From an uncultured Sphingomonadaceae bacterium (GTDB lineage Bacteria; Pseudomonadota; Alphaproteobacteria; Sphingomonadales; Sphingomonadaceae): a stretch of 64,000 nucleotides of DNA. Position 1 is the stretch's first letter. Each line of letters begins with the position of its first letter. The notes below the pieces were generated by a model. The model was not told where the DNA came from and did no database searches. It worked only from the letters and a program-made list of their open reading frames with translations. A program made the position numbers and the translations under genes. The DNA is taken from positions 1,860,001 through 1,924,000 of the forward strand of contig CANKZR010000001.1 in the NCBI GenBank assembly GCA_947488625.1, written 5' to 3'. This document shows, piece by piece, positions 1 through 64,000 of this stretch.

Positions 1-1721
1 CAGGCGGTCGCCGGTTTTTCGCTGATGTGGTCGTCGGGCGAATGATGATCCTCGATCACGGGCAGCGTTTCGAACTGGTGGAACGGTGGCGGGCTGGAAA
101 GGCTCCATTCCAGCGTCGTCGCACCTTCGCCCCAGTAATTGCCCGGAGCGCGCTTGCCGGCGAACAGGGCATAGCCGATGTTCACGAAGAACACGATCAT
201 CGAACCGGCCATGATCATGTAGCCGTATGTCGCGATCTCGTTCCAGTAGGAGAATGCCGGCGTAAAGTCGGGGTAGCGACGCGCCATTCCCTGCAGACCG
301 AGGAAGTGCATCGGGAAGAAGATCACGTTCACGCCGATGAAGAACAGCCAGAAGTGGACATGGCTCAGGAACTCGGAGTGCCAGCGGCCCGACATCTTCG
401 GGAACCAGTAGTAGAAACCGGCAAACATGGAGAACACTGCACCCATCGACAGCACGTAGTGGAAGTGCGCAACCACGTAGTAGGTATCGTGCAGGTTATC
501 GTCGATACCGCCATTGGCCAGCACCACACCGGTCACACCGCCTACGGTGAACAGGAAGATGAAGCCCATCGCCCACACCATCGGTGACTTGAACTCCAGC
601 GAACCACCCCACATCGTGGCGATCCAGCTGAAGATCTTGATACCCGTAGGCACTGCGATAACCATGGTGGCAGCGGTGAAGTACATCTTCGTATTTACGT
701 CGAGGCCCACCGTATACATGTGGTGCGCCCACACGACGAAGCCCACCACACCAATTGCAACCATGGCATATGCCATGCCGAGATAGCCAAACACGGGCTT
801 GCGACTGAAAGTGGCAACGATCTGCGAGATCATGCCGAAGCCCGGCAGGATCATGATGTAAACTTCGGGGTGGCCGAAGAACCAGAACAGGTGCTGGTAC
901 AGAACGGGGTCACCGCCGCCCGCCGGATCAAAGAAGGTCGTGCCGAAGTTACGGTCGGTCAGCAGCATCGTGATGGCCGCAGCCAGCACGGGCAGCGCCA
1001 GCAGCAGCAGGAAGGCCGTTACCAGTACCGACCATACGAACAGCGGCATCTTGTGCAGGGTCATGCCCGGTGCACGCATGTTGAAGATGGTGGTGATGAA
1101 GTTGGTCGCACCCAGGATGGAACCGGCACCGGCGAGGTGCAGCGAGAAGATCGCGAAATCGACCGCCGGACCTACGGAACCGGTGGTGGAAAGCGGCGCA
1201 TAGACCGTCCAGCCCACGCCTGCACCCATGCCCGTACCGCCCGGCACGAACAGCGAGAACAGCAGCGAGATAAAGCCCACGACGGTCAGCCAGAACGAGA
1301 CATTGTTCATGCGCGGGAAGGCCATGTCGGGCGCGCCGATCATCAGCGGCACGAACCAGTTGCCGAAGCCGCCGATCATGGCGGGCATGACCATGAAGAA
1401 CACCATGATCAGGCCATGCGCCGTAATCAGCACGTTCCACATGTGGCCCTGCTGGTCGAAGCTGGCACCATCCCCACCCAGGAAATTGACCACGTCGCCC
1501 ATGACTTGCAGGCCGGGCGCACCCAGCTCTGCACGCATGAGGCCGGAAATGGCGCCGCCAATGATACCCGCGATGATCGCGAAGATCAGGTACAGGGTGC
1601 CGATATCCTTGTGGTTGGTCGACATGAACCAGCGCGCGAAGAATGCGGGCTTGTGATCGGCATGATCATGCGCGGCATGGTCTTCGTGGTGGGCGTCGAA
1701 ACCTTCAGCGGTGGTAGCCAT
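1..1721 (-). CDS. ctaD: Cytochrome c oxidase subunit I (3' end beyond window)
   Basis: Catalytic subunit of the aa3-type terminal oxidase; it holds heme a and the heme a3-CuB site in the inner membrane and reduces O2 while pumping protons. The minus-strand frame from the ATG at 1721 is open to the window edge (573 codons, no stop), so only a few C-terminal residues are missing. The N-terminus is a short His/Asp-rich cytoplasmic tail followed by [19 protein letters not shown], the hallmark opening of subunit I. Further in, [19 protein letters not shown] and the [13 protein letters not shown] helix are clear. It lies 37 bp downstream of the subunit II gene on the same strand, so the two are probably cotranscribed. 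The overlapping open frames on the plus strand are shadows. Confidence 0.97.
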
Positions 1722-1758
1722 TTTCGTACGAACCTTATCGTGTGTCGTCTAAATTAAA

Positions 1759-2859
1759 TCAGGTGGTCGGCGAAGTGTCTTGCGTGCGCGCTTCGCCGGC
1801 GATCGGCGCATCTTCCATCGAACTGACCGGAGGACGAACGCCCTCCACTTCAACCGTGTCGTCAGCGGCGGGAGCTGGCATCGCTGCGGCAGCTTCCTCG
1901 GCCTCGATCTGCGCGCGGGTCATACCGCCAGGCTGACTTTGCACCCAGGCGTTGTATTCCGCCAGCGGACGCGCCTCGATCGCGATCGGCATATATCCAT
2001 GACGGGCACCGCAAAGCTCCATGCACTGACCGTAATAGATGCCCGGCTCTTCGATGATCAGCATCTTTTCGTTGATGCGACCCGGCACCGCGTCGATCTT
2101 GAACCACAGCGATGGCACGCCGAAAGAGTGAATCACGTCCGCGCCGAACGTCTGCAGGCGGATCGGCACGCCGACAGGCACGACCATGCGGTTGTCCACG
2201 GCCAGCTGCGGCGGCAGACCTGCGTCAAGCGCATCGCTTTCCGGCATCATGTTCGAGATGACCTCGAAACCGCCATTGTCGAGATATTCGTAGCCCCAGT
2301 ACCACTGGTAGCCATTGGCCTTGATGGTGATCGCATCTTCGGGCGGGGTCTCGTACTGGTCTGCCAGCAGGGAGATAGAAGGCACGGCGATAACCACGAG
2401 GATCAGCACCGGGATCACCGTCCAGATAACCTCGATCACCGTGTTGTGGCTGGTCTTGGAAGGAACGGTGTTCGCGCGCTTGTTATAGCGGAACATCACC
2501 CACATCAGCAGGAACAGAACGAAAATGCTGATGATGAACACCATCGGGATCAGGATCGCATCGTGCATCCACAGCGCATACTGGCCAGTTTCCGTATACT
2601 GGTCCTGGAAATTCATCGATTTCCAGAGATCCTCTTCGGACGAGGTGGGCTGCCCCTTGATCATTTCGGGACCGTAATAATCGAAGCCTGCTGCCTCGGC
2701 CTCTGTCACCAGAGTTTCCTCCGCCTCGGCCGTGGCGGCCTGAACCACCTCGCCCGATTGCGCCAGCACCGCTTGCGGTACGGCCGACAGGGTAAAGGCT
2801 GCCATCACCATAAGGGCGAGGAGATTGAGCTTCTTGCGGGCAATAGCGCCGAAATTCAT
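1759..2859 (-). CDS. ctaC: Cytochrome c oxidase subunit II
   Basis: Carries the binuclear CuA centre that takes electrons from cytochrome c and passes them to subunit I. The protein (366 aa from the chosen start) has a signal peptide ending near AVLAQ, two transmembrane helices (around IPMVFIISIFVLFLLMWV and VIPVLILVVIAVP), then the periplasmic cupredoxin domain with the CuA ligands in GQCMELCGARHGYMP and the upstream FGADVIHSFGVP histidine. The ATG at 2859 is preferred because GGAAAG lies about ten bases upstream; an in-frame ATG at 2877 is a possible alternative. An acidic, proline-rich C-terminal tail of about 50 residues follows the CuA domain. It precedes ctaD and is divergent from pyrE. 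Confidence 0.96.
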   Translation of the reverse strand: MNFGAIARKKLNLLALMVMAAFTLSAVPQAVLAQSGEVVQAATAEAEETLVTEAEAAGFDYYGPEMIKGQPTSSEEDLWKSMNFQDQYTETGQYALWMHDAILIPMVFIISIFVLFLLMWVMFRYNKRANTVPSKTSHNTVIEVIWTVIPVLILVVIAVPSISLLADQYETPPEDAITIKANGYQWYWGYEYLDNGGFEVISNMMPESDALDAGLPPQLAVDNRMVVPVGVPIRLQTFGADVIHSFGVPSLWFKIDAVPGRINEKMLIIEEPGIYYGQCMELCGARHGYMPIAIEARPLAEYNAWVQSQPGGMTRAQIEAEEAAAAMPAPAADDTVEVEGVRPPVSSMEDAPIAGEARTQDTSPTT

Positions 2860-3059
2860 TGCGTCGATGCTTTCCATTTTCCGTCTTGGGCACAACTGCC
2901 CCCAGACCCCGGCAGGGGCCGCCAACGCCGCGCCTATACGCGCGCTTGCCCCATGCCTCAAGCGCAACTAGGGACTTTTTTCCAAGATGCCCATGCGGGC
3001 TTTGGTCCAAGTCGCCCCTGCGATACGAAAACAGGCACGAGAAAGGCACCGCCAACACC

Positions 3060-3638
3060 ATGACACAGGACGAGGTCCTCAAGGAATTTCGCCAGAGCGG
3101 CGCGCTGCTGGAAGGTCACTTCAAGCTGTCCTCCGGGCGGCACAGCGGCCACTACCTGCAATGCGCGCGCGTGCTGATGAACCCGGATCGCGCTGCGCGG
3201 TTGGCAGAAGCGCTGGGCGAAAAGCTCCCCGGCGATATCCTCGATTCGCTCGATGCGGTGGTGTCGCCGGCAATGGGCGGCATCATTATCGGGCACGAAA
3301 TGGGCCGTGCACTTAACCTCGATGCCATGTTCCTCGAACGGCCCGATGGCGAATTTCACCTGCGCCGCGGTTTTGCGCTGGAACCGGGTGCGAAGGTGCT
3401 GATGGTGGAAGACGTTGTCACCACCGGCCTTTCCAGCCGCGAGGCGATTGCCGCTGTTGGCCGGGAAGGCGGCGAAGTGCTGGCCGAAGTGGCGCTTGTC
3501 GATCGTTCGAACGGGGCTGCCGATCTGGGCGTGCCGTTCTTTCCCCTGATCGACATCGATTTTCCCACCTACGCCGAGGACGAGGTGCCCGAAGAACTCG
3601 CGGCCTTGCCCATTACCAAGCCGGGTAGCCGCAAATGA
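3060..3638 (+). CDS. pyrE: Orotate phosphoribosyltransferase
   Basis: Converts orotate and PRPP to orotidine 5'-phosphate in pyrimidine synthesis. The 192-aa product matches the usual size. The PRPP-binding signature is visible as VLMVEDVVTTGLSS, and the N-terminus EFRQSGALLEGHFKLSSGRHS is typical of the family. The ATG at 3060 fits the family N-terminus and follows a GAAAGG-like Shine-Dalgarno; the frame stays open upstream but that part does not resemble the family. The stop overlaps the start of the next gene by four bases (ATGA), implying translational coupling. It diverges from the oxidase subunit II gene across a 200-bp spacer. Confidence 0.96.
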   Translation: MTQDEVLKEFRQSGALLEGHFKLSSGRHSGHYLQCARVLMNPDRAARLAEALGEKLPGDILDSLDAVVSPAMGGIIIGHEMGRALNLDAMFLERPDGEFHLRRGFALEPGAKVLMVEDVVTTGLSSREAIAAVGREGGEVLAEVALVDRSNGAADLGVPFFPLIDIDFPTYAEDEVPEELAALPITKPGSRK

Positions 3639-4702
3639 CATTGCGGCGCGCCTCGGTCGCAGCAGCGCTCCTCATTCCGGTATTGGCGGGATGCGCGATG
3701 ATGCAGGAGCTGGGCTTCGAAGACCAGAGCGCCGCCGTGCGTGCCTATGCGGACCTGACGGACAGCGGCTTCGAAGGCGACTTCGCAGTATCGCAGCCGG
3801 GCCGTGCCGATACCATATACTATGGCGCCACCGACCCGGACGAAGCGGAAGTACGAACACTGGATGGCTGGCCATGGGCGTCCGTTACCAAGCAGGTGAT
3901 TGCAGTGCTGGTAATGCGCGAAGTCGAGGAAGGACGCCTATCGCTGGATAGTGATGTCGGCCAGTTCATGCGCGCTCTGCGCGGCAGGGGCCTGACGGTG
4001 GAAGACCTGTTGCGTCATCGCAGCGACTTGCCGAATCCGGACAACACGCCTGCTGGCGCGGGCGGTATTCCTTCTTTCTATATGGGCGACAGCGATCCGC
4101 TCGCGTTCTGCACCAACGGCAAGGGTGAGCCCGCGCCGGAAGAAGGCTGGAGCTACAACAATTGCGATTACATCGTGCTGGGCGCCGTACTGGAAGCATC
4201 TGCCGATTCCAGCCTCGACCTGTTGCTGGCGCAGGGAATTGGACTGGAAGCGGGCTGGTACAACACCAGTTTCCTCGATCCCGACAGCGATCGCCCCTTC
4301 GCGTCGCGGGACGAAGACGCCGCCCGGCGCATCGCCCGCTACGGCGCATCGGGCGCGCTGGTCGGGCCGCTTGACGACATGCTGTTGTTCGACCGCGCGC
4401 TGATGGACGGCGTATTGCTGGGCGACGATGCCCTGGCACAGCTTTGGAACAGCGATCCTGCGATAGGTTCGATGGCGCTGGGGCAGTGGGTTTACGAAGT
4501 AACGCTATCGGGATGCCCAGAGCCCGTTCGAATCGTGGAACGGCGCGGCGGAATTGCCGACTATCAGTTGCGCAACGTCATGCTGCCCGATCAGGGCATC
4601 GCCGTTGCCCTCGCCACCGACCAGCCGGAATTCGTATTCGGAGAGGTCGGCAGTGGCAGTGGGCCGATGCACGATCTGCTCGCTACCCTTGCTTGCAGCT
4701 AG
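3635..4702 (+). CDS. Beta-lactamase-family serine hydrolase lipoprotein
   Basis: A 355-aa member of the serine beta-lactamase/penicillin-binding-protein-like (class C, COG1680-type) hydrolases. The N-terminus is a lipoprotein signal with lipobox LAGC (Cys20), so the protein should be anchored in the periplasm. The catalytic SxxK motif is S83-V-T-K86 and the second motif is Y174-N-N176. Which substrate it cleaves cannot be read from the sequence; members include peptidases, esterases and peptidoglycan-active enzymes. It is translationally coupled to pyrE by a 4-base overlap and followed after 36 bp by pdxJ. Confidence 0.85.
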   Translation: MTLRRASVAAALLIPVLAGCAMMQELGFEDQSAAVRAYADLTDSGFEGDFAVSQPGRADTIYYGATDPDEAEVRTLDGWPWASVTKQVIAVLVMREVEEGRLSLDSDVGQFMRALRGRGLTVEDLLRHRSDLPNPDNTPAGAGGIPSFYMGDSDPLAFCTNGKGEPAPEEGWSYNNCDYIVLGAVLEASADSSLDLLLAQGIGLEAGWYNTSFLDPDSDRPFASRDEDAARRIARYGASGALVGPLDDMLLFDRALMDGVLLGDDALAQLWNSDPAIGSMALGQWVYEVTLSGCPEPVRIVERRGGIADYQLRNVMLPDQGIAVALATDQPEFVFGEVGSGSGPMHDLLATLACS

Positions 4703-4738
4703 AATTACCCGGTCCGTTTGACTAGAGGCGCACTTGCA

Positions 4739-5467
4739 ATGACCACTCCTCTCCGCCTTGGCGTCAACATCGATCACGTGGCTACCATCCGCAATGCGCG
4801 CGGGGGCGATCATCCCGATCCCGTGCGCGCGGCTGAAATCGTGGCCCGCTGCGGCGGCGATGGCATTACCGCTCATCTGCGCGAAGATCGTCGCCATATC
4901 CGCGATGAAGACTTGCGCCGCATTCAGGATGCGACCGACCTGCCGCTGAACCTGGAAATGGCTGCAACCGAAGAGATGCTGGCCATCGCTCTTGCTCACA
5001 AGCCGCACGCTGCCTGCATCGTGCCAGAAAAGCGCGAGGAGCGCACGACCGAGGGCGGGCTGGATGCAGCAGGCAAGCACAACCAGTTGCAACCCATCGT
5101 CAGCCGCCTCAAGGATGCGGGCATTCGCGTCAGCCTGTTTATCGAAGCGACGGAGCGGCAACTGGATGCAGCTTTGCAACTCGGCGCGCCGGTGGTGGAA
5201 TTTCACACCGGCGCATACGCCCATGCCGAGGGGGAGGAGCGCGCGCGGATCCTGAAGCAGTTGGCCGACATGTCGGCGTTGGCGGCCAAGAACGGCATCG
5301 AACCCCACGCTGGCCATGGCCTTACTTACGAGAACGTGCAGCCCGTTGCCGCCATCCCGCAACTGGCCGAACTGAACATCGGCCATTACCTAATCGGTGA
5401 GGCGATCTTCTGCGGGCTGGAGCCAGCCGTGCTGAAGATGCGCGAACTGATGGACCACGCACGATGA
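4739..5467 (+). CDS. pdxJ: Pyridoxine 5'-phosphate synthase
   Basis: Condenses 1-deoxyxylulose 5-phosphate with 3-amino-1-hydroxyacetone phosphate in the DXP-dependent vitamin B6 pathway. The 242-aa product begins [20 protein letters not shown], a strong family signature, and includes the conserved TEGGLDAAG loop and [11 protein letters not shown] region with the catalytic acidic and histidine residues. The ATG at 4739 is preceded by GAGG ten bases upstream; a TTG at 4718 would add seven residues not typical of the family. In other alphaproteobacteria pdxJ is followed by acpS and lepB, as here. Confidence 0.96.
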
Positions 5468-5492
5468 TGTGGGGCGATATGAGGTGGCCGCG

Positions 5493-5897
5493 ATGATCAT
5501 TGGCCTGGGTTCCGACCTGTGCAACATCGAGCGGATTCAAAATTCACTTGATCGCTTTGGCGAACGGTTCACCAATCGCGTCTTCACGGATGTGGAGAAC
5601 GCCAAGGCCGCGCGCCGTCCGCACACGCAGGCGGGCACCTATGCCAAGCGGTTTGCTGCGAAAGAGGCTTTCAGCAAGGCCGTGGGCACCGGGTTCAAGC
5701 GCGGCGTGTTCATGAAGGACATCGGCGTGGTCAACGCACCCAGCGGTGCACCTACTCTTGCGCTGGCAGGCGGCGCGGCCGCTCGGATCGAGGAACTTAC
5801 ACCTGCAGGCCACGTGGTTTCCATTCATCTCACCCTCACCGACGATCACCCATGGGCGCAGGCCTTCGTGATATTAGAAGCCCATCCGAAAGCATGA
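5493..5897 (+). CDS. acpS: Holo-[acyl-carrier-protein] synthase
   Basis: Transfers 4'-phosphopantetheine from CoA to acyl carrier protein. The chosen ATG at 5493 gives 134 aa, the normal length; GAGG lies 9 bases upstream. A GTG at 5469 would add eight unrelated residues. The two Mg/CoA motifs are visible: [13 protein letters not shown] (with the metal-binding Asp) near the N-terminus and [11 protein letters not shown] (with the conserved Glu and Lys) near residue 55. It sits between pdxJ and lepB in the common alphaproteobacterial cluster. Confidence 0.95.
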
Positions 5898-5909
5898 TTT
5901 GTCCCCGCA

Positions 5910-6764
5910 ATGAGCGACACAAAACCGAAGACGCCGATTAACTGGATCGCGGAAATCCGGGGCCTTGCCCTGATGTTGCTCGCCGTGCTCGCTTTCCACA
6001 CCTTCGTGGCCAAGCCGTTCTATATCCCCAGTATCTCCATGGTTCCCAACCTCATGGTGGGAGATAGGCTGGTGGTGAGCAAGTTTCCCTACGGCTGGAG
6101 CTGGGTCTCGGCCAGCTTTCACGTTCTGCCGCGCAGTGACAGGCGCGTGGCCCCGGGCACTCCCGAATATGGCGACGTCGTTATCGCAGTCCCGCCCGGC
6201 AAGGCGGAGGATTACATCAAGCGGGTGATCGCGCTGCCAGGCGATACCATCGCGCTGGTGGACGGACAGATCATCCTGAACGGCGAACCCATCGCGCAGG
6301 AAATGGAACCGCCCGTGCGCATTCCCGCCGAGAACGACAATATCTGCGGCTATGGCAATGAATGCCTTTCCGCCTTCCTCCCGTATCAGGTGACACTGGA
6401 GGATGGCACGCGCGTTTACGAGCCACCGACCTATCGTGAAACGCTTCCCAACGGTGCGAGTTACCTTGTCATCGACCACAAGGACCAGGCGCTGGACGAC
6501 ATGGCCCAGATCACCATTCCCGACGGACATGTCTTCCTGATGGGCGACAACCGCGACCATTCGGCAGACAGTCGGGCGTCTTCGTTCGAAAGCGGACTGG
6601 ATGGGCCCGTGCCGCTGGAAGATGTCGGCGGGAGGGCGGAAATCATCACCTTCTCCCTCGACGGACGCGCCTCCTGGAATCCGCTAACCTGGTGGCCGGC
6701 CTTGCGCGGAGAGCGCGCCTGGACCAGTCTGCGTCCTGAACTGCGAGGGGAACAAGATACATGA
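5910..6764 (+). CDS. lepB: Signal peptidase I
   Basis: Membrane-bound serine/lysine-dyad protease that removes signal peptides from exported proteins. The 284-aa protein has one N-terminal transmembrane helix (residues about 17-35), then the catalytic Ser43 in PSISMVP and the general-base Lys104 in DYIKRVIALPGD. The C-terminal GDNRDHSADSR motif (box E) is intact. An inserted segment with CGYGNEC carries a close cysteine pair that could form a periplasmic disulfide. The stop overlaps the following permease start by four bases. Confidence 0.95.
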   Translation: MSDTKPKTPINWIAEIRGLALMLLAVLAFHTFVAKPFYIPSISMVPNLMVGDRLVVSKFPYGWSWVSASFHVLPRSDRRVAPGTPEYGDVVIAVPPGKAEDYIKRVIALPGDTIALVDGQIILNGEPIAQEMEPPVRIPAENDNICGYGNECLSAFLPYQVTLEDGTRVYEPPTYRETLPNGASYLVIDHKDQALDDMAQITIPDGHVFLMGDNRDHSADSRASSFESGLDGPVPLEDVGGRAEIITFSLDGRASWNPLTWWPALRGERAWTSLRPELRGEQDT

Positions 6765-7909
6765 GCGATCCGGTGGGACCCAATGGCCAAGGCCAGATGG
6801 GCGCAAGTCCGACACGCATTTCCTCGCCCGAATTGCGTTTCGAGGCATGGCGGGCACTGACCTGGACCACCGTGGTGGGCCTGGTGGTGCTGGCCGTCTA
6901 CATCTCGCAAAGCCTGCTGGTGATCTTCGGCGCGATGGTGTTTGCCACGCTGGTGGATGGCGGCGCGCGGCTGCTGGGCCGGGTGCTGCCGATAGGGCGT
7001 GGCTGGCGGATCGCCATCGTGCTGACCGGCGCTATCGCATTCCTGGTCTGGCTTTCGATGTTCGCCGGGTCGCAAATATCACAGCAGGCCGCCGAATTTC
7101 CCACCATCGTGGAAGAGCAGGCCCGTGCACTTTTCGGCTGGATGCGCGAACAGGGCTTTCAGATCAGCATGGACACGGTGCAGGCCATGGCCAGCCAGGC
7201 TGCCAGCGGCTTCGGCACCGTCACCCGCGCACTGGGCGGCCTGCTGGGCGGCGTCACCACGCTGGTGCTGATCATCATCATCGGCGTCTACGTGGTTATC
7301 GAACCACGGCTGTACGAACGCGGCGTGGCGTGGATGCTGCCCAAGGCCCGCCGGGAGGAATTCTACACTACCGCCAGCAACATGGGGTACACCATGCGTC
7401 GCCTGATGTTCGGGCGTCTGGTGGGCATGGTTTTCGAAGGCGTGTTTACCTACATCATGCTGCTTGGCTACGGCCTGGTCACGGGGGACACTATCCCGAT
7501 GGCTGCCCTGCTGGCCATTCTCACCGGTCTGCTGGCCTTTGTGCCCAATATCGGCGCGCTGATCTCCGGCGTACTGATGGTGCTGGTGGGCTTTTCCGGC
7601 GGAGCGCAGATGGGCATCTATACGATCTTCGTCTATCTCGCGGTGCAGAACATCGATGGCTACATCGTCATCCCCATGATCGCCCGCAAGACGGTGGACC
7701 TTGCCCCTGCACTCGTGCTGGGCATGCAGCTCATCATGGGCATATTGTTCGGCATCCTCGGCCTGTTCCTGGCCGATCCGCTGCTGGCGATGATCAAGGT
7801 GGCGCTGCAAGAACGGGCAAAGGCCAAGGACGCCGAGGATGAAAACGAAATCGATGCCGCTGCAAGAGCAGCTGGTGACACGCATGTGATGGAGAGCGAT
7901 CCTGCGTAA
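6761..7909 (+). CDS. AI-2E family transporter (UPF0118/PerM-like)
   Basis: A 382-aa polytopic membrane protein of the AI-2E transporter family, whose members include TqsA, PerM and Na+/H+ antiporter-like proteins. Hydrophobic segments run from residue 30 onward, with a central soluble part (about residues 90-150) and a C-terminal block in which TGLLAFVPNIGALISG and PMIARKTVDLAPALVL are characteristic. The charged tail is probably cytoplasmic. The substrate cannot be assigned. It overlaps lepB by four bases and is therefore likely to be cotranslated with it. Confidence 0.85.
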   Translation: MSDPVGPNGQGQMGASPTRISSPELRFEAWRALTWTTVVGLVVLAVYISQSLLVIFGAMVFATLVDGGARLLGRVLPIGRGWRIAIVLTGAIAFLVWLSMFAGSQISQQAAEFPTIVEEQARALFGWMREQGFQISMDTVQAMASQAASGFGTVTRALGGLLGGVTTLVLIIIIGVYVVIEPRLYERGVAWMLPKARREEFYTTASNMGYTMRRLMFGRLVGMVFEGVFTYIMLLGYGLVTGDTIPMAALLAILTGLLAFVPNIGALISGVLMVLVGFSGGAQMGIYTIFVYLAVQNIDGYIVIPMIARKTVDLAPALVLGMQLIMGILFGILGLFLADPLLAMIKVALQERAKAKDAEDENEIDAAARAAGDTHVMESDPA

Positions 7910-7952
7910 ATTCCTCTATACGATCGTAATCCTCATCCTGCTGGCGCTGGCG

Positions 7953-9050
7953 GTGCTGTTCGTCCTGCGCTTCTATGCGGAGGAACTGACCGAACTGGCG
8001 CTGGTGCCCGATGTCGAATTCGTCGAACAGGCAGCGCTGGACGACAACGCCTACCAGGATCCGGCAATGTGGTTCAGCCGCCCCGGCAAGGGTGTGAACG
8101 ATCCTGCGCGCTGGCAACCCGCCGCTGCAGAAGGCTCAGCCCCGGAACCGGTAACGGCAGACGCCGAGGACGCGCCGCCGTTTGCCGTCTTCTTCGTGCA
8201 CCCGACCAGTTTTCTCGACAATGATGCGTGGAATGCTCCCCTGGAAGACGAGGAGTCGCAAACCCGCGCTCGGCTGATGGTGCGCGGCATGGCCAGCGCC
8301 TTCAACCGTGCAAGCGAAATCTGGGCTCCACGCTATCGCCAGGCAACCTACGGCGCGTTTCTTACCGATGCGCCGGAAGCCGGACGTGCGCTGGATGCAG
8401 CCTATGCCGATATCGAGACAGCCTTCGATTTTTTTGTCGACAGTATTCCGGAAGACATGCCGATCGTCATTGCCGGCCACAGCCAGGGCGGATACCACGT
8501 GGTACGCCTGCTGACCGACAAGCTGAAGGGAAGCGAGCTGATGGACCGGGTGGCCGTGGCTTACCCGATCGGCATGCCCATCTCCATCCAGACCGATCTG
8601 CCAGCTCTCGGCCTCCCCGCCTGCGCCACGGCGCAGCAGGCTGGATGCGTCGCCAGTTGGGCCAGTTTTGCCGAACCTGCCGATCCCGGTCAGTACCTGC
8701 GGCTATATGGCGATACCCCCGGTATCGACGGCGAAGTGCGCGAAGGCACGCCGATTCTGTGTGTGAACCCCGTCACCGGCACGCTGAATGGCGAGGCTGA
8801 AGCGTCAGACAATCTGGGCACCTTGGTGCCGGAGGACGATCTTGCCAGTGGCGAACTGGTCGCAGGTTCCGTTCCCGCGCGATGCGATCCCGAATCCGGC
8901 ATCCTGCTGATCGGCGATCCGCCGGAACTTGGCCAGTACGTGCTGCCCGGCAACAACTATCACGTCTACGACATCCCCCTGTTCTGGAGGAATCTGCAGC
9001 AGGATGTCGTGAACAGGGTGCGCCAGTGGCAGCCGACGCCAGCCTCGTAA
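7953..9050 (+). CDS. DUF3089 domain alpha/beta-hydrolase-like membrane-anchored protein
   Basis: A 365-aa protein with the DUF3089 fold, resembling an alpha/beta hydrolase. The nucleophile elbow is GHSQGG and the family N-terminal block [16 protein letters not shown] is clear. The first canonical start is GTG at 7953, but the frame is open from 7890 and encodes [19 protein letters not shown], a proper N-terminal membrane anchor. This suggests that translation really begins at the CTG at 7902, which is preceded by GGAGAG (7891-7896). No ATG, GTG or TTG is available in that stretch. The substrate is unknown. The 3' end overlaps ruvX by 25 bases. Confidence 0.8.
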
Positions 9051-9523
9051 CGGAGGATGCCGCCGTCTTCCGCGATGCCTTACCCGAAGGCGGGGCGTTG
9101 CTGGGACTGGACCTTGGCACCAAGACCATCGGCACCGCGCTGTGCGATGCGGGATGGAATTTCGCCACCGCCGCCAAGACTATGCCCAAGGGCAAGTTCA
9201 CCCGCGACAGAGCCGCCTTGCAGGAAATCTGCAAGGCAAGGCGGGTGGCGGGGGTGGTGATTGGCCTGCCGTTGAACATGGATGGAAGCGCTGGCCCTCG
9301 TGTGCAGGCAAGCCGCGCCTTCGCTCGCAATCTTGCGGCAGCCGAAACCGGCCTGGGCCTGCCGGTGCTGTTGTGGGACGAGCGCTGGTCCACCACGGCG
9401 GCAGAACGCGACATGATCGCCACCGACACCAGCCGCAAGAAGCGCGCCGAACGGATCGACAGCCATGCTGCTGCCGTCATCCTGCAAGGCGCGATAGACC
9501 GGCTGGCGGGCGGATTGTTCTAG
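9026..9523 (+). CDS. ruvX: Holliday junction resolvase-like RuvX (YqgF)
   Basis: An RNase H-fold nuclease-like protein of the YqgF family, implicated in Holliday junction resolution and pre-16S rRNA 5'-end processing. The 165-aa product has the catalytic Asp in [15 protein letters not shown], the central [11 protein letters not shown] block, and the C-terminal [13 protein letters not shown] and [11 protein letters not shown] motifs with further acidic residues. The GTG at 9026 lies inside the end of the preceding gene with AGGG upstream. The gene converges on the siroheme dehydrogenase gene with only 23 bp between stops. Confidence 0.93.
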
Positions 9524-9546
9524 ATCGCGCCAAAGCTGCGCCGTGA

Positions 9547-10326
9547 TCAGGCGCGCTTTATTATGATAACCAGACCGGACGGCACTGGCCCGTCGTGCGG
9601 CAGGGTGAGCCGCTGCGCATCGGCCCTTGCCCGGTCCAGTATGGCGTCCGGAACCGCTTTATCGGCGATAACGGCGTCGGCGCTGCCCAGCAGGCGGGAC
9701 TGGCGTATGGTCAGGTCTTCTGGATCGTCGCTTTGAAGCGTGAAAGCGACGCTGGCATTGGCGCTCTGGTCCTGCGCGCCTTCTAGCCACGCCTCCATGC
9801 GCCCCGCTCCACCGGCAGACAGGGGATCGAGTGGACCGCCTTCCCCCAATGCCGCGTCCAGCGCACGGCGGCGCTCGCCCATTTCGGGAAAACGCGCCTT
9901 GATCGCGCCGCGCATGGTCGAAAGTTTCTCTGCCAGATTACCAAGGTCGGCGGGCAGCAACCTTTCCAGCCGCAGGCGCAATTGCTTGGCAAGACCGGCA
10001 GAAGCGCCGCTGGTGCCTACGGCGATCAGCACCGGGTCGCGTTCCAGCAGGCTGGGCGTGGTGAAATCGCAAAGGTCTGGACGGTCGACAACGTTCACAA
10101 GCAAACCTGCGCACCGCAGGCGGATGGCATCGCCCTCGCACATCCTCGCGTCGTCATGCGCCACGAAGGCCAGCCGCGCGCCTTCGTCCACACCTTCCTG
10201 CATATCGGTAATTACGCGGCCACCGGCGCGTTCGACGAGGCGACGCTTGGGTTCGGCCATCTCGCCTTCCCCCAGCACGATGACGGGTTGTCCGGTAATG
10301 CGGTGAAAGAGCGGTAGCGAGCGCAT
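9547..10326 (-). CDS. Siroheme synthase N-terminal-type precorrin-2 dehydrogenase/ferrochelatase
   Basis: A 259-aa protein corresponding to the NAD-dependent dehydrogenase/ferrochelatase part of CysG, making siroheme from precorrin-2 for sulfite or nitrite reductases. The N-terminal nucleotide-binding segment reads VIVLGEGEMAEPKRRLVERA, and LLVNVVDRPDLCDFTTPSLL and AVGTSGASAGLAKQLRLRLE are the conserved central blocks. The C-terminal methyltransferase domain of full CysG is absent. The ATG at 10326 overlaps the lysA stop by one base (TGATG), so it belongs to the argH-lptM-lysA transcript. No sulfite reductase genes are in view. Confidence 0.87.
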   Translation of the reverse strand: MRSLPLFHRITGQPVIVLGEGEMAEPKRRLVERAGGRVITDMQEGVDEGARLAFVAHDDARMCEGDAIRLRCAGLLVNVVDRPDLCDFTTPSLLERDPVLIAVGTSGASAGLAKQLRLRLERLLPADLGNLAEKLSTMRGAIKARFPEMGERRRALDAALGEGGPLDPLSAGGAGRMEAWLEGAQDQSANASVAFTLQSDDPEDLTIRQSRLLGSADAVIADKAVPDAILDRARADAQRLTLPHDGPVPSGLVIIIKRA

Positions 10327-11594
10327 CAGTCCTTCAGGAAGTCCGGCACCCGTTCTGCATCCATGATGGCATGCGCGGGAATGCGATCGGCCACCACGGC
10401 GTATTGATCTGCGTCCACCATCACTTCGGGCACGAAACCGCGCGAGTTGTAGCTGCTGGCCATCGTCGCGCCATAAGCTCCGGCGGTGCGGAATACGGCC
10501 AGATCGCCCGATTTCATAGCATCGCATTCGCGGTTGCTGGCGAAGGTATCGCCGGTCTCGCAGATCGGACCGACGATGTTCGCGGTCATGCGTTCTCCGG
10601 TCGGGCGCACCGCGTCGAAGTCATGCCACGCGCCATACATCGCAGGACGAGCCAGATCGTTCATCGCCGCATCGACGATCGTGAAAGGTGGGCCATTGCC
10701 GCCCCGTTTCACGCGCACGACGCGGGTCAGCAATACGCCCGCATTGCCCGCGATCACGCGGCCCGGCTCGAAGGTGAGATGAACGCCCCACCCTTTCGTG
10801 ACGCGCGCTACCATCGCGCCATATTCGGCAGGAGAAGGCGGCGTTTCGTCAACCTTGTACGGAACGCCAAGACCGCCACCCAGATCGACGTGGGTGATTG
10901 TATGCCCATCGCTTCGCAGGTCATCCACCAAGGCGCCCACCTTGCCAAAGGCGGTTTCCAGTGGCTCCAGATCCAGCAACTGGCTGCCGATATGCACGGC
11001 CACGCCGCGCAGGTTCAGCCCGTCCAGCGCGGCCAGTTCGCCGAACACCTCGCGCGCCCGGATCAGCGGGATGCCGAACTTGTTCTCCGCCTTTCCGGTA
11101 GAGATCTTCTCGTGGGTCTTCGCATCGACGTCGGGATTGATGCGCAAGGTGGCATTCGCCTGCTGGCCCCGGCTTTTCGCCATTTCGGCAAGCTCGCGGC
11201 CTTCCTCGCTCGATTCGATGTTGAACTGGCCGATTCCCGCATCGAGCCCCTGGGCGAGTTCGGCCTGCGTCTTGCCCACACCCGAAAATACGATGTCTTC
11301 CGCAGGCATGCCGGCCATCAGTGCACGTGCCATCTCGCCGCCCGACACCACGTCCGCACCATACCCTTCGCGGCTCAACAGGCGAAGCACGGCAATGTTC
11401 GGATTCGATTTGACCGCAAAGGCAATATGCGGCGCCTGCTCCAACCCGCTCAGAGCATCCCGAAACACGCGGGCATGGCGTTCAAAAGTCGCGCGCGAAT
11501 AGACATAGACGGGCGTCCCCACCTCCTTCGCAATGCGCGAAAGCGGAACGTCCTCGGCGTGCAGTTCGCCGTTCTTAAGCTGGAAGAAATCCAA
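10326..11594 (-). CDS. lysA: Diaminopimelate decarboxylase
   Basis: PLP-dependent last step of lysine synthesis (meso-diaminopimelate to L-lysine). The 422-aa protein has the PLP lysine in HIAFAVKSNPNIAVL, the HIGSQ block (VAVHIGSQLLDL), the phosphate-binding DLGGGLGVPY loop, and the CETGD motif with the active-site cysteine (GPICETGDTFA). The start at 11594 (DFFQLKNGELHAEDV) matches the family. Upstream by 14 bp is the LptM-type lipoprotein gene and then argH, a widely conserved order. Confidence 0.97.
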   Translation of the reverse strand: MDFFQLKNGELHAEDVPLSRIAKEVGTPVYVYSRATFERHARVFRDALSGLEQAPHIAFAVKSNPNIAVLRLLSREGYGADVVSGGEMARALMAGMPAEDIVFSGVGKTQAELAQGLDAGIGQFNIESSEEGRELAEMAKSRGQQANATLRINPDVDAKTHEKISTGKAENKFGIPLIRAREVFGELAALDGLNLRGVAVHIGSQLLDLEPLETAFGKVGALVDDLRSDGHTITHVDLGGGLGVPYKVDETPPSPAEYGAMVARVTKGWGVHLTFEPGRVIAGNAGVLLTRVVRVKRGGNGPPFTIVDAAMNDLARPAMYGAWHDFDAVRPTGERMTANIVGPICETGDTFASNRECDAMKSGDLAVFRTAGAYGATMASSYNSRGFVPEVMVDADQYAVVADRIPAHAIMDAERVPDFLKD

Positions 11595-11608
11595 TTACCT
11601 GTGTCCAA

Positions 11609-11841
11609 TCAAATTTCAGGAGGGAGGTCGAAGGGATCGTCCTCGCGCTCCTCGCTCTCGCGCCGCAGTTCCACGCTGCGTTCGGGCGCGGCCTGCGGAT
11701 CGAGTTCGAGCAACTCTTCGGCATCCAGCGGTTCCTCGGCCCCGTAGGGCGCGGGTGGCAGGGTCTCGCCTGCCGCGGGCTCGAGATCGGCGGTCTGGGC
11801 GCAGGCACCAAGCAGCAGCGGGAGAGTGACAAGGGCGCGCT

Positions 11842-11845
<4 letters not shown>
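11609..11845 (-). CDS. lptM: Small lipoprotein, LptM (YifL)-like
   Basis: A 78-aa lipoprotein with signal sequence and lipobox LGAC, then an acidic, proline-rich unstructured tail. LptM helps oxidative maturation of the LptD LPS translocon in enterobacteria. The family is recognised mainly by the short lipopeptide and its place between argH and lysA, which is the case here. The start overlaps the argH stop (ATGA), so the two are translationally coupled. The functional transfer from E. coli is an inference; the length is somewhat above the enterobacterial version. Confidence 0.75.
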
Positions 11846-13218
<1,373 letters not shown>

Positions 13219-13237
13219 TGCATTGGAGGATTGTTCC

Positions 13238-13831
13238 TTGGCCAAGTCGCGCCTGTTCCTATCTGGTTTTGCCGCCCTGACGGCTTTTGGTCTCGCCGCG
13301 TGCGATAACGGCGCGGAGGAGGCGGCGCAAGAAAACGTGGCGCCGCCACCGACAAGCGAAACTATCGAATTGACCGGTACGCTGGACGAAAGCTTCGCCG
13401 GAGAGGCAATTCCCGAGATCACCGTCGTCAATCCGGCGGGCGAGGAGCTGCTGCTTTCCGAAGTGGGGGAGCCAGTCCTGTTGAACCTGTGGGCCACATG
13501 GTGCGCACCCTGCGTGGTGGAAATGCCGCTGCTGGATGAGCTCGCCGCCGATCTGCAGGGGCAGGTGCGCGTTCTGACCGTGAGCGAGGACATGCGCGGG
13601 GCCGAAGTGGTGGAGCCCTTCTTTGCGCAAGCAGACCTGCCCAACCTGCCGCAATGGCTGGACCCGGACAATGATCTGGCCTTCACTTTTGGCGGCGGAC
13701 CGGTGCTGCCGCTGACGGTGCTTTACGACGCCGAAGGGAATGAGCTCTGGCGCGTGATCGGTGCCTATGACTGGGGCACCGAGGAAGCGCGGGCAAAGAT
13801 ACTTGAAGCACTTGCCGCCAGCGAAACGTAG
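13238..13831 (+). CDS. TlpA-like thioredoxin-fold lipoprotein
   Basis: A periplasmic disulfide reductase of the TlpA/ResA type, 197 aa. The N-terminus is a lipoprotein signal ([14 protein letters not shown]), followed by a thioredoxin domain with the redox motif WCAPC in [19 protein letters not shown] and the cis-Pro region VLPLTVLYD. The TTG at 13238 is chosen because GGAGGA stands seven bases upstream and the signal peptide begins there; the ATG at 13145 would add residues inside argH. Such genes usually help cytochrome or copper-centre maturation, but the partner is not evident. The last 67 bp overlap the 3' end of the convergent monooxygenase gene. Confidence 0.9.
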
Positions 13832-15015
13832 TCGGGCGCGGCAAGACCAAGTTTCGCCAGCGGCGATCCGGCAAGCCCGGAAAGCGTTGCAGCTTTCATA
13901 CGGGGGCCAGGCGGAATGCGCGAGCCGGGCGCCATGAACAGGTCGCGGAAAACCGCCGGCCACGCGGCGTCGGACTGGAACGGAGGGGTGAAGGCCCATG
14001 TCAGCCACTGGTACAACCTGACGTGCCCCTGCCGTAGCTTCAGGAATTCTTCGAGCGCGTTTCGCAGATCATCCTCGCGTTCGAAAGCCAGCGCGAGGCC
14101 GTATGCATCCAGCAGGGCCATATTCGCCCCCTGCCCAAGTTGCGGGCTGGCAGCGTGCCACGCATCGCCAATATGCACGATCCGCTCCCCTATCGGTGCC
14201 CTCGTCGTGCGGTGGGCATATCTGGCAAAGGTAAGCTGGGTCTGATCGCTGAACTGGTTCACCAGGCGTTCGCATTCGGGCCATAGAGCGCATACATCGG
14301 ACTTCCAGGCTGCAAGCCCACGATCCAGCCAGTTCTGATGATCACTCCCTTTCAGCGACCAAAAAAAGGCCGCCCGGCCTGCGCCTACTGGCAACAATCC
14401 CACCATCTGTTGCGCACGGGCATAGCGCTGTTCCAGCATACGTGGTCGAAAAGGACCATCGGTGGGCCAGTCAATCGTGGCCCAGAGTGCACCATAGGGC
14501 AGCCATTCGGCAGGTTTGGGAACAAGGCGCGACCCCAACCCGGCCGCATCGATCACCAGATCATACGGCGGCGATTGCGCAGCATCGACAAAGACGAGAT
14601 GTCGCTTCCCTCGCGACAGCACGGTTTCGGCTACGTCGTGTCCGGTCTCGATGGGTATACCTGCCGTCTGCAAGGCAGAAAATAGCTTATCGAACAGGCT
14701 GCTGCGGTGGATACCCAAGCCAAAGGCACCGGGAATGGCAAGATGGCGATACTCCGCTTCCAGCACAGCCACGCCTTCTATGTTTCGCCCCAGCAGTGCG
14801 TCCACCGGCGCACCCCTTGCCACCGTTGTCTCGGCCAATCCCAGGGCTGCCAGCACGGCCAGCCCGGTTGGCTGCACCATCAGACCGGAACCGACGGCAC
14901 AGGGCTCGGCAAAACGCTCGTAAAGCGTAACGGCGTGGCCCTGACGATGCAGAAAAAGCGCCGCGGCGAGGCCCGCTATCCCGCAACCGACAACAGCAAT
15001 ATCGCTTTTGCGCAT
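13765..15015 (-). CDS. FAD-dependent monooxygenase
   Basis: A 416-aa flavoprotein of the aromatic hydroxylase (PHBH) family. The dinucleotide motif is IAVVGCGIAGLAAALFLHRQG at the N-terminus, and the second FAD signature is HIGDAWHAASPQLGQGANMA near residue 280. The ATG at 15015 is preferred over the one at 15039 because AAGGGGAAAG immediately precedes it. The substrate cannot be told from the sequence, and no pathway genes flank it. The C-terminal 60 residues after the flavin domain are alanine-rich. The 3' end overlaps the TlpA-like gene by 67 bp tail to tail. Confidence 0.88.
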   Translation of the reverse strand: MRKSDIAVVGCGIAGLAAALFLHRQGHAVTLYERFAEPCAVGSGLMVQPTGLAVLAALGLAETTVARGAPVDALLGRNIEGVAVLEAEYRHLAIPGAFGLGIHRSSLFDKLFSALQTAGIPIETGHDVAETVLSRGKRHLVFVDAAQSPPYDLVIDAAGLGSRLVPKPAEWLPYGALWATIDWPTDGPFRPRMLEQRYARAQQMVGLLPVGAGRAAFFWSLKGSDHQNWLDRGLAAWKSDVCALWPECERLVNQFSDQTQLTFARYAHRTTRAPIGERIVHIGDAWHAASPQLGQGANMALLDAYGLALAFEREDDLRNALEEFLKLRQGHVRLYQWLTWAFTPPFQSDAAWPAVFRDLFMAPGSRIPPGPRMKAATLSGLAGSPLAKLGLAAPDYVSLAASASSIFARASSVPQS

Positions 15016-15132
15016 CTTTCCCCTTCCCATGGGCCGCAACCTTACGCTAAGGGGCGCGCGCTACAAGCGACAGGCTGATATGGTTTGTCGAAGCGTGCTA
15101 TCTGTTGAAGCATGGTAGTTGTCGAAGCACTG

Positions 15133-15208
15133 GGGCGATTAGCTCAGTTGGTAGAGCATCTCGTTTACACCGAGAGGGTCGGCGGTTCGAGCCCGTCATC
15201 GCCCACCA
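15133..15208 (+). tRNA. tRNA-Val (UAC anticodon)
   Basis: A full cloverleaf of 76 nt including an encoded CCA. The acceptor stem pairs GGGCGAT with ATCGCCC. The anticodon stem TCTCG/CGAGA encloses the loop TTTACAC with anticodon TAC, and the T arm contains GGTTCGAGCC. The D arm is AGCTCAGTTGGTAGAGC. No integrase or duplicated tRNA end is seen nearby, so it is not an obvious integration site in this genome. Confidence 0.98.
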
Positions 15209-15271
15209 GCGCTTCTGTTTTGGCGAAAGCTTCGCTAGCCTCCTATCGACACCGTAGCTAACGCTGTGAGC

Positions 15272-16252
15272 ATGCGCGATGCTTCCATTCTCGTCCTCGC
15301 CACCGGCGGCACCATTGCCGGTCAGGCCGGCTCTGCCACCCGCCGCGACTATCGGCCGGGACAAATCGACATTGGCACCTTCCTGAAGGAATTTGCGACA
15401 CTCGACCTGCCTGCCCGCATGGAAGGACGGCAGATCGCGAACATCGATTCGGCCAATATCGGCCCGGCCATCTGGCGCGACCTGCATGACCATATCAGTG
15501 GGGCAATTGCCGATCCGGCATGCGACAGCGTTATCATCACCCATGGTACGGATACGGCGGAGGAAACTGCTTTCCTGCTCGACCTGACCTTGCCCAGCAC
15601 CAAGCCTGTCGTGCTGGTGGGCGCGATGCGGCCCGCCGATGCGGTGGGTGCCGATGGCCTGCGCAACTTTGCCAATGCCGTGCGCGCAGCGGCCGATCCC
15701 GAGGCGCCGGGGCGCGGTGTGCTGCTGGTGATGGGTGACCAGGTGCTTTCGGCCCGCGATGCGCGCAAGGCGAAGACGACAGGTTCCGGCGCGTTCGAAG
15801 GCTTTCCGCGCGGCGCTGTGGCGCTGGCCAACCCTGCCTCGCTTGACTGGCTGCAGCCGCAATGGCGGCTTGGGGAAGCGGCGCGCTGGAATTTCCCGAG
15901 CGAATTCCCGGAAGTTCCGATACTTTACGCCTATGCCGGACAAACGGCTCGAAATGTTACCTGCCTGGTCGAGGCGGGCGCGAAGGGTATCGTTCTCGCG
16001 GGGCTCGGCGACGGGAATGCGCCCGATGAAGTGCGAGAGGCGCTGGCCGATGCCGCACGCCAGGACGTTGTAGTCGTACGCGCCACGCGGGTTGATGAAG
16101 GCCTTGTCGACCGGGAACCGCAGGATGATGCCAACGGCTTCGTCGCAGCGCGCGCACTCGGCCCTGCCAAGGCGCGCATTCTCTTGCAGGTTCTGATCGC
16201 CAACGGTGTGACAGATCCGGCAGCGGTGCAGGAAGCTTTCAGCAAGCGGTGA
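15272..16252 (+). CDS. L-asparaginase family amidohydrolase
   Basis: Hydrolyses L-asparagine to aspartate and ammonia. The 326-aa product has both catalytic threonine motifs, ATGGTIAGQAG near the N-terminus and ITHGTDTAEETAFLL around residue 90. There is no signal peptide, suggesting a cytoplasmic enzyme. The ATG at 15272 is used; a GTG two codons earlier is possible. It stands alone between tRNA-Val and the convergent MarR-like regulator, with 12 bp between the two stops. Confidence 0.93.
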   Translation: MRDASILVLATGGTIAGQAGSATRRDYRPGQIDIGTFLKEFATLDLPARMEGRQIANIDSANIGPAIWRDLHDHISGAIADPACDSVIITHGTDTAEETAFLLDLTLPSTKPVVLVGAMRPADAVGADGLRNFANAVRAAADPEAPGRGVLLVMGDQVLSARDARKAKTTGSGAFEGFPRGAVALANPASLDWLQPQWRLGEAARWNFPSEFPEVPILYAYAGQTARNVTCLVEAGAKGIVLAGLGDGNAPDEVREALADAARQDVVVVRATRVDEGLVDREPQDDANGFVAARALGPAKARILLQVLIANGVTDPAAVQEAFSKR

Positions 16253-16264
16253 TTCGCGCCTGCC

Positions 16265-17272
16265 TCAAATCAACTTTTGCGCATCGCGATCAAGTTCGCT
16301 GAAGTAGCGCGCCATGCCGTCTGCCGCCTTGTCGGAAAGGCATACGAAAGCTCGGCGACGATCGGCATCGTCTTCGACACGATCGAACAGGCCGGCTTCG
16401 GTCATCTGGCCAATCCAGCGCAGAGCCGTAGTGGGCGGCACGCCGGACGCGATGCACAGTGATGTTACCGAAACGCGCGTATGCTCCACCCGCGCGGCAG
16501 TCAGGTCCAGCAGCATGTCCCACGCAGGATCAGCGAAGAAATCACCATCGAAGAACCGCGTGCGCAGCTTACGCGCGGCGATTATCTGTCGCACCAGAGT
16601 GGCGCTGGGCAGGGGCGGCTTGGCCTTGCGCTGCGGCGCTGCAAGCAGATGCGGCTGGCGCTCAAATCCCGGCGCGCGATAGCTGTCGACAGGGCTTTCG
16701 AAGCGAAAAGCGCTGCTATTTTCGTCTTGCGAGGCATCCTGCCCCCATCTGGCGGTATCCATCCGATCAAGCCGCTCCGCGATCTTGCCCACCTGTTCGG
16801 TAAGCCGCAGCAAGGCCAGGCGATCGGTTTCGGAAAGTTCACGCAGTCGCAGGTTCGGCATTTCCGCCAGCATCCGGCCCAGCGCGATCACCCGCTCACC
16901 CCGCCGCGGATCGACAAGGATTTGCGCGCCGCTTTCGGCGCAGGCACCAAACACGTCGTCGAGCCCGTCAACGGATGTGGAGACGATCAATTTCGCACCG
17001 GCATTGGCAACCCGGCCATCGAGCCGCGCCAGTGCCGCCATCGACGCGACATCGGGCCGCGGGCAATCGACCAGGGTCAGTTCGCCCAGCGCGCGCGCAT
17101 CGCCTGCCAGCAATTCATCAAGCGTGCCACTTTCCCTGACGGAAAAGCCAGCGGCCTTTACGTCTTCCTGCAAGGCGTCACGCACGTCGTCGCTATCGGC
17201 ATAGATTGACGCGGCCAGCGGCATCCCTGCCGAATCGGCGGCCATCTCGTAAGCGAAATCCACTTGTCCCAT
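16265..17272 (-). CDS. Receiver-like N-domain plus MarR-type winged-helix protein
   Basis: A 335-aa protein. Residues about 15-135 look like a receiver-style alpha/beta domain (AASIYADSDDVRDALQEDV, then LTLVDCPRPD with an Asp in the phosphorylation region). Residues about 230-335 form a MarR-like winged helix (SVTSLCIASGVPPTTALRWI as the helix-turn-helix, then RRRAFVCLSDKA as the wing). The middle, including DENSSAF, appears disordered. The start has a strong Shine-Dalgarno (GGGGGAGCAGGAGT). Its targets are unknown. The domain reading comes from sequence patterns only. It is transcribed towards the asparaginase gene. Confidence 0.72.
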   Translation of the reverse strand: MGQVDFAYEMAADSAGMPLAASIYADSDDVRDALQEDVKAAGFSVRESGTLDELLAGDARALGELTLVDCPRPDVASMAALARLDGRVANAGAKLIVSTSVDGLDDVFGACAESGAQILVDPRRGERVIALGRMLAEMPNLRLRELSETDRLALLRLTEQVGKIAERLDRMDTARWGQDASQDENSSAFRFESPVDSYRAPGFERQPHLLAAPQRKAKPPLPSATLVRQIIAARKLRTRFFDGDFFADPAWDMLLDLTAARVEHTRVSVTSLCIASGVPPTTALRWIGQMTEAGLFDRVEDDADRRRAFVCLSDKAADGMARYFSELDRDAQKLI

Positions 17273-17348
17273 ACTCCTGCTCCCCCTCGAATCGTATGAG
17301 AACAGGGGTAGAACAAAAGGAGCCTAAGTCAAGAATTGTCGTGCAAGA

Positions 17349-18638
17349 TCAGTCCGCAAAAGGGTCCCGTACAAGGATCGTATCCTCCCGCTCCGGACTG
17401 GTGGAGACGCTCGCCACCGGACAATCGATCAACTCCTCGATCCGACGGATGTATTTGATCGCCTGCGCCGGAAGGTCCGCCCAGCTGCGCGCGCCCACGG
17501 TCGTGCCTTCCCAACCGTCGAACTCCTCGTAGATCGGCTCGACAGCGGCCTGTTCGGCGGCATGCGCCGGCAGGTAATCCAGCACCTGGTCCCCCAACCG
17601 GTAGCCGGTACAGATGCGGATCGTATCGAACCCGTCCAGCACGTCGATCTTTGTCAGCGCAATGCCGGTGACGCCGGACAGTGCGCAGGTCTGCCGCACC
17701 AGCACGGCATCGAACCAGCCGCAGCGTCGCTTGCGCGAGGTGACGGTGCCGAATTCATGCCCACGCTCGCCCAGCTTCTGGCCGATCTCGTCTTCCAGCT
17801 CCGTGGGAAACGGCCCGCTGCCTACGCGGGTGGTGTAGGCTTTGACGATACCCAGCACGAAGCCCGCAGCGCCCGGCCCCATGCCCGATCCGCTGGCAAC
17901 CGTGCCCGACACGGTGTTGGAGCTGGTGACAAAAGGATAGGTGCCGTGATCAACATCCAGCAGCACGCCCTGTGCGCCTTCGAAAAGGATTTTCGCGCCG
18001 GATTTCTTCACCGCATCCAGACGTTTCCACACCGGCTGTGCGAATTGCTGCACGAAAGGCGCAATCTCGCGCAGTTCTGCCAACAATTGTTCGCGATCCA
18101 CCTCGCCTTGTCCGAAACCGGCGCGCAGGGCATCGTGATGGGCGCAAAGACGATCAAGCTGCGGTTCGATAGCGTCGAGATGTGCGAGATCGCAAACACG
18201 GATCGCACGGCGCCCTACTTTGTCTTCGTAGGCCGGGCCGATACCGCGGCCTGTGGTGCCGATCTTGCCCTTACCCGCGGCCGCCTCGCGAAGACCATCC
18301 AGGTCGCGGTGCAGAGGCAGTATCAGCGGGCAGTTGTCGGCAATGCCGAAGTTTTCCGGACTGATGGAAACACCCTGCGATTCCAGCTTGGCGATCTCGC
18401 TCTGCAAAGCCCATGGGTCCAGCACCACGCCGTTGCCGATCAGGCTGAGAGTGCCGGTGACGATGCCGCTGGGCAGCAGGGATAGCTTGTAGGTCTGATC
18501 CCCCACCACCAGCGTATGGCCGGCATTATGACCGCCCTGGAAGCGCACGACGGCATCGGCGCGCGATGCCAGCCAGTCGACGATCTTGCCCTTGCCCTCA
18601 TCGCCCCACTGGGCGCCGATCACGGTGACGTTGGCCAA
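17349..18638 (-). CDS. purA: Adenylosuccinate synthetase
   Basis: GTP-dependent conversion of IMP and aspartate to adenylosuccinate, the first committed step to AMP. The 429-aa length is normal. The N-terminal P-loop and catalytic Asp are in [18 protein letters not shown], and the catalytic His is in [10 protein letters not shown]. The family start [14 protein letters not shown] corresponds to a TTG at 18638 with AAAAGGA eight bases upstream; upstream in-frame codons are not family-like. It precedes a MarR-like gene on the same strand and is divergent from an aldo/keto reductase. Confidence 0.96.
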
Positions 18639-18814
18639 TGCACAAATCCTTTTCGAGAGAACCCGCCGCGCCGTAGGCAAAGCTGGCACAAAGGGCAACC
18701 GGCTGGGTCATCGCGCTTGAATGGCACGCCCGGAACCGAGGCTGGACCAAAGCCCGTAAACCTGTTGTGGATAGGATATGCGCCGCGCCCGTTGTTCAGG
18801 CAAAGGAGAACCAC

Positions 18815-19630
18815 ATGACAGATTACCCCACCCTGACACTGAACGACGATCGCCAGATCCCCCAACTGGGCTTTGGCACCTTCAAGATGGATGGCGACAC
18901 CGCGACGCAGGCCGTGAAAACGGCTGTGGACGTGGGCTACTGGTTGATAGACACCGCCGCTGTCTACGAGAACGAGGAAGGTGTCGGCAAAGGCCTTGGA
19001 GACTGGAGCGACATTTTCCTGCAGACGAAGATCTGGAACGACCGCCAGGGCTATGACGAGACTTTTGCCGCCTTTGATGAAAGCATCGAGCGGTTGGGCC
19101 GCGATCACGTGGACATGCTGCTGATTCACTGGCCCTGCCCGGATCAGGGCAAGTTCGTGGAAACCTGGAAAGCTCTTATCAAGCTGCGCGACGAAGGCAG
19201 GGCGAAATCGATCGGCGTATCGAACTTTCGCGAGGATGACCTGAAGCGCATCGTCGATGAGACCGGCGTCGTACCCGCGCTGAACCAGATCGAACTGCAT
19301 CCGGCGTTTCAGCAGCGCGAACTGCGGCGCGTGCACGATGACATGGGCATAGTCACGCAGTGCTGGTCGCCACTGGGACAGGGCGACGGCCTGCATCGTA
19401 GCCCCATCCGAAAGATCGCCGAGGAAACTGGCAAGTCAGCCTCCGCCGTGATCCTTGCCTGGCACCTGCAACATGGCCTTGCCCCTATTCCAAAAGCCAG
19501 CAGCCGCGATCATATCGAGGCGAACTTTGCGTGCCTGCAGCTAACCCTGAGCGACGATCAGATGGCCGCAGTAGATGCGCTGGACAGTGAGGGCGGCCGC
19601 ATGGGCCCTGACCCATCTGAATTCTGCTGA
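18815..19630 (+). CDS. Aldo/keto reductase (2,5-diketogluconate reductase-like)
   Basis: NADPH-dependent carbonyl reductase, 271 aa, of the AKR superfamily. The opening LNDDRQIPQLGFGTFKMD is typical of AKR3/AKR5 proteins. The catalytic tetrad is visible: Asp and Tyr in LIDTAAVYENEEGVG, Lys in FLQTKIW, and His in DMLLIHWPCPD. The C-terminal cofactor block IPKASSRDHIEANF is intact. The ATG at 18815 has AAAGGAGA immediately upstream. The physiological substrate is unknown. It ends in front of a long palindrome that separates it from the convergent hisZ. Confidence 0.92.
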   Translation: MTDYPTLTLNDDRQIPQLGFGTFKMDGDTATQAVKTAVDVGYWLIDTAAVYENEEGVGKGLGDWSDIFLQTKIWNDRQGYDETFAAFDESIERLGRDHVDMLLIHWPCPDQGKFVETWKALIKLRDEGRAKSIGVSNFREDDLKRIVDETGVVPALNQIELHPAFQQRELRRVHDDMGIVTQCWSPLGQGDGLHRSPIRKIAEETGKSASAVILAWHLQHGLAPIPKASSRDHIEANFACLQLTLSDDQMAAVDALDSEGGRMGPDPSEFC

Positions 19631-19639
19631 ACGAAATTC

Positions 19640-19700
19640 CGGCAGCTTGCATGCGGGCGCGCAATTGGTTGCAACCGATTGCGCGCCTGCCACGCTGCCG
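19640..19700. terminator. Large palindrome between convergent genes, probable bidirectional terminator
   Basis: Arms GGCGCGCAAT (19656-19665) and ATTGCGCGCC (19678-19687) pair exactly and continue inward through GGTTG/CAACC, with only one T-G position unmatched. Three more outer pairs extend to 19653-19690. A further 7-bp outer stem CGGCAGC (19640-19646) / GCTGCCG (19694-19700) encloses the whole. There is no long T-run on either side, so it is not a textbook intrinsic terminator. The position between the stops of the aldo/keto reductase and hisZ favours transcription termination from both sides. Confidence 0.6.
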
Positions 19701-19739
19701 ACAACCCAAGGGCATAGCTTTCCCGATCAGGCTGCTTTC

Positions 19740-20852
19740 CTAGAGCGCCTTCGCCTCGCCCTTATCCAGCACGTGGCTGCACCCCAGCGCGCCGGCATCA
19801 TCGCCCTCGTCCAGCGCGGCAACGGTGCGCCATCCTTCGGCGCGCAGGGCATCGGCAGCGCCACGATCATGGCCCAGCGGTAAAAACAGCTTCCGGCCCA
19901 GTTCCTCGCTAGCCTTTGTCGCCTCCACCAGTTCTTCGGGATAGAGCGAGAAGCCGGTAGCGGGTTCGTGGCTCATGCCGATGGAATAGGTGCCGCCCCG
20001 CCCCAGTTCACCGCGCACGCCCTCGGCATACAGGGTAAAACCGAACCAGCTCTGATATTCGAAACCATGGCGTTCGCTCGGGTCCAGCGTAAGCCGCGCT
20101 CGACCGTTCAAGCGCTCTGCGATCCGGCGAAGCCCTTCGATGCGGGTTTCCAGCACGCCGGATGTATCCAGCGCGGCGAGCTTCCCGGCAGCTTCAGGAA
20201 AATCGCCCGTCGCGTGAATAAGCGGGAGGTAATCTGCCCCGCCAGCTTCAACCAGGCCGCCGGCATCCTTCGTGTCGAGTTCGCGGCGCACGCGCTTGCG
20301 GGCCTCCGCGTCAAGCGGCAAGGGGCCGTCCGCCAGCGTATCGACCAGATCGGGCAAGGTGAAATCGACCGAGATGCCGGTGGCACCCGCTGCTTCAAGC
20401 GCGGCGATGGCCAGTTCCACGATCTCGCCAGCAGCTTCCACCGTGTCGCGACCGATGAGTTCGGCGCCGACCTGCAGGTTCTCACGGCGTGGCTCCAGGC
20501 TATCGCCGCGGATGCGCGCCACCTGTCCGGCATAGCAAAGCCGCAGTGGGCGCGGTGCGTCGGCAAGGCCGGTGGTAGCAATACGTCCAACCTGCACCGT
20601 CATGTCGCTTCGCAGGGCCAACGTTCTCAGCGATGCAGGATCGGTGAAGCGGAACATGTGCCGCGTCATCACGCCATCCATACGGCGACCCATCGAATGT
20701 TCGAACTCGATCAGCGGCGGACGCACACGATCATAGCCGTGCGCGCCCATCGCTTCGAGCATGGCACGTTCGATACGGGTGGCCGCGGCCGCGCTTTGCG
20801 GCAGGCGGTCCTCCAGCCCTTCGGGCAACAAGTCCTGCGTGGGATCGGTCAT
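19740..20852 (-). CDS. hisZ: ATP phosphoribosyltransferase regulatory subunit
   Basis: A HisRS-like paralogue without tRNA charging activity that forms the active ATP phosphoribosyltransferase with the short HisG in histidine synthesis. The 370-aa protein shows the class II synthetase-like segments YDRVRPPLIEFEHS, MFRFTDPASLRTLALRSDMT and RGGTYSIGMS, but is truncated after the catalytic-like core and lacks the anticodon-binding domain. hisG is not in the window. The serA gene lies 25 bp upstream on the same strand, so hisZ may be the last gene of the serC-serA transcript. Confidence 0.88.
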   Translation of the reverse strand: MTDPTQDLLPEGLEDRLPQSAAAATRIERAMLEAMGAHGYDRVRPPLIEFEHSMGRRMDGVMTRHMFRFTDPASLRTLALRSDMTVQVGRIATTGLADAPRPLRLCYAGQVARIRGDSLEPRRENLQVGAELIGRDTVEAAGEIVELAIAALEAAGATGISVDFTLPDLVDTLADGPLPLDAEARKRVRRELDTKDAGGLVEAGGADYLPLIHATGDFPEAAGKLAALDTSGVLETRIEGLRRIAERLNGRARLTLDPSERHGFEYQSWFGFTLYAEGVRGELGRGGTYSIGMSHEPATGFSLYPEELVEATKASEELGRKLFLPLGHDRGAADALRAEGWRTVAALDEGDDAGALGCSHVLDKGEAKAL

Positions 20853-20877
20853 GCGCTGTCCCCTAGGGGCAGAATTG

Positions 20878-22461
20878 TCAGAACGAAAGTGCCCTCACGA
20901 CCTTCACACCGTCCAGCTTGCAGGCGGCATCGATCACGTCCTGCGGAATCTTCTGGTCGACGCTCAGCAGGATGATCGCTTCGCCGCCGCTGTCGCGGCG
21001 CCCCAGATGGAACGTGCCGATGTTGATATCGTGCTCGCCCATCAGCGCGCCGACGCGGCCGATGAAACCGGGAAGATCCTCGTTCACGATATACAGCATC
21101 TCGCCCTTCAGGTCCGCCTCGATACCGATGCCGAAGATTTCCACCAAGCGCGGATCGGAATTGCCGAACAGCGTGCCTGCGACGGAACGGTTGCCCTGGC
21201 TGGTGGCCACGGTAACGCGCACCAGTGTCTGGAAAGTGCCCTCGCGCTCGTTGCGGATTTCGCGCACTTCGATACCGCGCTCCTTCGCCATGTAAGGCGC
21301 GTTGACCATGTTCACGCTTTGCGAATAGCGTTTCATCAAGCCTGCCAGCACGGCGCCCACGATGGGCTTCTGGTTCAGTTCGGCTGCATGGCCCTCTGTT
21401 TCGATACTGATCTTGGGCAATTCGCCGTGTGCCAGCTGGCCCACCAGCGACCCTAGGTTCTCGGCCAGGGCCATATAGGGGCGCAGCTTGGGCGCTTCTT
21501 CCGCAGACAGGCTTGGCATGTTGAGCGCGTTGGTGACGCCGCCATTGACGAGGTAGTCGCTCATCTGCTCGGCCACCTGTAGCGCAACATTCACCTGCGC
21601 TTCGGTGGTGGAGGCACCAAGGTGCGGGGTGCAGATGAAATTGGGGGCATCGAACAACGGGTTTTCCTTGGCCGGTTCGTTCAGGAAAACGTCCAGCGCG
21701 GCGCCCGCAACATGGCCGCTCTCCAGCATGTCCTTCAGAGCTTCCTCGTCGATCAGGCCGCCGCGTGCGCAATTCACGATGCGCACGCCTGGCTTCGCGC
21801 GTTCCAGCCGCTCACGCGACAGGATGTTGCGCGTCTCGTCGGTCAGCGGCGTGTGCAGCGTTATAAAGTCGGCTTTGGCTAGCAGGGTGTCGAGGTCAGC
21901 CTTCTCCACCCCTATTTCAATAGCGCGTTCGGGGGTCAGGAAGGGGTCATAGGCAACCACTTTCATCTTCAATCCCAGCGCGCGGCTGGCAACGATGGCA
22001 CCGATATTGCCTGCACCGATCAGACCCAGCGTCTTGCCGGTGACTTCGATGCCCATGAAATCCTTCTTGGGCCATTCGCCGGCCTTGGTGCGAGTGTTGG
22101 CATCGGGAATCTGGCGGGCCAGCGCCATCAGCATGGCAATCGCATGTTCGGCAGTGGTAATCGAATTGCCGAACGGCGTGTTCATCACCACCACGCCCTG
22201 CGAACTGGCGGCAGCAAGATCAACGTTGTCGACACCGATACCGGCGCGGCCGATCACCTTGAGGTTCTTCGCGGCTTCCAGAATTTCTGCCGTTACGGTG
22301 GTGGAGGAACGGATGGCGAGACCATCATATTCACCGATGCGGGCCTTCAGTTCTTCGGGCGTCTCGCCGGTGATTACATCGACATCGCAGCCGCGCTCCT
22401 CGAAGATACGGGCGGCGTTCGGGTCCATCTTGTCGGAGATGAGGACTTTGGGCTTGGTCAT
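20878..22461 (-). CDS. serA: D-3-phosphoglycerate dehydrogenase (long form)
   Basis: First step of serine synthesis. The 527-aa length marks the long form: a catalytic/NAD domain followed by an allosteric substrate-binding (ASB) domain and a C-terminal ACT domain. The Rossmann motif is LGLIGAGNIGAIVASRALGL; the catalytic Arg/Glu/His lie in NCARGGLIDEEAL and CTPHLGAST. The ACT domain covers roughly the last 75 residues (EDLPGFIGRVGALMGEHDIN) and suggests serine feedback. It follows serC with a 110-bp gap holding a 23-nt hairpin, forming the serine operon. Confidence 0.96.
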   Translation of the reverse strand: MTKPKVLISDKMDPNAARIFEERGCDVDVITGETPEELKARIGEYDGLAIRSSTTVTAEILEAAKNLKVIGRAGIGVDNVDLAAASSQGVVVMNTPFGNSITTAEHAIAMLMALARQIPDANTRTKAGEWPKKDFMGIEVTGKTLGLIGAGNIGAIVASRALGLKMKVVAYDPFLTPERAIEIGVEKADLDTLLAKADFITLHTPLTDETRNILSRERLERAKPGVRIVNCARGGLIDEEALKDMLESGHVAGAALDVFLNEPAKENPLFDAPNFICTPHLGASTTEAQVNVALQVAEQMSDYLVNGGVTNALNMPSLSAEEAPKLRPYMALAENLGSLVGQLAHGELPKISIETEGHAAELNQKPIVGAVLAGLMKRYSQSVNMVNAPYMAKERGIEVREIRNEREGTFQTLVRVTVATSQGNRSVAGTLFGNSDPRLVEIFGIGIEADLKGEMLYIVNEDLPGFIGRVGALMGEHDINIGTFHLGRRDSGGEAIILLSVDQKIPQDVIDAACKLDGVKVVRALSF

Positions 22462-22539
22462 GGGGATTTCCTGTCAGGATAAACCGGCGCGCGTATGCAA
22501 CTCGGGCGTCGGCCGGTTTGTGAAATAAGGATAAGCAGA

Positions 22540-22562
22540 GGCCCCGGATCAGGTCCGGGGCC
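22540..22562. repeat. REP-like GC-rich hairpin between serC and serA
   Basis: Perfect 9-bp arms GGCCCCGGA and TCCGGGGCC around a 5-nt loop (TCAGG), ten bases after the serC stop. No T-run follows on the minus strand, so it is more like a repetitive extragenic palindrome or intercistronic stabilising hairpin than a terminator. Palindromes of this CCCGGATCA type are common in alphaproteobacterial intergenic regions. Only one copy is in this window. Confidence 0.6.
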
Positions 22563-22571
22563 ATGCCACTA

Positions 22572-23732
22572 TCAGAGGTTGCCGGCCTTGAGCTCTTCGT
22601 AAGCCCATTCGATCCACGGCAGCAGGCGCTTGATATCTTCGGACTCGACGGAACCGCCGCACCAGATGCGCAGGCCCGCAGGGGCATCACGGTAGCCGTT
22701 GAAGTCGTAGCCGATGTCCATCTCTTCCAGCTTGGAAGCGATCTTCTTCGGCACGGCGGCGGCGTCCTCTGCAGAGAGGCCGTCGATATAGTCGCCCTGG
22801 AAAACCATGCACACGCCCGTGTTGGTCTGCTTGGCGGGATCGGCAACCATGTTGCGCAGCCACGGGGTGGCTTCGATCCAGTCTTTCACGACCTTGGCGT
22901 TCGCATCGGCGCGGTCGAACATGGCCTGCTTGCCGCCGATCGACTTCACCCATTCCAGCGCGGAGATATAATCTTCCGTCGCCAGCATCGAGGGTGTGTT
23001 GATCGTCGCGCCTTCGAAAATGGCGCGATTGATCTTGTCGCCCTTCTTCAGGCGGAACAGTTTGGGCAACGGCCATTCGGGATCGTAGCTTTCGATCCGC
23101 TCAACCGCCTTGGGTGAGAGGATGAGCATTCCGTGCTGCGCTTCTCCGCCCAGCACCTTTTGCCAGGAGTAGGTAGTGGCATCGAGCTTTGCCCAGTCCA
23201 TCTCCATTGCGAATACAGCGCTGGTGGCATCGTTGATGGCAAGTCCCTCTCGGCCCTCTGCCAGCCAGTCGGTATTCGCAATCCGCGCGCCCGATGTGGT
23301 GCCGTTCCATGTGAACACAACATCATTTTCCTGCGGGATCTGCGACAGATCGGGGATTTCGCCATAGTCGGCGTCCAGCACCTGCAGGTCCTTCAGCTTC
23401 AGCTGCTTCACCGCATCCTGAATCCAGACATTACCGAAGCTTTCCCACGCCGCGACGGTTGCGGGGCGCGCGCCCAGCATGGTCCACATCGCGCATTCCA
23501 GCGCGCCGGTATCGGACCCGGGCATGATGCCGACAAGGTAATCGTCAGGGATACCCAGAAGTTCGCGGGTCAGGTCTATGGCGTATTTTAGCCGGCCCTT
23601 GGCATATTTGGAGCGGTGCGAGCGGCCCAGCGATTTCAGGTCGAGCTTTTCAGGCGACCAGCCGGGAGGCTTTGCAGTGGGACCGGACGAGAAGAAAGGA
23701 CGCTCCGGACGGAGGTCAGGTTGCTTGGTCAT
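22572..23732 (-). CDS. serC: Phosphoserine aminotransferase
   Basis: PLP-dependent second step of serine synthesis. The 386-aa protein is of the type II kind found in alphaproteobacteria (RPERPFFSSGPTAKPPGWS at the N-terminus). The PLP-binding Lys is about residue 192 in YSWQKVLGGEAQHGML, and the substrate-binding region VGIMPGSDTGALE is clear. The ATG at 23732 has AAGGAGAGA upstream; the frame is open for 29 more codons that do not resemble the family. It leads the serC-serA operon and diverges from the extensin-like gene. Confidence 0.95.
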   Translation of the reverse strand: MTKQPDLRPERPFFSSGPTAKPPGWSPEKLDLKSLGRSHRSKYAKGRLKYAIDLTRELLGIPDDYLVGIMPGSDTGALECAMWTMLGARPATVAAWESFGNVWIQDAVKQLKLKDLQVLDADYGEIPDLSQIPQENDVVFTWNGTTSGARIANTDWLAEGREGLAINDATSAVFAMEMDWAKLDATTYSWQKVLGGEAQHGMLILSPKAVERIESYDPEWPLPKLFRLKKGDKINRAIFEGATINTPSMLATEDYISALEWVKSIGGKQAMFDRADANAKVVKDWIEATPWLRNMVADPAKQTNTGVCMVFQGDYIDGLSAEDAAAVPKKIASKLEEMDIGYDFNGYRDAPAGLRIWCGGSVESEDIKRLLPWIEWAYEELKAGNL

Positions 23733-23946
23733 AATGTATTCTCTCCTTACAGAGAGCTCGCGCGGCGTTGGGACCGCGTGGCCCGCTGCGCGCACTAGAG
23801 ACAGGCGCGATTGAGTCAAACGAATATGCGGTTTCTTGTGTTACCGATTTGACGGCTGGGGCCGCTGGGGGTTCCCCGAAAACAGCGGGTGCATTATGAT
23901 CGTGCGCAAGTATGGGTTGGCTATGTGCGGGGGCGCGGAGACTTCG

Positions 23947-24639
23947 ATGAAGACGATACTGCTGCCATTCATCGCAGCGCTTGCCCTGTCCGGGTGCTCC
24001 TTCCTTCCACCGGGGTCCGACAGTGGCCGCGATGGCCGAGCGAGCGATACCGTCGCGTCACCTGCCGCAACCACGCCGCCCCTGTCGCAAAGACCGGCAG
24101 ACAGACAGTGCCTCACCGGACTGGGGCAGGCAGGCGTGCAGTTCGATACACTGCCAGATCGCTACCTCGGCGAAGGGTGCAGCAATCTCAACACTGTGCA
24201 GATGCACGCCCTGGCAGGGGACAACGGGACGCTGGAAGTACGCAACCTCGGTCCGGTTACCTGCGCGGTCAGCACCGCATTCGCCGCCTGGGTGCGCTTT
24301 GGGGTGGACCGCGCGGCGCGGCAGGTCTTTGGATCATCGCTAAGCAGCGTTCAGACGATGGGCAGCTTCAACTGTCGCAACGTCGCCGGAACTTCGCGCC
24401 GTTCCGCCCATGCCAGCGCCGGTGCGATCGACGTCGGCGGTTTCGTGCTGGCGGATGGGCGGCGTATCAGCGTGGCGGATGGTTGGTCCGGCAGCAGGCA
24501 GGAACGCGAGTTTCTGCGCATCGTGCAGCGTAGCGCCTGCCGCCGTTTCGACACCGTGCTCAGCCCCGATTACAACGCGGCCCATCGCGATCACCTGCAC
24601 CTTGAAGGGGTGATCGAGGACAATTCCTATTGCCGGTGA
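23947..24639 (+). CDS. Extensin-family (extensin-like C-terminal domain) lipoprotein
   Basis: A 230-aa exported lipoprotein with lipobox LSGC. After a low-complexity linker the extensin-like C-terminal domain runs from about residue 60 to the end. TCAVSTAFAAWVRFGVD, SAHASAGAIDVGGFVLADGR and the terminal NAAHRDHLHLE carry the conserved Cys, His and Asp residues. The His/Asp pattern recalls metal-dependent peptidoglycan carboxypeptidases (VanY/D-Ala-D-Ala peptidase-like fold), so a cell-wall role is an inference. The ATG at 23947 with GGAGA six bases upstream starts the signal peptide. Convergent with the FixJ-like gene. Confidence 0.85.
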   Translation: MKTILLPFIAALALSGCSFLPPGSDSGRDGRASDTVASPAATTPPLSQRPADRQCLTGLGQAGVQFDTLPDRYLGEGCSNLNTVQMHALAGDNGTLEVRNLGPVTCAVSTAFAAWVRFGVDRAARQVFGSSLSSVQTMGSFNCRNVAGTSRRSAHASAGAIDVGGFVLADGRRISVADGWSGSRQEREFLRIVQRSACRRFDTVLSPDYNAAHRDHLHLEGVIEDNSYCR

Positions 24640-24667
24640 GAAGACCCAGACACCGATGGCTTGCGGC

Positions 24668-25288
24668 CTAGGCCTCCTTCGTCTCCCGGTAGCTTGCCTC
24701 TATCCGCAACCGAACGGCTTCCGCAGCGTGGTTCGCACCCAGCTTGTCCATCATGTTGGCCCGGTGAATCTCCACGGTACGCGGACTGATCTCCAGGTTG
24801 CGAGCGATGGCCTTGTTGGAACACCCCTCGCTGAGCCAGTCGAGCACCTCGCGCTCACGCCGCGACAGGGTTTCGATGCGGCTGCGCGCCTCGATCAGGC
24901 GGCGGCGCGCGTCCGCATGCCGACCGGCGTCTGAATCGACATGCGCGATCATGCGTCGCAATTCCTCGGGCGTCAGCGGCAATTGCAGGAAATCCAGCGC
25001 ACCGGCCTGAATGGCCTCCACCACCTCGTCCACCCCCGGCTCTGACTTGGCAGCCACCAGCGGTATCCAGATGCCCGCCCCGGCCAGTTCATCCAGCAAG
25101 TGTGCGATACCGTTTTCCAGCACCCCTTCGCTGGCGATTATGACTCCGGAGCGTGGTGGCCGGTCGATCAGTTCAACCAGGTCGGAATAGACTTCCGCGT
25201 GATGTCCCATCGACAGGATAAGTCGGCACTGTTCAGCCCGGGTACGGCTGTTACCGCCGACGATATGAATTGAGATACGCTGTTCCAT
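24668..25288 (-). CDS. FixJ/NarL-like regulator with degenerate receiver domain
   Basis: A 206-aa two-domain protein. The C-terminal LuxR-type helix-turn-helix (residues about 140-200) is canonical: LSRREREVLDWLSEG, NKAIARNLEISPRTVEIHR. The N-terminal receiver-like domain has lost the phosphorylation machinery. The acidic pair is VGGNS, the phospho-acceptor position (GVIIASEGV, about residue 53) has no Asp, and the Lys of the FxxKP motif is Leu (DFLQLP). It should therefore work without phosphorylation. No histidine kinase is adjacent. It lies 209 bp downstream of the Anbu operon on the same strand. Confidence 0.88.
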   Translation of the reverse strand: MEQRISIHIVGGNSRTRAEQCRLILSMGHHAEVYSDLVELIDRPPRSGVIIASEGVLENGIAHLLDELAGAGIWIPLVAAKSEPGVDEVVEAIQAGALDFLQLPLTPEELRRMIAHVDSDAGRHADARRRLIEARSRIETLSRREREVLDWLSEGCSNKAIARNLEISPRTVEIHRANMMDKLGANHAAEAVRLRIEASYRETKEA

Positions 25289-25497
25289 AGCGCAATTTCT
25301 GCGCAGAAAACCTTATGCGAACCAATCCGTATTATCTCGGATGAGGACCTATAAGCCTTTGAAGTAAGGCTTAAACCCAGCAAGGCCGCGGACTTCAGAG
25401 CATCGGGAACGGATCTTTTTTATGCAAACCACCCGGAAAGGGCGAATACTTGCTATTCGTCGCGACCCCTATCCGTAGCTCTTACTAGGTAATTACC

Positions 25498-26253
25498 CTA
25501 GGCTGTCTCGTCGGGCTGGTAGAAGCTGTAGTCGGGCAACGAGTGGAATGCGCTGCGCAGTGCCTCGCTCCAGCTATCGCTGATCGCGGTGAAATAGGGA
25601 TCGGTGCTTTCGATGCGTCGCTCGTGCGTAGGCTCGAAGCTGTCGCGTTCGATCACCATGAGGTCCAGCGGCAGGCCGACCGAAAGATTGGCCTTGAGGG
25701 TGGAATCGAAGCTGACCATCAACAGCTTTACGGCATCCTCAAAACTCATGTTCCGGTCATAGCCGCGGATGATGATGGGCCTGCCGTACTTGGTTTCCCC
25801 GATCTGGAAGAATGGCGTATCGAAGCTCGCCTCGATGAAGTTGCCTTCGGGGTAGATCATGAAAAGGCGCGGTTCCATGCCCTTGATCTGTCCGGCGAGA
25901 ATGATCGAGGCGGTGAACCGTCCCTTGCCGCGCGCGCCGTTGTCGGTCTGCGTCTCTGCGATCACCTCTCGCAAGAGCTTGCCGGTTTCGCTGGCGACCT
26001 GGAACATGGTGCTGAGTTCCATCAGCGAATTCTGTCGCTCCGATGGGGCCTTTGTCCGTTCTTCCAGGCGACTGATCACCGCTTGCGTGGTGGCAAGGTT
26101 GCCCGCGGTCATCAGAGTGATGACCCTGTCCCCCGGCACCGTCCAGTGGAACATCTTGCGAAATACCGAGATATTGTCGACGCCCGAATTTGTGCGGGTG
26201 TCGCTCATCAGTACAAGGCCCTTGTCGAGCACCATTCCTACGCAATACGTCAT
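25498..26253 (-). CDS. Anbu proteasome-like NTN peptidase
   Basis: A 251-aa member of the bacterial Anbu (COG3484) branch of proteasome-type NTN hydrolases. Removal of the initiator Met exposes Thr2 (TYCVGMVLDKG); the other expected active-site residues are Asp18 (LMSDTRT) and Lys33 (SVFRKMF), matching Thr1/Asp17/Lys33 of proteasome beta subunits within one position. Anbu proteins form open helical assemblies, and their peptidase activity is weak or unproven. The ATG at 26253 overlaps the transglutaminase stop by four bases. It closes the operon ATP-grasp, Alpha-E, transglutaminase, Anbu. Confidence 0.92.
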   Translation of the reverse strand: MTYCVGMVLDKGLVLMSDTRTNSGVDNISVFRKMFHWTVPGDRVITLMTAGNLATTQAVISRLEERTKAPSERQNSLMELSTMFQVASETGKLLREVIAETQTDNGARGKGRFTASIILAGQIKGMEPRLFMIYPEGNFIEASFDTPFFQIGETKYGRPIIIRGYDRNMSFEDAVKLLMVSFDSTLKANLSVGLPLDLMVIERDSFEPTHERRIESTDPYFTAISDSWSEALRSAFHSLPDYSFYQPDETA

Positions 26254-27074
26254 TGTTGCTGCTGTTCTTCCATTTGCTGTTCCACGGCAAGATCGACCGT
26301 AAGGTCTTCGGTCACCGCGCCAAAGCTGATGCCCGTGATTGGTGCCGCATCGCGATAGTCGCGGCCGGTCGCCACGCGCACATAACGCGGATCGGGGCTT
26401 ATGCCGTTGGAGATATCGAAGCCGACCCAGCCCAGCCCCTGCACATAGGCCTCTGCCCAGGCATGGCTGGCTTCCTGTTCGATCCGGTCGTTCATCATCA
26501 GATACCCGCTGACGTAGCGTGCCGGGATATCCAGCGAGCGCGCCGCGGCGATGAAGATGTGCGCATGATCCTGACACACGCCGATGCCTTCGGTTGCGGC
26601 CTCCTCGCCAGTCGTCGCAACGCCGGTGCTGCCGGTGCCATATGTCACCTTGTTGCGAATAACGTCCGAAAGATTGTGCAGCGTGCCGACCATGCCTTCC
26701 TCGCTACGCTCGACCTGCGCGATCAGCGCCTTGATCTTCGGGCCGGGACGGGTGAGGTCTGTCTGACTGAGGAAAGCCCAGAGCGGCAGATGGCCCGAAT
26801 GCTGGCCGATAACTCCGGCGTGATCCTGCGTATCCACCTTGCCCGAGCACGACACGACCACTTCGGTCGCACCTTCTTCAACTGCGGCCAGGGTGACGTG
26901 GTTGAAGTTCTGGTCATCGTAGGTCAGCTGTTCGTGCGCGCCTTCGAATTCCATATTCCATTCGACGATTTTCTGGCCCTGCGTTTCCTTCGGCGTGAGG
27001 CGCAACCGCTGGATGCCGTGCGCAACCGGGGATGCAAAGCGATAGCGAGTGGTATGGCGAATAGAGAGGCGCAT
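26250..27074 (-). CDS. Transglutaminase-like cysteine peptidase of the Anbu operon
   Basis: A 274-aa protein with the N-terminal beta-strand region (MRLSIRHTTRYRFASPV) and C-terminal transglutaminase core usual for COG1305 members. The catalytic triad is Cys167 (GIGVCQDHAHIF), His204 (EASHAWAEAY) and Asp220 (WVGFDISNG). In bacteria these folds mostly hydrolyse or transfer amide bonds, and in this operon a role on a peptide product made by the ATP-grasp enzyme is inferred. It starts 12 bp after the Alpha-E gene and is translationally coupled to Anbu. Confidence 0.92.
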   Translation of the reverse strand: MRLSIRHTTRYRFASPVAHGIQRLRLTPKETQGQKIVEWNMEFEGAHEQLTYDDQNFNHVTLAAVEEGATEVVVSCSGKVDTQDHAGVIGQHSGHLPLWAFLSQTDLTRPGPKIKALIAQVERSEEGMVGTLHNLSDVIRNKVTYGTGSTGVATTGEEAATEGIGVCQDHAHIFIAAARSLDIPARYVSGYLMMNDRIEQEASHAWAEAYVQGLGWVGFDISNGISPDPRYVRVATGRDYRDAAPITGISFGAVTEDLTVDLAVEQQMEEQQQQ

Positions 27075-27086
27075 GGTGTTTTCCCG

Positions 27087-28031
27087 TCAGGCGACGAAGC
27101 GATAATCCTCGGCAATGGCACCGGCCAGCTTCTGGTTATCGGCAATGAATTCCAGCAGGAACTGGTGCAGTCCCTGATCGAAGATGTCTTCCACCTTCTT
27201 GCCGGTAAGGCGCAAATCGGCTTCCCGCATGGCAGAGTGGCAGGTGCCCTCGCTACCATGCACCTGCGCGAGTTCGGCCAGGTTTTCGCGCATTTCGCAA
27301 TAACAGAATACGAGGCTGCGGGGAAAGCGTCCGTCAAGGATCAAAAAATCCGCGATAGAACGCGCATCCATCCGTCCGGCGTTCAGCCAGCGATAGGCGC
27401 GCTCAGCCGAAAGGGAGCGCAGGACGTTGTCCCATTGTCCTGTATCCAGCGGCGTACCCACGTAGGATAGCGACGGCAGCAGCAGGTAGTACTTCACGTC
27501 AAGAATACGCGCGGTGTTGTCCGCCCGCTCCAGAAAGGTGCCGAGGCGCGAGAAACTGTAGGTCTCATTACGCAGCATCGAGCCATGCGAGGCGCCACGC
27601 GCCAGCGTGCTGCCGCGACGGATTGCGCCCAGCGCCATGTTGAGGTTGGAATTGCGCACCGGCCTTGCCAGCAGGTCGCGCATGGTCATCCAACCTTCGT
27701 TGACCGCTTCCCAAACCTCTCCCGTAATAGCAGAGCGGCAGGCGCGGGCATTCGTGCGCGCGTTCTCCACCATCGAGAACACGCTTTCGGAATTGTCCTT
27801 CGACCGCAAAACGAAGTCGCACACATGCGCCCCTTCGTAATCGTCATGATGTTCTTCGTAAGCCTGGCGATGGCCAAGCGTGGTGAGGATGGATTTCCAT
27901 TCCTGGTCGGCCATATCCTGTCCGCGGGTCAGCGCCATACGCTGTCCGGCGGCCAGCAAACGGGCCGTGTTCTCGGCCCGCTCGAGATAGCGGTACATCC
28001 AGAAAATTCCGTGGGCGACGCGTCCCAGCAT
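27087..28031 (-). CDS. Alpha-E domain protein
   Basis: A 314-aa all-helical protein of the Alpha-E (DUF403, COG2307) family. The N-terminus LGRVAHGIFWMYRYLERAEN and the later YSFSRLGTFLERADNTARIL are the duplicated family signatures. The biochemical function is unknown. The family is almost always encoded next to a circularly permuted ATP-grasp and a transglutaminase, and is thought to assist peptide or amide formation. It lies 22 bp downstream of the ATP-grasp gene in a tight operon. Confidence 0.92.
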   Translation of the reverse strand: MLGRVAHGIFWMYRYLERAENTARLLAAGQRMALTRGQDMADQEWKSILTTLGHRQAYEEHHDDYEGAHVCDFVLRSKDNSESVFSMVENARTNARACRSAITGEVWEAVNEGWMTMRDLLARPVRNSNLNMALGAIRRGSTLARGASHGSMLRNETYSFSRLGTFLERADNTARILDVKYYLLLPSLSYVGTPLDTGQWDNVLRSLSAERAYRWLNAGRMDARSIADFLILDGRFPRSLVFCYCEMRENLAELAQVHGSEGTCHSAMREADLRLTGKKVEDIFDQGLHQFLLEFIADNQKLAGAIAEDYRFVA

Positions 28032-28053
28032 TACAGTGTTTCTCCGCCCAGCA

Positions 28054-29484
28054 TCAATCTTCCAGTACCCAGCTATCTTTCGTACCGCCCCCCTGGCTGG
28101 AATTCACCACCAGCGAGCCTTTCTTCAGCGCCACGCGCGTCAGGCCGCCCGGCGTGATATCCACGCCTTCGGGCGAGCACAGGACGAAAGGCCGCAGGTC
28201 GACGTGGCGCGGTGCCAGCCCCTTCTTGGTGAAGATGGGACAGGTCGAAAGCGCCAGCGTGGGCTGCGCGATGTAATTTTCCGGACGGGCTTCCAGCTTG
28301 GCGCGAAATTCCTTCAACTCTTTCTTCGAAGAAGTGGGGCCGATCAGCATACCGTATCCGCCGGAACCATGGACTTCCTTCACCACCAGTTCGGCCAGGT
28401 TATCCAGCACGTATTTCAGCGAATCCGGATCGGCGCAGCGGAAGGTTTCCACATTGGGCAACAGCGGCTTCTCACCGGTATAGAACTCCACTATCTCGGG
28501 CATGAAGGAATAGATGGCCTTGTCGTCGGCAACACCCGTACCCGGCGCGTTGGCGATGGTGACGTTGCCAGCGCGGTATACGTCCATCACGCCGGGAATG
28601 CCCAGCACGCTGTCGCGATTGAAGGTAAGCGGATCAAGGTATTCGTCATCCACGCGTCGGTAGATCACATCAACCGGGCGGAAGCCCACCGTGGTGCGCA
28701 TGTGGACCTTGCCGTCGATCACGCGAAGGTCGCTACCTTCGACAAGCTCTGCACCCATCTGGTCGGCCAGGAAGGCGTGTTCGTAATAGGCAGAATTGTA
28801 GATGCCCGGCGTCAGCACGGCGATGCTGGGCTTGTCGTTTGCCCCTTCGGGTGCACAGGCCGCGAGGCTCTTCGCCAGCCTACGCGGATAGTCGGAAACG
28901 TCGCTCACTTTCACCTTGCTGAACAGCTCGGGGAACATGGCCATCATCGTTTCACGGTTTTCTAGCATGTATGAAACGCCGCTGGGCGTGCGGGCATTAT
29001 CTTCCAGCACCATGAACTCGTCCGGCCCTGTGCGAACAAGGTCGATACCGACGATATGGGTGTAGACGCCGCCGGGCGGGGTAAAGCCAACCATTTCGGC
29101 CAGCCACGCCGCATTGTCGCGGAAAAGGCGTTCGGGCAGGCGGCCCGAGCGGATGATCTCCTGACGGTGATACAGATCGTGCATGAAGGCGTTGAGTGCC
29201 CTCACCCGCTGCTCGATACCGCGCGACAGGCGGCGCCATTCGCCACCTGTGATGATGCGCGGCACCATGTCGAAGGGGATCAGCCGCTCCTCGGCATCGT
29301 CTTCGCCATAGACGTTGAAAGTGATGCCGGTCTTGCGAAAGAAGCTCTCCGCCTCGAACGCCTTGCGGCGCATCCAGCCATCGTTCTGGCCCGAAAGCCA
29401 TTCGTCGTAACCGCGATAAGCCTCTCGCACTGACCCGTCAGGCTTGTGCATTTCATCGAATTTGGCCGGCTCGGTCGCGGTCAC
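28054..29484 (-). CDS. Circularly permuted ATP-grasp protein (type 2)
   Basis: A 476-aa predicted amide/peptide-bond-forming ligase of the circularly permuted ATP-grasp family (COG2308). Typical blocks are GYDEWLSGQ near the N-terminus, LIPFDMVPRII, VLEDNARTPSGVSYMLENRE, and the C-terminal VVKEVHGSGGYGMLIGP nucleotide-binding loop. The substrate is unknown; such enzymes have been predicted to make short peptides or modify proteins. Translation starts at a GTG (29484) with AAGGGGA seven bases upstream. It is the first gene of the operon and has a perfect 19-bp palindrome 48 bp upstream. Confidence 0.92.
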   Translation of the reverse strand: MTATEPAKFDEMHKPDGSVREAYRGYDEWLSGQNDGWMRRKAFEAESFFRKTGITFNVYGEDDAEERLIPFDMVPRIITGGEWRRLSRGIEQRVRALNAFMHDLYHRQEIIRSGRLPERLFRDNAAWLAEMVGFTPPGGVYTHIVGIDLVRTGPDEFMVLEDNARTPSGVSYMLENRETMMAMFPELFSKVKVSDVSDYPRRLAKSLAACAPEGANDKPSIAVLTPGIYNSAYYEHAFLADQMGAELVEGSDLRVIDGKVHMRTTVGFRPVDVIYRRVDDEYLDPLTFNRDSVLGIPGVMDVYRAGNVTIANAPGTGVADDKAIYSFMPEIVEFYTGEKPLLPNVETFRCADPDSLKYVLDNLAELVVKEVHGSGGYGMLIGPTSSKKELKEFRAKLEARPENYIAQPTLALSTCPIFTKKGLAPRHVDLRPFVLCSPEGVDITPGGLTRVALKKGSLVVNSSQGGGTKDSWVLED

Positions 29485-29531
29485 TCAAGTCCCCTTGCTG
29501 TGCTGGTTTCAGCGCTGCTATCAGCTGATTT

Positions 29532-29550
29532 CGCGCATGCAGCATGCGCG
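29532..29550. promoter_or_regulatory. Perfect palindrome upstream of the ATP-grasp/Anbu operon, candidate operator
   Basis: CGCGCATGC and GCATGCGCG flank a single central A, giving a 19-bp perfect dyad. It lies between the stop of the alpha/beta hydrolase gene (29577) and the operon start (29484). With a one-base loop it would form a poor RNA hairpin and has no T-run on either side, so a protein-binding operator is more likely than a terminator. No regulator is assigned. Confidence 0.45.
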
Positions 29551-29576
29551 TTACCCGTACATAAAGCAAAGCCTGA

Positions 29577-30389
29577 TTAGCGTTTCAGTTCCTCGGCCAG
29601 TGCAAGGATTGCTTCGCTGGAGTAGCAAAACCCCATGTGCGAGCAGCGCAAGGCCACGGCACGGTCTCGCTCATCGGGGAGACCACAGGCGCTGCGGCGG
29701 GAGATCGCTCCGTCGCGCGGGCTCCAGAATGCGACGGTTTCGACAGGCGGTTTCTCCGCAACATTTGCCTTTACCGGCGGCTCCTCTACGTGGTGGCCCA
29801 CTATCGCCTGATAGATTCGCCACATATTGTTGGAATAGGGTGTGTGGCTGAAAGGCGTGCCCATGGTGATGACCTTGGCAATGCAGTCTGGCTCCATCTT
29901 GGCCACCTCGCGTGCGAAGATACCGCCAAGGCTCCAACCGATCAGGACCACATCCTGACCATAGCGCTGCCTTACCGAAGACACACGCTGAGCCAGCAGT
30001 TCGAAATTCTCGGGCGTCGGCCCGTAATTGGAGCCTAGACCCCAGCGCTTTACCGTATGGCCTGCCCGTTCCAGTTCCCTCGCCATGCGCTTCATGCTCT
30101 GCGGGTTGGCAGCGAAGCCCGGCAGCAGAATGATAACGCGCGGATGTTCCGCCCGCTCTATCGGCAAGGGGGCTTTGAACAGACGAAATGCCGGAGCGAA
30201 AAGTTCGGCAAATTCCGCTGCGAAGAAGCGCAAGGGCGGGGTATGCGCGTCCGGCGGTGCCTCGCCTCTCAGCAGATCGAACCGGTGCCGTAGCGCCATG
30301 CCCACACCGCGCACGGCATCGGCAACACCGCGAAGGGTATCAGCGATACGGCCGGGAACCGGCGAAAGGATCGAAGCGACTGAAGTCAT
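29577..30389 (-). CDS. Alpha/beta hydrolase (lipase/esterase-like)
   Basis: A 270-aa alpha/beta hydrolase. The oxyanion strand is VIILLPGFAANPQSMKRMA and the nucleophile elbow LIGWSLGGIFARE carries the catalytic Ser. The N-terminal 45 residues may associate with the membrane. It resembles triacylglycerol lipase/PGAP1-like hydrolases without a clear substrate. The ATG at 30389 is used; a TTG three codons upstream is possible. An inverted repeat TGTAACA-N9-TGTTACA lies ten bases before the start. Same strand as the Anbu operon but separated from it by 92 bp and the palindrome. Confidence 0.82.
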   Translation of the reverse strand: MTSVASILSPVPGRIADTLRGVADAVRGVGMALRHRFDLLRGEAPPDAHTPPLRFFAAEFAELFAPAFRLFKAPLPIERAEHPRVIILLPGFAANPQSMKRMARELERAGHTVKRWGLGSNYGPTPENFELLAQRVSSVRQRYGQDVVLIGWSLGGIFAREVAKMEPDCIAKVITMGTPFSHTPYSNNMWRIYQAIVGHHVEEPPVKANVAEKPPVETVAFWSPRDGAISRRSACGLPDERDRAVALRCSHMGFCYSSEAILALAEELKR

Positions 30390-30398
30390 GAGCACCAA

Positions 30399-30421
30399 TG
30401 TAACAAAAGAGACTTGTTACA
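30399..30421. promoter_or_regulatory. Inverted repeat TGTAACA-N9-TGTTACA, candidate operator
   Basis: The 7-bp arms TGTAACA (30399-30405) and TGTTACA (30415-30421) are exact reverse complements, 9 bp apart, ending ten bases upstream of the alpha/beta hydrolase start. The position overlaps the expected promoter or leader of that gene. The spacing fits a dimeric helix-turn-helix regulator. No cognate regulator is identified. Confidence 0.4.
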
Positions 30422-30479
30422 CGGTGAACGCCCCAGGCAGTCAAGGTTTCCGGCGCGCGCTGGTGCCGGGACCGGTGGC

Positions 30480-31013
30480 TCAGCCGCAATCGCCGACGCG
30501 CTCGGTCTGCACCTGCAGCACGATATTCACATCTCCGACATTGGGGATCGGCTGGGTAAAGCCCATTTCCATATCGGATGCGGTGTCGCTGGTCGTGCCG
30601 GCCATGGTTATGCGGCCCTGTGGTCCGTCTTCGGCGTCACAAGTCATCGCAAGATCGATGTCGCCATCGTTGGCGGACAGGCGCGAGATGGCGCAGCTGT
30701 TATCCGTCATGGCCGAAATCCAGGCTTCCCGGCCCATCGCCTCTGTCACGCAGAAACTGGTCTGTTCTTGCGCGCCCTCGGCAAATGCCGCTTCCAGCGC
30801 AGCCATGTCCTGCACCTGACCGGCAACCATCTCGACAGACACCAGCTCGTAGCTGGCGCTGTATTCGCCCGGTTGCGGCATGATGCCGTTGTCTTCGCCC
30901 TGCGCCAGAACCTCGTCCATGGAGAGAGCCTCGTCGGTCAGTTCCTCGTCCGCGTTGTCACAGGCGGCAAGGGCAAGGCCGGCTATCAGCGGCAGGCAAT
31001 GGATCAGGCGCAT
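30480..31013 (-). CDS. DUF3617 family lipoprotein (copy 1)
   Basis: A 177-aa lipoprotein with lipobox LAAC, followed by the DUF3617 pattern. This includes QPGEYSASYELVSVEM, a FCVTEAM cysteine segment, the CAISRLSAND and DLAMTCDAEDGPQGRITMAG blocks, and a terminal TERVGDC. The paired cysteines suggest disulfides in the periplasm. The function of DUF3617 proteins is unknown. The second copy lies 137 bp upstream on the same strand with the same domain plan, so the pair arose by duplication. Confidence 0.82.
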   Translation of the reverse strand: MRLIHCLPLIAGLALAACDNADEELTDEALSMDEVLAQGEDNGIMPQPGEYSASYELVSVEMVAGQVQDMAALEAAFAEGAQEQTSFCVTEAMGREAWISAMTDNSCAISRLSANDGDIDLAMTCDAEDGPQGRITMAGTTSDTASDMEMGFTQPIPNVGDVNIVLQVQTERVGDCG

Positions 31014-31150
31014 GGTAATTCCCTGTTTTCGTGCGACAGGTTTTCCGCCGCGTGCGTGGAGGGATTATCAAGCAGGGAACCTTGTGCCAATCGAGCAGCG
31101 CACAGAATGGGGCTGCCGTCCCATTTCAGGTCAGGCAGCCCCTATCATGC

Positions 31151-31705
31151 TTAACCGGCATCGGCAGTGCAATCGCCGACGCGTTCCGACAAAGTGCGCA
31201 TCACGATACGCATGTTTCCGTCGGCAGCCGGGTTCTGCATGTCCATCGTCACCGTCATGTCTTGCGATGTTTCGCTGATGGTGCCGCCGAAGGCCATCGT
31301 TCCGGTTGCGCCCTGGCCATCGTCGCACGCCATGGTGGCATCCAGTTCGTTGCCCGAAACGGCAAAGTCGGTGAACTGGCATTCGTCCGAACCCTGCTGC
31401 AGGTTTTCGAGAAATTCGCGATAACCCTCGTCAGCCTCTTCCTGCGTCATGCAGAACGTGCGTTCCTGCGTCGCGCCCTGTTCCATGATGCCACGCATCA
31501 TCTGCAACTCGTCCTCCGACGCGCCGGGAATTTCCAGCTCCACCAGTTCTCCGGTGGTGCGGTACTGGCCGGGCTGCGGCTTGGGCAGGTCCTGCGTCGC
31601 CGCCTCGATCTGCGCGGGGTCGGACGGGTCCTCCACAGTTCCGGATTCGCCGCAAGCTGTCAGCGTGAGGGTGGAGGCGGCGAAAAGCATCAGCGTGAGT
31701 TTCAT
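31151..31705 (-). CDS. DUF3617 family lipoprotein (copy 2)
   Basis: A 184-aa lipoprotein (lipobox LTAC) paralogous to the neighbouring DUF3617 gene. The shared blocks are [62 protein letters not shown] and SERVGDC. An acidic linker after the lipidated cysteine separates it from the membrane. The function is unknown. It is divergent from uvrB with 91 bp between the starts, so it probably has its own promoter there. Confidence 0.82.
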
Positions 31706-31796
31706 CGAGTGGAATTCCTTTTACTTTCGATCGAGCCACAGGCTGAAGGTTCGCAGGCAGTTGAGCAAGCGGCAATTCGATCCCATATGCACCGCC

Positions 31797-33983
31797 ATGG
31801 CCGAACTCATCATCAGGCGCGGATTGGAAGAACCCGATACCTCGGGTGAATTTACCCCGCACAAACCCGCTCGCCCCGAAAAGTCCAGCGAGCAAAAGCC
31901 GTTCAAACTGGTCTCGGAATACGAGCCTGCGGGCGACCAGCCAACGGCAATCGCGGAACTGGTGGAAGCGGCCAAAGATGACGAGCAGACGCAGGTACTG
32001 CTGGGCGTGACCGGCAGCGGCAAGACCTTCACCATGGCCAAGGTGGTGGAAAAGTTGCAGCGCCCTGCCCTCGTGCTGGCCCCGAACAAGATCCTGGCCG
32101 CGCAGCTATATGGCGAGTTCAAGAGCTTCTTCCCGGAGAACGCGGTCGAGTATTTCGTATCCTATTACGACTACTACCAGCCCGAAGCCTACGTGCCCCG
32201 GTCCGACACTTATATCGAGAAGGAATCCAGCGTAAACGAGGCGATCGACCGGATGCGCCACTCCGCCACGCGCGCCCTGCTGGAGCGGGACGATGTGCTG
32301 ATCGTGGCGTCCGTTTCCTGCCTCTACGGTATCGGTTCGGTCGAGACCTATTCGGCGATGATCTTTGACATCAAAGCCGGCGAAAGCGTGGATCAGCGCG
32401 AGCTGATCCGCAAGCTGGTGGCGCTGCAATACAAGCGTAACGACACCGCCTTTGCCCGCGGCTGCTTCCGCGTGCGGGGCGACAACCTCGAAATTTTTCC
32501 CAGCCACCTGGAAGACACCGCCTGGCGCATCAGCTTTTTCGGTGACGAGATCGAGGATATCGCCGAGTTCGACCCCCTCACCGGCAGGAAAGGGGAGAAC
32601 CTTGGCAAGGTGCGCGTCTACGCCAACAGCCACTACGTCACCCCCGGCCCGACAATGAAACAGGCGAGCGAGGCTATCAAGTTCGAGCTGACCGAGCGGC
32701 TGAAGGAACTGCACGAGGAAGGCCGCCTGCTGGAAGCGCAGAGGTTGGAACAGCGCACCAATTTCGACCTCGAAATGATCGCCGCCACCGGCAGCTGCAA
32801 CGGTATCGAGAATTACAGCCGCTTCCTGACGGGCCGTCTGCCCGGCGAGCCGCCGCCAACACTGTTCGAATACCTGCCCGAAAACGCGCTGCTGTTCGTG
32901 GACGAAAGCCACCAGACCATTCCGCAGATCGGCGCGATGGCGAAAGGGGACCACCGCCGCAAGATCACGCTGGCGGAATACGGTTTCCGCCTGCCAAGTT
33001 GCATCGACAACCGCCCGCTTCGCTTCAACGAATGGGATGCGATGCGCCCGCAGACCGTGGCCGTATCCGCCACGCCCGGATCGTGGGAACTGGAACAGAC
33101 GGGCGGCGTCTTTGCCGAACAGGTGATCCGCCCCACCGGCCTGATCGACCCGCCCGTGGAAATCCGCCCGGTGGAAGACCAGGTGCAGGATTGCATCGCC
33201 GAGGCCAAGGCCGTGGCCCAGAAGGGCTATCGCACCCTCGTCACCACGCTGACGAAGCGCATGGCCGAAGACCTGACCGAGTTCATGCACGAACAGGGTG
33301 TGCGCGTGCGCTATATGCATTCCGACGTGGAGACGCTGGAGCGTATCGAGCTGATCCGCGACCTGCGCCTTGGCGTGTACGACGTGCTGATCGGCATCAA
33401 CCTGCTGCGCGAAGGCCTGGACATTCCTGAATGCGGACTGGTGGCCATTCTGGACGCGGACAAGGAAGGCTTCCTGCGGTCCGAAACGTCGCTGATCCAG
33501 ACTATCGGTCGCGCCGCGCGCAACGTGGACGGCAAAGTTATCCTCTACGCCGATCGTATCACCGGCAGCATGGAACGCGCGATGGCCGAAACCGACCGTC
33601 GCCGGGAGAAGCAGCGCGAATACAACGAAGAGCACGGAATCACGCCCACTACGATTAAGCGCAACATCCAGGATATCGTGGCGCACACCGCTGCGCAGGA
33701 TGGCGTTACCGTGGGTACCGGCGATGACGAGGTGAACAACCTCGTCGGCCACAATCTGCGCGCCTATATCGAAGACTTGGAAAAGCGCATGCGCAACGCC
33801 GCCGCCGATCTGGAGTTCGAGGAAGCGGGCCGCCTTCGCGACGAAATCCGCCGTCTGGAAGCGGACGAACTGGGTATTCCCGACGAGCAGAAAAAAGCGC
33901 CAGTGGTGGGACGGTCCAACGAGGGCAAGCCCGGCACGCGCAAGCTGCGTTACGGCAAAACACAGCGCAAGTTCGGGAAGTGA
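31797..33983 (+). CDS. uvrB: Excinuclease ABC subunit B
   Basis: DNA damage-verification helicase of nucleotide excision repair, loaded by UvrA and recruiting UvrC. The 728-aa product has Walker A GVTGSGKT (residues about 70-77), the beta-hairpin region [12 protein letters not shown], the DESH box [13 protein letters not shown], helicase motifs V-VI ([19 protein letters not shown]) and the C-terminal UVR domain ([17 protein letters not shown]). The start at 31797 gives an N-terminal extension of about 30 residues compared with E. coli, as in other alphaproteobacteria. The frame is open far upstream, but that segment is antisense to DUF3617 copy 2. Confidence 0.97.
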
Positions 33984-34083
33984 TGGCGTGGCAGCACTGG
34001 CAGATCATTCATGCCAGATGATCCCCAGACTATAGCATGGGCATGCTTGATTGCGGGCTGCCGAGATGATTAGCGCGGTGCCC

Positions 34084-34656
34084 ATGCGTTTTACGGTGAT
34101 CTTGCTACTGGGCTTCCTCGCTGCTTGCGAACGGCAAGCGCCTGTGCCGTCGCAGGATGCAGTCCAGCGCGTCGCCATCACGGGTGAAAAACAGCGGCAG
34201 GCCATGGCCGAACTTTCTCCCGATACCAGCGAGGCGGGTTGGCAGGTGGCAGAAAATGGTCAGGCGATCCACTTTGGCGATAGCGGCGAACCGCCTCTCC
34301 TGACGCTGGGTTGTGATGTCAGCACAGTGCCTTCCGAGTTCGTTATTATCCGCCATGCCAAGGCCTATCCGGGTCAGGGCGCACTGTTTCCGATAATCGG
34401 AAATGGCATTAACGCCCGCTTCCCGGTCGATGCCGTGCTGGCGGACGGCGAATGGCATTGGGAAGCGCGCCTGCCTGCCGACGATCCACAGCTTGAGGTG
34501 TTCTCTGGCACGCGAGACATCATTGCTACCCTGCCAGGGCGCGGCACGCTGGAAATCGACGGTGGGCGGATTGCAGGCGAGTTCCTGGAATGGTGCCGCG
34601 CTGGCGGGGTGCCGGATCAGGCAATAACCGAACCGCCACAAACCGCCGAGGACTAG
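34084..34656 (+). CDS. Small lipoprotein of unknown function
   Basis: A 190-aa protein with a lipoprotein signal (FTVILLLGFLAAC) and no family that I recognise. The body has a compact beta-rich look: QAIHFGDSGEPPLLTLGC, EFVIIRHAKAYPGQGALFP, then RGTLEIDGGRIAGEFLEWC with a Cys pair that could form a disulfide. The ATG at 34084 begins the signal peptide; an ATG at 34066 or the codon at 34051 would add residues. The stop overlaps the 3' end of the convergent DsbD-like gene by 4 bp. Confidence 0.7.
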   Translation: MRFTVILLLGFLAACERQAPVPSQDAVQRVAITGEKQRQAMAELSPDTSEAGWQVAENGQAIHFGDSGEPPLLTLGCDVSTVPSEFVIIRHAKAYPGQGALFPIIGNGINARFPVDAVLADGEWHWEARLPADDPQLEVFSGTRDIIATLPGRGTLEIDGGRIAGEFLEWCRAGGVPDQAITEPPQTAED

Positions 34657-36671
34657 TTCGAGCCTTTCGCCAGATCGATGAGGGTTTCCGGCGTCAGGAC
34701 CTGTGGCAATTGCCGCCCTTCCCCGCCCCCCGGATACCAGACATACAACGGCACGCCCGCGACCTGCCACTTTTCCAGGTAGCGCGTGATTTCGGGGTCG
34801 GCCTGCGTCCAGTCGCCGCGCATCGCGATCACGCCCGCTTCCTCGAAAGCCTCTCGGGTGGGTTCGCGTTCTATGGCAACCTGCTCGTTCACTTTGCAGG
34901 TAAGGCACCAGTCGGCAGTGAACCACACGAATACCGGCTGGCCCGATGCACGCGCATCTGTCAGCGCGTCTTCGGAATAGGCGACCGGTTCCAGAACGCT
35001 TTCGCTGTTGGCGACCTGCTCCTCTGCGCGAAACGGCAAGGAGGCTGCGAAATACAGCGCAGCGGCCACGGCGATCAGCGCCACCACCCGATTGCCATTC
35101 CGGCGTGCCGCCAGCGCCACCACGGGAAGGATGGCGAGAGCCAGCGCGGCAAAGGCGAAGCTGGTGCCGCCAAGACGCCACGCCAACCATACCAGCGCCA
35201 GCGCCGTCAGCCCCATCGGGATCGCCAGCACCCTGCGGAAGATGTTCATCCACGCACCGGGCCTCGGCAACAGGCGTCGCAAGGCAGGTACGAAGCCCAG
35301 CAGCAGGAACGGCAGCGCCAGCCCCAATCCCAGCGTCGCAAACAGCAGCAGGGCATGTGCAGGCGGAAGCAGCAAGGCGGCTCCCAATGCCGCAGCCATG
35401 AACGGTCCGGTGCACGGCGTGGCGACCACGGCTGCAAGCAGGCCCGTGGCGAAGGCTCCACCCTCCCCGCGCGTGCGGATGGGCATGGAAGGTATCTCGA
35501 AAAGACCGGCAAAATTTGCTGTAATCAGCGTAGCGAGCACCAGCAATGCGGCCACGACCAGTGGTTGCTGCAATTGGAACGCCCAGCCGATCTGTGCCCC
35601 GCCCGCCCGCAAGAACAGCAACAGCGCACCCAGCGCGAGGCAGGCGAGCACCACGCCCGCCGTATAGGCAAGCCCCTCGATGCGCGCCTGCCGCTCCTCG
35701 CCCCCGGCGCGTGCCAGGGTCAGTGCCTTCAGGCTGAGGATGGGGAAGACGCAGGGCATCAGGTTAAGGAGCAAACCGCCCAGCAGCGCTCCGCCCAGGA
35801 GCACGGCCAGTGGGCTCTGCACCGCGCGCGGGCCGATGCGGGTGCCGCCGGCAGAAACTTCGCCCGGCACAGCCTCGAAACGCACGCCCTCTCCCATATC
35901 GGCAAAGGCCAGGATACCGCGCAAACTGTCCGGCTCTGCGCGCAATCCGCCGCGCTGAATTTCGGCTACCAGCATGTCACCATCGCGGTAGAAGGTCTGC
36001 ACCGCGCCGTAATCGATCACGTCCTTCTGCTCGATGAAAACGTGCGGATCGGCCAGGTTGAGGCTGGCGGGCAAAGGGATGGCCAGACGCAGTTTCTCAC
36101 CCGTAATTGCGAACCGCGCGCTGGCATCGATCACCGGCGGAATGGCCGCGCGATGTTCGTCGAACTGCGCCGACAGTTCGGGAATGGCCTGCGGGAAACG
36201 CAGCGTCAGCGTGGCACGTTCGGGGACGCACAGCCGGTCCGAGCAGGCGAGCCACTGGGCATCTACCGTAATCGGCGCGATGTTGGCGACGGCAGCACTT
36301 TGCGGCACCTCGATCGGCACCAGCACCGCGTAGGGATCCTTGTAAACGTGGTTGATCAGGCCCAGCAGTTCCAGTTGCTGCGGCACCGGATATTGCGGTT
36401 CGCCTGCATCCCAGCCTTCGGGCAATTGCCAGTCCAGCCGCATCCCCTCGCCCGCGTCGCCGGGATTTGCCCAGTATCCGTGCCACCCCTCCTGCGGGCG
36501 GAAACGCAGCGCCACCGTCAGCGTCTCGCCCGGAACAGGGGCGCTTTCGGCCACCAGATCGGCAGCGATGTAGTTATCTCGCTGCGCCCAGGCAGGCGCG
36601 GCAAGCATCGCGGCCAGCAAGATGCATACGCCGATCAGATACCGGAAAAGGTTCAGGGTGCTTGCCTGCAT
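34653..36671 (-). CDS. DsbD-type thiol:disulfide interchange protein
   Basis: Moves reducing power from cytoplasmic thioredoxin across the membrane to periplasmic substrates. The 672-aa protein has a signal peptide, an N-terminal immunoglobulin-like domain of the alphaproteobacterial type (EGWHGYWANPGDAGEGM), an 8-helix membrane domain with paired cysteines in LMPCVFPILSLKAL and ATPCTGPFMAAALG, and a C-terminal thioredoxin domain with the redox motif C-L-T-C in WFTADWCLTCKVNE. The ATG at 36671 is used rather than the TTG at 36683. The related ScsB family is an alternative name. Divergent from the UbiH-like gene with 27 bp between starts. Confidence 0.88.
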   Translation of the reverse strand: MQASTLNLFRYLIGVCILLAAMLAAPAWAQRDNYIAADLVAESAPVPGETLTVALRFRPQEGWHGYWANPGDAGEGMRLDWQLPEGWDAGEPQYPVPQQLELLGLINHVYKDPYAVLVPIEVPQSAAVANIAPITVDAQWLACSDRLCVPERATLTLRFPQAIPELSAQFDEHRAAIPPVIDASARFAITGEKLRLAIPLPASLNLADPHVFIEQKDVIDYGAVQTFYRDGDMLVAEIQRGGLRAEPDSLRGILAFADMGEGVRFEAVPGEVSAGGTRIGPRAVQSPLAVLLGGALLGGLLLNLMPCVFPILSLKALTLARAGGEERQARIEGLAYTAGVVLACLALGALLLFLRAGGAQIGWAFQLQQPLVVAALLVLATLITANFAGLFEIPSMPIRTRGEGGAFATGLLAAVVATPCTGPFMAAALGAALLLPPAHALLLFATLGLGLALPFLLLGFVPALRRLLPRPGAWMNIFRRVLAIPMGLTALALVWLAWRLGGTSFAFAALALAILPVVALAARRNGNRVVALIAVAAALYFAASLPFRAEEQVANSESVLEPVAYSEDALTDARASGQPVFVWFTADWCLTCKVNEQVAIEREPTREAFEEAGVIAMRGDWTQADPEITRYLEKWQVAGVPLYVWYPGGGEGRQLPQVLTPETLIDLAKGSN

Positions 36672-36698
36672 ATCGCGGGACAACTAGGAGCGGATGTC

Positions 36699-37925
36699 AT
36701 GGCGGACAAGTTGAATCCCAGGCGCGATCTTCTCATTCTCGGCGGCGGCCTCGTCGGCATGACGCTGGCCCTTGCAGCAGCGAAGAGGGGCATTTCCAGC
36801 CATGTGGTCGACCGGGCGGACCCGGCAGAGCTGACGGCGGAGGGTTTCGACGCCCGCGCCTCTGCCATTTCCACGGCCAGCTGGAACCTGTTCACCAACA
36901 TCGGCCTTGCAGACGCGCTGGAGCCGCATGGCTGCGCGATTTCCTCCATCGCCGTGACCGACGGGATGAAACCGGGCCGGATCGATTTCCAGCTCGAGCC
37001 CCACGAAGGCACCTTGGGCCGCATGTTCGCCAACCGGCAGCTTCGCCTCTCGCTGTTCGAGGCAGCGGAGGATCAGCCGCTGATCGCATGGCATTCGAAA
37101 GCGAACGTGGTGGACCGCCAGCGCGGCGAGCACGGCGTTTCGGTAACGCTGGACAATGGCACCGTGCTGGAGGCGAGCCTGATGTGCGCCGCCGAAGGGC
37201 GCGGCTCCCCCACACGCAAGGAAGCAGGCTTCACCATGGCGCAGTGGGATTACAGCCACCGCGCCATCATCGCGGCGCTGACGCACGAAAAGCCGCACGA
37301 GGGCGTGGCGTGGGAGATTTTCTACCCCGACGGCCCCTTCGCGCTGCTGCCACTGCTGGACGATGATCAGGGCCGCCATCGCTCCGCCCTCGTGTGGACC
37401 GTGGAAGAAAAGGACGCAGAAGGTGTGCTGGCGCTGGGTGACCGCGCCTTCCGGCACGAGGTTGCAAAGCGCATGCACGGCATCTTCGGCGAAATTACCG
37501 TGGAGGGGCAGCGGTCCTCATGGCCGCTGGGGTTTCAGCATACAGCCAGGATCGTCGATCATCGCCTGGCGCTGGTGGGCGATGCTGCACACGGGATGCA
37601 CCCGATTGCAGGACAGGGCCTGAACCTTGGCATGCGCGACGTGGGCGCTCTGGTGGACGTGCTGGCCGAAGGGCAACGCCTCGGCCTCGACCCCGGCGAT
37701 GCGCAAATGCTGGCGAAATACGAGAAATGGCGCGCGATGGATTCGCTGATGGTAATGGGCGCGACCGACACGCTTACCCGCGTGTTCGGCATCCCCGGCA
37801 AGCTGGCCAGCGCCGTACGCCGCTTCGGCATGGCGGGCGTGCAGCGCACTCCGGTGCTGAAAGACTGGTTCATGGATGAGGCACGCGGGATGAGCGGCGA
37901 CCTGCCCGAATTGCTGAAGGGCTGA
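36699..37925 (+). CDS. UbiH/UbiF/COQ6 family FAD-dependent hydroxylase
   Basis: A 408-aa flavin monooxygenase of the ubiquinone-biosynthesis hydroxylase family. The FAD dinucleotide motif is LLILGGGLVGMTLALAAAKR, and the family signature ALVGDAAHGMHPIAGQGLNL lies about residue 290. It is likely to hydroxylate the ubiquinone benzenoid ring, but which ring position cannot be decided from sequence. The ATG at 36699 follows AGGAG by eight bases. The open frame extends about 2.1 kb further upstream through the antisense of the DsbD gene, which is a composition artefact. Confidence 0.9.
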   Translation: MADKLNPRRDLLILGGGLVGMTLALAAAKRGISSHVVDRADPAELTAEGFDARASAISTASWNLFTNIGLADALEPHGCAISSIAVTDGMKPGRIDFQLEPHEGTLGRMFANRQLRLSLFEAAEDQPLIAWHSKANVVDRQRGEHGVSVTLDNGTVLEASLMCAAEGRGSPTRKEAGFTMAQWDYSHRAIIAALTHEKPHEGVAWEIFYPDGPFALLPLLDDDQGRHRSALVWTVEEKDAEGVLALGDRAFRHEVAKRMHGIFGEITVEGQRSSWPLGFQHTARIVDHRLALVGDAAHGMHPIAGQGLNLGMRDVGALVDVLAEGQRLGLDPGDAQMLAKYEKWRAMDSLMVMGATDTLTRVFGIPGKLASAVRRFGMAGVQRTPVLKDWFMDEARGMSGDLPELLKG

Positions 37926-37983
37926 AAGGCGCTGAGTTCGCAGAGGGTTTGCGAGCGGCTGCTATCAGGGTTGAGAAGTCGTT

Positions 37984-38020
37984 TGTCCGCAATGGTCGAG
38001 TTTGGGGTGGGAAGCGGACA
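37984..38020. repeat. Islet repeat element, short copy with inverted ends
   Basis: Ends TGTCCGC (37984-37990) and GCGGACA (38014-38020) are exact inverted repeats around 23 bp. The interior reads AATGGTCG..GTGGGAA, which resembles the ends of the longer copy at 38746-38867 (GTCCGCAATGGGGTCG .. GGTGGAAAGCGGACA). It stands just upstream of the ankyrin-repeat gene. Confidence 0.55.
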
Positions 38021-38057
38021 TTGCGTTTTTCAGGTCGGGTCTCCAATCTGTGTAACT

Positions 38058-38744
38058 ATGAACTCTGCTAAGAAATTGCTGGTGGGTCTCAGCTTTGTCG
38101 TCGCATCGTGCCAGTTGCCACTGTCCTCAAGTGGATCTGATAGATTTCTTGCCGATTTTGAGCATGGCGAATCGTCGGATCGAGACATCTCCCTAAATAT
38201 CAATGCTTTGGATGAGAATGGTCAGACCCCTCTCTATCGTGCAGCGAATGCAAGGTCGCCGGATACTGCATTGATTGGGAGGCTACTTGAGGCGGGGGCC
38301 GATCCTTTTATGGGGCAGGGCGATGGCCAATACCCAATTCGAACTATCCTCAGTATTGAAAATACCAAACTGTTCGAGGTGGCGGCTTGTTCAAGGGTAA
38401 CAGTGCCTTCACAGAAGTTCGCACCAATCGATGGCAACAGTGTCTTCGATCGTTACTCTACGATCGTTCACGACGCGGCCGTGAGAGGAACAGCCGAAAA
38501 CATCCACTCCTTAGCCAGCTGTGGATATGACTTGAACGAGGAGAACGGTATGGGCCAAACCCCGATCGTCTTGGCAGCCGGGGTGAATGCAGACACGTTT
38601 CAGGCTCTCTTGTCGAACGGAGCAAATCCAGATTATGCAACAGACACATTGGCCAAGGTATGTGGTCGAATTACTCGGAAACCGTTAGCCAGCGTCAAGG
38701 AAGAATACATCCTTTCTCTCCGCCAACACGGGTTCAATTGCTGA
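38058..38744 (+). CDS. Ankyrin-repeat lipoprotein
   Basis: A 228-aa exported protein with signal and lipobox-like VASC, then ankyrin-type repeats: NINALDENGQTPLYRAANAR, LIGRLLEAGADPFMGQGDGQ, TIVHDAAVRGTAENIHSLAS and MGQTPIVLAAGVNADTFQAL. Ankyrin proteins act by binding partners; none is evident. The gene is plainly richer in A+T and in rare codons than its neighbours, which suggests acquisition. The ATG at 38058 begins the signal peptide; there is no clear Shine-Dalgarno. It is flanked on both sides by copies of a short repeat. Confidence 0.78.
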   Translation: MNSAKKLLVGLSFVVASCQLPLSSSGSDRFLADFEHGESSDRDISLNINALDENGQTPLYRAANARSPDTALIGRLLEAGADPFMGQGDGQYPIRTILSIENTKLFEVAACSRVTVPSQKFAPIDGNSVFDRYSTIVHDAAVRGTAENIHSLASCGYDLNEENGMGQTPIVLAAGVNADTFQALLSNGANPDYATDTLAKVCGRITRKPLASVKEEYILSLRQHGFNC

Positions 38745-38745
38745 C

Positions 38746-38867
38746 GTCCGCAATGGGGTCGTTAGCCGACAGGCTGCTTTTGTCTGAAAGACCCGGATTG
38801 CTGCCAGTCCGCTAATGGTGAAATCCGCGAAAGGCTGGAACGGCTGAAATAGGGTGGAAAGCGGACA
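38746..38867. repeat. Islet repeat element, long copy
   Basis: A 122-bp unit starting GTCCGCAATGGGGTCG and ending GGTGGAAAGCGGACA, with an internal CAGTCCGCTAATGG. Its first 27 bases (38746-38772) recur exactly at 39140-39166, and both ends resemble the short copy at 37984-38020. It starts two bases after the ankyrin gene stop and ends next to the 71-aa gene. It carries no coding capacity. It is probably a dispersed intergenic repeat of this lineage, perhaps a miniature non-autonomous element. Confidence 0.6.
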
Positions 38868-38872
38868 TTGAG

Positions 38873-39088
38873 CTATGTTTGCTCAAGGTCAGACTGCTTC
38901 GTTCTCGACCAAGCATAGAAGGCTAGTGTCATGGTCAGATAAGCAACCAAAAAGTAGAAAACATGGACCGGGATGTCGATGACATCAGGGTTGGTCAGAT
39001 GCCCCACAATCACTGTCGTGGTCGGGACGCTAGCAATCAATGCACCATCTGCACGGTGTCTTTCCGCTGAACTCGAAGTCTCAGTCAT
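38873..39088 (-). CDS. Small single-pass membrane protein
   Basis: A 71-aa protein with a hydrophilic N-terminus, one hydrophobic helix (VFYFLVAYLTMTLAFYAW) and a short charged tail. GAGGGG lies seven bases before the ATG at 39088, a strong Shine-Dalgarno that supports translation. I do not recognise a family. It lies in the AT-richer islet on the strand opposite the ankyrin gene and is bracketed by the repeat copies. Confidence 0.6.
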   Translation of the reverse strand: MTETSSSAERHRADGALIASVPTTTVIVGHLTNPDVIDIPVHVFYFLVAYLTMTLAFYAWSRTKQSDLEQT

Positions 39089-39139
39089 TTGCGCCCCTCT
39101 CTGCTTCCGAAGAACTAATATGATAGGGGAGTCTCTTGC

Positions 39140-39166
39140 GTCCGCAATGGGGTCGTTAGCCGACAG
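39140..39166. repeat. Exact 27-bp copy of the islet repeat end
   Basis: Identical over 27 bases to 38746-38772, beginning GTCCGCAATGGGGTCG. The following bases (TCCGTAATTGGCG) recall the internal TCCGCTAATGG of the long copy, so this may be a decayed or partial unit. It lies in the spacer between the 71-aa gene and the mitofilin-like gene. Confidence 0.65.
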
Positions 39167-39243
39167 TCCGTAATTGGCGACAATTGCATATAAGCGGCCG
39201 CCCCCAGGTTGTTGCAGTGGACCGCGACTGAATTGCCGAAAAC

Positions 39244-40218
39244 CTAATTCACACCCTGCGCACCGGGCAGTGCCGGGCTCAATTGCTGGACCTGTTCCCC
39301 TTCTGCATCACGGATGCCGCGCGGGTCCAGCACGGCGGCGGTTTCCAGCGTCTCCAGGGCGCGCTGTGCGGCGGCGAACCTTTCCGCATCTGCAATCCAG
39401 CTTTCGGCCTCCACCGCGTTTGGCATGCCGCGCACTTCCTGCACGGCTGGTGCTATACGCCCGCTTTCCAGGAACAGGCGTGCGCGTTCCAACCGCCTTT
39501 CCGCCACGGGAGAGGGCGTATCATCACGCCGCACGACGAACAGCGAAGACAGTTCGCGGCCCAGCATGGTGAACACGCCTTCGTTGGCGGGGGCATCGTT
39601 CAGCACGGGTGCCAGCCCCTCCAGCCGGGCCACCAGCCTGTCCAGCGTCACGGGGTCCTGCGCGGCGTCGATCACCGTCTGCACGGCATTGGGCCGCGCT
39701 TCGCCGAAACGCAGGCGCAACTGGTCGGCCAGGTAGCCAAGCGGCGCGCCACGTTCGATGGCGCGGCGACTGGCGAAGGCGATCAGCAACCCTTCGGCGC
39801 GCGCGGCGTTACCGGCCGCGGCCTGCGATTGCATATCGAGGCGGGTAAGGCGCTGTTCCATCGCGGCGACGCGGCTGTCCAGCCCGCCTTGCTGCTCCAC
39901 CACCTGCTCCACCCGCTCCACAGCCTGTGCGGCGGCTGCGGCACCGGGGCTGGACGATGCGCTGGGCGTGGGTTGCGGAGCGGAAAGGTCCTCTGCCGCC
40001 AGCGTTACCGGGTCCTGTCCTTGCGCCTGAGACAGCTCTGCCCCTTCCTCGCTGCGAACCTGGAAGACGTTGCCGAGGGCAAATTCGCCGCCGCGGGAAA
40101 AATACCAGGCGATGGAAATCCCCAGCAGGAAGGCAATGCCAAGTGCAATCAGGGCGGTGCGCATAGACATGCTGCGCATCGTTCGCCCGGCGCGTGTGAA
40201 ATCGTGACTCTGGTCCAT
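39244..40218 (-). CDS. Mitofilin-like inner membrane protein
   Basis: A 324-aa protein with one N-terminal transmembrane helix (ALIALGIAFLLGISIAWYF) and a long, largely helical periplasmic part with coiled-coil character (VERVEQVVEQQGGLDSRVAA). It resembles the alphaproteobacterial mitofilin/COG4223 proteins, relatives of Mic60, which are typically encoded next to hemD/hemC as here. A role in membrane architecture and outer membrane contact is inferred from that family. The ATG at 40218 is taken as start; Met14 or Met17 are alternatives. Confidence 0.8.
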   Translation of the reverse strand: MDQSHDFTRAGRTMRSMSMRTALIALGIAFLLGISIAWYFSRGGEFALGNVFQVRSEEGAELSQAQGQDPVTLAAEDLSAPQPTPSASSSPGAAAAAQAVERVEQVVEQQGGLDSRVAAMEQRLTRLDMQSQAAAGNAARAEGLLIAFASRRAIERGAPLGYLADQLRLRFGEARPNAVQTVIDAAQDPVTLDRLVARLEGLAPVLNDAPANEGVFTMLGRELSSLFVVRRDDTPSPVAERRLERARLFLESGRIAPAVQEVRGMPNAVEAESWIADAERFAAAQRALETLETAAVLDPRGIRDAEGEQVQQLSPALPGAQGVN

Positions 40219-40278
40219 GTTATCCTTCGCGCGATCCGTCGCAAACTTCGCGCGGTCTGCCCTATCGGATCGCGTACC

Positions 40279-40947
40279 TTAATGGCACATGTCGCGCGCC
40301 AAGGCCAACAGGTCCGCGTCATTGGGCTGTGGAGCGCTTTCAACGCTTGCCCAGCCCGGCCCTGCCGCTGCTGCCACGCGCTGACCGATACAGGCGAGGT
40401 GGATGGCTGCGCGATTGAGACCGATACGGTCGATCTCAGCACCGAAATGGCGGGCCGCCGCCGCGCTGTGAAGCAATACGCACGGGGTGCCGGTGCGCAG
40501 GCCAATCTGCGAGCTGCCGCTGATCGGCAAGGCGCGCACTTCATACACATCGCGCGCGGTGATGGTGTGGTGGCCGGGGTCCAGCGCCACCTTTTCCACT
40601 CCGCCAAGGCGCAGATAGCGGATTGGTGCATCCTGCGCATCGATCACGCCTTGCAATCCGCCTTCGCCCACGCAATCGACCGTGAAGCCGGCCTCTCTTG
40701 CAGCCTCGGCAGTAGCCTGTCCTACGGCATGGACCGGCAGGCCCGTAAGTTTCTCCAGCCCCTTGCCGCCGCGGCGGATAGCGTTCGCGCTGCCCAGTAG
40801 CAGGGCATCGAAGTCCGTCGCTTCGGGCGCGTCCCAGGCCAACGGCATGACTTCGAACAGTGGCAGGCCGACGGCGGCCAGCCCCATTTCACGAGCGCTT
40901 TGCAGCGTGGTCTGCAAGCCCGGTTCGGGCCGGATGACAAAGATCAT
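40279..40947 (-). CDS. hemD: Uroporphyrinogen-III synthase
   Basis: Cyclises hydroxymethylbilane to uroporphyrinogen III in tetrapyrrole synthesis. The protein is 222 aa, slightly short of the usual 240-260. HemD sequences diverge widely, but the N-terminal IRPEPGLQTTLQSAREMG, PLFEVMPLAWD, LLLGSANAIRRGG and LPVHAVGQATAEAAREAGF segments fit, and the location 13 bp downstream of hemC settles the call. It is followed by the mitofilin-like gene. Confidence 0.9.
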   Translation of the reverse strand: MIFVIRPEPGLQTTLQSAREMGLAAVGLPLFEVMPLAWDAPEATDFDALLLGSANAIRRGGKGLEKLTGLPVHAVGQATAEAAREAGFTVDCVGEGGLQGVIDAQDAPIRYLRLGGVEKVALDPGHHTITARDVYEVRALPISGSSQIGLRTGTPCVLLHSAAAARHFGAEIDRIGLNRAAIHLACIGQRVAAAAGPGWASVESAPQPNDADLLALARDMCH

Positions 40948-40960
40948 GGGATGAATGCTT

Positions 40961-41887
40961 TCATGAACCGGCGAACACGGCCGAAATGCCAGAGCTTGCC
41001 CTTTTCAGAAGGTCGGCTGCCAGCCGCGCAGGTGCCTCCTTATCCTCCGCCGCAAACTGCGCTTCGCCTTCGACCCGTTCCTGCCCGGCAGGGCTGAACA
41101 GGGCCGCACGCATGGAAAGCTGTCCATCCGCAAAGTCGCAGCGCACCGCAATGGGGGAATGGCAATTGCCACCCAGGGCCAGCAGCAGCGCACGTTCGGC
41201 CATCACCTCTGCGTGGCTGGGCGCATGGTCCAGCACCGAAAGCAGTTTTCGGGTGCGCGCATCATGGGTGCGGCATTCCACCGCGATCGCGCCTTGGGCA
41301 GGGGCAGGCAGCCATTCCTTTGCATCCAGAGGAGTGCCGACGTTCTTTTGCCCCAGCCGCATGAGGCCCGCAGCGGCGAGGAAAGTGGCGTCGGCCTCCC
41401 CCGCTTCCAGCTTGGCGAGGCGCGTGGCCACGTTGCCGCGAAAGGTCACGACCTTGCAATCAGGCCTCTGGTAGAGCGCCTGCGCCGCACGGCGCGGGGC
41501 ACTGGTGCCGATCACCGCACCCTTCGGCAGGTCCGCCATGCTGGCAGCGCCGATCAGCCGGTCGCGCTTGTCCGCGCGCGGCAGGATGGCGATGAGAGTA
41601 AACTCGTCCGGGCGGATCGTCTCCACGTCCTTCAGCGAGTGGACGGATGCGTCGATCTGCCCCTCGCCCAGCCAGACATCCAGTTCTTTGGTCCAGAGCG
41701 CCTTGCCGCCGATTTCGGCCAGCGGGCGATCCTGTATCTTGTCGCCGCTGGCCTCCACCGGCACCAGCGCGACCGCATTGCTGTCCCACCCGTGGGCCGC
41801 GCATAGCCGCGCGCGTGCTTCCTCCGCCTGTGCCAATGCCAGCGGCGAGCGCCGCGTTCCGAGCTTCAAGATAGGTTGCTGGGTCAT
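40961..41887 (-). CDS. hemC: Hydroxymethylbilane synthase (porphobilinogen deaminase)
   Basis: Polymerises four porphobilinogens into hydroxymethylbilane. The 308-aa protein has the opening KLGTRRSPLALAQAEEARA, the catalytic SLKDVET loop with its Asp (VHSLKDVETIRPDEFTL), and the cysteine that carries the dipyrromethane cofactor in ALGGNCHSPIAVRC. The ATG at 41887 begins the family N-terminus; the frame is open 94 codons upstream without similarity. It diverges from tsaD with 44 bp between starts. Confidence 0.96.
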   Translation of the reverse strand: MTQQPILKLGTRRSPLALAQAEEARARLCAAHGWDSNAVALVPVEASGDKIQDRPLAEIGGKALWTKELDVWLGEGQIDASVHSLKDVETIRPDEFTLIAILPRADKRDRLIGAASMADLPKGAVIGTSAPRRAAQALYQRPDCKVVTFRGNVATRLAKLEAGEADATFLAAAGLMRLGQKNVGTPLDAKEWLPAPAQGAIAVECRTHDARTRKLLSVLDHAPSHAEVMAERALLLALGGNCHSPIAVRCDFADGQLSMRAALFSPAGQERVEGEAQFAAEDKEAPARLAADLLKRASSGISAVFAGS

Positions 41888-41931
41888 GCCTCTGCTTGCC
41901 CTAGCGGCGGGAAAGTCTAAGGGGAAGCGGG

Positions 41932-42969
41932 ATGACACTGGTTCTCGGGATCGAAAGCAGCTGCGACGAAACCGCAGCCGCGCTGGTGACGGACGGGCGG
42001 GACATTCTCGCGCAGTCCATCGCCAGTCAGGAGGCGGAGCATTCGCCCTACGGCGGCGTTGTTCCGGAAATTGCCGCACGCGCCCATGCAGAGCGGCTAG
42101 CCCCGTTGATCGAACAGGTTCTGGCCAGGGCTGGCAAGACGCTGGACGATTGCGATGCCATTGCCGCAACCGCCGGCCCCGGTCTGATCGGCGGGGTAAT
42201 GGTGGGCCTTGTCACGGCGAAGGCACTGGCCATGGCCAGCGACAAACCGCTGCTGGCGATCAATCACCTCGAAGGCCATGCACTGTCGCCGCGCCTTGCC
42301 GATGCCGCGCTGAACTTTCCCTATGCCCTGCTGCTGGTGAGCGGCGGCCATTGCCAGATACTGCGCGTGGAAGGCGTGGGCCGATACCAGCGCCTCGCTA
42401 CTACCATTGACGATGCACTGGGCGAGGCGTTCGACAAGACTGCAAAGATCCTGGGCCTTGGCTATCCCGGAGGGCCAGCGGTTGAGAAGCTGGCGTTGCA
42501 CGGCGATCCATCCGCGGTGCCGCTTCCCCGCCCGCTATTGAAGAGCAAGGAACCGCATTTCAGTTTCGCCGGACTGAAAAGCGCGGTGCTGCGTGCGCAT
42601 GATGCAGGGGCCCACGACGATGCCGATATTGCCGCCAGCTTCCAGCAGGCCGCTCTCGATTGCATCCTCGATCGCACCCGGCACGCGTTATCGGCGATGG
42701 AGCCTGTATCGGCGCTGGTGGTGGCTGGCGGCGTCGCGGCGAACCAGACTATTCGCCGCGGACTGGAGACACTGGCCAGCGAATTCGATCTGCCGTTCAC
42801 TGCCCCGCCATTGGCGCTGTGCACAGACAATGCCGCGATGATCGCGTGGGCAGGCGTGGAACGCATGGCGGCCGGGTTCGCGCCCGATCCGCTTGATCTG
42901 AAAGCGCGCCCCCGATGGCCACTGGACCCGGATGCGCAGCCCGCAAGAGGTGCAGGAGTGAAAGCATGA
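41932..42969 (+). CDS. tsaD: tRNA N6-adenosine threonylcarbamoyltransferase
   Basis: Catalytic subunit for t6A37 formation in ANN-decoding tRNAs, acting with TsaB, TsaC and TsaE. The 345-aa product opens [17 protein letters not shown]. It carries the metal-binding histidines in [11 protein letters not shown] (His112, His116), and the ASKHA-fold blocks [12 protein letters not shown] and [22 protein letters not shown] precedes the ATG. The stop overlaps the gpsA start by four bases (ATGA). Confidence 0.97.
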
Positions 42970-43985
42970 GTGAAATTGGCGTGGTTGGCGCAGGCGCCTG
43001 GGGAACGGCTCTTGCACAGATGCTGGCATCCGACGGGCGCGAGGTTCTGTTGTGGGCGCTGGATGACGGGCTTGCCGAGGCGATAAACGAAACTCGGTGC
43101 AACGGGCTATACCTGCCCTCTGCCGACCTTGCACCTTCGATCCGCGCGACGAACGCGTTGTCCGACATGGAGTGCTGCGACGTCCTGCTGATGGTCACGC
43201 CGGCACAGCATCTGGGTACGGTACTGGGCAATATGGCCCGCTTCCCGCGTGACCTTGTGCTTTGTTCCAAGGGTATCGAGCAAAGCACCGGACGCATGAT
43301 GAACGACGTGGCGCAAGAGGCCGCGCCCGACGCCGAGATCGCCGTGCTGTCCGGCCCCACCTTCGCGCATGAAGTGGCCGATGGTCTGCCTGCTGCCGTC
43401 ACCCTGGCCTGCGGCGGAGGAGACACGCAATGGGACCGGTTGGCGCCTGCCATCGCTCGTCCCAACTTCCGGCCCTATTATTCGGATGATGTGACCGGTG
43501 CCGAGATCGGTGGCGCGGTGAAGAACGTACTCGCCATTGCCTGCGGCGTGGTTGACGGCCTTGGCCTCGGTCAAAACGCGCGCAACGCGCTGATCACGCG
43601 CGGCTTTGCAGAGATGCTGCGCTTCGGTGTGGCACTGGGCGGCAAGGCGGAAACGCTCAATGGTCTTTGCGGTCTGGGCGACCTCGTGCTCACCTGTTCC
43701 TCCACGTCCAGTCGCAATTTCTCGCTGGGCAAGGCGCTGGGCGAAGGGATGAGCGCGGCCGAAGCGCTGTCCGACAAGCGCACCGTTGCCGAAGGCGCAC
43801 ATACAGCGCCGGTGCTGCGCGAACTGGCAGCAAGGCACGGCGTATCCATGCCCATCACCGACGCCGTGAACGCCCTGCTGAATGGCGAAGCCGCCCGGGA
43901 CGTGGTGCAGGGTCTCCTCGCCCGCCCGCTGAAGGCCGAAGGACATCGGACGCAGGGTATCGGCGCAAAGGGTTCGGGCGCTTGA
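42966..43985 (+). CDS. gpsA: Glycerol-3-phosphate dehydrogenase [NAD(P)+]
   Basis: Reduces dihydroxyacetone phosphate to sn-glycerol 3-phosphate for phospholipid synthesis. The 339-aa product opens [18 protein letters not shown] (Rossmann GxGxxG). It has the catalytic Lys in [19 protein letters not shown] and the substrate loop [20 protein letters not shown]. It is translationally coupled to tsaD and, by a TTGA overlap, to the flippase gene after it. Confidence 0.96.
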
Positions 43986-45550
43986 GCACATCCGAAGAAA
44001 AGGTGCGGCAGGCAGAGGAGCCGGGCGGCGATATTGCCGCGCTGGCTAAGGGGGGGCGGACGAATGTCTTCGGTTTCGTTCTGCGCCTGTTGGCCCGCCT
44101 GCCTTTCCTCTTCATCGCCGGACAGCTTTACGGGGCACAGGCGCTGGGCGTTTACGCCTATGCGCTGCTGGTTGTGGAACTCACCGCGCTTGTCTGCTCC
44201 ATCGGCGAGAAGCGCGGGCTGGCGCAGCGTCTGCGCGAAGGTGAAGAAAACGCCGTCAACCTGATAGCGGATTCGATGCTGGTGGCGCTGGTGTTCTCCT
44301 GCCTTGCCGCTGCAGTCTTTTTCGTGTTCCCAGCGCCGCTGTTTCCCAATGGCATGAGCAGCGATCTCGACCGCTGGATCGTGCTGGCCATTCCCGGTTA
44401 TGCGCTGACCGAGATCGTGCTGGCAGCCCAGGCCTACAAGTACGATATCGGCACGACCGTGCGCGCTCGCGCCGTGGTGGAACCGTGGACCATCTCCATC
44501 CTTGCAGGTGCCTTCTGGTTCGTGCCGGCCATTGGCGATGCCGGGCTGACCATGGCCTATCTCGCCTCCATCTTCGCAGGATTGCTGACCGCGCTTGTCC
44601 CCTTCTTCAGGACTTATGGAATGCCAAGGGGTTGGGTGCCGCACCCCTCCCGCATCGGCCCCATGGTGGTGCGCGCGTTGCCGCTGGCGGTGACCGATGC
44701 GATCGAATGGGGCACGCGGAGGGTAGATCTGCTGATCCTGGGCTGGTTTGCCGGTCCGGTGGCGCTGGGCATCTACTGGATGGCGCAGCAGGTCGCCAGC
44801 TTGCCGCAAAAGCTGAAAACCAGCTTCGAGCCCATTCTCGGCCCCGTGATTACCGCCAAACTGAAGGAAAAGGACTACGCCGCCATTGCCCGACAGGTGT
44901 GTCAGGTGGGGTTCTGGATCGTGGCCGCGCAGGCAGGCATTGCGCTGGCCCTTGGCATTCCGGGTGAAGCGCTGATGGGTCTGATGGGCGACGCAGGCGA
45001 GTTCGTACCCGGAACGGCAGCACTTGCCTTCCTGCTGGCGGCAGAGGTGGTGGCGGCAACCGCAGTCGTTTCCGAAGCGGCCCTGATTTATGTCGCGCGG
45101 GTGCGCAACCTGTGGGTGTCTATCGGTACGATCGTGTTGCAGGCCTTGCTGACCATTGCGGCAATGCTGGTGATCGACACTCTGGATTTTGCCGATCCGG
45201 GCCGCGCCGACATCTGGCGAGCGGCAGCCGCGGCAGGCGCCCTCATGCTGGCGCTGGGCATAGCCTCGCTGGTGAAGGCCATCATGCTGGGCAGAATCCT
45301 GGGGCATTCGATCAATAACTGGCGCTGGGCACTGGTATGGGCAGCCGCCGCCGCCGTGGTGGTGGGCCAGATCGTTATTCTCCTACCCGAATGGGCGGAG
45401 CTGGCCCTGGGCATTCCGGCAATCATTGGTGTTTATGGCTACATCATCTGGACCCGCGGTTTCGGACCGGAAGACCGGGTACTGTTCAGCCGCAAATCCA
45501 AGGCGGTGGATGATGGCAAATACCCTGTGCAGGACAAGCCGCCGATCTAG
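43982..45550 (+). CDS. MOP-superfamily oligosaccharide flippase
   Basis: A 522-aa polytopic membrane protein with about 14 hydrophobic segments, of the Wzx/polysaccharide-biosynthesis kind. The N-terminal TNVFGFVLRLLARLPFLFIA and the region LAVTDAIEWGTRRVDLLILG are typical of the family. It probably moves lipid-linked glycans across the inner membrane, although no glycosyltransferase genes are nearby. The TTG at 43982 overlaps the gpsA TGA by two bases (TTGA), with AAAGGG nine bases upstream. No terminator is obvious after it. Confidence 0.82.
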   Translation: MSTSEEKVRQAEEPGGDIAALAKGGRTNVFGFVLRLLARLPFLFIAGQLYGAQALGVYAYALLVVELTALVCSIGEKRGLAQRLREGEENAVNLIADSMLVALVFSCLAAAVFFVFPAPLFPNGMSSDLDRWIVLAIPGYALTEIVLAAQAYKYDIGTTVRARAVVEPWTISILAGAFWFVPAIGDAGLTMAYLASIFAGLLTALVPFFRTYGMPRGWVPHPSRIGPMVVRALPLAVTDAIEWGTRRVDLLILGWFAGPVALGIYWMAQQVASLPQKLKTSFEPILGPVITAKLKEKDYAAIARQVCQVGFWIVAAQAGIALALGIPGEALMGLMGDAGEFVPGTAALAFLLAAEVVAATAVVSEAALIYVARVRNLWVSIGTIVLQALLTIAAMLVIDTLDFADPGRADIWRAAAAAGALMLALGIASLVKAIMLGRILGHSINNWRWALVWAAAAAVVVGQIVILLPEWAELALGIPAIIGVYGYIIWTRGFGPEDRVLFSRKSKAVDDGKYPVQDKPPI

Positions 45551-45699
45551 GCAGAACGATCAACCCTGTGAAATTTGACGAGAGGCATGGAATAAGGCAC
45601 GTCTGCCTCATTCTTGCCACAATTCATCTGACATTAATGTTGTAACATCTCATATTGGTGCGCCGAGAGGATATTTCGGTGCCATCGGGGAGAGACGTC

Positions 45700-47336
45700 A
45701 TGAACAGCAGAACTCGCATTACCCGCCTGACCGGAGTCTGCACTGCCACTGCCATGCTACTGACACTGGCCGCCTGCTCGCAGAACGAAGAACGCACGCA
45801 GGCCGAAAGCGTAACCACCGTCGATATTGCGGAGCCGTCGCTCGGAGCCCCCATGGCGCACGAAGTGATAGCGGACATGGAATATGCCCGCGCTTCGTCC
45901 CCTACGATGCTGCCGCAGTACGAGAGCCGAGAGCGGTATGATGGGGAAGAGGTGTCTCCGGTTCGCCATGTGGCCGAAGCACCCGTTTCCACCTTTTCAG
46001 TCGATGTCGATACCGGTTCTTATGCCAACGTTCGCCGCTTCCTTTCGCAAGGCCAACTGCCACCGCAGGCCGCCGTGCGAACCGAGGAACTCATCAATTA
46101 CTTCCGGTACGATTACCCCGCGCCGACAACCCGCGCCCAGCCCTTTTCGGTTACCACCGACATGGCGGTTACGCCGTGGAATTCCGATACCCGGATCTTG
46201 CGGATCGGACTTCGCGGCTATGATCTGCCACGCGAAAACCGACCTGCAGCCAACCTTGTCTTCCTGCTGGACGTGCTGGCAGCATGAACGATCCGGACAA
46301 GCTTCCCATGGTCAAGACGGCCATGCGCCAGTTGGCGGGCGAGCTAGAGCGGCAGGACCGCGTCTCTATCGTCGTCTATGCGGGGGCAACAGGCGTGGTG
46401 CTGGAGCCTACAAACGACGAACGCGCCATTCGCGCTGCGCTGAACCAGCTTGAAGCGGGCGGCTCCACGGCGGGCGCTGCCGGACTACGGCTCGCCTACG
46501 ACATGGCGCGCAATAGCTACATCGAAGGCGGCGTGAACCGGGTCATCCTGGCGACCGATGGCGACTTCAATGTCGGCATCTCAGATCAGGATACGCTGGT
46601 CGATATGATCGAGCGGGCGCGCGACAGCGGCATCACGCTGACCACGCTGGGCTTCGGTTCGGGCAACTACAACGAGGCAATGATGGAACAGATCGCCAAT
46701 CACGGTAACGGCAACTACGCCTATATCGACAGCGCGATGGAGGCGCGCAAGGTGTTGTCGGACGAGATGACCTCCACCCTTTTCACCATCGCTCACGATG
46801 TGAAGATACAGGTAGAATTCAATCCCGCACACGTCTCGCAATATCGCCTCATCGGATACGAGAACCGGGCACTTCGCGAAGAGGATTTCGACAACGATAC
46901 CGTTGATGCAGGCGATATCGGTGCAGGCCATCAGGTCACCGCACTGTATGAAATCGTGCCTGTCGGTGAAGACGGCTGGGTCCGCCCGCGCCGTTACGAT
47001 GGAAATCGCGAAGGTGCCCGCTCTGTGATGCGCGAAGGCGGCTCTGGAAACGAGGTGGCTTTCGTGCAGTTGCGATACAAATTGCCGGGTCAGGATCGCT
47101 CTCGCCTGATCCAGCAGCCTGTTAGCTCCCGCATGCTGGCAAATGCCCGCCCCGCGCGCGGAGACATGGCCTTCGTTGCAGCGGTAGCCGCATACGGCCA
47201 GTCCTTGCGCGGTGACACCTTGCTGAACGGCTTCGCCTTCGATGACGCGGTGACGCTGGCCGGACGACAGGACGGTTACTGGCGCGAGGAATTTCTGCAG
47301 CTGGCCGGACTTGCAGAAACACTCGACGCGCGTTGA
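45700..47336 (+). pseudogene. von Willebrand factor A (YfbK-like) lipoprotein, single-base frameshift
   Basis: Two adjacent frames together make one YfbK-type protein. Frame 1 (45700-46287) encodes a lipoprotein signal (LLTLAAC) and the von Willebrand N-terminal domain (APVSTFSVDVDTGSYANVRR). Frame 2 (46284-47336) encodes the VWA domain (RVILATDGDFNVGISDQD) and the C-terminal DUF3520-like part. Frame 1 ends NLVFLLDVLAA, then stop. Adding one T after base 46275 reads GTG TCT GGC AGC ATG, i.e. DVSGSMNDPD, the intact MIDAS motif. So one base is missing within the metal-binding motif. This is either a sequencing/assembly error or an inactivated gene. GGGGAG precedes the ATG by seven bases. Confidence 0.85.
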
Positions 47337-47358
47337 ACGGACACGCTAAGGCACTGCG

Positions 47359-48096
47359 ATGAATTTTCTTCGCAAACCGCAATTCGCGCTGATCGCCGGG
47401 GTGCTGGCCTGTATCGCGCTGGCCTATACGGTCGGCGGGGCCAGCGGCCCCGACATCGCGCAACGCCTTTCCGCTTCCGCATCCGCTGCAATCGAGCAGG
47501 TAGACGGTGACGGGGTGGAAGCGCACTTTCAGTCGCCCAACGGCTGGCCCAGCCGCCATCCGGTGCTGACCGGCGCGGAAACGCTGGACGAGACGACCCG
47601 CGCCCGCATCGCGCGCGCCGTGGCCGGCCTGCCGGGTGTCGGCGGCATCCGCTGGTCGGATGGGGACATGATGGTGGAGCAGCATTTCAGCCCGTTGCAC
47701 TGTCAGGAGGATGTGCAGGCTCTACTGCGCGCGCGCACCATCCGGTTCGAGGAAAGCTCCGCCCGTATAGATGTGAACAGCCGGTCGTTGATCGACGAGG
47801 TCGCCACGTCGCTGCGTCCATGCCTTGGCGCGGTGATCCAGATTACCGGGCACACCGATCGCTCCGGTCCGGAGGACATCAACATCGCGCTGTCTTCCGA
47901 ACGGGCCGAAGCCGTGCGCCAGGCGCTGATACGGCGCGGCATTCCGGGCAATGTCCTGCTGGTCGAGGGCGAAGGATCCTCCCACCCGGTGGAGGGTCTG
48001 GAACCGACAGACCCTGCCAATCGTCGTATTGAATTCTCGGTCATATCGACCCAGCCCCTGGTGCCGACCCCGGTCGACACGCCAGGGCCACGCTAA
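47359..48096 (+). CDS. OmpA-domain envelope protein
   Basis: A 245-aa protein with an N-terminal hydrophobic segment (FALIAGVLACIALAYTVGG), a BON-like middle with VAGLPGVGGIRWSDGDMMV, and a C-terminal OmpA-type peptidoglycan-binding domain (ITGHTDRSGPEDINIALSSE, NVLLVEGEGSSHPVEG and the DPANRRIEF end motif). Two cysteines (HCQEDVQ and RPCLGAV) are OmpA-proximal. It lies 22 bp after the frameshifted VWA gene. A role in anchoring the outer membrane or inner membrane to peptidoglycan is inferred. Confidence 0.85.
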   Translation: MNFLRKPQFALIAGVLACIALAYTVGGASGPDIAQRLSASASAAIEQVDGDGVEAHFQSPNGWPSRHPVLTGAETLDETTRARIARAVAGLPGVGGIRWSDGDMMVEQHFSPLHCQEDVQALLRARTIRFEESSARIDVNSRSLIDEVATSLRPCLGAVIQITGHTDRSGPEDINIALSSERAEAVRQALIRRGIPGNVLLVEGEGSSHPVEGLEPTDPANRRIEFSVISTQPLVPTPVDTPGPR

Positions 48097-48159
48097 TCAG
48101 TCGACAAGGGCTTAAGGGCGAGTTGCCCGAATCGCCTCACTCGTTGCAAAGGGACCGGC

Positions 48160-48252
48160 ATGCCGATCTGGATGGAAGTATTGGTGCTGATGCTGTTCGC
48201 CTATGCTGTCGGACTTGGCCTTGGCTGGGCCGTCTGGGGCCGGGACGCATGA
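48160..48252 (+). CDS. 30-residue single-helix membrane peptide
   Basis: A short ORF with AAAGGGACCGGC before the ATG at 48160. The product is MPIWMEVLVLMLFAYAVGL followed by GLGWAVWGRDA, one transmembrane helix with a tryptophan-rich end. It sits in an operon-like order between the OmpA-domain gene and the H3TH-domain membrane protein gene, 18 bp before the latter. Function unknown. The Shine-Dalgarno, the membrane-like composition and the tight spacing support a real gene. Confidence 0.6.
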   Translation: MPIWMEVLVLMLFAYAVGLGLGWAVWGRDA

Positions 48253-48270
48253 TTTTTCGGAGAATTGGAC

Positions 48271-48963
48271 ATGGCTGAATTGTTGCAGGCAAACTGGATA
48301 CTGGTTGTCCTGGCCCTGGTGATCGGATTGCTGGTCGCCTGGTGGATCTTCGTCGCCTCCCGCCGCACCAAGGTTGAGGTGGAAGAAAAGGACGATACCA
48401 CACCCGTCGCAGCCAAGCGCAATCAGGCACTGATAGATACACCGCCTGCCGCAGCAACTGGCGCTGGCGCCGGCGTCGGCCAACCCTCTGCCCACAATCC
48501 CGAGGAGGACAGGCAGTCCGTCGCCAGTGATGCGCAGGACGTGGAAGCAGCACGAACGGCAGCCTCGCCCGGTGAGACATCCGCTGCAGCCAATGCCGAT
48601 ACCACTGCTGCCGCGCCCCTTGGCACCGATGCAGAAACGGGCGATGGCGTGCCCGCCCGCGCCGCTATCAAGAACACCCCACCGCAAACCCCGCATACTG
48701 ATAGTGCAGCGGCATCCTCTGGAACCGACGACCTGAAGCGCATCAAGGGAGTCGGCCCGAAGCTCGTCGCCATACTGCACGAACAGGGCGTGACCTCCTT
48801 TGCCCAGATTGCCGGCTGGTCGGATGCGGATATCGACCGCATCGATCCGCAACTTGGTCGTTTCCAGGGTCGCATCAGGCGGGACAACTGGGTTGAGCAG
48901 GCCGCCTTGCTGAAAGATGGCGACACCGCCGCGTACGAAGCGAAGTTCGGACGCACGGCCTGA
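48271..48963 (+). CDS. Membrane-anchored helix-hairpin-helix (H3TH-like) protein
   Basis: A 230-aa protein. Residues 7-28 form a transmembrane helix (NWILVVLALVIGLLVAWWIF). A long disordered Ala/Pro/Thr-rich linker follows. The C-terminus from about residue 150 is a helix-hairpin-helix unit (DDLKRIKGVGPKLVAILHEQ, FAQIAGWSDADIDRIDPQLG) of the COG3743 kind found fused to several proteins. The HhH would bind nucleic acid or a protein partner; the function is unknown. GGAGA precedes the ATG at 48271 by eight bases. Confidence 0.78.
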   Translation: MAELLQANWILVVLALVIGLLVAWWIFVASRRTKVEVEEKDDTTPVAAKRNQALIDTPPAAATGAGAGVGQPSAHNPEEDRQSVASDAQDVEAARTAASPGETSAAANADTTAAAPLGTDAETGDGVPARAAIKNTPPQTPHTDSAAASSGTDDLKRIKGVGPKLVAILHEQGVTSFAQIAGWSDADIDRIDPQLGRFQGRIRRDNWVEQAALLKDGDTAAYEAKFGRTA

Positions 48964-49037
48964 TCGGGAACCGGCATGCACTACGAGCGTAGTTTTGCAT
49001 CTGCGCAGTAGTTTTTAGTCACGCCCGAGGAAGTTAT

Positions 49038-49418
49038 ATGGCCAGCCAAGCAGTGATCGAACAGCCCACCGTACTGGTGGTGGAGGATGAAGTGATCATC
49101 GCTCTCGACCTTACCGAAACGGTGCGCGATCTGGGCTACAGGGTCGAAGGACCTTACGCGACGCGCAGCCACGCCATGATCGCGATCGATCAGGACATGC
49201 CGGATTTTGCAATTCTGGATGTGATGACAGCCGATGGCGAAGTGTTTCCGCTTGCCGATGCTTTGACCGAAGCAGGTGTTCCAATCATCTTCCACTCGGG
49301 CCACTTTACCAAGCGCGAGATTGCCGAGCGCTATCCTTCCGCGCAGGCCGCCGAGAAACCCTGTCCGCCTGATCGGCTGATGGCCATGATCCAGAAGGCC
49401 AAAGCGCAGGCGCATTGA
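49038..49418 (+). CDS. Single-domain response regulator
   Basis: A 126-aa stand-alone receiver of CheY type. All catalytic residues are there: Glu16-Asp17 (VVEDEVII), the phospho-acceptor Asp61 ([10 protein letters not shown]), Ser87 (FHSGHF) and Lys107 (AAEKPCP). No output domain follows. Its kinase is not adjacent. GAGGAAG lies before the ATG. Receivers of this shape in sphingomonads often accompany histidine kinases of the HWE family, but no such gene is here. Confidence 0.9.
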
Positions 49419-49482
49419 TTGCCCATCTCCTTGCCGCGCCGTGGTTGAACAACTAGGGCGGTTACAAAGGAGACTATTTGCA

Positions 49483-50667
49483 ATGGCCGATATGGTGCCC
49501 TTCGACTGGGCTGACCCTTTCAACATCGATAACCAGCTTTCGGAAGACGAACGCATGGTACGCGATGCTGCGCATTCCTTCGCGCAATCCACGCTGCAAC
49601 CGCGCGTGACGCAGGATTTCGCGCAGGAAAACGACGCCAGCGAGCTGTTTCCGCTGATGGGCCAGGCTGGAATGCTGGGCGTTACAATCCCCGAAGAATA
49701 CGGTGGCTCCGGCGCCAGTTACGTCGCCTATGGGCTGGTGGCGCGCGAGATCGAGCGGGTCGACAGCGGCTATCGCTCCATGGCCAGCGTACAATCCAGC
49801 CTCGTGATGTATCCGATTCATGCTTATGGCTCGGATGCACAGCGCGCGAAATACCTGCCCGGCCTTGCATCCGGCGAACTGATCGGGTGCTTCGGCCTCA
49901 CGGAACCCGACGCCGGGTCCGACCCTTCCGGAATGCGCACTTACGCCAAGAAGGACGGCGACGGATATTCGCTGTCGGGTGCGAAAACCTGGATATCCAA
50001 TTCTCCGTTCGCCGATGTCTTCGTGGTCTGGGCCAAGTCCGAGGCGCACGATGACAAGGTGCGCGGCTTTGTGCTGGAGAAGGGAATGGCCGGACTGGAG
50101 GCTCCCAAGATCGGCGGCAAACTTTCGCTCCGTGCCAGCACCACGGGCATGATCCAGATGGACGAGGTAAAACTGCCGGCCGATGCCCTGCTTCCCAATG
50201 TCGAGGGGATCAAGGGGCCGTTCGGCTGCCTCAACCGCGCGCGCTATGGCATCTCGTGGGGCAGCATGGGTGCGGCGGAGTTTTGCTACCACGCCGCGCG
50301 CCAGTACGGTCTGGACCGGCACCAGTTTGGCGTGCCGCTCGCTTCGAAACAGCTCTACCAGCTCAAACTGGCCGATATGGTGACCGAGATTTCACTGGGT
50401 CTGCAAGGCAGCCTGCGGGTTGGGCGACTGATGGACGAAGGGCGCTTTGCTCCGGAAATGGTTTCCATCGTAAAGCGCAACAATGTGGGCAAGGCGCTGG
50501 ATATCGCGCGGGCCGCACGCGACATGCACGGCGGCAACGGTATATCCGAAGAGTACCAGGTCATGCGACACATGCTCAACCTGGAAACAGTGAACACCTA
50601 TGAGGGCACGCACGATGTCCACGCGTTGATCCTCGGGCGGGCCATCACCGGCTTGTCCGCATTTTGA
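49483..50667 (+). CDS. gcdH: Glutaryl-CoA dehydrogenase
   Basis: FAD-dependent oxidative decarboxylation of glutaryl-CoA to crotonyl-CoA in lysine/tryptophan degradation. The 394-aa product has the acyl-CoA dehydrogenase motifs [18 protein letters not shown] and [20 protein letters not shown], the catalytic Glu at about residue 374 in [19 protein letters not shown], and the [17 protein letters not shown] block with the Arg used for the distal carboxylate in GcdH. The ATG at 49483 has AAAGGAG ten bases upstream. A class III CoA-transferase that could supply glutaryl-CoA lies 3.4 kb downstream. Confidence 0.93.
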
Positions 50668-50746
50668 CACGGTTCAACGCCAAAACGAAGTGACCTGTGG
50701 TGTGACTTGTGGTTTTGACGCAACAGTCGCAAATGTTCTGAAGGTT

Positions 50747-50777
50747 TTGTTCTTCAGACTGGAACAATGGTATAGAT
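50747..50777 (+). promoter_or_regulatory. Candidate sigma70-type promoter of the OmpA porin gene
   Basis: A possible -10 TATAGA at 50771-50776 and a weak -35 TTGTTC at 50747-50752 with an 18-bp spacer, about 60 bp before the start codon. The match to the -35 consensus is poor, so this is only a positional suggestion. A CTGAAG/CTTCAG repeat overlaps the -35 side. Confidence 0.3.
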
Positions 50778-50797
50778 ATGCCATTGAGCAAGGGATG

Positions 50798-50815
50798 CGG
50801 GAGGGGGTCCTCCCG
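50798..50815 (+). promoter_or_regulatory. 5'-leader stem-loop of the OmpA porin gene
   Basis: Arms CGGGAGG (50798-50804) and CCTCCCG (50809-50815) with a 4-nt loop GGGT, 21 bases before the start codon. A stable leader hairpin just upstream of the ribosome binding site is typical of abundant outer membrane protein mRNAs, where it slows decay. The Shine-Dalgarno GAGG remains free. Confidence 0.45.
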
Positions 50816-50836
50816 TAGGTCGTAATGAGGACGAAT

Positions 50837-52051
50837 ATGAAAAAGCTATTGATCGGTGCTTCACTGGTTGCGCTTGCCTTCCCGGCAACCGCCCAGGCGC
50901 AAGCCTACATCGGCGTCAGCGGAGGCGTTGTCTCCAATGAAGACCTGGAGAACGAAGGCGACTTCGCCGGAAGCGTTCCCGCCAACGGTGCCCTGCCGGC
51001 AATCCCGTCGGGCACGGAATATGAATTCGAAACCAACACGGAACTCGGCTGGACTGCCGGTGCGCAGATTGGTTACGCGTTCGATAACGGTTTCCGTCTG
51101 GAACTCGACGGTAACTACCAGTCGACGCAGATTGACTTCCATGAAGGCCTCACCATCGGTGGCACCAACATCGATGGTCTTGATTATGGTCAGGCTTTTC
51201 GTCGCACCACCAACCCCACCAACTCGACCGTGGGTGAATTTCTCGCCGATGGCGATGGCGACGTGGAAACCTACGGCGTCTTCCTGAACGCGCTGTATGA
51301 CTTCGATCTGGGCGGCATCGCACCGTACCTCGGCGTCGGTGGCGGTATCATGGTCACCGATCTCGATTACAAGCCCGACGGTCTCCGTCTGGTGAACGAC
51401 GCCGATCCCGTGTGGGCCTACCAGGGCATCGCCGGCGTTTCCGGCGACCTGTCCGACAACGTGCAGCTGTTCGCTGAATACAAGTATCGTCGCATGTTCG
51501 ACGAGCCTGATTTCAACGTCACCGGCCCGCTGCCGATCGACGGTCTGAACACCGAATTCGCGCAGCATTCCGCTGTGCTGGGTCTGCGGTTCCTGATGGG
51601 TGGCGAAGAAGCTGCTCCGCCCCCGCCGCCTCCGCCGCCGCCCCCGCCGCCTCCTCCCCCGCCTCCGCCGCCCCCGCCGCCGCCTCCGCCGGCTCCGGTT
51701 TGCGAGCAGGGCCCCTACATCGTGTTCTTCGATTGGGACGAAGCGACCATCACGCCGGAAGCAGCCACCGTGCTCAACTCGGCTATCACCGCCTATGGCG
51801 ATTGCGGCACCGCTGCGATCATGCTGGCCGGTCACACCGATACGTCGGGTACGCAGGCCTACAACATGGGTCTGGCAGAGCGTCGTAACGAATCGGTGCA
51901 GTCCTACCTCACCGGTCGCGGCGTTCCGGCAGCGCGCATCTCCAGCGAAGCCTTCGGCGAGAACGACCTGCGCGTTCCCACTGCCGACGGTGTGCGTGAA
52001 CTGCAGAACCGCCGCGTGGAAATCACTTACGGTCCGGGTTCGGGCATGTAA
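50837..52051 (+). CDS. OmpA-family outer membrane protein with polyproline linker
   Basis: A 404-aa protein with a signal peptide ending AQAQA, an N-terminal eight-strand beta-barrel (YIGVSGGVVSNEDLE through SAVLGLRFLMG), a run of 25 consecutive prolines (51617-51691), and a C-terminal OmpA peptidoglycan-binding domain (VFFDWDEATITPEA, LAGHTDTSGTQAYNMGLAER, ELQNRRVEI). This is likely an abundant structural outer membrane protein. The ATG at 50837 has GAGG six bases upstream; the ATG at 50825 is an alternative. The leader holds a stem-loop and the 3' side a strong intrinsic terminator, so it is a single-gene unit. Confidence 0.93.
   Translation: MKKLLIGASLVALAFPATAQAQAYIGVSGGVVSNEDLENEGDFAGSVPANGALPAIPSGTEYEFETNTELGWTAGAQIGYAFDNGFRLELDGNYQSTQIDFHEGLTIGGTNIDGLDYGQAFRRTTNPTNSTVGEFLADGDGDVETYGVFLNALYDFDLGGIAPYLGVGGGIMVTDLDYKPDGLRLVNDADPVWAYQGIAGVSGDLSDNVQLFAEYKYRRMFDEPDFNVTGPLPIDGLNTEFAQHSAVLGLRFLMGGEEAAPPPPPPPPPPPPPPPPPPPPPPPPPAPVCEQGPYIVFFDWDEATITPEAATVLNSAITAYGDCGTAAIMLAGHTDTSGTQAYNMGLAERRNESVQSYLTGRGVPAARISSEAFGENDLRVPTADGVRELQNRRVEITYGPGSGM
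51617..51691 (+). repeat. Polyproline-encoding low-complexity tract
   Basis: Seventy-five bases of CCN codons encode 25 prolines in a row between the barrel and the OmpA domain of the porin. The third base varies (CCG, CCC, CCT), which slows replication slippage, but the length is still likely to differ between strains. Long proline runs stall ribosomes and need EF-P. Confidence 0.9.
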
Positions 52052-52076
52052 GCGACTACGCTTCAAGCATAACGAG

Positions 52077-52106
52077 AAGGGCCAGGAGCAATCCTGGCCC
52101 TTTTTG
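52077..52106 (+). terminator. Intrinsic terminator of the OmpA porin gene
   Basis: Arms GGGCCAGGA (52079-52087) and TCCTGGCCC (52092-52100) around the tetraloop GCAA, followed by TTTTTG. It begins 26 bases after the stop codon. This is the clearest rho-independent terminator in the window. Confidence 0.93.
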
Positions 52107-52277
52107 TTTGTGCTGTGCCCTGGCTCTCACGCGGCATGGCCTGTTGAATTTGCACCCACCCGATGACAGTGCGCGTTCATCGTCGCCTGCCTATCGCCTC
52201 ACCTTCGCTCCATTTTCGGAACTCTGCCCATTCACTCTGACGCCGAAATTCCAGCCGACCGGAACGCGTGGCACAGA

Positions 52278-53054
52278 TTGGTGTCCGCCTTACCGGACGA
52301 TGTTTCGCGCCGCGGCGTGGGCTTTGCGCTGGCGATCGGGATCGAGCTCCTGATCATCCTGCTCTTGCTGTCGCTTAATTTTGGTCGGGACGACATGCCG
52401 CCCACAGCAAGCAGTATCAGCACCTTCGACGTATCCGAGCCGCAATCCAAGACGCAGCCCGAAACGAACGAGCCCAATGCAGTGTCGCAAGACGCGCCTG
52501 CCTGGCAGGACATGCCTTCCGAACCAAGGCCAACGCCGATGGAACCTGCCGCCCCTGCGCTTCTGCCCCTGCCACCTCCCCCGGTTCAGGTCGTCCCTAG
52601 AGCAGCACCAAGGACGCAGCCGCAACCTGCGCCCAGCCCGACATCGAGTATTGCCGCGGTCGTCCGCTCGGATCGCAATTTCGGCCCCGCAGATACCGGC
52701 TCCAGTCGTGGAGAAGATAGCGAGCGGGTGGGCACTGCGCCCGATGGGTCGCCGCTTTACGCAGCGCGTTGGTACCGCGAACCGACACCGGACCAGTTGT
52801 CAGGTTATCTCTCTGCCGCTTCCGGCCCCGGCTGGGGACTGATCGCCTGCAAGACCGCGCCGAACTGGCGCGTCGAGGAATGCGCGATCGTGGAAGAATA
52901 TCCCCGCAATTCGGGAATAGCCCGCGCGGTTCAGGCGGCAGCGTGGCAATTCAAGGTTCGCCCGCCCCGGCTTGGCGGCGCGTACCAGGTGGGAAGCTGG
53001 GTGCGGATCAGGATTGATTACACGCGCGACCAGAGCCGGCAGTCCAGCTACTAA
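52278..53054 (+). CDS. TonB-like energy transducer
   Basis: A 258-aa protein with a short cytoplasmic start, one transmembrane helix (GFALAIGIELLIILLLLSLNF), a long Pro-rich periplasmic linker (PLPPPPVQVVPRAAP), and a C-terminal TonB-like domain. That domain includes SGIARAVQAAAWQFKVRPP and YQVGSWVRIRIDYT. The cysteine pair IACKTAPNWRVEEC may form a disulfide. It probably couples proton-motive force to an outer membrane receptor, although exbB/exbD are absent. No ATG is available; the start is TTG at 52278 or GTG at 52281, without a clear Shine-Dalgarno. Confidence 0.72.
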   Translation: MVSALPDDVSRRGVGFALAIGIELLIILLLLSLNFGRDDMPPTASSISTFDVSEPQSKTQPETNEPNAVSQDAPAWQDMPSEPRPTPMEPAAPALLPLPPPPVQVVPRAAPRTQPQPAPSPTSSIAAVVRSDRNFGPADTGSSRGEDSERVGTAPDGSPLYAARWYREPTPDQLSGYLSAASGPGWGLIACKTAPNWRVEECAIVEEYPRNSGIARAVQAAAWQFKVRPPRLGGAYQVGSWVRIRIDYTRDQSRQSSY

Positions 53055-53131
53055 AAGCTCGGTTCACCACCATCGACGCGTAGCCTGCGCCGATGTTGGA
53101 GGACGAAGCTGATCTAGCTGGTCATGCCTGC

Positions 53132-53929
53132 CTACCTGACGAAATAGCCGACGGTCTTCAGACCGCCATCCTCATCGCGCATGATGACGGTTTCCACGGA
53201 CTGTGCCGCACCGGCAAACGCGGTTGCAAACTGCAGCACGACATAATCGCCTTCCGGCACACCGGGCAGGTTGGACGTTTGCTGTACGGAGACGACCTCT
53301 CGCGATTGCACCGCCCCAAGCGGATCGCGAACAGATCTTGCTGCATCTTCCCACTGCCCAGCAGTAACCTCGCTGCGGAAGATCGCACCGGCCCTTTGCC
53401 AACTTTCTTCCCACTGACCTGCATCGACCAATGCGAGCCAACCCAGCGCAGCCTCGGTGCTGCGAGCATCGTTGGCGGCAACTTCTTCGTCGTCATCACT
53501 CTGTAGCGACGCTTCTGTTGCAGGCACTTCACTGGCGGGGCCCATCGCCAGCATGGCAAAGGCAGTAATAAGGGCAATCATGGCAATTCCTCCTGCTAGC
53601 CAGGCCAGCGTTCTGGTGCTGAGCCGGGCCGGTTTCGACTGTCCGGATAATGCCGCAGCATTCCCGTTTTCGCCCACCCCAGATTGCAGGTGCGCAGGAT
53701 TTTGGGGTGCGCCACCCTCGACCTCACCCAGAATTCTTGCGGCCTCCCGGCTGCTGGTCACGCCCAGTTTGCGGCGAGCGGAGCGCAGGCGATCGTTGAT
53801 GGTATAGACCGAAAGACCAAGCGTACTGGCGGTGGACTTGGTATCGTGGCCGGAAAGTAGAAGGCGCAGGGTTTCCCTCTCCTTCTCGGTCAGGTCGCCC
53901 AGGCCTTCCGGCCCCATCCCGTCTCGCAT
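53132..53929 (-). CDS. LuxR-type HTH protein with transmembrane helix and DUF4019 domain
   Basis: A 265-aa protein with reversed topology for a regulator. An N-terminal LuxR-family helix-turn-helix lies at residues about 12-70 (LTEKERETLRLLLSGHDTKS, STLGLSVYTINDRLRSARRK). A disordered linker is followed by a transmembrane helix (LAWLAGGIAMIALITAFAM, about 109-128) and a periplasmic DUF4019 domain (ALGWLALVDAGQWEESWQRA to the end). It could sense the periplasm and act on DNA directly, as ToxR does. AAAGG precedes the ATG by six bases. It is convergent with the TonB-like gene. Confidence 0.85.
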   Translation of the reverse strand: MRDGMGPEGLGDLTEKERETLRLLLSGHDTKSTASTLGLSVYTINDRLRSARRKLGVTSSREAARILGEVEGGAPQNPAHLQSGVGENGNAAALSGQSKPARLSTRTLAWLAGGIAMIALITAFAMLAMGPASEVPATEASLQSDDDEEVAANDARSTEAALGWLALVDAGQWEESWQRAGAIFRSEVTAGQWEDAARSVRDPLGAVQSREVVSVQQTSNLPGVPEGDYVVLQFATAFAGAAQSVETVIMRDEDGGLKTVGYFVR

Positions 53930-54017
53930 GGTCAGCCTTTCACCCCGTCACCCCTTCACCCGCGCCCTCGAAATGTAGCGACCGACCGCGCATCGTGCGA
54001 TCTTTTCAACGCCGCAA

Positions 54018-55142
54018 TCACTCCTCCTCTTCCACCTTTGGCAGTACCGGCGACGGCCTGCCGATGGAAAGGTCCGCATCGGAAAAGCGGATTGGCGTGC
54101 GCAGGCCCTGCAGCCCGTCTTCGTCCAGATCCACCACCATGCCGCGCGCCGCAATCTGCGGATCGGTCAGCGCCTGTTTTACCGTGTTGATGGGTCCGGC
54201 AGGAATGCCCCTGTTTTCCATTTTCAGCAACACGTCCTCGCGCTTCATCTCCGCGATGCGCTTGGCGATGGAGGCGGACAGCGACACGCGGTTCTTCACC
54301 CGACGGGCGTTGGTGGTCCATTCCTCGCGCAAGGGCAGGTCTATCGCTTCGCAGAAACGTTCGAACTGGCGATCATTGCCCACCCCCACGATCAGCGAAC
54401 CGTCTTTCGCCTCGAACGCTTCGTATGGAGCGATATTGGGGTGGGAATTGCCCATGCGTTTCGGGCTGCGGCCGGAAGCGAGGTAATTCATGGCCTGGTT
54501 CCCCAGCGTGCCCACCATTACATCGAAAAGCGCCAAGTCCACCATCTGACCGCGCCCGGTGCGTGCCCGCTGGTGCAGCGCTGCCTGAATGCCGATAACG
54601 GCATAGAGACCGGTCATGATGTCGGCATAGGCCACGCCGATCTTGTTGGGCGGGCCATCGGGGGTGCCGGTCAGGTCCATGATCCCGCTCATGCCCTGCA
54701 CGATAAAGTCATAACCCGCGCGCCCGGCATAGGGGCCATCATGGCCAAACCCGGTGATGGAACAATAGATGAGGGCCGGATTGGCCTCCTTCAGACTGTC
54801 GTAATCGAGGCCGAACCGGGCGAGACTGCCGGGCTTGAAGTTCTCGATCACCACGTCTGCCTCGGCAATCATGGCGTGAACCTTTTTCAGGTCCGCGGCG
54901 CGTTTGAAATCCGCCACCATCGTATCCTTGCCGCGATTTGCGGCGTGGAAGTAGGCAGCGTCCTTGCTGCCATCGGGCCGATCTATGAACGGCGGCCCCC
55001 ATTGCCGTGTATCGTCGCCGTCCGGTCCTTCAACCTTGTGCACTTCTGCACCCAGATCGGCCAGGACCTGCCCGGCCCAGGGGCCCGCAAGAATGCGGGC
55101 GAGTTCGACGACCTTGATGCCGTTAAGGGGGGATTCGCTCAT
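54018..55142 (-). CDS. Class III (CaiB/BaiF) acyl-CoA:carboxylate CoA-transferase
   Basis: A 374-aa CoA-transferase. The N-terminal GIKVVELARILAGPWAGQVL and the EGPDGDDTRQWGPPF block are family hallmarks; the catalytic Asp lies in AYADIMTGLYAVIGIQAAL. Proteins of this size next to gcdH in proteobacteria use succinyl-CoA or similar to activate glutarate, which fits the gcdH gene 3.4 kb upstream, but the substrate is inferred. The ATG at 55142 begins the signature. It is not cotranscribed with gcdH. Confidence 0.88.
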   Translation of the reverse strand: MSESPLNGIKVVELARILAGPWAGQVLADLGAEVHKVEGPDGDDTRQWGPPFIDRPDGSKDAAYFHAANRGKDTMVADFKRAADLKKVHAMIAEADVVIENFKPGSLARFGLDYDSLKEANPALIYCSITGFGHDGPYAGRAGYDFIVQGMSGIMDLTGTPDGPPNKIGVAYADIMTGLYAVIGIQAALHQRARTGRGQMVDLALFDVMVGTLGNQAMNYLASGRSPKRMGNSHPNIAPYEAFEAKDGSLIVGVGNDRQFERFCEAIDLPLREEWTTNARRVKNRVSLSASIAKRIAEMKREDVLLKMENRGIPAGPINTVKQALTDPQIAARGMVVDLDEDGLQGLRTPIRFSDADLSIGRPSPVLPKVEEEE

Positions 55143-55376
55143 CGGCTCGCTCTACGCTGCGCGCAACATGAGGTAAACGACTGCTTCGTCATGCGCCCTG
55201 AAGGCGACAGTGCAGCGACAGCGAATGCGCGCGATTGCCATGGCAGAGTTTTGCAGGTTAAATCGCTCCATGAATGCGCAACCGCTACCCTCTGCAGCTA
55301 GGCATGATCTTGGAAACCGGACAACGGCGGGTCTTGCCAGTCTGCAGACCTTGCGCCGCCAAATCGGGGCCGCAAG

Positions 55377-56315
55377 ATGAAATTTGCCATTGCTCTGATC
55401 GTGCTGGCGGCAATCGGGCTGGCTGTCTCCTACATGATCTCCCCGCTGCGGACGTTCAACACACTGGTGCCCAAGGACAAGGGCAGCAGCAAGGTGGCAG
55501 AGGGGCAGGCATACGGCAGTGACCGGCGCCAGATGCTGGATATCTACGCTCCAGACGGCGCAAGGGAAGCTGCTCGCCCGGTGGTGGTTTTCTTCTATGG
55601 TGGCAGTTGGAACAGCGGCACCCGCGCCGGATATGATTTTGCCGGACACGCCCTGGCCTCGCGCGGCTTCGTGGCGGTCGTGCCGGACTATCGCCTCGTA
55701 CCGGAAATCCGCTTCCCTGAATTTATCGAGGACGGCGCCGCTGCCGTTCGCTGGGTACGGCAGAACATCGCGAGCTTTGGCGGCGATCCGGATCGCATCG
55801 TGCTGATGGGCCATTCCGCCGGAGCGTACATCGCTGCCATGCTGGCAACCGATCCGCAGTGGCTGGGGGATGATCGCGGTGCCGTTCAGGGTCTGGTGGG
55901 TCTGGCCGGCCCATACGACTTCTTTCCGTTCGACACCGCCGCTTCAATTGCGGCGTTTGGCGACTGGCCGCGCGGCGAAGAGACCCAGCCGATCACCTAT
56001 GCCGATGGAAGCGCCCCTCCGGCCCTGCTGCTGACCGGGGAGGAGGATACTGTGGTAAAGCCGCGCAACAGCGAGGCATTATCGACCACGCTTGCAGATG
56101 CTGGCGTAGGGGCCGAGATGGTGACCTATCCCGGCGTCGATCATATCGACATTCTTGTTGCGCTGGCCCGCCCCTTGCGCGGCCGTGCCCCGGTGCTGGA
56201 GGATGCCAGCCGCTTCATCGCAAACGTCACCGCCAACGATGAAGCAGCACCCAAGTCCGAAGATACGATGTCAGCGCGCACCGGGAGTTTGGCAGAACGT
56301 CAAGGCCTGCGCTAG
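55377..56315 (+). CDS. Alpha/beta hydrolase (carboxylesterase-like)
   Basis: A 312-aa exported or membrane-anchored esterase. The N-terminal helix FAIALIVLAAIGLAVSYMI is followed by the oxyanion block VVVFFYGGSWNSGTRAGYDF and the nucleophile motif MGHSAGAYIA. The catalytic Asp and His lie near TGEEDTVVKPRN and YPGVDHIDI. The fold is like bacterial hormone-sensitive-lipase-type or kynurenine formamidase-type esterases; the substrate is unknown. It precedes mce by 24 bp and may be cotranscribed with it. Confidence 0.85.
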   Translation: MKFAIALIVLAAIGLAVSYMISPLRTFNTLVPKDKGSSKVAEGQAYGSDRRQMLDIYAPDGAREAARPVVVFFYGGSWNSGTRAGYDFAGHALASRGFVAVVPDYRLVPEIRFPEFIEDGAAAVRWVRQNIASFGGDPDRIVLMGHSAGAYIAAMLATDPQWLGDDRGAVQGLVGLAGPYDFFPFDTAASIAAFGDWPRGEETQPITYADGSAPPALLLTGEEDTVVKPRNSEALSTTLADAGVGAEMVTYPGVDHIDILVALARPLRGRAPVLEDASRFIANVTANDEAAPKSEDTMSARTGSLAERQGLR

Positions 56316-56339
56316 GGCGTCGGGCAAAGGAGATTCATC

Positions 56340-56783
56340 ATGCAACTAGGTCGTTTCAACCACATCGGTGTCGCCGTACCCAACATCGACGAGGCCATTG
56401 CGTTCTACCGGGATGTGCTGGGCGCAACCATGATTACCGAACCGTTCGACTTGCCCGAACAGGGCGTGAAGGTCTGCTTCGTCAACACCCCCGGCCACGC
56501 GGGCACCGAGGGGACGCAGGTGGAACTGCTGGCTCCGCTGAGCGAGGAGTCGCCCGTCACCAATTTCATCGCCAAGAACCCCTTGGGCGGCCAGCATCAC
56601 GTGTGCTTCGAGGTGCCCGATATCAAGGCAGCGCGCGCCGAATTCGAAGCTGCGGGCAAGCGCATCCTTGGCCCCACGCGGATCGGCGCGCATGGAACGC
56701 CGATCTTCTTTCTCCATCCCAAGGACATGCTGGGCCAGCTGACAGAAATCATGGAAACCCCGAAGGACGGCGCGTCTCATTGA
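56340..56783 (+). CDS. mce: Methylmalonyl-CoA epimerase
   Basis: Interconverts (2S)- and (2R)-methylmalonyl-CoA in propionate metabolism. The 147-aa product is a two-module glyoxalase/VOC fold with GRFNHIGVAVPNIDEAIAFY (metal His), ISFY-like strands, the QHHVCFEVPDIKAARAEF second half, and GTPIFFLHPKDMLGQLTE carrying the last metal ligands. AAAGGAG lies nine bases upstream of the ATG. The stop overlaps the next start (TTGA). Confidence 0.94.
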   Translation: MQLGRFNHIGVAVPNIDEAIAFYRDVLGATMITEPFDLPEQGVKVCFVNTPGHAGTEGTQVELLAPLSEESPVTNFIAKNPLGGQHHVCFEVPDIKAARAEFEAAGKRILGPTRIGAHGTPIFFLHPKDMLGQLTEIMETPKDGASH

Positions 56784-57595
56784 TCCCCAAACTCGGCTTC
56801 TCGGTCGAGGAACTACTGCCCAAAGCGCGGGGTGGCGGTGCGCTGAAAATGGGACTGGTGGGTCTGAGCGAGGACGAGTGGCTTCAGCCCGAACCCGACC
56901 TCGCCGCGCGCAATGCCGCCTTCGACGCCCATTCCGATAGCGTCCAGCTTGCACCGGGCGTCGGACCTGCAGGCGCTGAAGTTTCCGCCTTGCTGGGCAC
57001 AAGCGGCGGTTTGGAGGGTGCAGCACGCAGTGCGCACGAGGATATGTGCCTGCTCGCGGCGCAGGATTCAGAGGATGTCTACCGGCTGATCGGTGCGGCA
57101 GTTGCATGGCCCACGGACTGGCATCCGGCGGACAAGCTGGGTCTGCCGCTGGTCGCCCTTCATGCTCCTATCCATGGGTTCAGGCAGCAGCTTGCAAGCG
57201 CGGTAGATCATTTCATGGCGAAGCTGAAGCCCGGCCGGATATTCGGCCGCTGCAACTGGTTCGTTGCTCCGAAACCCGCGATGCGCTGGGTCGATACCGC
57301 TCCACCCCATGAAACCTTCGCTGCCGTCACGCCCGAAAATGCAGGCGAAACGCTGTTCGTGCGCTGTGAACGACAGACCCTGCGGCGACTCCCTGAAACA
57401 GGTGTCATCCTGTTCACCATAGGCGTATATGTGGCACCGCTGGGCACGCTGTCGGATGGGAACGTGGCGCGTCTGGCGCACGCGCTGGCCACAATACCAC
57501 CCGAAGAGGCCGAGCGGCGCGGTGCGCGCTGGTTTGCGCCGCAACTCGGTGCCTATTCAGCCGTCCGGGCGCAAAAGACCGATACGAGAGGATAG
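56780..57595 (+). CDS. DUF3445 (heme-dependent oxidative N-demethylase alpha-like) protein
   Basis: A 271-aa protein with the DUF3445 core: ARSAHEDMCLLAAQDSEDVY, AAVAWPTDWHPADKLGLPLV, LHAPIHGFRQQL and IFGRCNWFV. Characterised relatives use heme to demethylate small amines such as dimethylamine. This protein stands without the reductase and other subunits those enzymes need. The TTG at 56780 overlaps the mce stop (TTGA), with AAGGAC upstream, so the two are translated together. Its own substrate is unknown. Confidence 0.8.
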   Translation: MIPKLGFSVEELLPKARGGGALKMGLVGLSEDEWLQPEPDLAARNAAFDAHSDSVQLAPGVGPAGAEVSALLGTSGGLEGAARSAHEDMCLLAAQDSEDVYRLIGAAVAWPTDWHPADKLGLPLVALHAPIHGFRQQLASAVDHFMAKLKPGRIFGRCNWFVAPKPAMRWVDTAPPHETFAAVTPENAGETLFVRCERQTLRRLPETGVILFTIGVYVAPLGTLSDGNVARLAHALATIPPEEAERRGARWFAPQLGAYSAVRAQKTDTRG

Positions 57596-57598
57596 ATC

Positions 57599-58024
57599 GT
57601 GAGTCCTGCCCTTCCCTTGCTGATGCTGCTTGCCGCGCAACGCGGTGTCGAAACTGATGCTCCCGTATTCGCGAGCGAAGCGCCTGACTGTGCGGAGCCG
57701 ATGACGCAGCAGGCCATGAACTATTGCGCAGGATTGGAATACAACGAGGCGGACAAGGCACTGAATGCACAATGGCGCGAAACGGCGGCAGAGATGCGTC
57801 GGATGGACGCTGCCAGCACTCCGGACGACGGTCGCCCCGGCTATTTCGAACAATTGCTTGCCGCCCAGCGTGCGTGGCTCATCTACCGTGACGCGCATTG
57901 CGCCAGCGAAGGGTATTACGCCCGCGGTGGAACGCTGGAGCCGCTACTGGTTGCCACTTGCAAGACCCAGGTCACCCGCGTGCGAACCCGGCAGTTGCGG
58001 GAACTAAGTGATAATCCGCGCTAG
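57599..58024 (+). CDS. LprI-like lysozyme-inhibitor family protein
   Basis: A 141-aa secreted-looking protein with a weak N-terminal signal (SPALPLLMLLAAQRG) and the DUF1311/LprI core. This core includes PMTQQAMNYCAGLEYNEADK, LLAAQRAWLIYRDAHCASEG and LEPLLVATCKTQVTRVRTRQ, with four cysteines placed as in the family. LprI blocks lysozyme in mycobacteria; in proteobacteria the role is unproven. The start is a GTG at 57599, three bases after the DUF3445 stop. Its 3' end overlaps the MobA-like gene tail to tail by four bases. Confidence 0.83.
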   Translation: MSPALPLLMLLAAQRGVETDAPVFASEAPDCAEPMTQQAMNYCAGLEYNEADKALNAQWRETAAEMRRMDAASTPDDGRPGYFEQLLAAQRAWLIYRDAHCASEGYYARGGTLEPLLVATCKTQVTRVRTRQLRELSDNPR

Positions 58025-58608
58025 CGCGCGGCAAGTATCTGCCGAGCCGCCTCCAGCGCAGACGTATCGTCGACATCGCATAGGGTTTCCGGCGGTGCGT
58101 CGAACACCGTTACGCCATCAAGGTTGTAGAACAGCTTTCCCGCCCCACTGTCGCCCGCCAACCCGGTAAACCGTCCAACATCACCTGCTGCGATCTGCGC
58201 TGGAACCCCGAGATGGCCATCGGGATAGCGCGTGGCGGCGGTGGATGGGCAGGACGCTAGCCGGTGCAAGTGACCGGGATCGATCATCGGCATATCGGCC
58301 AGCAACAGCAGGACGCCGCGCGATTGTCGGGCAGCGTTGCAGCAGGCCAGCGCGACGGAGGTGCCCTGCCCTCGCTCCGGTGCCGGATTGGTGACCATGC
58401 GCCACCCTTGCGCCCCGCTGGCAAAGGCCGGTGGTTCGGGCCCCACCAGGATGATACCGGGCTGCAAGCCCGCAGCCGCGACACTATCGAGCACCCAGTT
58501 CCCCAGCGGACGGCCAGCACAGTCTGCGTCCAGCTTTCCTCCGCCGAAACGGCTGGCAAGACCGGCGGCAAGCACCGCCACCAGCGGCTCGCCTTCAGCG
58601 GCCCGCAT
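58021..58608 (-). CDS. MobA-like nucleotidyltransferase
   Basis: A 195-aa NTP-transferase of the MobA/MocA kind, which attaches CMP or GMP to molybdopterin. The opening motif is LVAVLAAGLASRFGGGKLDA, followed by the metal-binding LLLADMPMIDPGHLHRL. Compared with MocA the protein is short. It overlaps the xdhC gene by 14 bp on the same strand, so together they fit maturation of a xanthine-dehydrogenase-family enzyme that is not encoded in this window. The ATG at 58608 is preferred over the upstream 22-codon extension. Confidence 0.82.
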   Translation of the reverse strand: MRAAEGEPLVAVLAAGLASRFGGGKLDADCAGRPLGNWVLDSVAAAGLQPGIILVGPEPPAFASGAQGWRMVTNPAPERGQGTSVALACCNAARQSRGVLLLLADMPMIDPGHLHRLASCPSTAATRYPDGHLGVPAQIAAGDVGRFTGLAGDSGAGKLFYNLDGVTVFDAPPETLCDVDDTSALEAARQILAAR

Positions 58609-59512
58609 GGTGGTGCGGGTGGCGCAGTTCGTATGCGCCCGAGATATCCGCCAGGGCCGAAAGCGCCAGGCCAATCGGTTCGCGGCTATGCTTTACCGTG
58701 CCGATGGGGCTGACGACGCGTGCGACTTGCTCGGGCGCAAAGCCGATCGAGACCAGCTCCGCCTCCCGCGCCGCGCGGGCAGGTGCCCCGCCCTGTGCGC
58801 CGATCAGGAAAGCAGGCGTGGTGAGCGCCCATTGCAGGATAGCGCGCTCCCATTCATGATCGTGGAACAGCAGGATGATCGCGGTCCAACGGTCGGCAAG
58901 GAGGTAATCGGGTATCTTCCCCAGCGACAATGCGCTGTCTTCGCGGTCGTGCGTTTCGACGGCAATGCCGCAGGCTGCCGCAACCTGCGCCATGGCGGCC
59001 AGTTCCGGCCCCTCCCCGAACACCACCAGTCGCAGTTCCGGCACATAGCGGCGCTGCGCCAGCGGACTGGGGGCGGGCAATGGCAGCCGGGCTTCCCTTC
59101 GCGCATCAAGGCCATCGATCACGTTCTGGCAAGCGGTGCGATCGGGATGGGGATCGATCAATATGTCCAGCCCGCCGCCGCAAGGCAGGCGAAAGTCGAT
59201 CTTGGGCGAACCCGCGCCATAGCGGATGATCCGCCTCTCGCCGCCCTTCCGTATTTCGCGAGCCATTTCCTGCTCCAGGCAACCGTCTGCAAGGCTGCCG
59301 ACGATGTCGCCGCCGGGGTGAACCGCAAGTTGCGCACCAAGGCGGCGTGAAAAGCTGCCCTCGATATGGGTGATGGTGCATAGGCCCACGCCGGGCTGGC
59401 AGGCCGCACGCAAGGCTGCATGATCGCCTGCAAGGGAAGCGCCCATCATACTGAGGGTTGTGCGCCGGGTTTTCTGCAGGTCCGATACCCTTGCACCAAG
59501 GTGCTGTGTCAC
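58595..59512 (-). CDS. XdhC family molybdenum-enzyme maturation protein
   Basis: A 305-aa XdhC/CoxI protein that binds molybdenum cofactor, guards its sulfuration and delivers it to xanthine-dehydrogenase-type enzymes. Signature parts are GLCTITHIEGSFSRRLGAQL, DIVGSLADGCLEQEMAREI with the conserved Cys, and the Rossmann-like LRLVVFGEGPELAAMAQVAA in the C-terminal half. The start is a GTG at 59512 with GAGGAA six bases upstream. A MobA-like gene follows. The hydroxylase itself is not present here. Confidence 0.87.
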   Translation of the reverse strand: MTQHLGARVSDLQKTRRTTLSMMGASLAGDHAALRAACQPGVGLCTITHIEGSFSRRLGAQLAVHPGGDIVGSLADGCLEQEMAREIRKGGERRIIRYGAGSPKIDFRLPCGGGLDILIDPHPDRTACQNVIDGLDARREARLPLPAPSPLAQRRYVPELRLVVFGEGPELAAMAQVAAACGIAVETHDREDSALSLGKIPDYLLADRWTAIILLFHDHEWERAILQWALTTPAFLIGAQGGAPARAAREAELVSIGFAPEQVARVVSPIGTVKHSREPIGLALSALADISGAYELRHPHHHAGR

Positions 59513-59986
59513 CGCAATTCCTCGAACGCCACCATCGGGCCGATATAGCCGCGCCCGCTCGATGTGCCACCAAATTCAGGATGAGGTTGCAACCTATCCC
59601 ACATGATGGCTCGAAAGATTGCTGAAACATCCCGGCTGTGGAACGGTCCGCCGCGCCGCCATGGCCTTGATCCTACTGTGTTGAGACGCTAACACACGTT
59701 CGTCGAACAGGGTGGACGGTTCCTCGATCCCGGTTTCATGCGCAACGTCTTTCGTGTGAATAGCCGGCACACTTTCGATGTCGGCTACCGTGACAGTAGC
59801 TGATCAGAACTACTAGGATTGTCGAGATAGTGAGAGCGAGACAAGTCTGGAAGATGCGCACTGTTAACCATTTGTTGCGCGAAGAACACGCCGTGTCGAG
59901 AGTTGCGGATAGTTGCAGACGCCCGGTTGGAACATTTGAAACCATAGTTTAGACACTTCGTGTCGCATAGGGGAGCATCAGTGGGG
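59513..59986. other. Intergenic region between xdhC and the efflux operon
   Basis: A 474-bp stretch with no supported gene. Short open frames here lack ribosome binding sites and family likeness. It must contain the promoters of the divergent xdhC and efflux genes. The only clear structure is an inverted repeat TGTGTT (59677-59682) / AACACA (59691-59696), 8 bp apart, which could be an operator. Confidence 0.5.
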
Positions 59987-61447
59987 ATGGACGGGAATAC
60001 GTGCAGGGTACGCGCACGGCGCATGGCGGTGCTTGCAAGTCCGCTGTTTGCGCTGGGGGCATGTGCCACGCCCGCGAGCGACATCGCGCAGCCCGATATC
60101 GCTGTTCCCGCCCAGTGGCAGATCGCCGAGCCTGCACCGGTCAGTACCGACCTTACCGAATACTGGACGCTGCTGGGCGATCCCTTGCTCAGCGATTTCG
60201 TCGAACAGGCCATCCTCGATAACCGCGATCTGGCGCAAAGTGCAGCACGGCTGGAACAGGCGCGTTTTTCACTGGTGCAGGCGCGGGCTGGTTACCTTCC
60301 GTCTGTCTCGGCCACCGGCGGGGTCAATCGCGATGTCGGCGATCTTGCCCGCGACGACGTGCAATTCTCGCTTGGCGCAGATGCCGCATGGGAACTGGAC
60401 CTGTTCGGCCAGATATCCGGCAGCGTTGCCGCCGCACGTGGAGAACTGGCCGCGCAAGGCTATTCACTGGCAGACCTGCAACGCCTGATCGTTGGTCAAG
60501 TCGCCATCGCCACGATCAACGCACGCGCCACGGCAGAGCAACTGGCGATTGCGCGCTCGACGCTGGCCTATCAGGACGACAACCTTCAGATCGCGCGCTG
60601 GCGCAACCAGGCCGGTCTGGTTTCCAGTCTGGATGTGGAACAGGCGCGTACGCAGCGCGCACAGACTGCCGCCACTATTCCGCTGCTGGAAAGCAGTCTC
60701 GTTGCAACCGCCAACTCCATCTCTACGCTCATCGGCGAACCGCCGGGACCGGTAATGGACGCCATCGTCGCGACCGAGCCGGAGCCGGTCCCTTCCCCGC
60801 CCCTGTTGGCCGGGTTCGAAGCACCGGCAGAAGTGTTGCGCCGCCGCCCGGATGTTCGCAGTGCAGAGGCTGCGCTGTTTGCCAGCACCGCGCGCATCGG
60901 CGTTGCCCGCGCGCAACTGCTGCCGCTAGTGCGCCTCTCAGGCAATATCGGCACCGGGCCAGTAACCGGCGGCAACCTTTTCGACATCATAACCGGTGGG
61001 CTGTTTGCCGGGGTAAGCCAGTTGATCTTCGATGGCGGGCGCACGGCTGCTCAGGTCGATATTGCACAGGCCGGGGCCGACGTTTCGCTGGCAGCTTGGG
61101 AGCAATCGATCCTGAACGCGCTGGAAGACGTGGAAACCGCCGCAGTTGATCAGCGCACCTCGGACGAGCGTGTCACCATCAACGAGGAGGCGCTGGATGC
61201 TGCCGAAAACTCCGCTCTTCTGGCGCGCAGCCAGTACCAGGCGGGCCTCACCGATTTTCGCACCCTGCTGACGGCCGAGAACCAACTGCTCTCCGCCCGT
61301 AACCAGCTAGTTGCCGCCCAGGCCGACCGTGCCATCGCATTTGTCCGCCTGACGCAGGCGCTGGGCGGCGGGTGGACCATTTCCGATTACGACCTCCCGC
61401 CGGTGGCCAGTAGCGCCACGGCGAACAACGACAGGATCGCCCAATGA
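59987..61447 (+). CDS. Efflux outer membrane lipoprotein (NodT/OprM-type)
   Basis: The outer membrane channel of a tripartite efflux pump, TolC superfamily, 486 aa. The N-terminal signal carries the lipobox LGAC (PLFALGAC), as in NodT-type channels. The repeated barrel and tunnel blocks are visible: YWTLLGDPLLSDFVEQAILD, VTATNANVRAT-like TINARATAEQLAIARSTLAY, and NALEDVETAAVDQRTSDERV. The ATG at 59987 follows GGGGAG by about ten bases; GTG at 59981 is an alternative. It is the first gene of the operon and overlaps the adaptor gene by four bases. Confidence 0.9.
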   Translation: MDGNTCRVRARRMAVLASPLFALGACATPASDIAQPDIAVPAQWQIAEPAPVSTDLTEYWTLLGDPLLSDFVEQAILDNRDLAQSAARLEQARFSLVQARAGYLPSVSATGGVNRDVGDLARDDVQFSLGADAAWELDLFGQISGSVAAARGELAAQGYSLADLQRLIVGQVAIATINARATAEQLAIARSTLAYQDDNLQIARWRNQAGLVSSLDVEQARTQRAQTAATIPLLESSLVATANSISTLIGEPPGPVMDAIVATEPEPVPSPPLLAGFEAPAEVLRRRPDVRSAEAALFASTARIGVARAQLLPLVRLSGNIGTGPVTGGNLFDIITGGLFAGVSQLIFDGGRTAAQVDIAQAGADVSLAAWEQSILNALEDVETAAVDQRTSDERVTINEEALDAAENSALLARSQYQAGLTDFRTLLTAENQLLSARNQLVAAQADRAIAFVRLTQALGGGWTISDYDLPPVASSATANNDRIAQ

Positions 61448-62732
61448 GCCAGACCGACTCCGAAAACGAACAGGACATTGGCGAGTATCTCGACACCGGC
61501 AAGCCGCGCAAATGGTACAAGAAGCGCTGGGTATGGGTAATTGCGGTGATTGTGCTGGCGCTGATACTGATGTCCACGGTGTTTTCGGAGGATGAAGAGG
61601 GTCCGGAATACATCACCACCGAAGTGGAAGAGCGTTCGCTGGACCTGACCGTTACCGCAACGGGCAACCTGCGCCCCACCAACCAGGTGGAAGTCGGCTC
61701 CGAAGTGTCCGGCCGGATAGATGCCGTGCTGGTCGACGTGAACGATATCGTCTCGCGCGGACAGGTTCTGGCGCGGATCAACACCGACGTAATTCAGGAC
61801 CAGATCACGCAAGGCCGCGCCAATCTCAATGCCGCACGCGCCGCCGTGGTGCAGGCGCAGGCGACGCTTGACGCGGACACCGCACAGCTGGAACGCCTTC
61901 GCGAAGTGCGCCGCCTATCCGATGGCCGCGTGCCCGCACAGGCGGAGATGGAGCAGGCAGAGGCTGCCGTGAACCGAGGGCGCGCTGCCGTAGCCAGCGC
62001 CCGCGCCAATGTCTCCAGCGCGCAGGCCCAGCTTTCCAGCGCGCAGACCAACAGCGAGCGCGCCGTAATCCGCTCGCCCGTGTCGGGCGTGGTGCTGGCG
62101 CGGCAGGTGGAGCCTGGACAGACCGTGGCCGCCAGCTTCAACACCCCTACCCTGTTCGTGCTGGCGGAAAATCTCGCGACCATGCAGTTGCGCGTGGATA
62201 TCGACGAGGCCGATGTGGGCGAGGTGCAGCCCGGCCAGGCATCGACCTTCACCGTCGATGCCTATCCCGGACGCCGCTTTCCCGCAGTCGTGGAGCGGGT
62301 GGATCTTGCTTCCAACAATATCGCCCTCGCCAGTCAGCAACAGCAGGGCAATCAGGTGGTCAGCTACGAAGCGCGCCTGACCGTGGGTAACGAGGAAGGC
62401 CTGCTGCGTCCCGGCATGACGGCCACGGCCACGATCGCTACCACGAACACCGGCAATGCCATGCTGGTGCCCAATGGCGCGCTCAGGTTCGATCCGAACG
62501 AGGAGGAAGAAGGCGGCGGCATTTTCGGACCGCAGCAATTCGGGCTGGAAGGCGAGGACAACGCAACCATCGGCGTTGGCAGCCGCCAGACGGTTTACGT
62601 GGTGCAGGATGACGGCACGCTGCGCTCCATCGAGGTCGTGACCGGACAAAGCGACGGGCGCCAGACCGTCGTGACATCGGACGAACTCGAGGTGGGCATG
62701 AGCGTGGTCACCGGTATCAAGGCCGCGCAAGG

Positions 62733-62736
<4 letters not shown>
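61444..62736 (+). CDS. HlyD/MacA-type periplasmic adaptor
   Basis: Membrane fusion protein linking the inner membrane ABC exporter to the outer membrane channel; 430 aa. An N-terminal membrane helix (WVWVIAVIVLALILMSTVF) is followed by the lipoyl half-motif EVGSEVSGRIDAVLVDVNDI, a long alpha-helical hairpin rich in Ala/Gln (VSSAQAQLSSAQTNSERAV), the second lipoyl half (VIRSPVSGVVLARQVEPGQT) and beta-barrel domains. The overlap with both neighbours (four bases each) shows an operon. Confidence 0.93.
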
Positions 62737-63517
<781 letters not shown>

Positions 63518-63518
<1 letters not shown>

Positions 63519-64000
63519 TGCTGCGCATGACCTTCGCCACGTTCCTGCTGGCCTTGCGCGAAATCCGCCGCCATCTGCTGCGTAGTTTCCTGACGACGCT
63601 GGGCATCATCATCGGCGTTGCTGCGGTCATTACCATGGTGACGCTGGGCCGCGGGTTGACGGCCAATGTGCAGGAAGAGGTCTCGGGCTTGGGTTCCGAT
63701 GTCTTCATCGTGTTCCCCACCCGCGTCGATCCCAACACCGCCCCTCCCCCGTTCGACGATGCGGATATCCGCGCCGTAGAGAACCAGATTGCAGGGGTAG
63801 AGAACGCCGCCGGGTCGGTCAGCACCAACACCACCGCGTTTCACAACGGGCAGGACTGGGCAACCAGTGTGGAAGGTGCGGACATGGAGTTCTTCCGTGC
63901 GCAATCGATGGAGATCACCAAAGGGCGTGGCTTCAACGAACAGGACGAGGCGCGCGGGGAGAGCGTCTGCATCATCGGCCCCAAGGTGGTGGAAGAGATT
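63518..64000 (+). CDS. MacB/FtsX-type ABC transporter permease (3' end beyond window)
   Basis: The first 161 codons of a MacB-type permease. The N-terminal helix region [20 protein letters not shown] and [15 protein letters not shown] are characteristic, followed by the start of the periplasmic domain ([24 protein letters not shown]-like [13 protein letters not shown]). The frame is open to the right edge. It completes the ATPase-permease pair of a MacAB-TolC-like efflux system, whose substrate cannot be assigned. Confidence 0.93.

Follow-up and report, generated by a model that had tools for sequence, protein, structure and literature searches.

An ordinary Anbu operon in an Erythrobacteraceae bacterium: a modular gene set whose relatives point to carbon–nitrogen balance

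What does the Anbu operon do, and do its four genes act as one pathway? To our knowledge, Anbu has had no known function ever since it was named, and we know of no established chemistry for two of its partners, Alpha-E and the transglutaminase-like (TG-like) protein. Earlier accounts of the operon are reportedly those of Valas and Bourne (2008) and Iyer (2009), as cited by others. The window analysed here is a stretch of 64,000 nucleotides from an Erythrobacteraceae bacterium near Aurantiacibacter and carries one copy of this operon.

Layout and identity of the operon

The operon occupies positions 25498–29484 on the minus strand and consists of four genes in the order ATP-grasp, Alpha-E, TG-like, and Anbu. 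The genes are separated by 22 and 12 bp and by one 4-base overlap—a spacing that would fit a single transcript. The original prediction had given coordinates, order, strand, spacings, and residues exactly to the base, and its identification of the Anbu operon is right, with Pfam families, gene order, and the nearest solved Anbu chains in agreement. Across 81 loci (80 related ones and the window), ATP-grasp and Alpha-E are neighbours in 75, Alpha-E and TG in 77, and TG and Anbu in 77; loci without these pairs are contig ends (L031, L034, L049, and L074) or losses (L025 and L036). Because the neighbour pairs recur, the grouping of the genes is not due to chance.

The window operon is an ordinary copy of the widespread, previously described Anbu operon. 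It shares with the published operon all four families, the gene order, and the intact Thr/Asp/Lys of Anbu. A peptide-like product that is made and trimmed had been predicted for it, and this prediction is indeed so cited in the excerpted text of PMC5666114 and PMC6376114. To call the operon an undescribed pathway was too strong, since it is already in print and Anbu has been crystallised. The four-gene operon itself is thus already known; added here are its modularity, the PhaR-type operators of relatives, the sigma-54-like sites, and the fold result for Alpha-E.

The ATP-grasp protein and Alpha-E

The ATP-grasp gene (28054–29484, minus strand) has a GTG start and encodes a CP_ATPgrasp_2 protein of 476 aa, a putative amide ligase. 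The protein matches PF14403 with E = 1.6e-164 and 547.8 bits against a curated cut-off of 32, covering profile positions 1–374 of 374, and its Pfam matches at E ≤ 0.001 are CP_ATPgrasp families only. The only solved relative found is 3n6x (E = 6.2e-188), which bears the depositors' label putative glutathionylspermidine synthase. The AlphaFold model of this protein was poor (pLDDT 44.7) and was set aside. The ATP-grasp protein of the Anbu operon is reported to release phosphate (excerpted text of PMC6376114).

Alpha-E (27087–28031, minus strand) is an all-helical protein of 314 aa and the partner of the ATP-grasp protein. It matches PF04168 with E = 4.5e-86. The window genome holds a single Alpha-E, in a 338-codon frame; many class-sample genomes also hold Alpha-E in an open frame of at least 800 codons. 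The AlphaFold2 model of Alpha-E is confident (pLDDT 90.3). A comparison with PDB sequences gave no match up to E = 1, and a Foldseek comparison of the model with solved folds gave no match with E ≤ 0.001; as judged by this model, the fold may be absent among the structures solved so far. In the mechanism that we propose, the ATP-grasp protein would activate a carboxylate with ATP and, together with its constant partner Alpha-E, would join it to an amine—the two forming an amide ligase core.

The transglutaminase-like protein and Anbu

The TG-like, or papain-like, protein (26250–27074, minus strand; 274 aa) matches PF01841 with E = 1.3e-22 and PF08379 with E = 1.9e-19 and has the triad Cys167/His204/Asp220. 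The nearest solved relative, 3isr, is a partial one (E = 3.9e-18). Among homologues, those below 100 bits left out, at least three stretches have another residue in place of the catalytic Cys. A ligase gene that adjoins a papain-like hydrolase gene recalls glutathionylspermidine synthetase/amidase, and the operon could accordingly perform a reversible small-thiol or polyamine conjugation in which the ligase forms an amide and the TG-like enzyme hydrolyses it. The name of 3n6x points the same way; however, that name is a depositor's label, the Pfam matches of the ligase are confined to CP_ATPgrasp families, and the catalytic Cys is lost in some lineages. We consider this conjugation very unlikely.

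Anbu (25498–26253, minus strand) is a proteasome-like Ntn hydrolase of 251 aa. It matches PF00227 with E = 1.2e-12, and its five closest solved chains—5loy (E = 3.7e-85), 5nyj, 5nyf, 5nyw, and 5lox—are Anbu entries or "peptidase" entries of the Anbu group. Thr2, which follows the start Met, Asp18, and Lys33 are present, and these residues are invariant in 80/80 Erythrobacteraceae and 72/72 other homologues (152/152; homologues below 150 bits left out). Anbu has PF00227 and the threonine after the start Met in common with the 20S proteasome beta subunit and HslV, whereas it scores far under archaeal proteasome cut-offs and proteasome beta matches it with E = 3.4e-06 only. Unlike proteasome and HslV systems, the operon carries no AAA+ partner. 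According to excerpts of the published work, Anbu assembles into an open split ring and is proposed as an ancestor or intermediate of the proteasome (PMC5666114, PMC6376114); it binds inhibitor and has a ring of sites, and its expression is unchanged under various conditions (PMC5666114). In the excerpted text of PMC6376114, none of the standard substrates that were tried revealed peptidase activity of Anbu, and the proteins of the operon showed no specific interaction; that of PMC5666114 judges a role in peptide synthesis "less likely" and favours protein degradation.

Modularity and distribution

A CP-ATP-grasp gene lies within 3 kb of Alpha-E in 69/69 Alpha-E loci, drawn from 80 selected class-sample stretches. 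Within the same distance, 22 of the 69 loci hold TG without Anbu, 7 hold Anbu without TG, and 7 hold neither. The operon is therefore modular: it consists of a core of ATP-grasp and Alpha-E, near which TG or Anbu may be missing. A sister operon in B. cenocepacia, I35_5080-83, likewise features ATP-grasp (DUF404/407), Alpha-E (DUF403), and transglutaminase domains and has a second, large transglutaminase in the place of Anbu (excerpted text of PMC5491218).

Conversely, Anbu occurs without Alpha-E within 3 kb in 11 class-sample stretches, 3 of them at contig edges. Two Erythrobacteraceae genomes (L025/L186 and L036/L187), one of which is a MAG, retain Anbu and the neighbouring regulator and show no match to Alpha-E or CP-ATP-grasp genome-wide. 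Anbu in these genomes is constrained, with a dN/dS of 0.12, and the two core losses are probably one event. This natural lineage with Anbu and without the ligase, of which Altererythrobacter segetis YJ20 is a strain, offers a handle on the role of Anbu itself. Among 289 alphaproteobacterial genomes, Alpha-E is found in 120, a strong Anbu in 75, and both in 72; the co-occurrence has a Fisher p of 1.8e-31, uncorrected for phylogeny, and 18 genomes with weak Anbu (E 1e-22 to 1e-31) were excluded from the cross-table.

The original prediction of a peptide-making and -processing system thus stands as an Anbu operon with a published prediction, and falls short in novelty and in two further respects: a single obligate four-enzyme pathway is too strong a description for genes that separate in the 69 loci and in two genomes with Anbu and no core, and activity of the TG protein cannot be a universal trait where its catalytic Cys is replaced. 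The original prediction named no physiological condition.

The same separations weigh on a tag-and-degrade system resembling pupylation, in which the ATP-grasp, Alpha-E, and TG proteins would attach an amide-linked protein tag and Anbu would degrade or de-tag the product. Such a role is the prediction cited in excerpts of PMC6376114 and PMC5666114, and the proteasome-like nature of Anbu, its invariant residues, and its inhibitor binding are in keeping with it; the core is, however, commonly without Anbu nearby (22 + 7 of 69 loci), Anbu exists without any core match, and both an AAA+ partner and activity on standard substrates are missing. We regard it as unlikely. An equally improbable account is that Anbu acts on its own as a protease or amidase, having promoter and condition in common with the ligase core and no common substrate. 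The constrained Anbu of the two core-less genomes and the 11 stretches argue for it, yet Alpha-E is present in 72/75 genomes with strong Anbu, the losses are probably one event with a MAG among the two genomes, and the genome-wide search there covered only Alpha-E and CP-ATP-grasp.

We favour, at about an even chance of being correct, the reading of the standard Anbu operon as an amide ligase core with detachable amide-cleaving or amide-transferring modules, used when nitrogen is low relative to carbon. The TG-like cysteine enzyme and Anbu would be the separable modules and would cleave or transfer amides of the core product or of other peptides.

Sigma-54-like sites and nitrogen status

In the alphaproteobacterial sample, sigma-54-like sites (score ≥ 13.4) are found in 12/68 regions upstream of ATP-grasp, whereas 0.53 of 68 are expected from their density over the stretches. 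Scoring followed a weighted sigma-54 consensus. In Erythrobacteraceae, no convincing site is found in 73 regions before ATP-grasp and 72 before the hydrolase gene that precedes it, the best scores being 12.5 of 15.2 and 13.2 (L048), respectively. The region upstream of the window's ATP-grasp gene yields no −24/−12 site and lies outside the best 12 of 73, so that the window copy differs from the published operon in having no convincing sigma-54 site there. Sigma-54 control of the window operon was rejected on this upstream score, though RpoN is encoded in the genome.

Expression data from other systems concern nitrogen status. In P. putida, expression is higher on nitrate than on ammonium for PP_2685 (Anbu; log2 4.44) and PP_2688 (ATP-grasp; log2 3.99) (excerpted text of PMC8050072). 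PP_2685 and its neighbours are reportedly also mentioned in connection with PHA synthesis under nitrogen limitation (PMC7801951, PMC3325844). An ntrC mutant of B. cenocepacia shows log2 values of −6.0 to −9.4 for the sister operon, the NtrC/sigma-54 control of which is in print (excerpted text of PMC5491218).

PhaR-type operators before the ATP-grasp gene

A PhaR-type operator is located in the spacer between hydrolase and ATP-grasp in 27/68 Erythrobacteraceae loci, the window being one of the 68, and is absent in 41/68. By chance, a shuffle mean of 0.36 is obtained, and the frequency of matches over the entire loci would predict ∼0.6. The 68 spacers are 71 gaps minus 3 outside 40–160 bp; the motif was found by regular expression and by a matrix trained on phasin promoters only, with L224 excluded as the same genome as L223. 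Control stretches of these loci contain the operator in 0/50, 0/72, and 0/72 cases (0/194 in total), after 27/77 TG/Anbu and 4/76 Anbu/regulator spacers were dropped by length. The operator 15-mer has a mean pairwise identity of 71% versus 29–43% in its flanks (23/53 non-redundant spacers); the spacers of Croceibacterium soli (L013) and of L032 are examples with such a site. A matrix derived from the spacers in turn scores the region upstream of phaR higher than the inside of the gene (median 13.4 versus 6.0; 30 loci, p = 5e-7), and likewise for phasin (17.2 versus 10.4; 26 loci, p = 2e-9). Matches of score ≥ 8 occur elsewhere in the loci too, 188 in 1.49 Mb in total. The PhaR-like identity of the motif was checked by the matrices and the printed consensus. 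This consensus appears in excerpts of PMC12542648, PMC6201568, and PMC3206438.

Many Erythrobacteraceae operons thus have a phasin-promoter-like site in common with the regulon of the alphaproteobacterial PHB repressor PhaR (excerpts of PMC12542648 and PMC6201568), whereas the window operon has no phasin-type operator before the ATP-grasp gene. The best matrix score in the window spacer is −5.9, and PhaR control of this copy was rejected on this score. The region upstream of the window's phaR has no operator either (score 2.9), and the phasin promoter of the genome has two. The window spacer features a perfect inverted repeat, CGCGCATGC-T-GCATGCGCG (29532–29550), in the stretch where many relatives hold the PhaR-type operator. 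The operator is absent from the window's own clade, where a palindrome takes its place; the spacer of Aurantiacibacter rhizosphaerae resembles that of the window.

A search for PhaR sites outside the family scored 85 upstream regions, of which nine reach ≥ 8, against a mean of 1.2 and a maximum of 4 in shuffles. Six of the nine belong to GTDB family f1; the other three (f46, f108, and f4) are near chance, and PhaR sites outside the family were set aside. The upstream region of the S. meliloti operon scores 8.1, just at the threshold. PhaR is not known to bind any Anbu operon. The excerpted text of the S. meliloti PhaR-regulon paper and of a second PHB paper mentions no gene of the Anbu operon under the names tried; the former lists a single ATP-grasp protein, SMb21227, which belongs to a regulated module amid saccharide genes and may or may not be that of the Anbu operon.

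A possible carbon–nitrogen balance module

PhaR and sigma-54/NtrC both respond to carbon–nitrogen imbalance. The window operon has neither a PhaR-type operator nor a convincing sigma-54 site, and its regulation is therefore inferred from relatives. The evidence, most of it from such relatives, suggests that the operon is tied to nitrogen shortage with carbon excess, a state in which it would be deployed. Some Alphaproteobacteria would express it through sigma-54-like promoters; in many Erythrobacteraceae, the PhaR-type operator before ATP-grasp would keep it repressed, and the build-up of PHB would release PhaR from the DNA.

A tentative extension, which we hold possible and rather more apt to fail than to hold, describes the Anbu operon as a carbon–nitrogen balance module that different lineages place under sigma-54/NtrC or PHB-sensing PhaR. 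The enzymes would appear during PHB storage and build or recycle an amide-nitrogen compound, and Anbu would be separable, have its own substrate, and be able to outlive the ligase. A predicted condition for Anbu—carbon excess, nitrogen shortage, and PHB accumulation—together with two testable regulators makes its open function approachable by experiment.

Flanking genes

Erythrobacteraceae loci differ from the published operon in their neighbours: a hydrolase gene is conserved on the upstream side, and a FixJ/LuxR-type gene usually follows downstream. In the window, the alpha/beta hydrolase (29577–30398, minus strand; PF00561) is given as the listed ORF, the true start of which may be internal. 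It is a syntenic neighbour that persists at L183, where the operon is absent; on this persistence it was rejected as an operon member, and it probably lies outside the operon unit as judged by synteny. The downstream regulator (24668–25288, minus strand) matches NCBIfam FixJ with E = 9.9e-34, which is under the model cut-off, and PF00196; its receiver half appears to lack the invariant aspartates at the usual places. Where an orthologue is found (E ≤ 1e-79), a copy adjoins Anbu in 30/30 genomes, and one genome (G326) has a second copy elsewhere. Outside Erythrobacteraceae, no strong candidate for an extra conserved partner gene emerged when neighbouring ORFs of the 80 class-sample stretches were clustered; four ORF clusters spanned most families, and three of these received annotations: ABC ATPases, short-chain dehydrogenases, and enoyl-CoA hydratases.

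Composition and conservation of the operon

The operon lies on the minus strand of the window and consists of four genes, each matching its Pfam family over the family's cut-off: ATP-grasp (29484–28054), Alpha-E (28031–27087), the transglutaminase-like gene TG (27074–26250), and Anbu (26253–25498). The first two gaps are 22 and 12 bp, followed by a 4-base overlap. A check of coordinates and residues agrees with the original prediction on the position, strand, gaps, and overlap of the genes and on the catalytic residues of TG and Anbu. Its proposal of an undescribed pathway goes too far: the operon is intact and an ordinary copy of one that is already known, though functionally unsolved. In the reading with the best support, ATP-grasp and Alpha-E form a putative amide ligase, TG and Anbu would be separable modules of this ligase system, and the operon would be used in carbon–nitrogen imbalance.

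ATP-grasp, Alpha-E, and TG match no NCBIfam model at E ≤ 0.001, and Anbu matches archaeal proteasome models only, far under their cut-offs. Among solved structures, 3n6x is related to ATP-grasp (E = 6.2e-188), 3isr to part of TG, and five Anbu-type chains to Anbu; none was found for Alpha-E up to E = 1. The AlphaFold2 model of Alpha-E, based on 47 sequences, is all-helical and confident (pLDDT 90.3, pTM 0.89). A Foldseek search of the PDB yields 179 hits with E of 10 or less; none reaches 0.001, and TM-scores are ≤0.30 among the best 50 of the 179; that the modeled fold is new is unproved. The window genome (3.21 Mb), in which the window spans bases 1860001–1924000 of contig 1, carries one Alpha-E gene. 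Among 80 loci retained out of 552, the best Anbu relative is from Aurantiacibacter rhizosphaerae at 94%, a value shared by two more loci.

The usual order in 80 loci is hydrolase (an alpha/beta hydrolase), ATP-grasp, Alpha-E, TG, Anbu, and a FixJ/LuxR-type regulator; in the window, a DUF3617 gene (PF12276, 30480–31013) lies upstream of the hydrolase. The Anbu residues T/D/K are invariant in 80/80 Erythrobacteraceae, the family assigned to the window from its closest relatives, and in 72/72 other aligned homologues. In TG, His and Asp are kept in 76/76 Erythrobacteraceae and 67/67 others, and Cys in 76/76 and 61/67, respectively. Three of the six exceptions have a clear context (L088, L154, and L145): here, Cys is replaced by Tyr, Ala, or Ser with His and Asp retained, which suggests a non-catalytic role of TG in some lineages.

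Modularity of the four genes

In a class sample of 289 alphaproteobacterial genomes, selected for completeness of 90% or more, Alpha-E occurs in 120 and Anbu in 93, the latter comprising 75 strong (E < 1e-50) and 18 weak matches. Alpha-E is also present in 72 of the 75 strong-Anbu genomes (Fisher p = 1.8e-31, without phylogenetic correction). Three genomes lack an Alpha-E match. In G127, one contig edge holds Anbu and TG and another an ATP-grasp gene, so the lack may reflect a gap in the assembly. The other two, G216 and G285, are 1.4 Mb genomes of one genus with ATP-grasp beside Anbu in divergent arrangement and no Alpha-E match found genome-wide. The weak matches (E 1e-22 to 1e-31; e.g., G227, G146, and G032) perhaps represent another proteasome-like family; at the two such loci examined (L120 and L121), no other operon genes were found nearby.

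Gene content within a 3-kb radius was counted at 69 Alpha-E loci from 80 stretches, hand-picked from the class sample and covering part of it, with some loci at contig edges and Anbu further off in L135 and L161. ATP-grasp is near Alpha-E in 69/69. All four genes occur together at 33 loci (27 GTDB families), ATP-grasp and Alpha-E (the core) with TG at 22 (17 families), the core with Anbu at seven (seven families), and the core only at seven (six families).

The reverse case is found in Altererythrobacter segetis YJ20 (L025) and a Croceibacterium MAG (L036), where the hydrolase is directly followed by Anbu and the regulator. Neither Alpha-E nor CP_ATPgrasp_2 matches were found genome-wide, and TG is absent from the locus; the core was probably lost in one event. 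Anbu dN/dS between the two is 0.12 at a dS of 0.49, and 0.11 to 0.24 against seven others; twelve operon-bearing comparison pairs give 0.02 to 0.21, with saturated dS in one. These low values indicate that Anbu can stay constrained without the ligase core. As far as could be found in the literature searched, this Anbu-only lineage is new and testable.

Physiology and sigma-54-like sites

We take COG3484 to be Anbu. In published work, a predicted proteobacterial sigma-54 cluster includes COG3484 (PMC12316311), and loss of ntrC in B. cenocepacia lowers expression of the sister operon by log2 6.0 to 9.4 (PMC5491218). In P. putida, nitrate as compared with ammonium raises PP_2685 (Anbu) by log2 4.44 and PP_2688 (ATP-grasp) by log2 3.99 (PMC8050072). 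PMC5666114 mentions upregulation in P. putida under nitrogen limitation and no change under various other conditions, and its authors favor protein degradation over peptide synthesis. Two P. putida papers on PHA synthesis under nitrogen limitation also name PP_2685 and its neighbors (PMC7801951, PMC3325844). In marine metagenomes, ATP-grasp, Alpha-E, and TG domains are associated with urea metabolism domains (PMC3597751).

RpoN is present in 227/289 genomes, including the window's. Scored with a sigma-54 consensus, 12 of 68 class-sample regions upstream of ATP-grasp, from eight GTDB families, carry sites of at least 13.4 out of 15.2, two of them at the maximum; 0.53 are expected from the density across the same stretches. 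In Erythrobacteraceae, the top score is 12.5 in 73 regions before ATP-grasp, the window's not being among the best 12, and 13.2 in 72 regions before the hydrolase.

A PhaR-type operator in relatives

A TGYTGCANTGCARCA-like motif recurs in the spacers between the hydrolase and ATP-grasp. The strict form YTGCN3GCAR occurs in 13/68 of these spacers (0.25 expected) versus 1/72 Anbu/regulator spacers (0.78 expected). Published sites of PhaR, the PHB repressor, match it: CTGCNNNGCAG, TGCRNYGCASMA, and TG[N]TGC[N]3GCAA (PMC12542648, PMC6201568, PMC3206438). PhaR is present in 57/59 family genomes, including the window's, and a phasin gene in 26/26. Two PhaR-type sites are present in 24 of the 26 phasin promoters and a single site in the remaining two; the promoter in the window genome (L239) carries TTGTGCACTGCAACA and TTGTGCAGTGCACCA.

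With a matrix trained solely on phasin promoters (51 sites from 25 of them), 27/68 hydrolase/ATP-grasp spacers score at least 8, the threshold; shuffles give a mean of 0.36 and a maximum of 2, and the whole-locus rate (188 matches in 1.49 Mb) predicts ~0.6. Controls give 0/50 for TG/Anbu spacers, 0/72 for Anbu/regulator spacers, and 0/72 for hydrolase-upstream stretches. The sites start 23–59 bases before the ATP-grasp start (15/27 at 23–25), show 71% identity within versus 29–43% around them, and occur in 23/53 non-redundant spacers. Conversely, a spacer-derived matrix gives higher scores in front of phaR than within the gene (30 loci, p = 5e-7), an excess seen neither in every locus nor in the window's own genome. 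Outside the family, upstream regions give no clear signal; S. meliloti, at 8.1, lies at the threshold.

The window spacer has no match to the phasin-trained matrix (score −5.9). Spacers of its clade (L002–L008) contain a related GCGCATGCTGCAYGYGCGAA stretch. In the window this stretch is a 9-bp inverted repeat without mismatches around a single central base (29532–29550), partly conserved in L002–L008; no further copy was found in the window within three mismatches. The L022 spacer carries a PhaR-type site, and its genome seems identical to G207, a genome of the same genus, in view of matching phasin coordinates. Since an apparently same-genus genome has the site, it was probably lost close to the window's branch. 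No paper on PhaR and Anbu together was found among the matches listed; the one PhaR-regulon paper with an ATP-grasp lists SMb21227, for which no tie to the Anbu operon was found. As far as could be found, the PhaR-type operator in relatives is new and testable but not true of the window's own copy.

The downstream regulator

Of 127 genomes of the order, selected for completeness of 95% or more, 30 have a regulator orthologue (E ≤ 1e-79). One copy adjoins Anbu in 30/30 with coordinates compared by eye, a linkage subject in part to ascertainment bias, as the profile derives from Anbu-adjacent genes. Far away from its Anbu operon, G326 has a second copy (L181; C1:1947366–1947986, E = 3.4e-90). 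In 16 sequences, the receiver half appears to have no invariant aspartate where phosphorylation usually takes place. Genome G344 (L183) lacks the four genes and the regulator, with the hydrolase, an extensin-like gene, and uvrB staying in place, and G311 (L163) keeps the four genes with the regulator missing. In G413, the locus (L167) is rearranged: the operon flanks the extensin-like gene on its opposite side and has no regulator.
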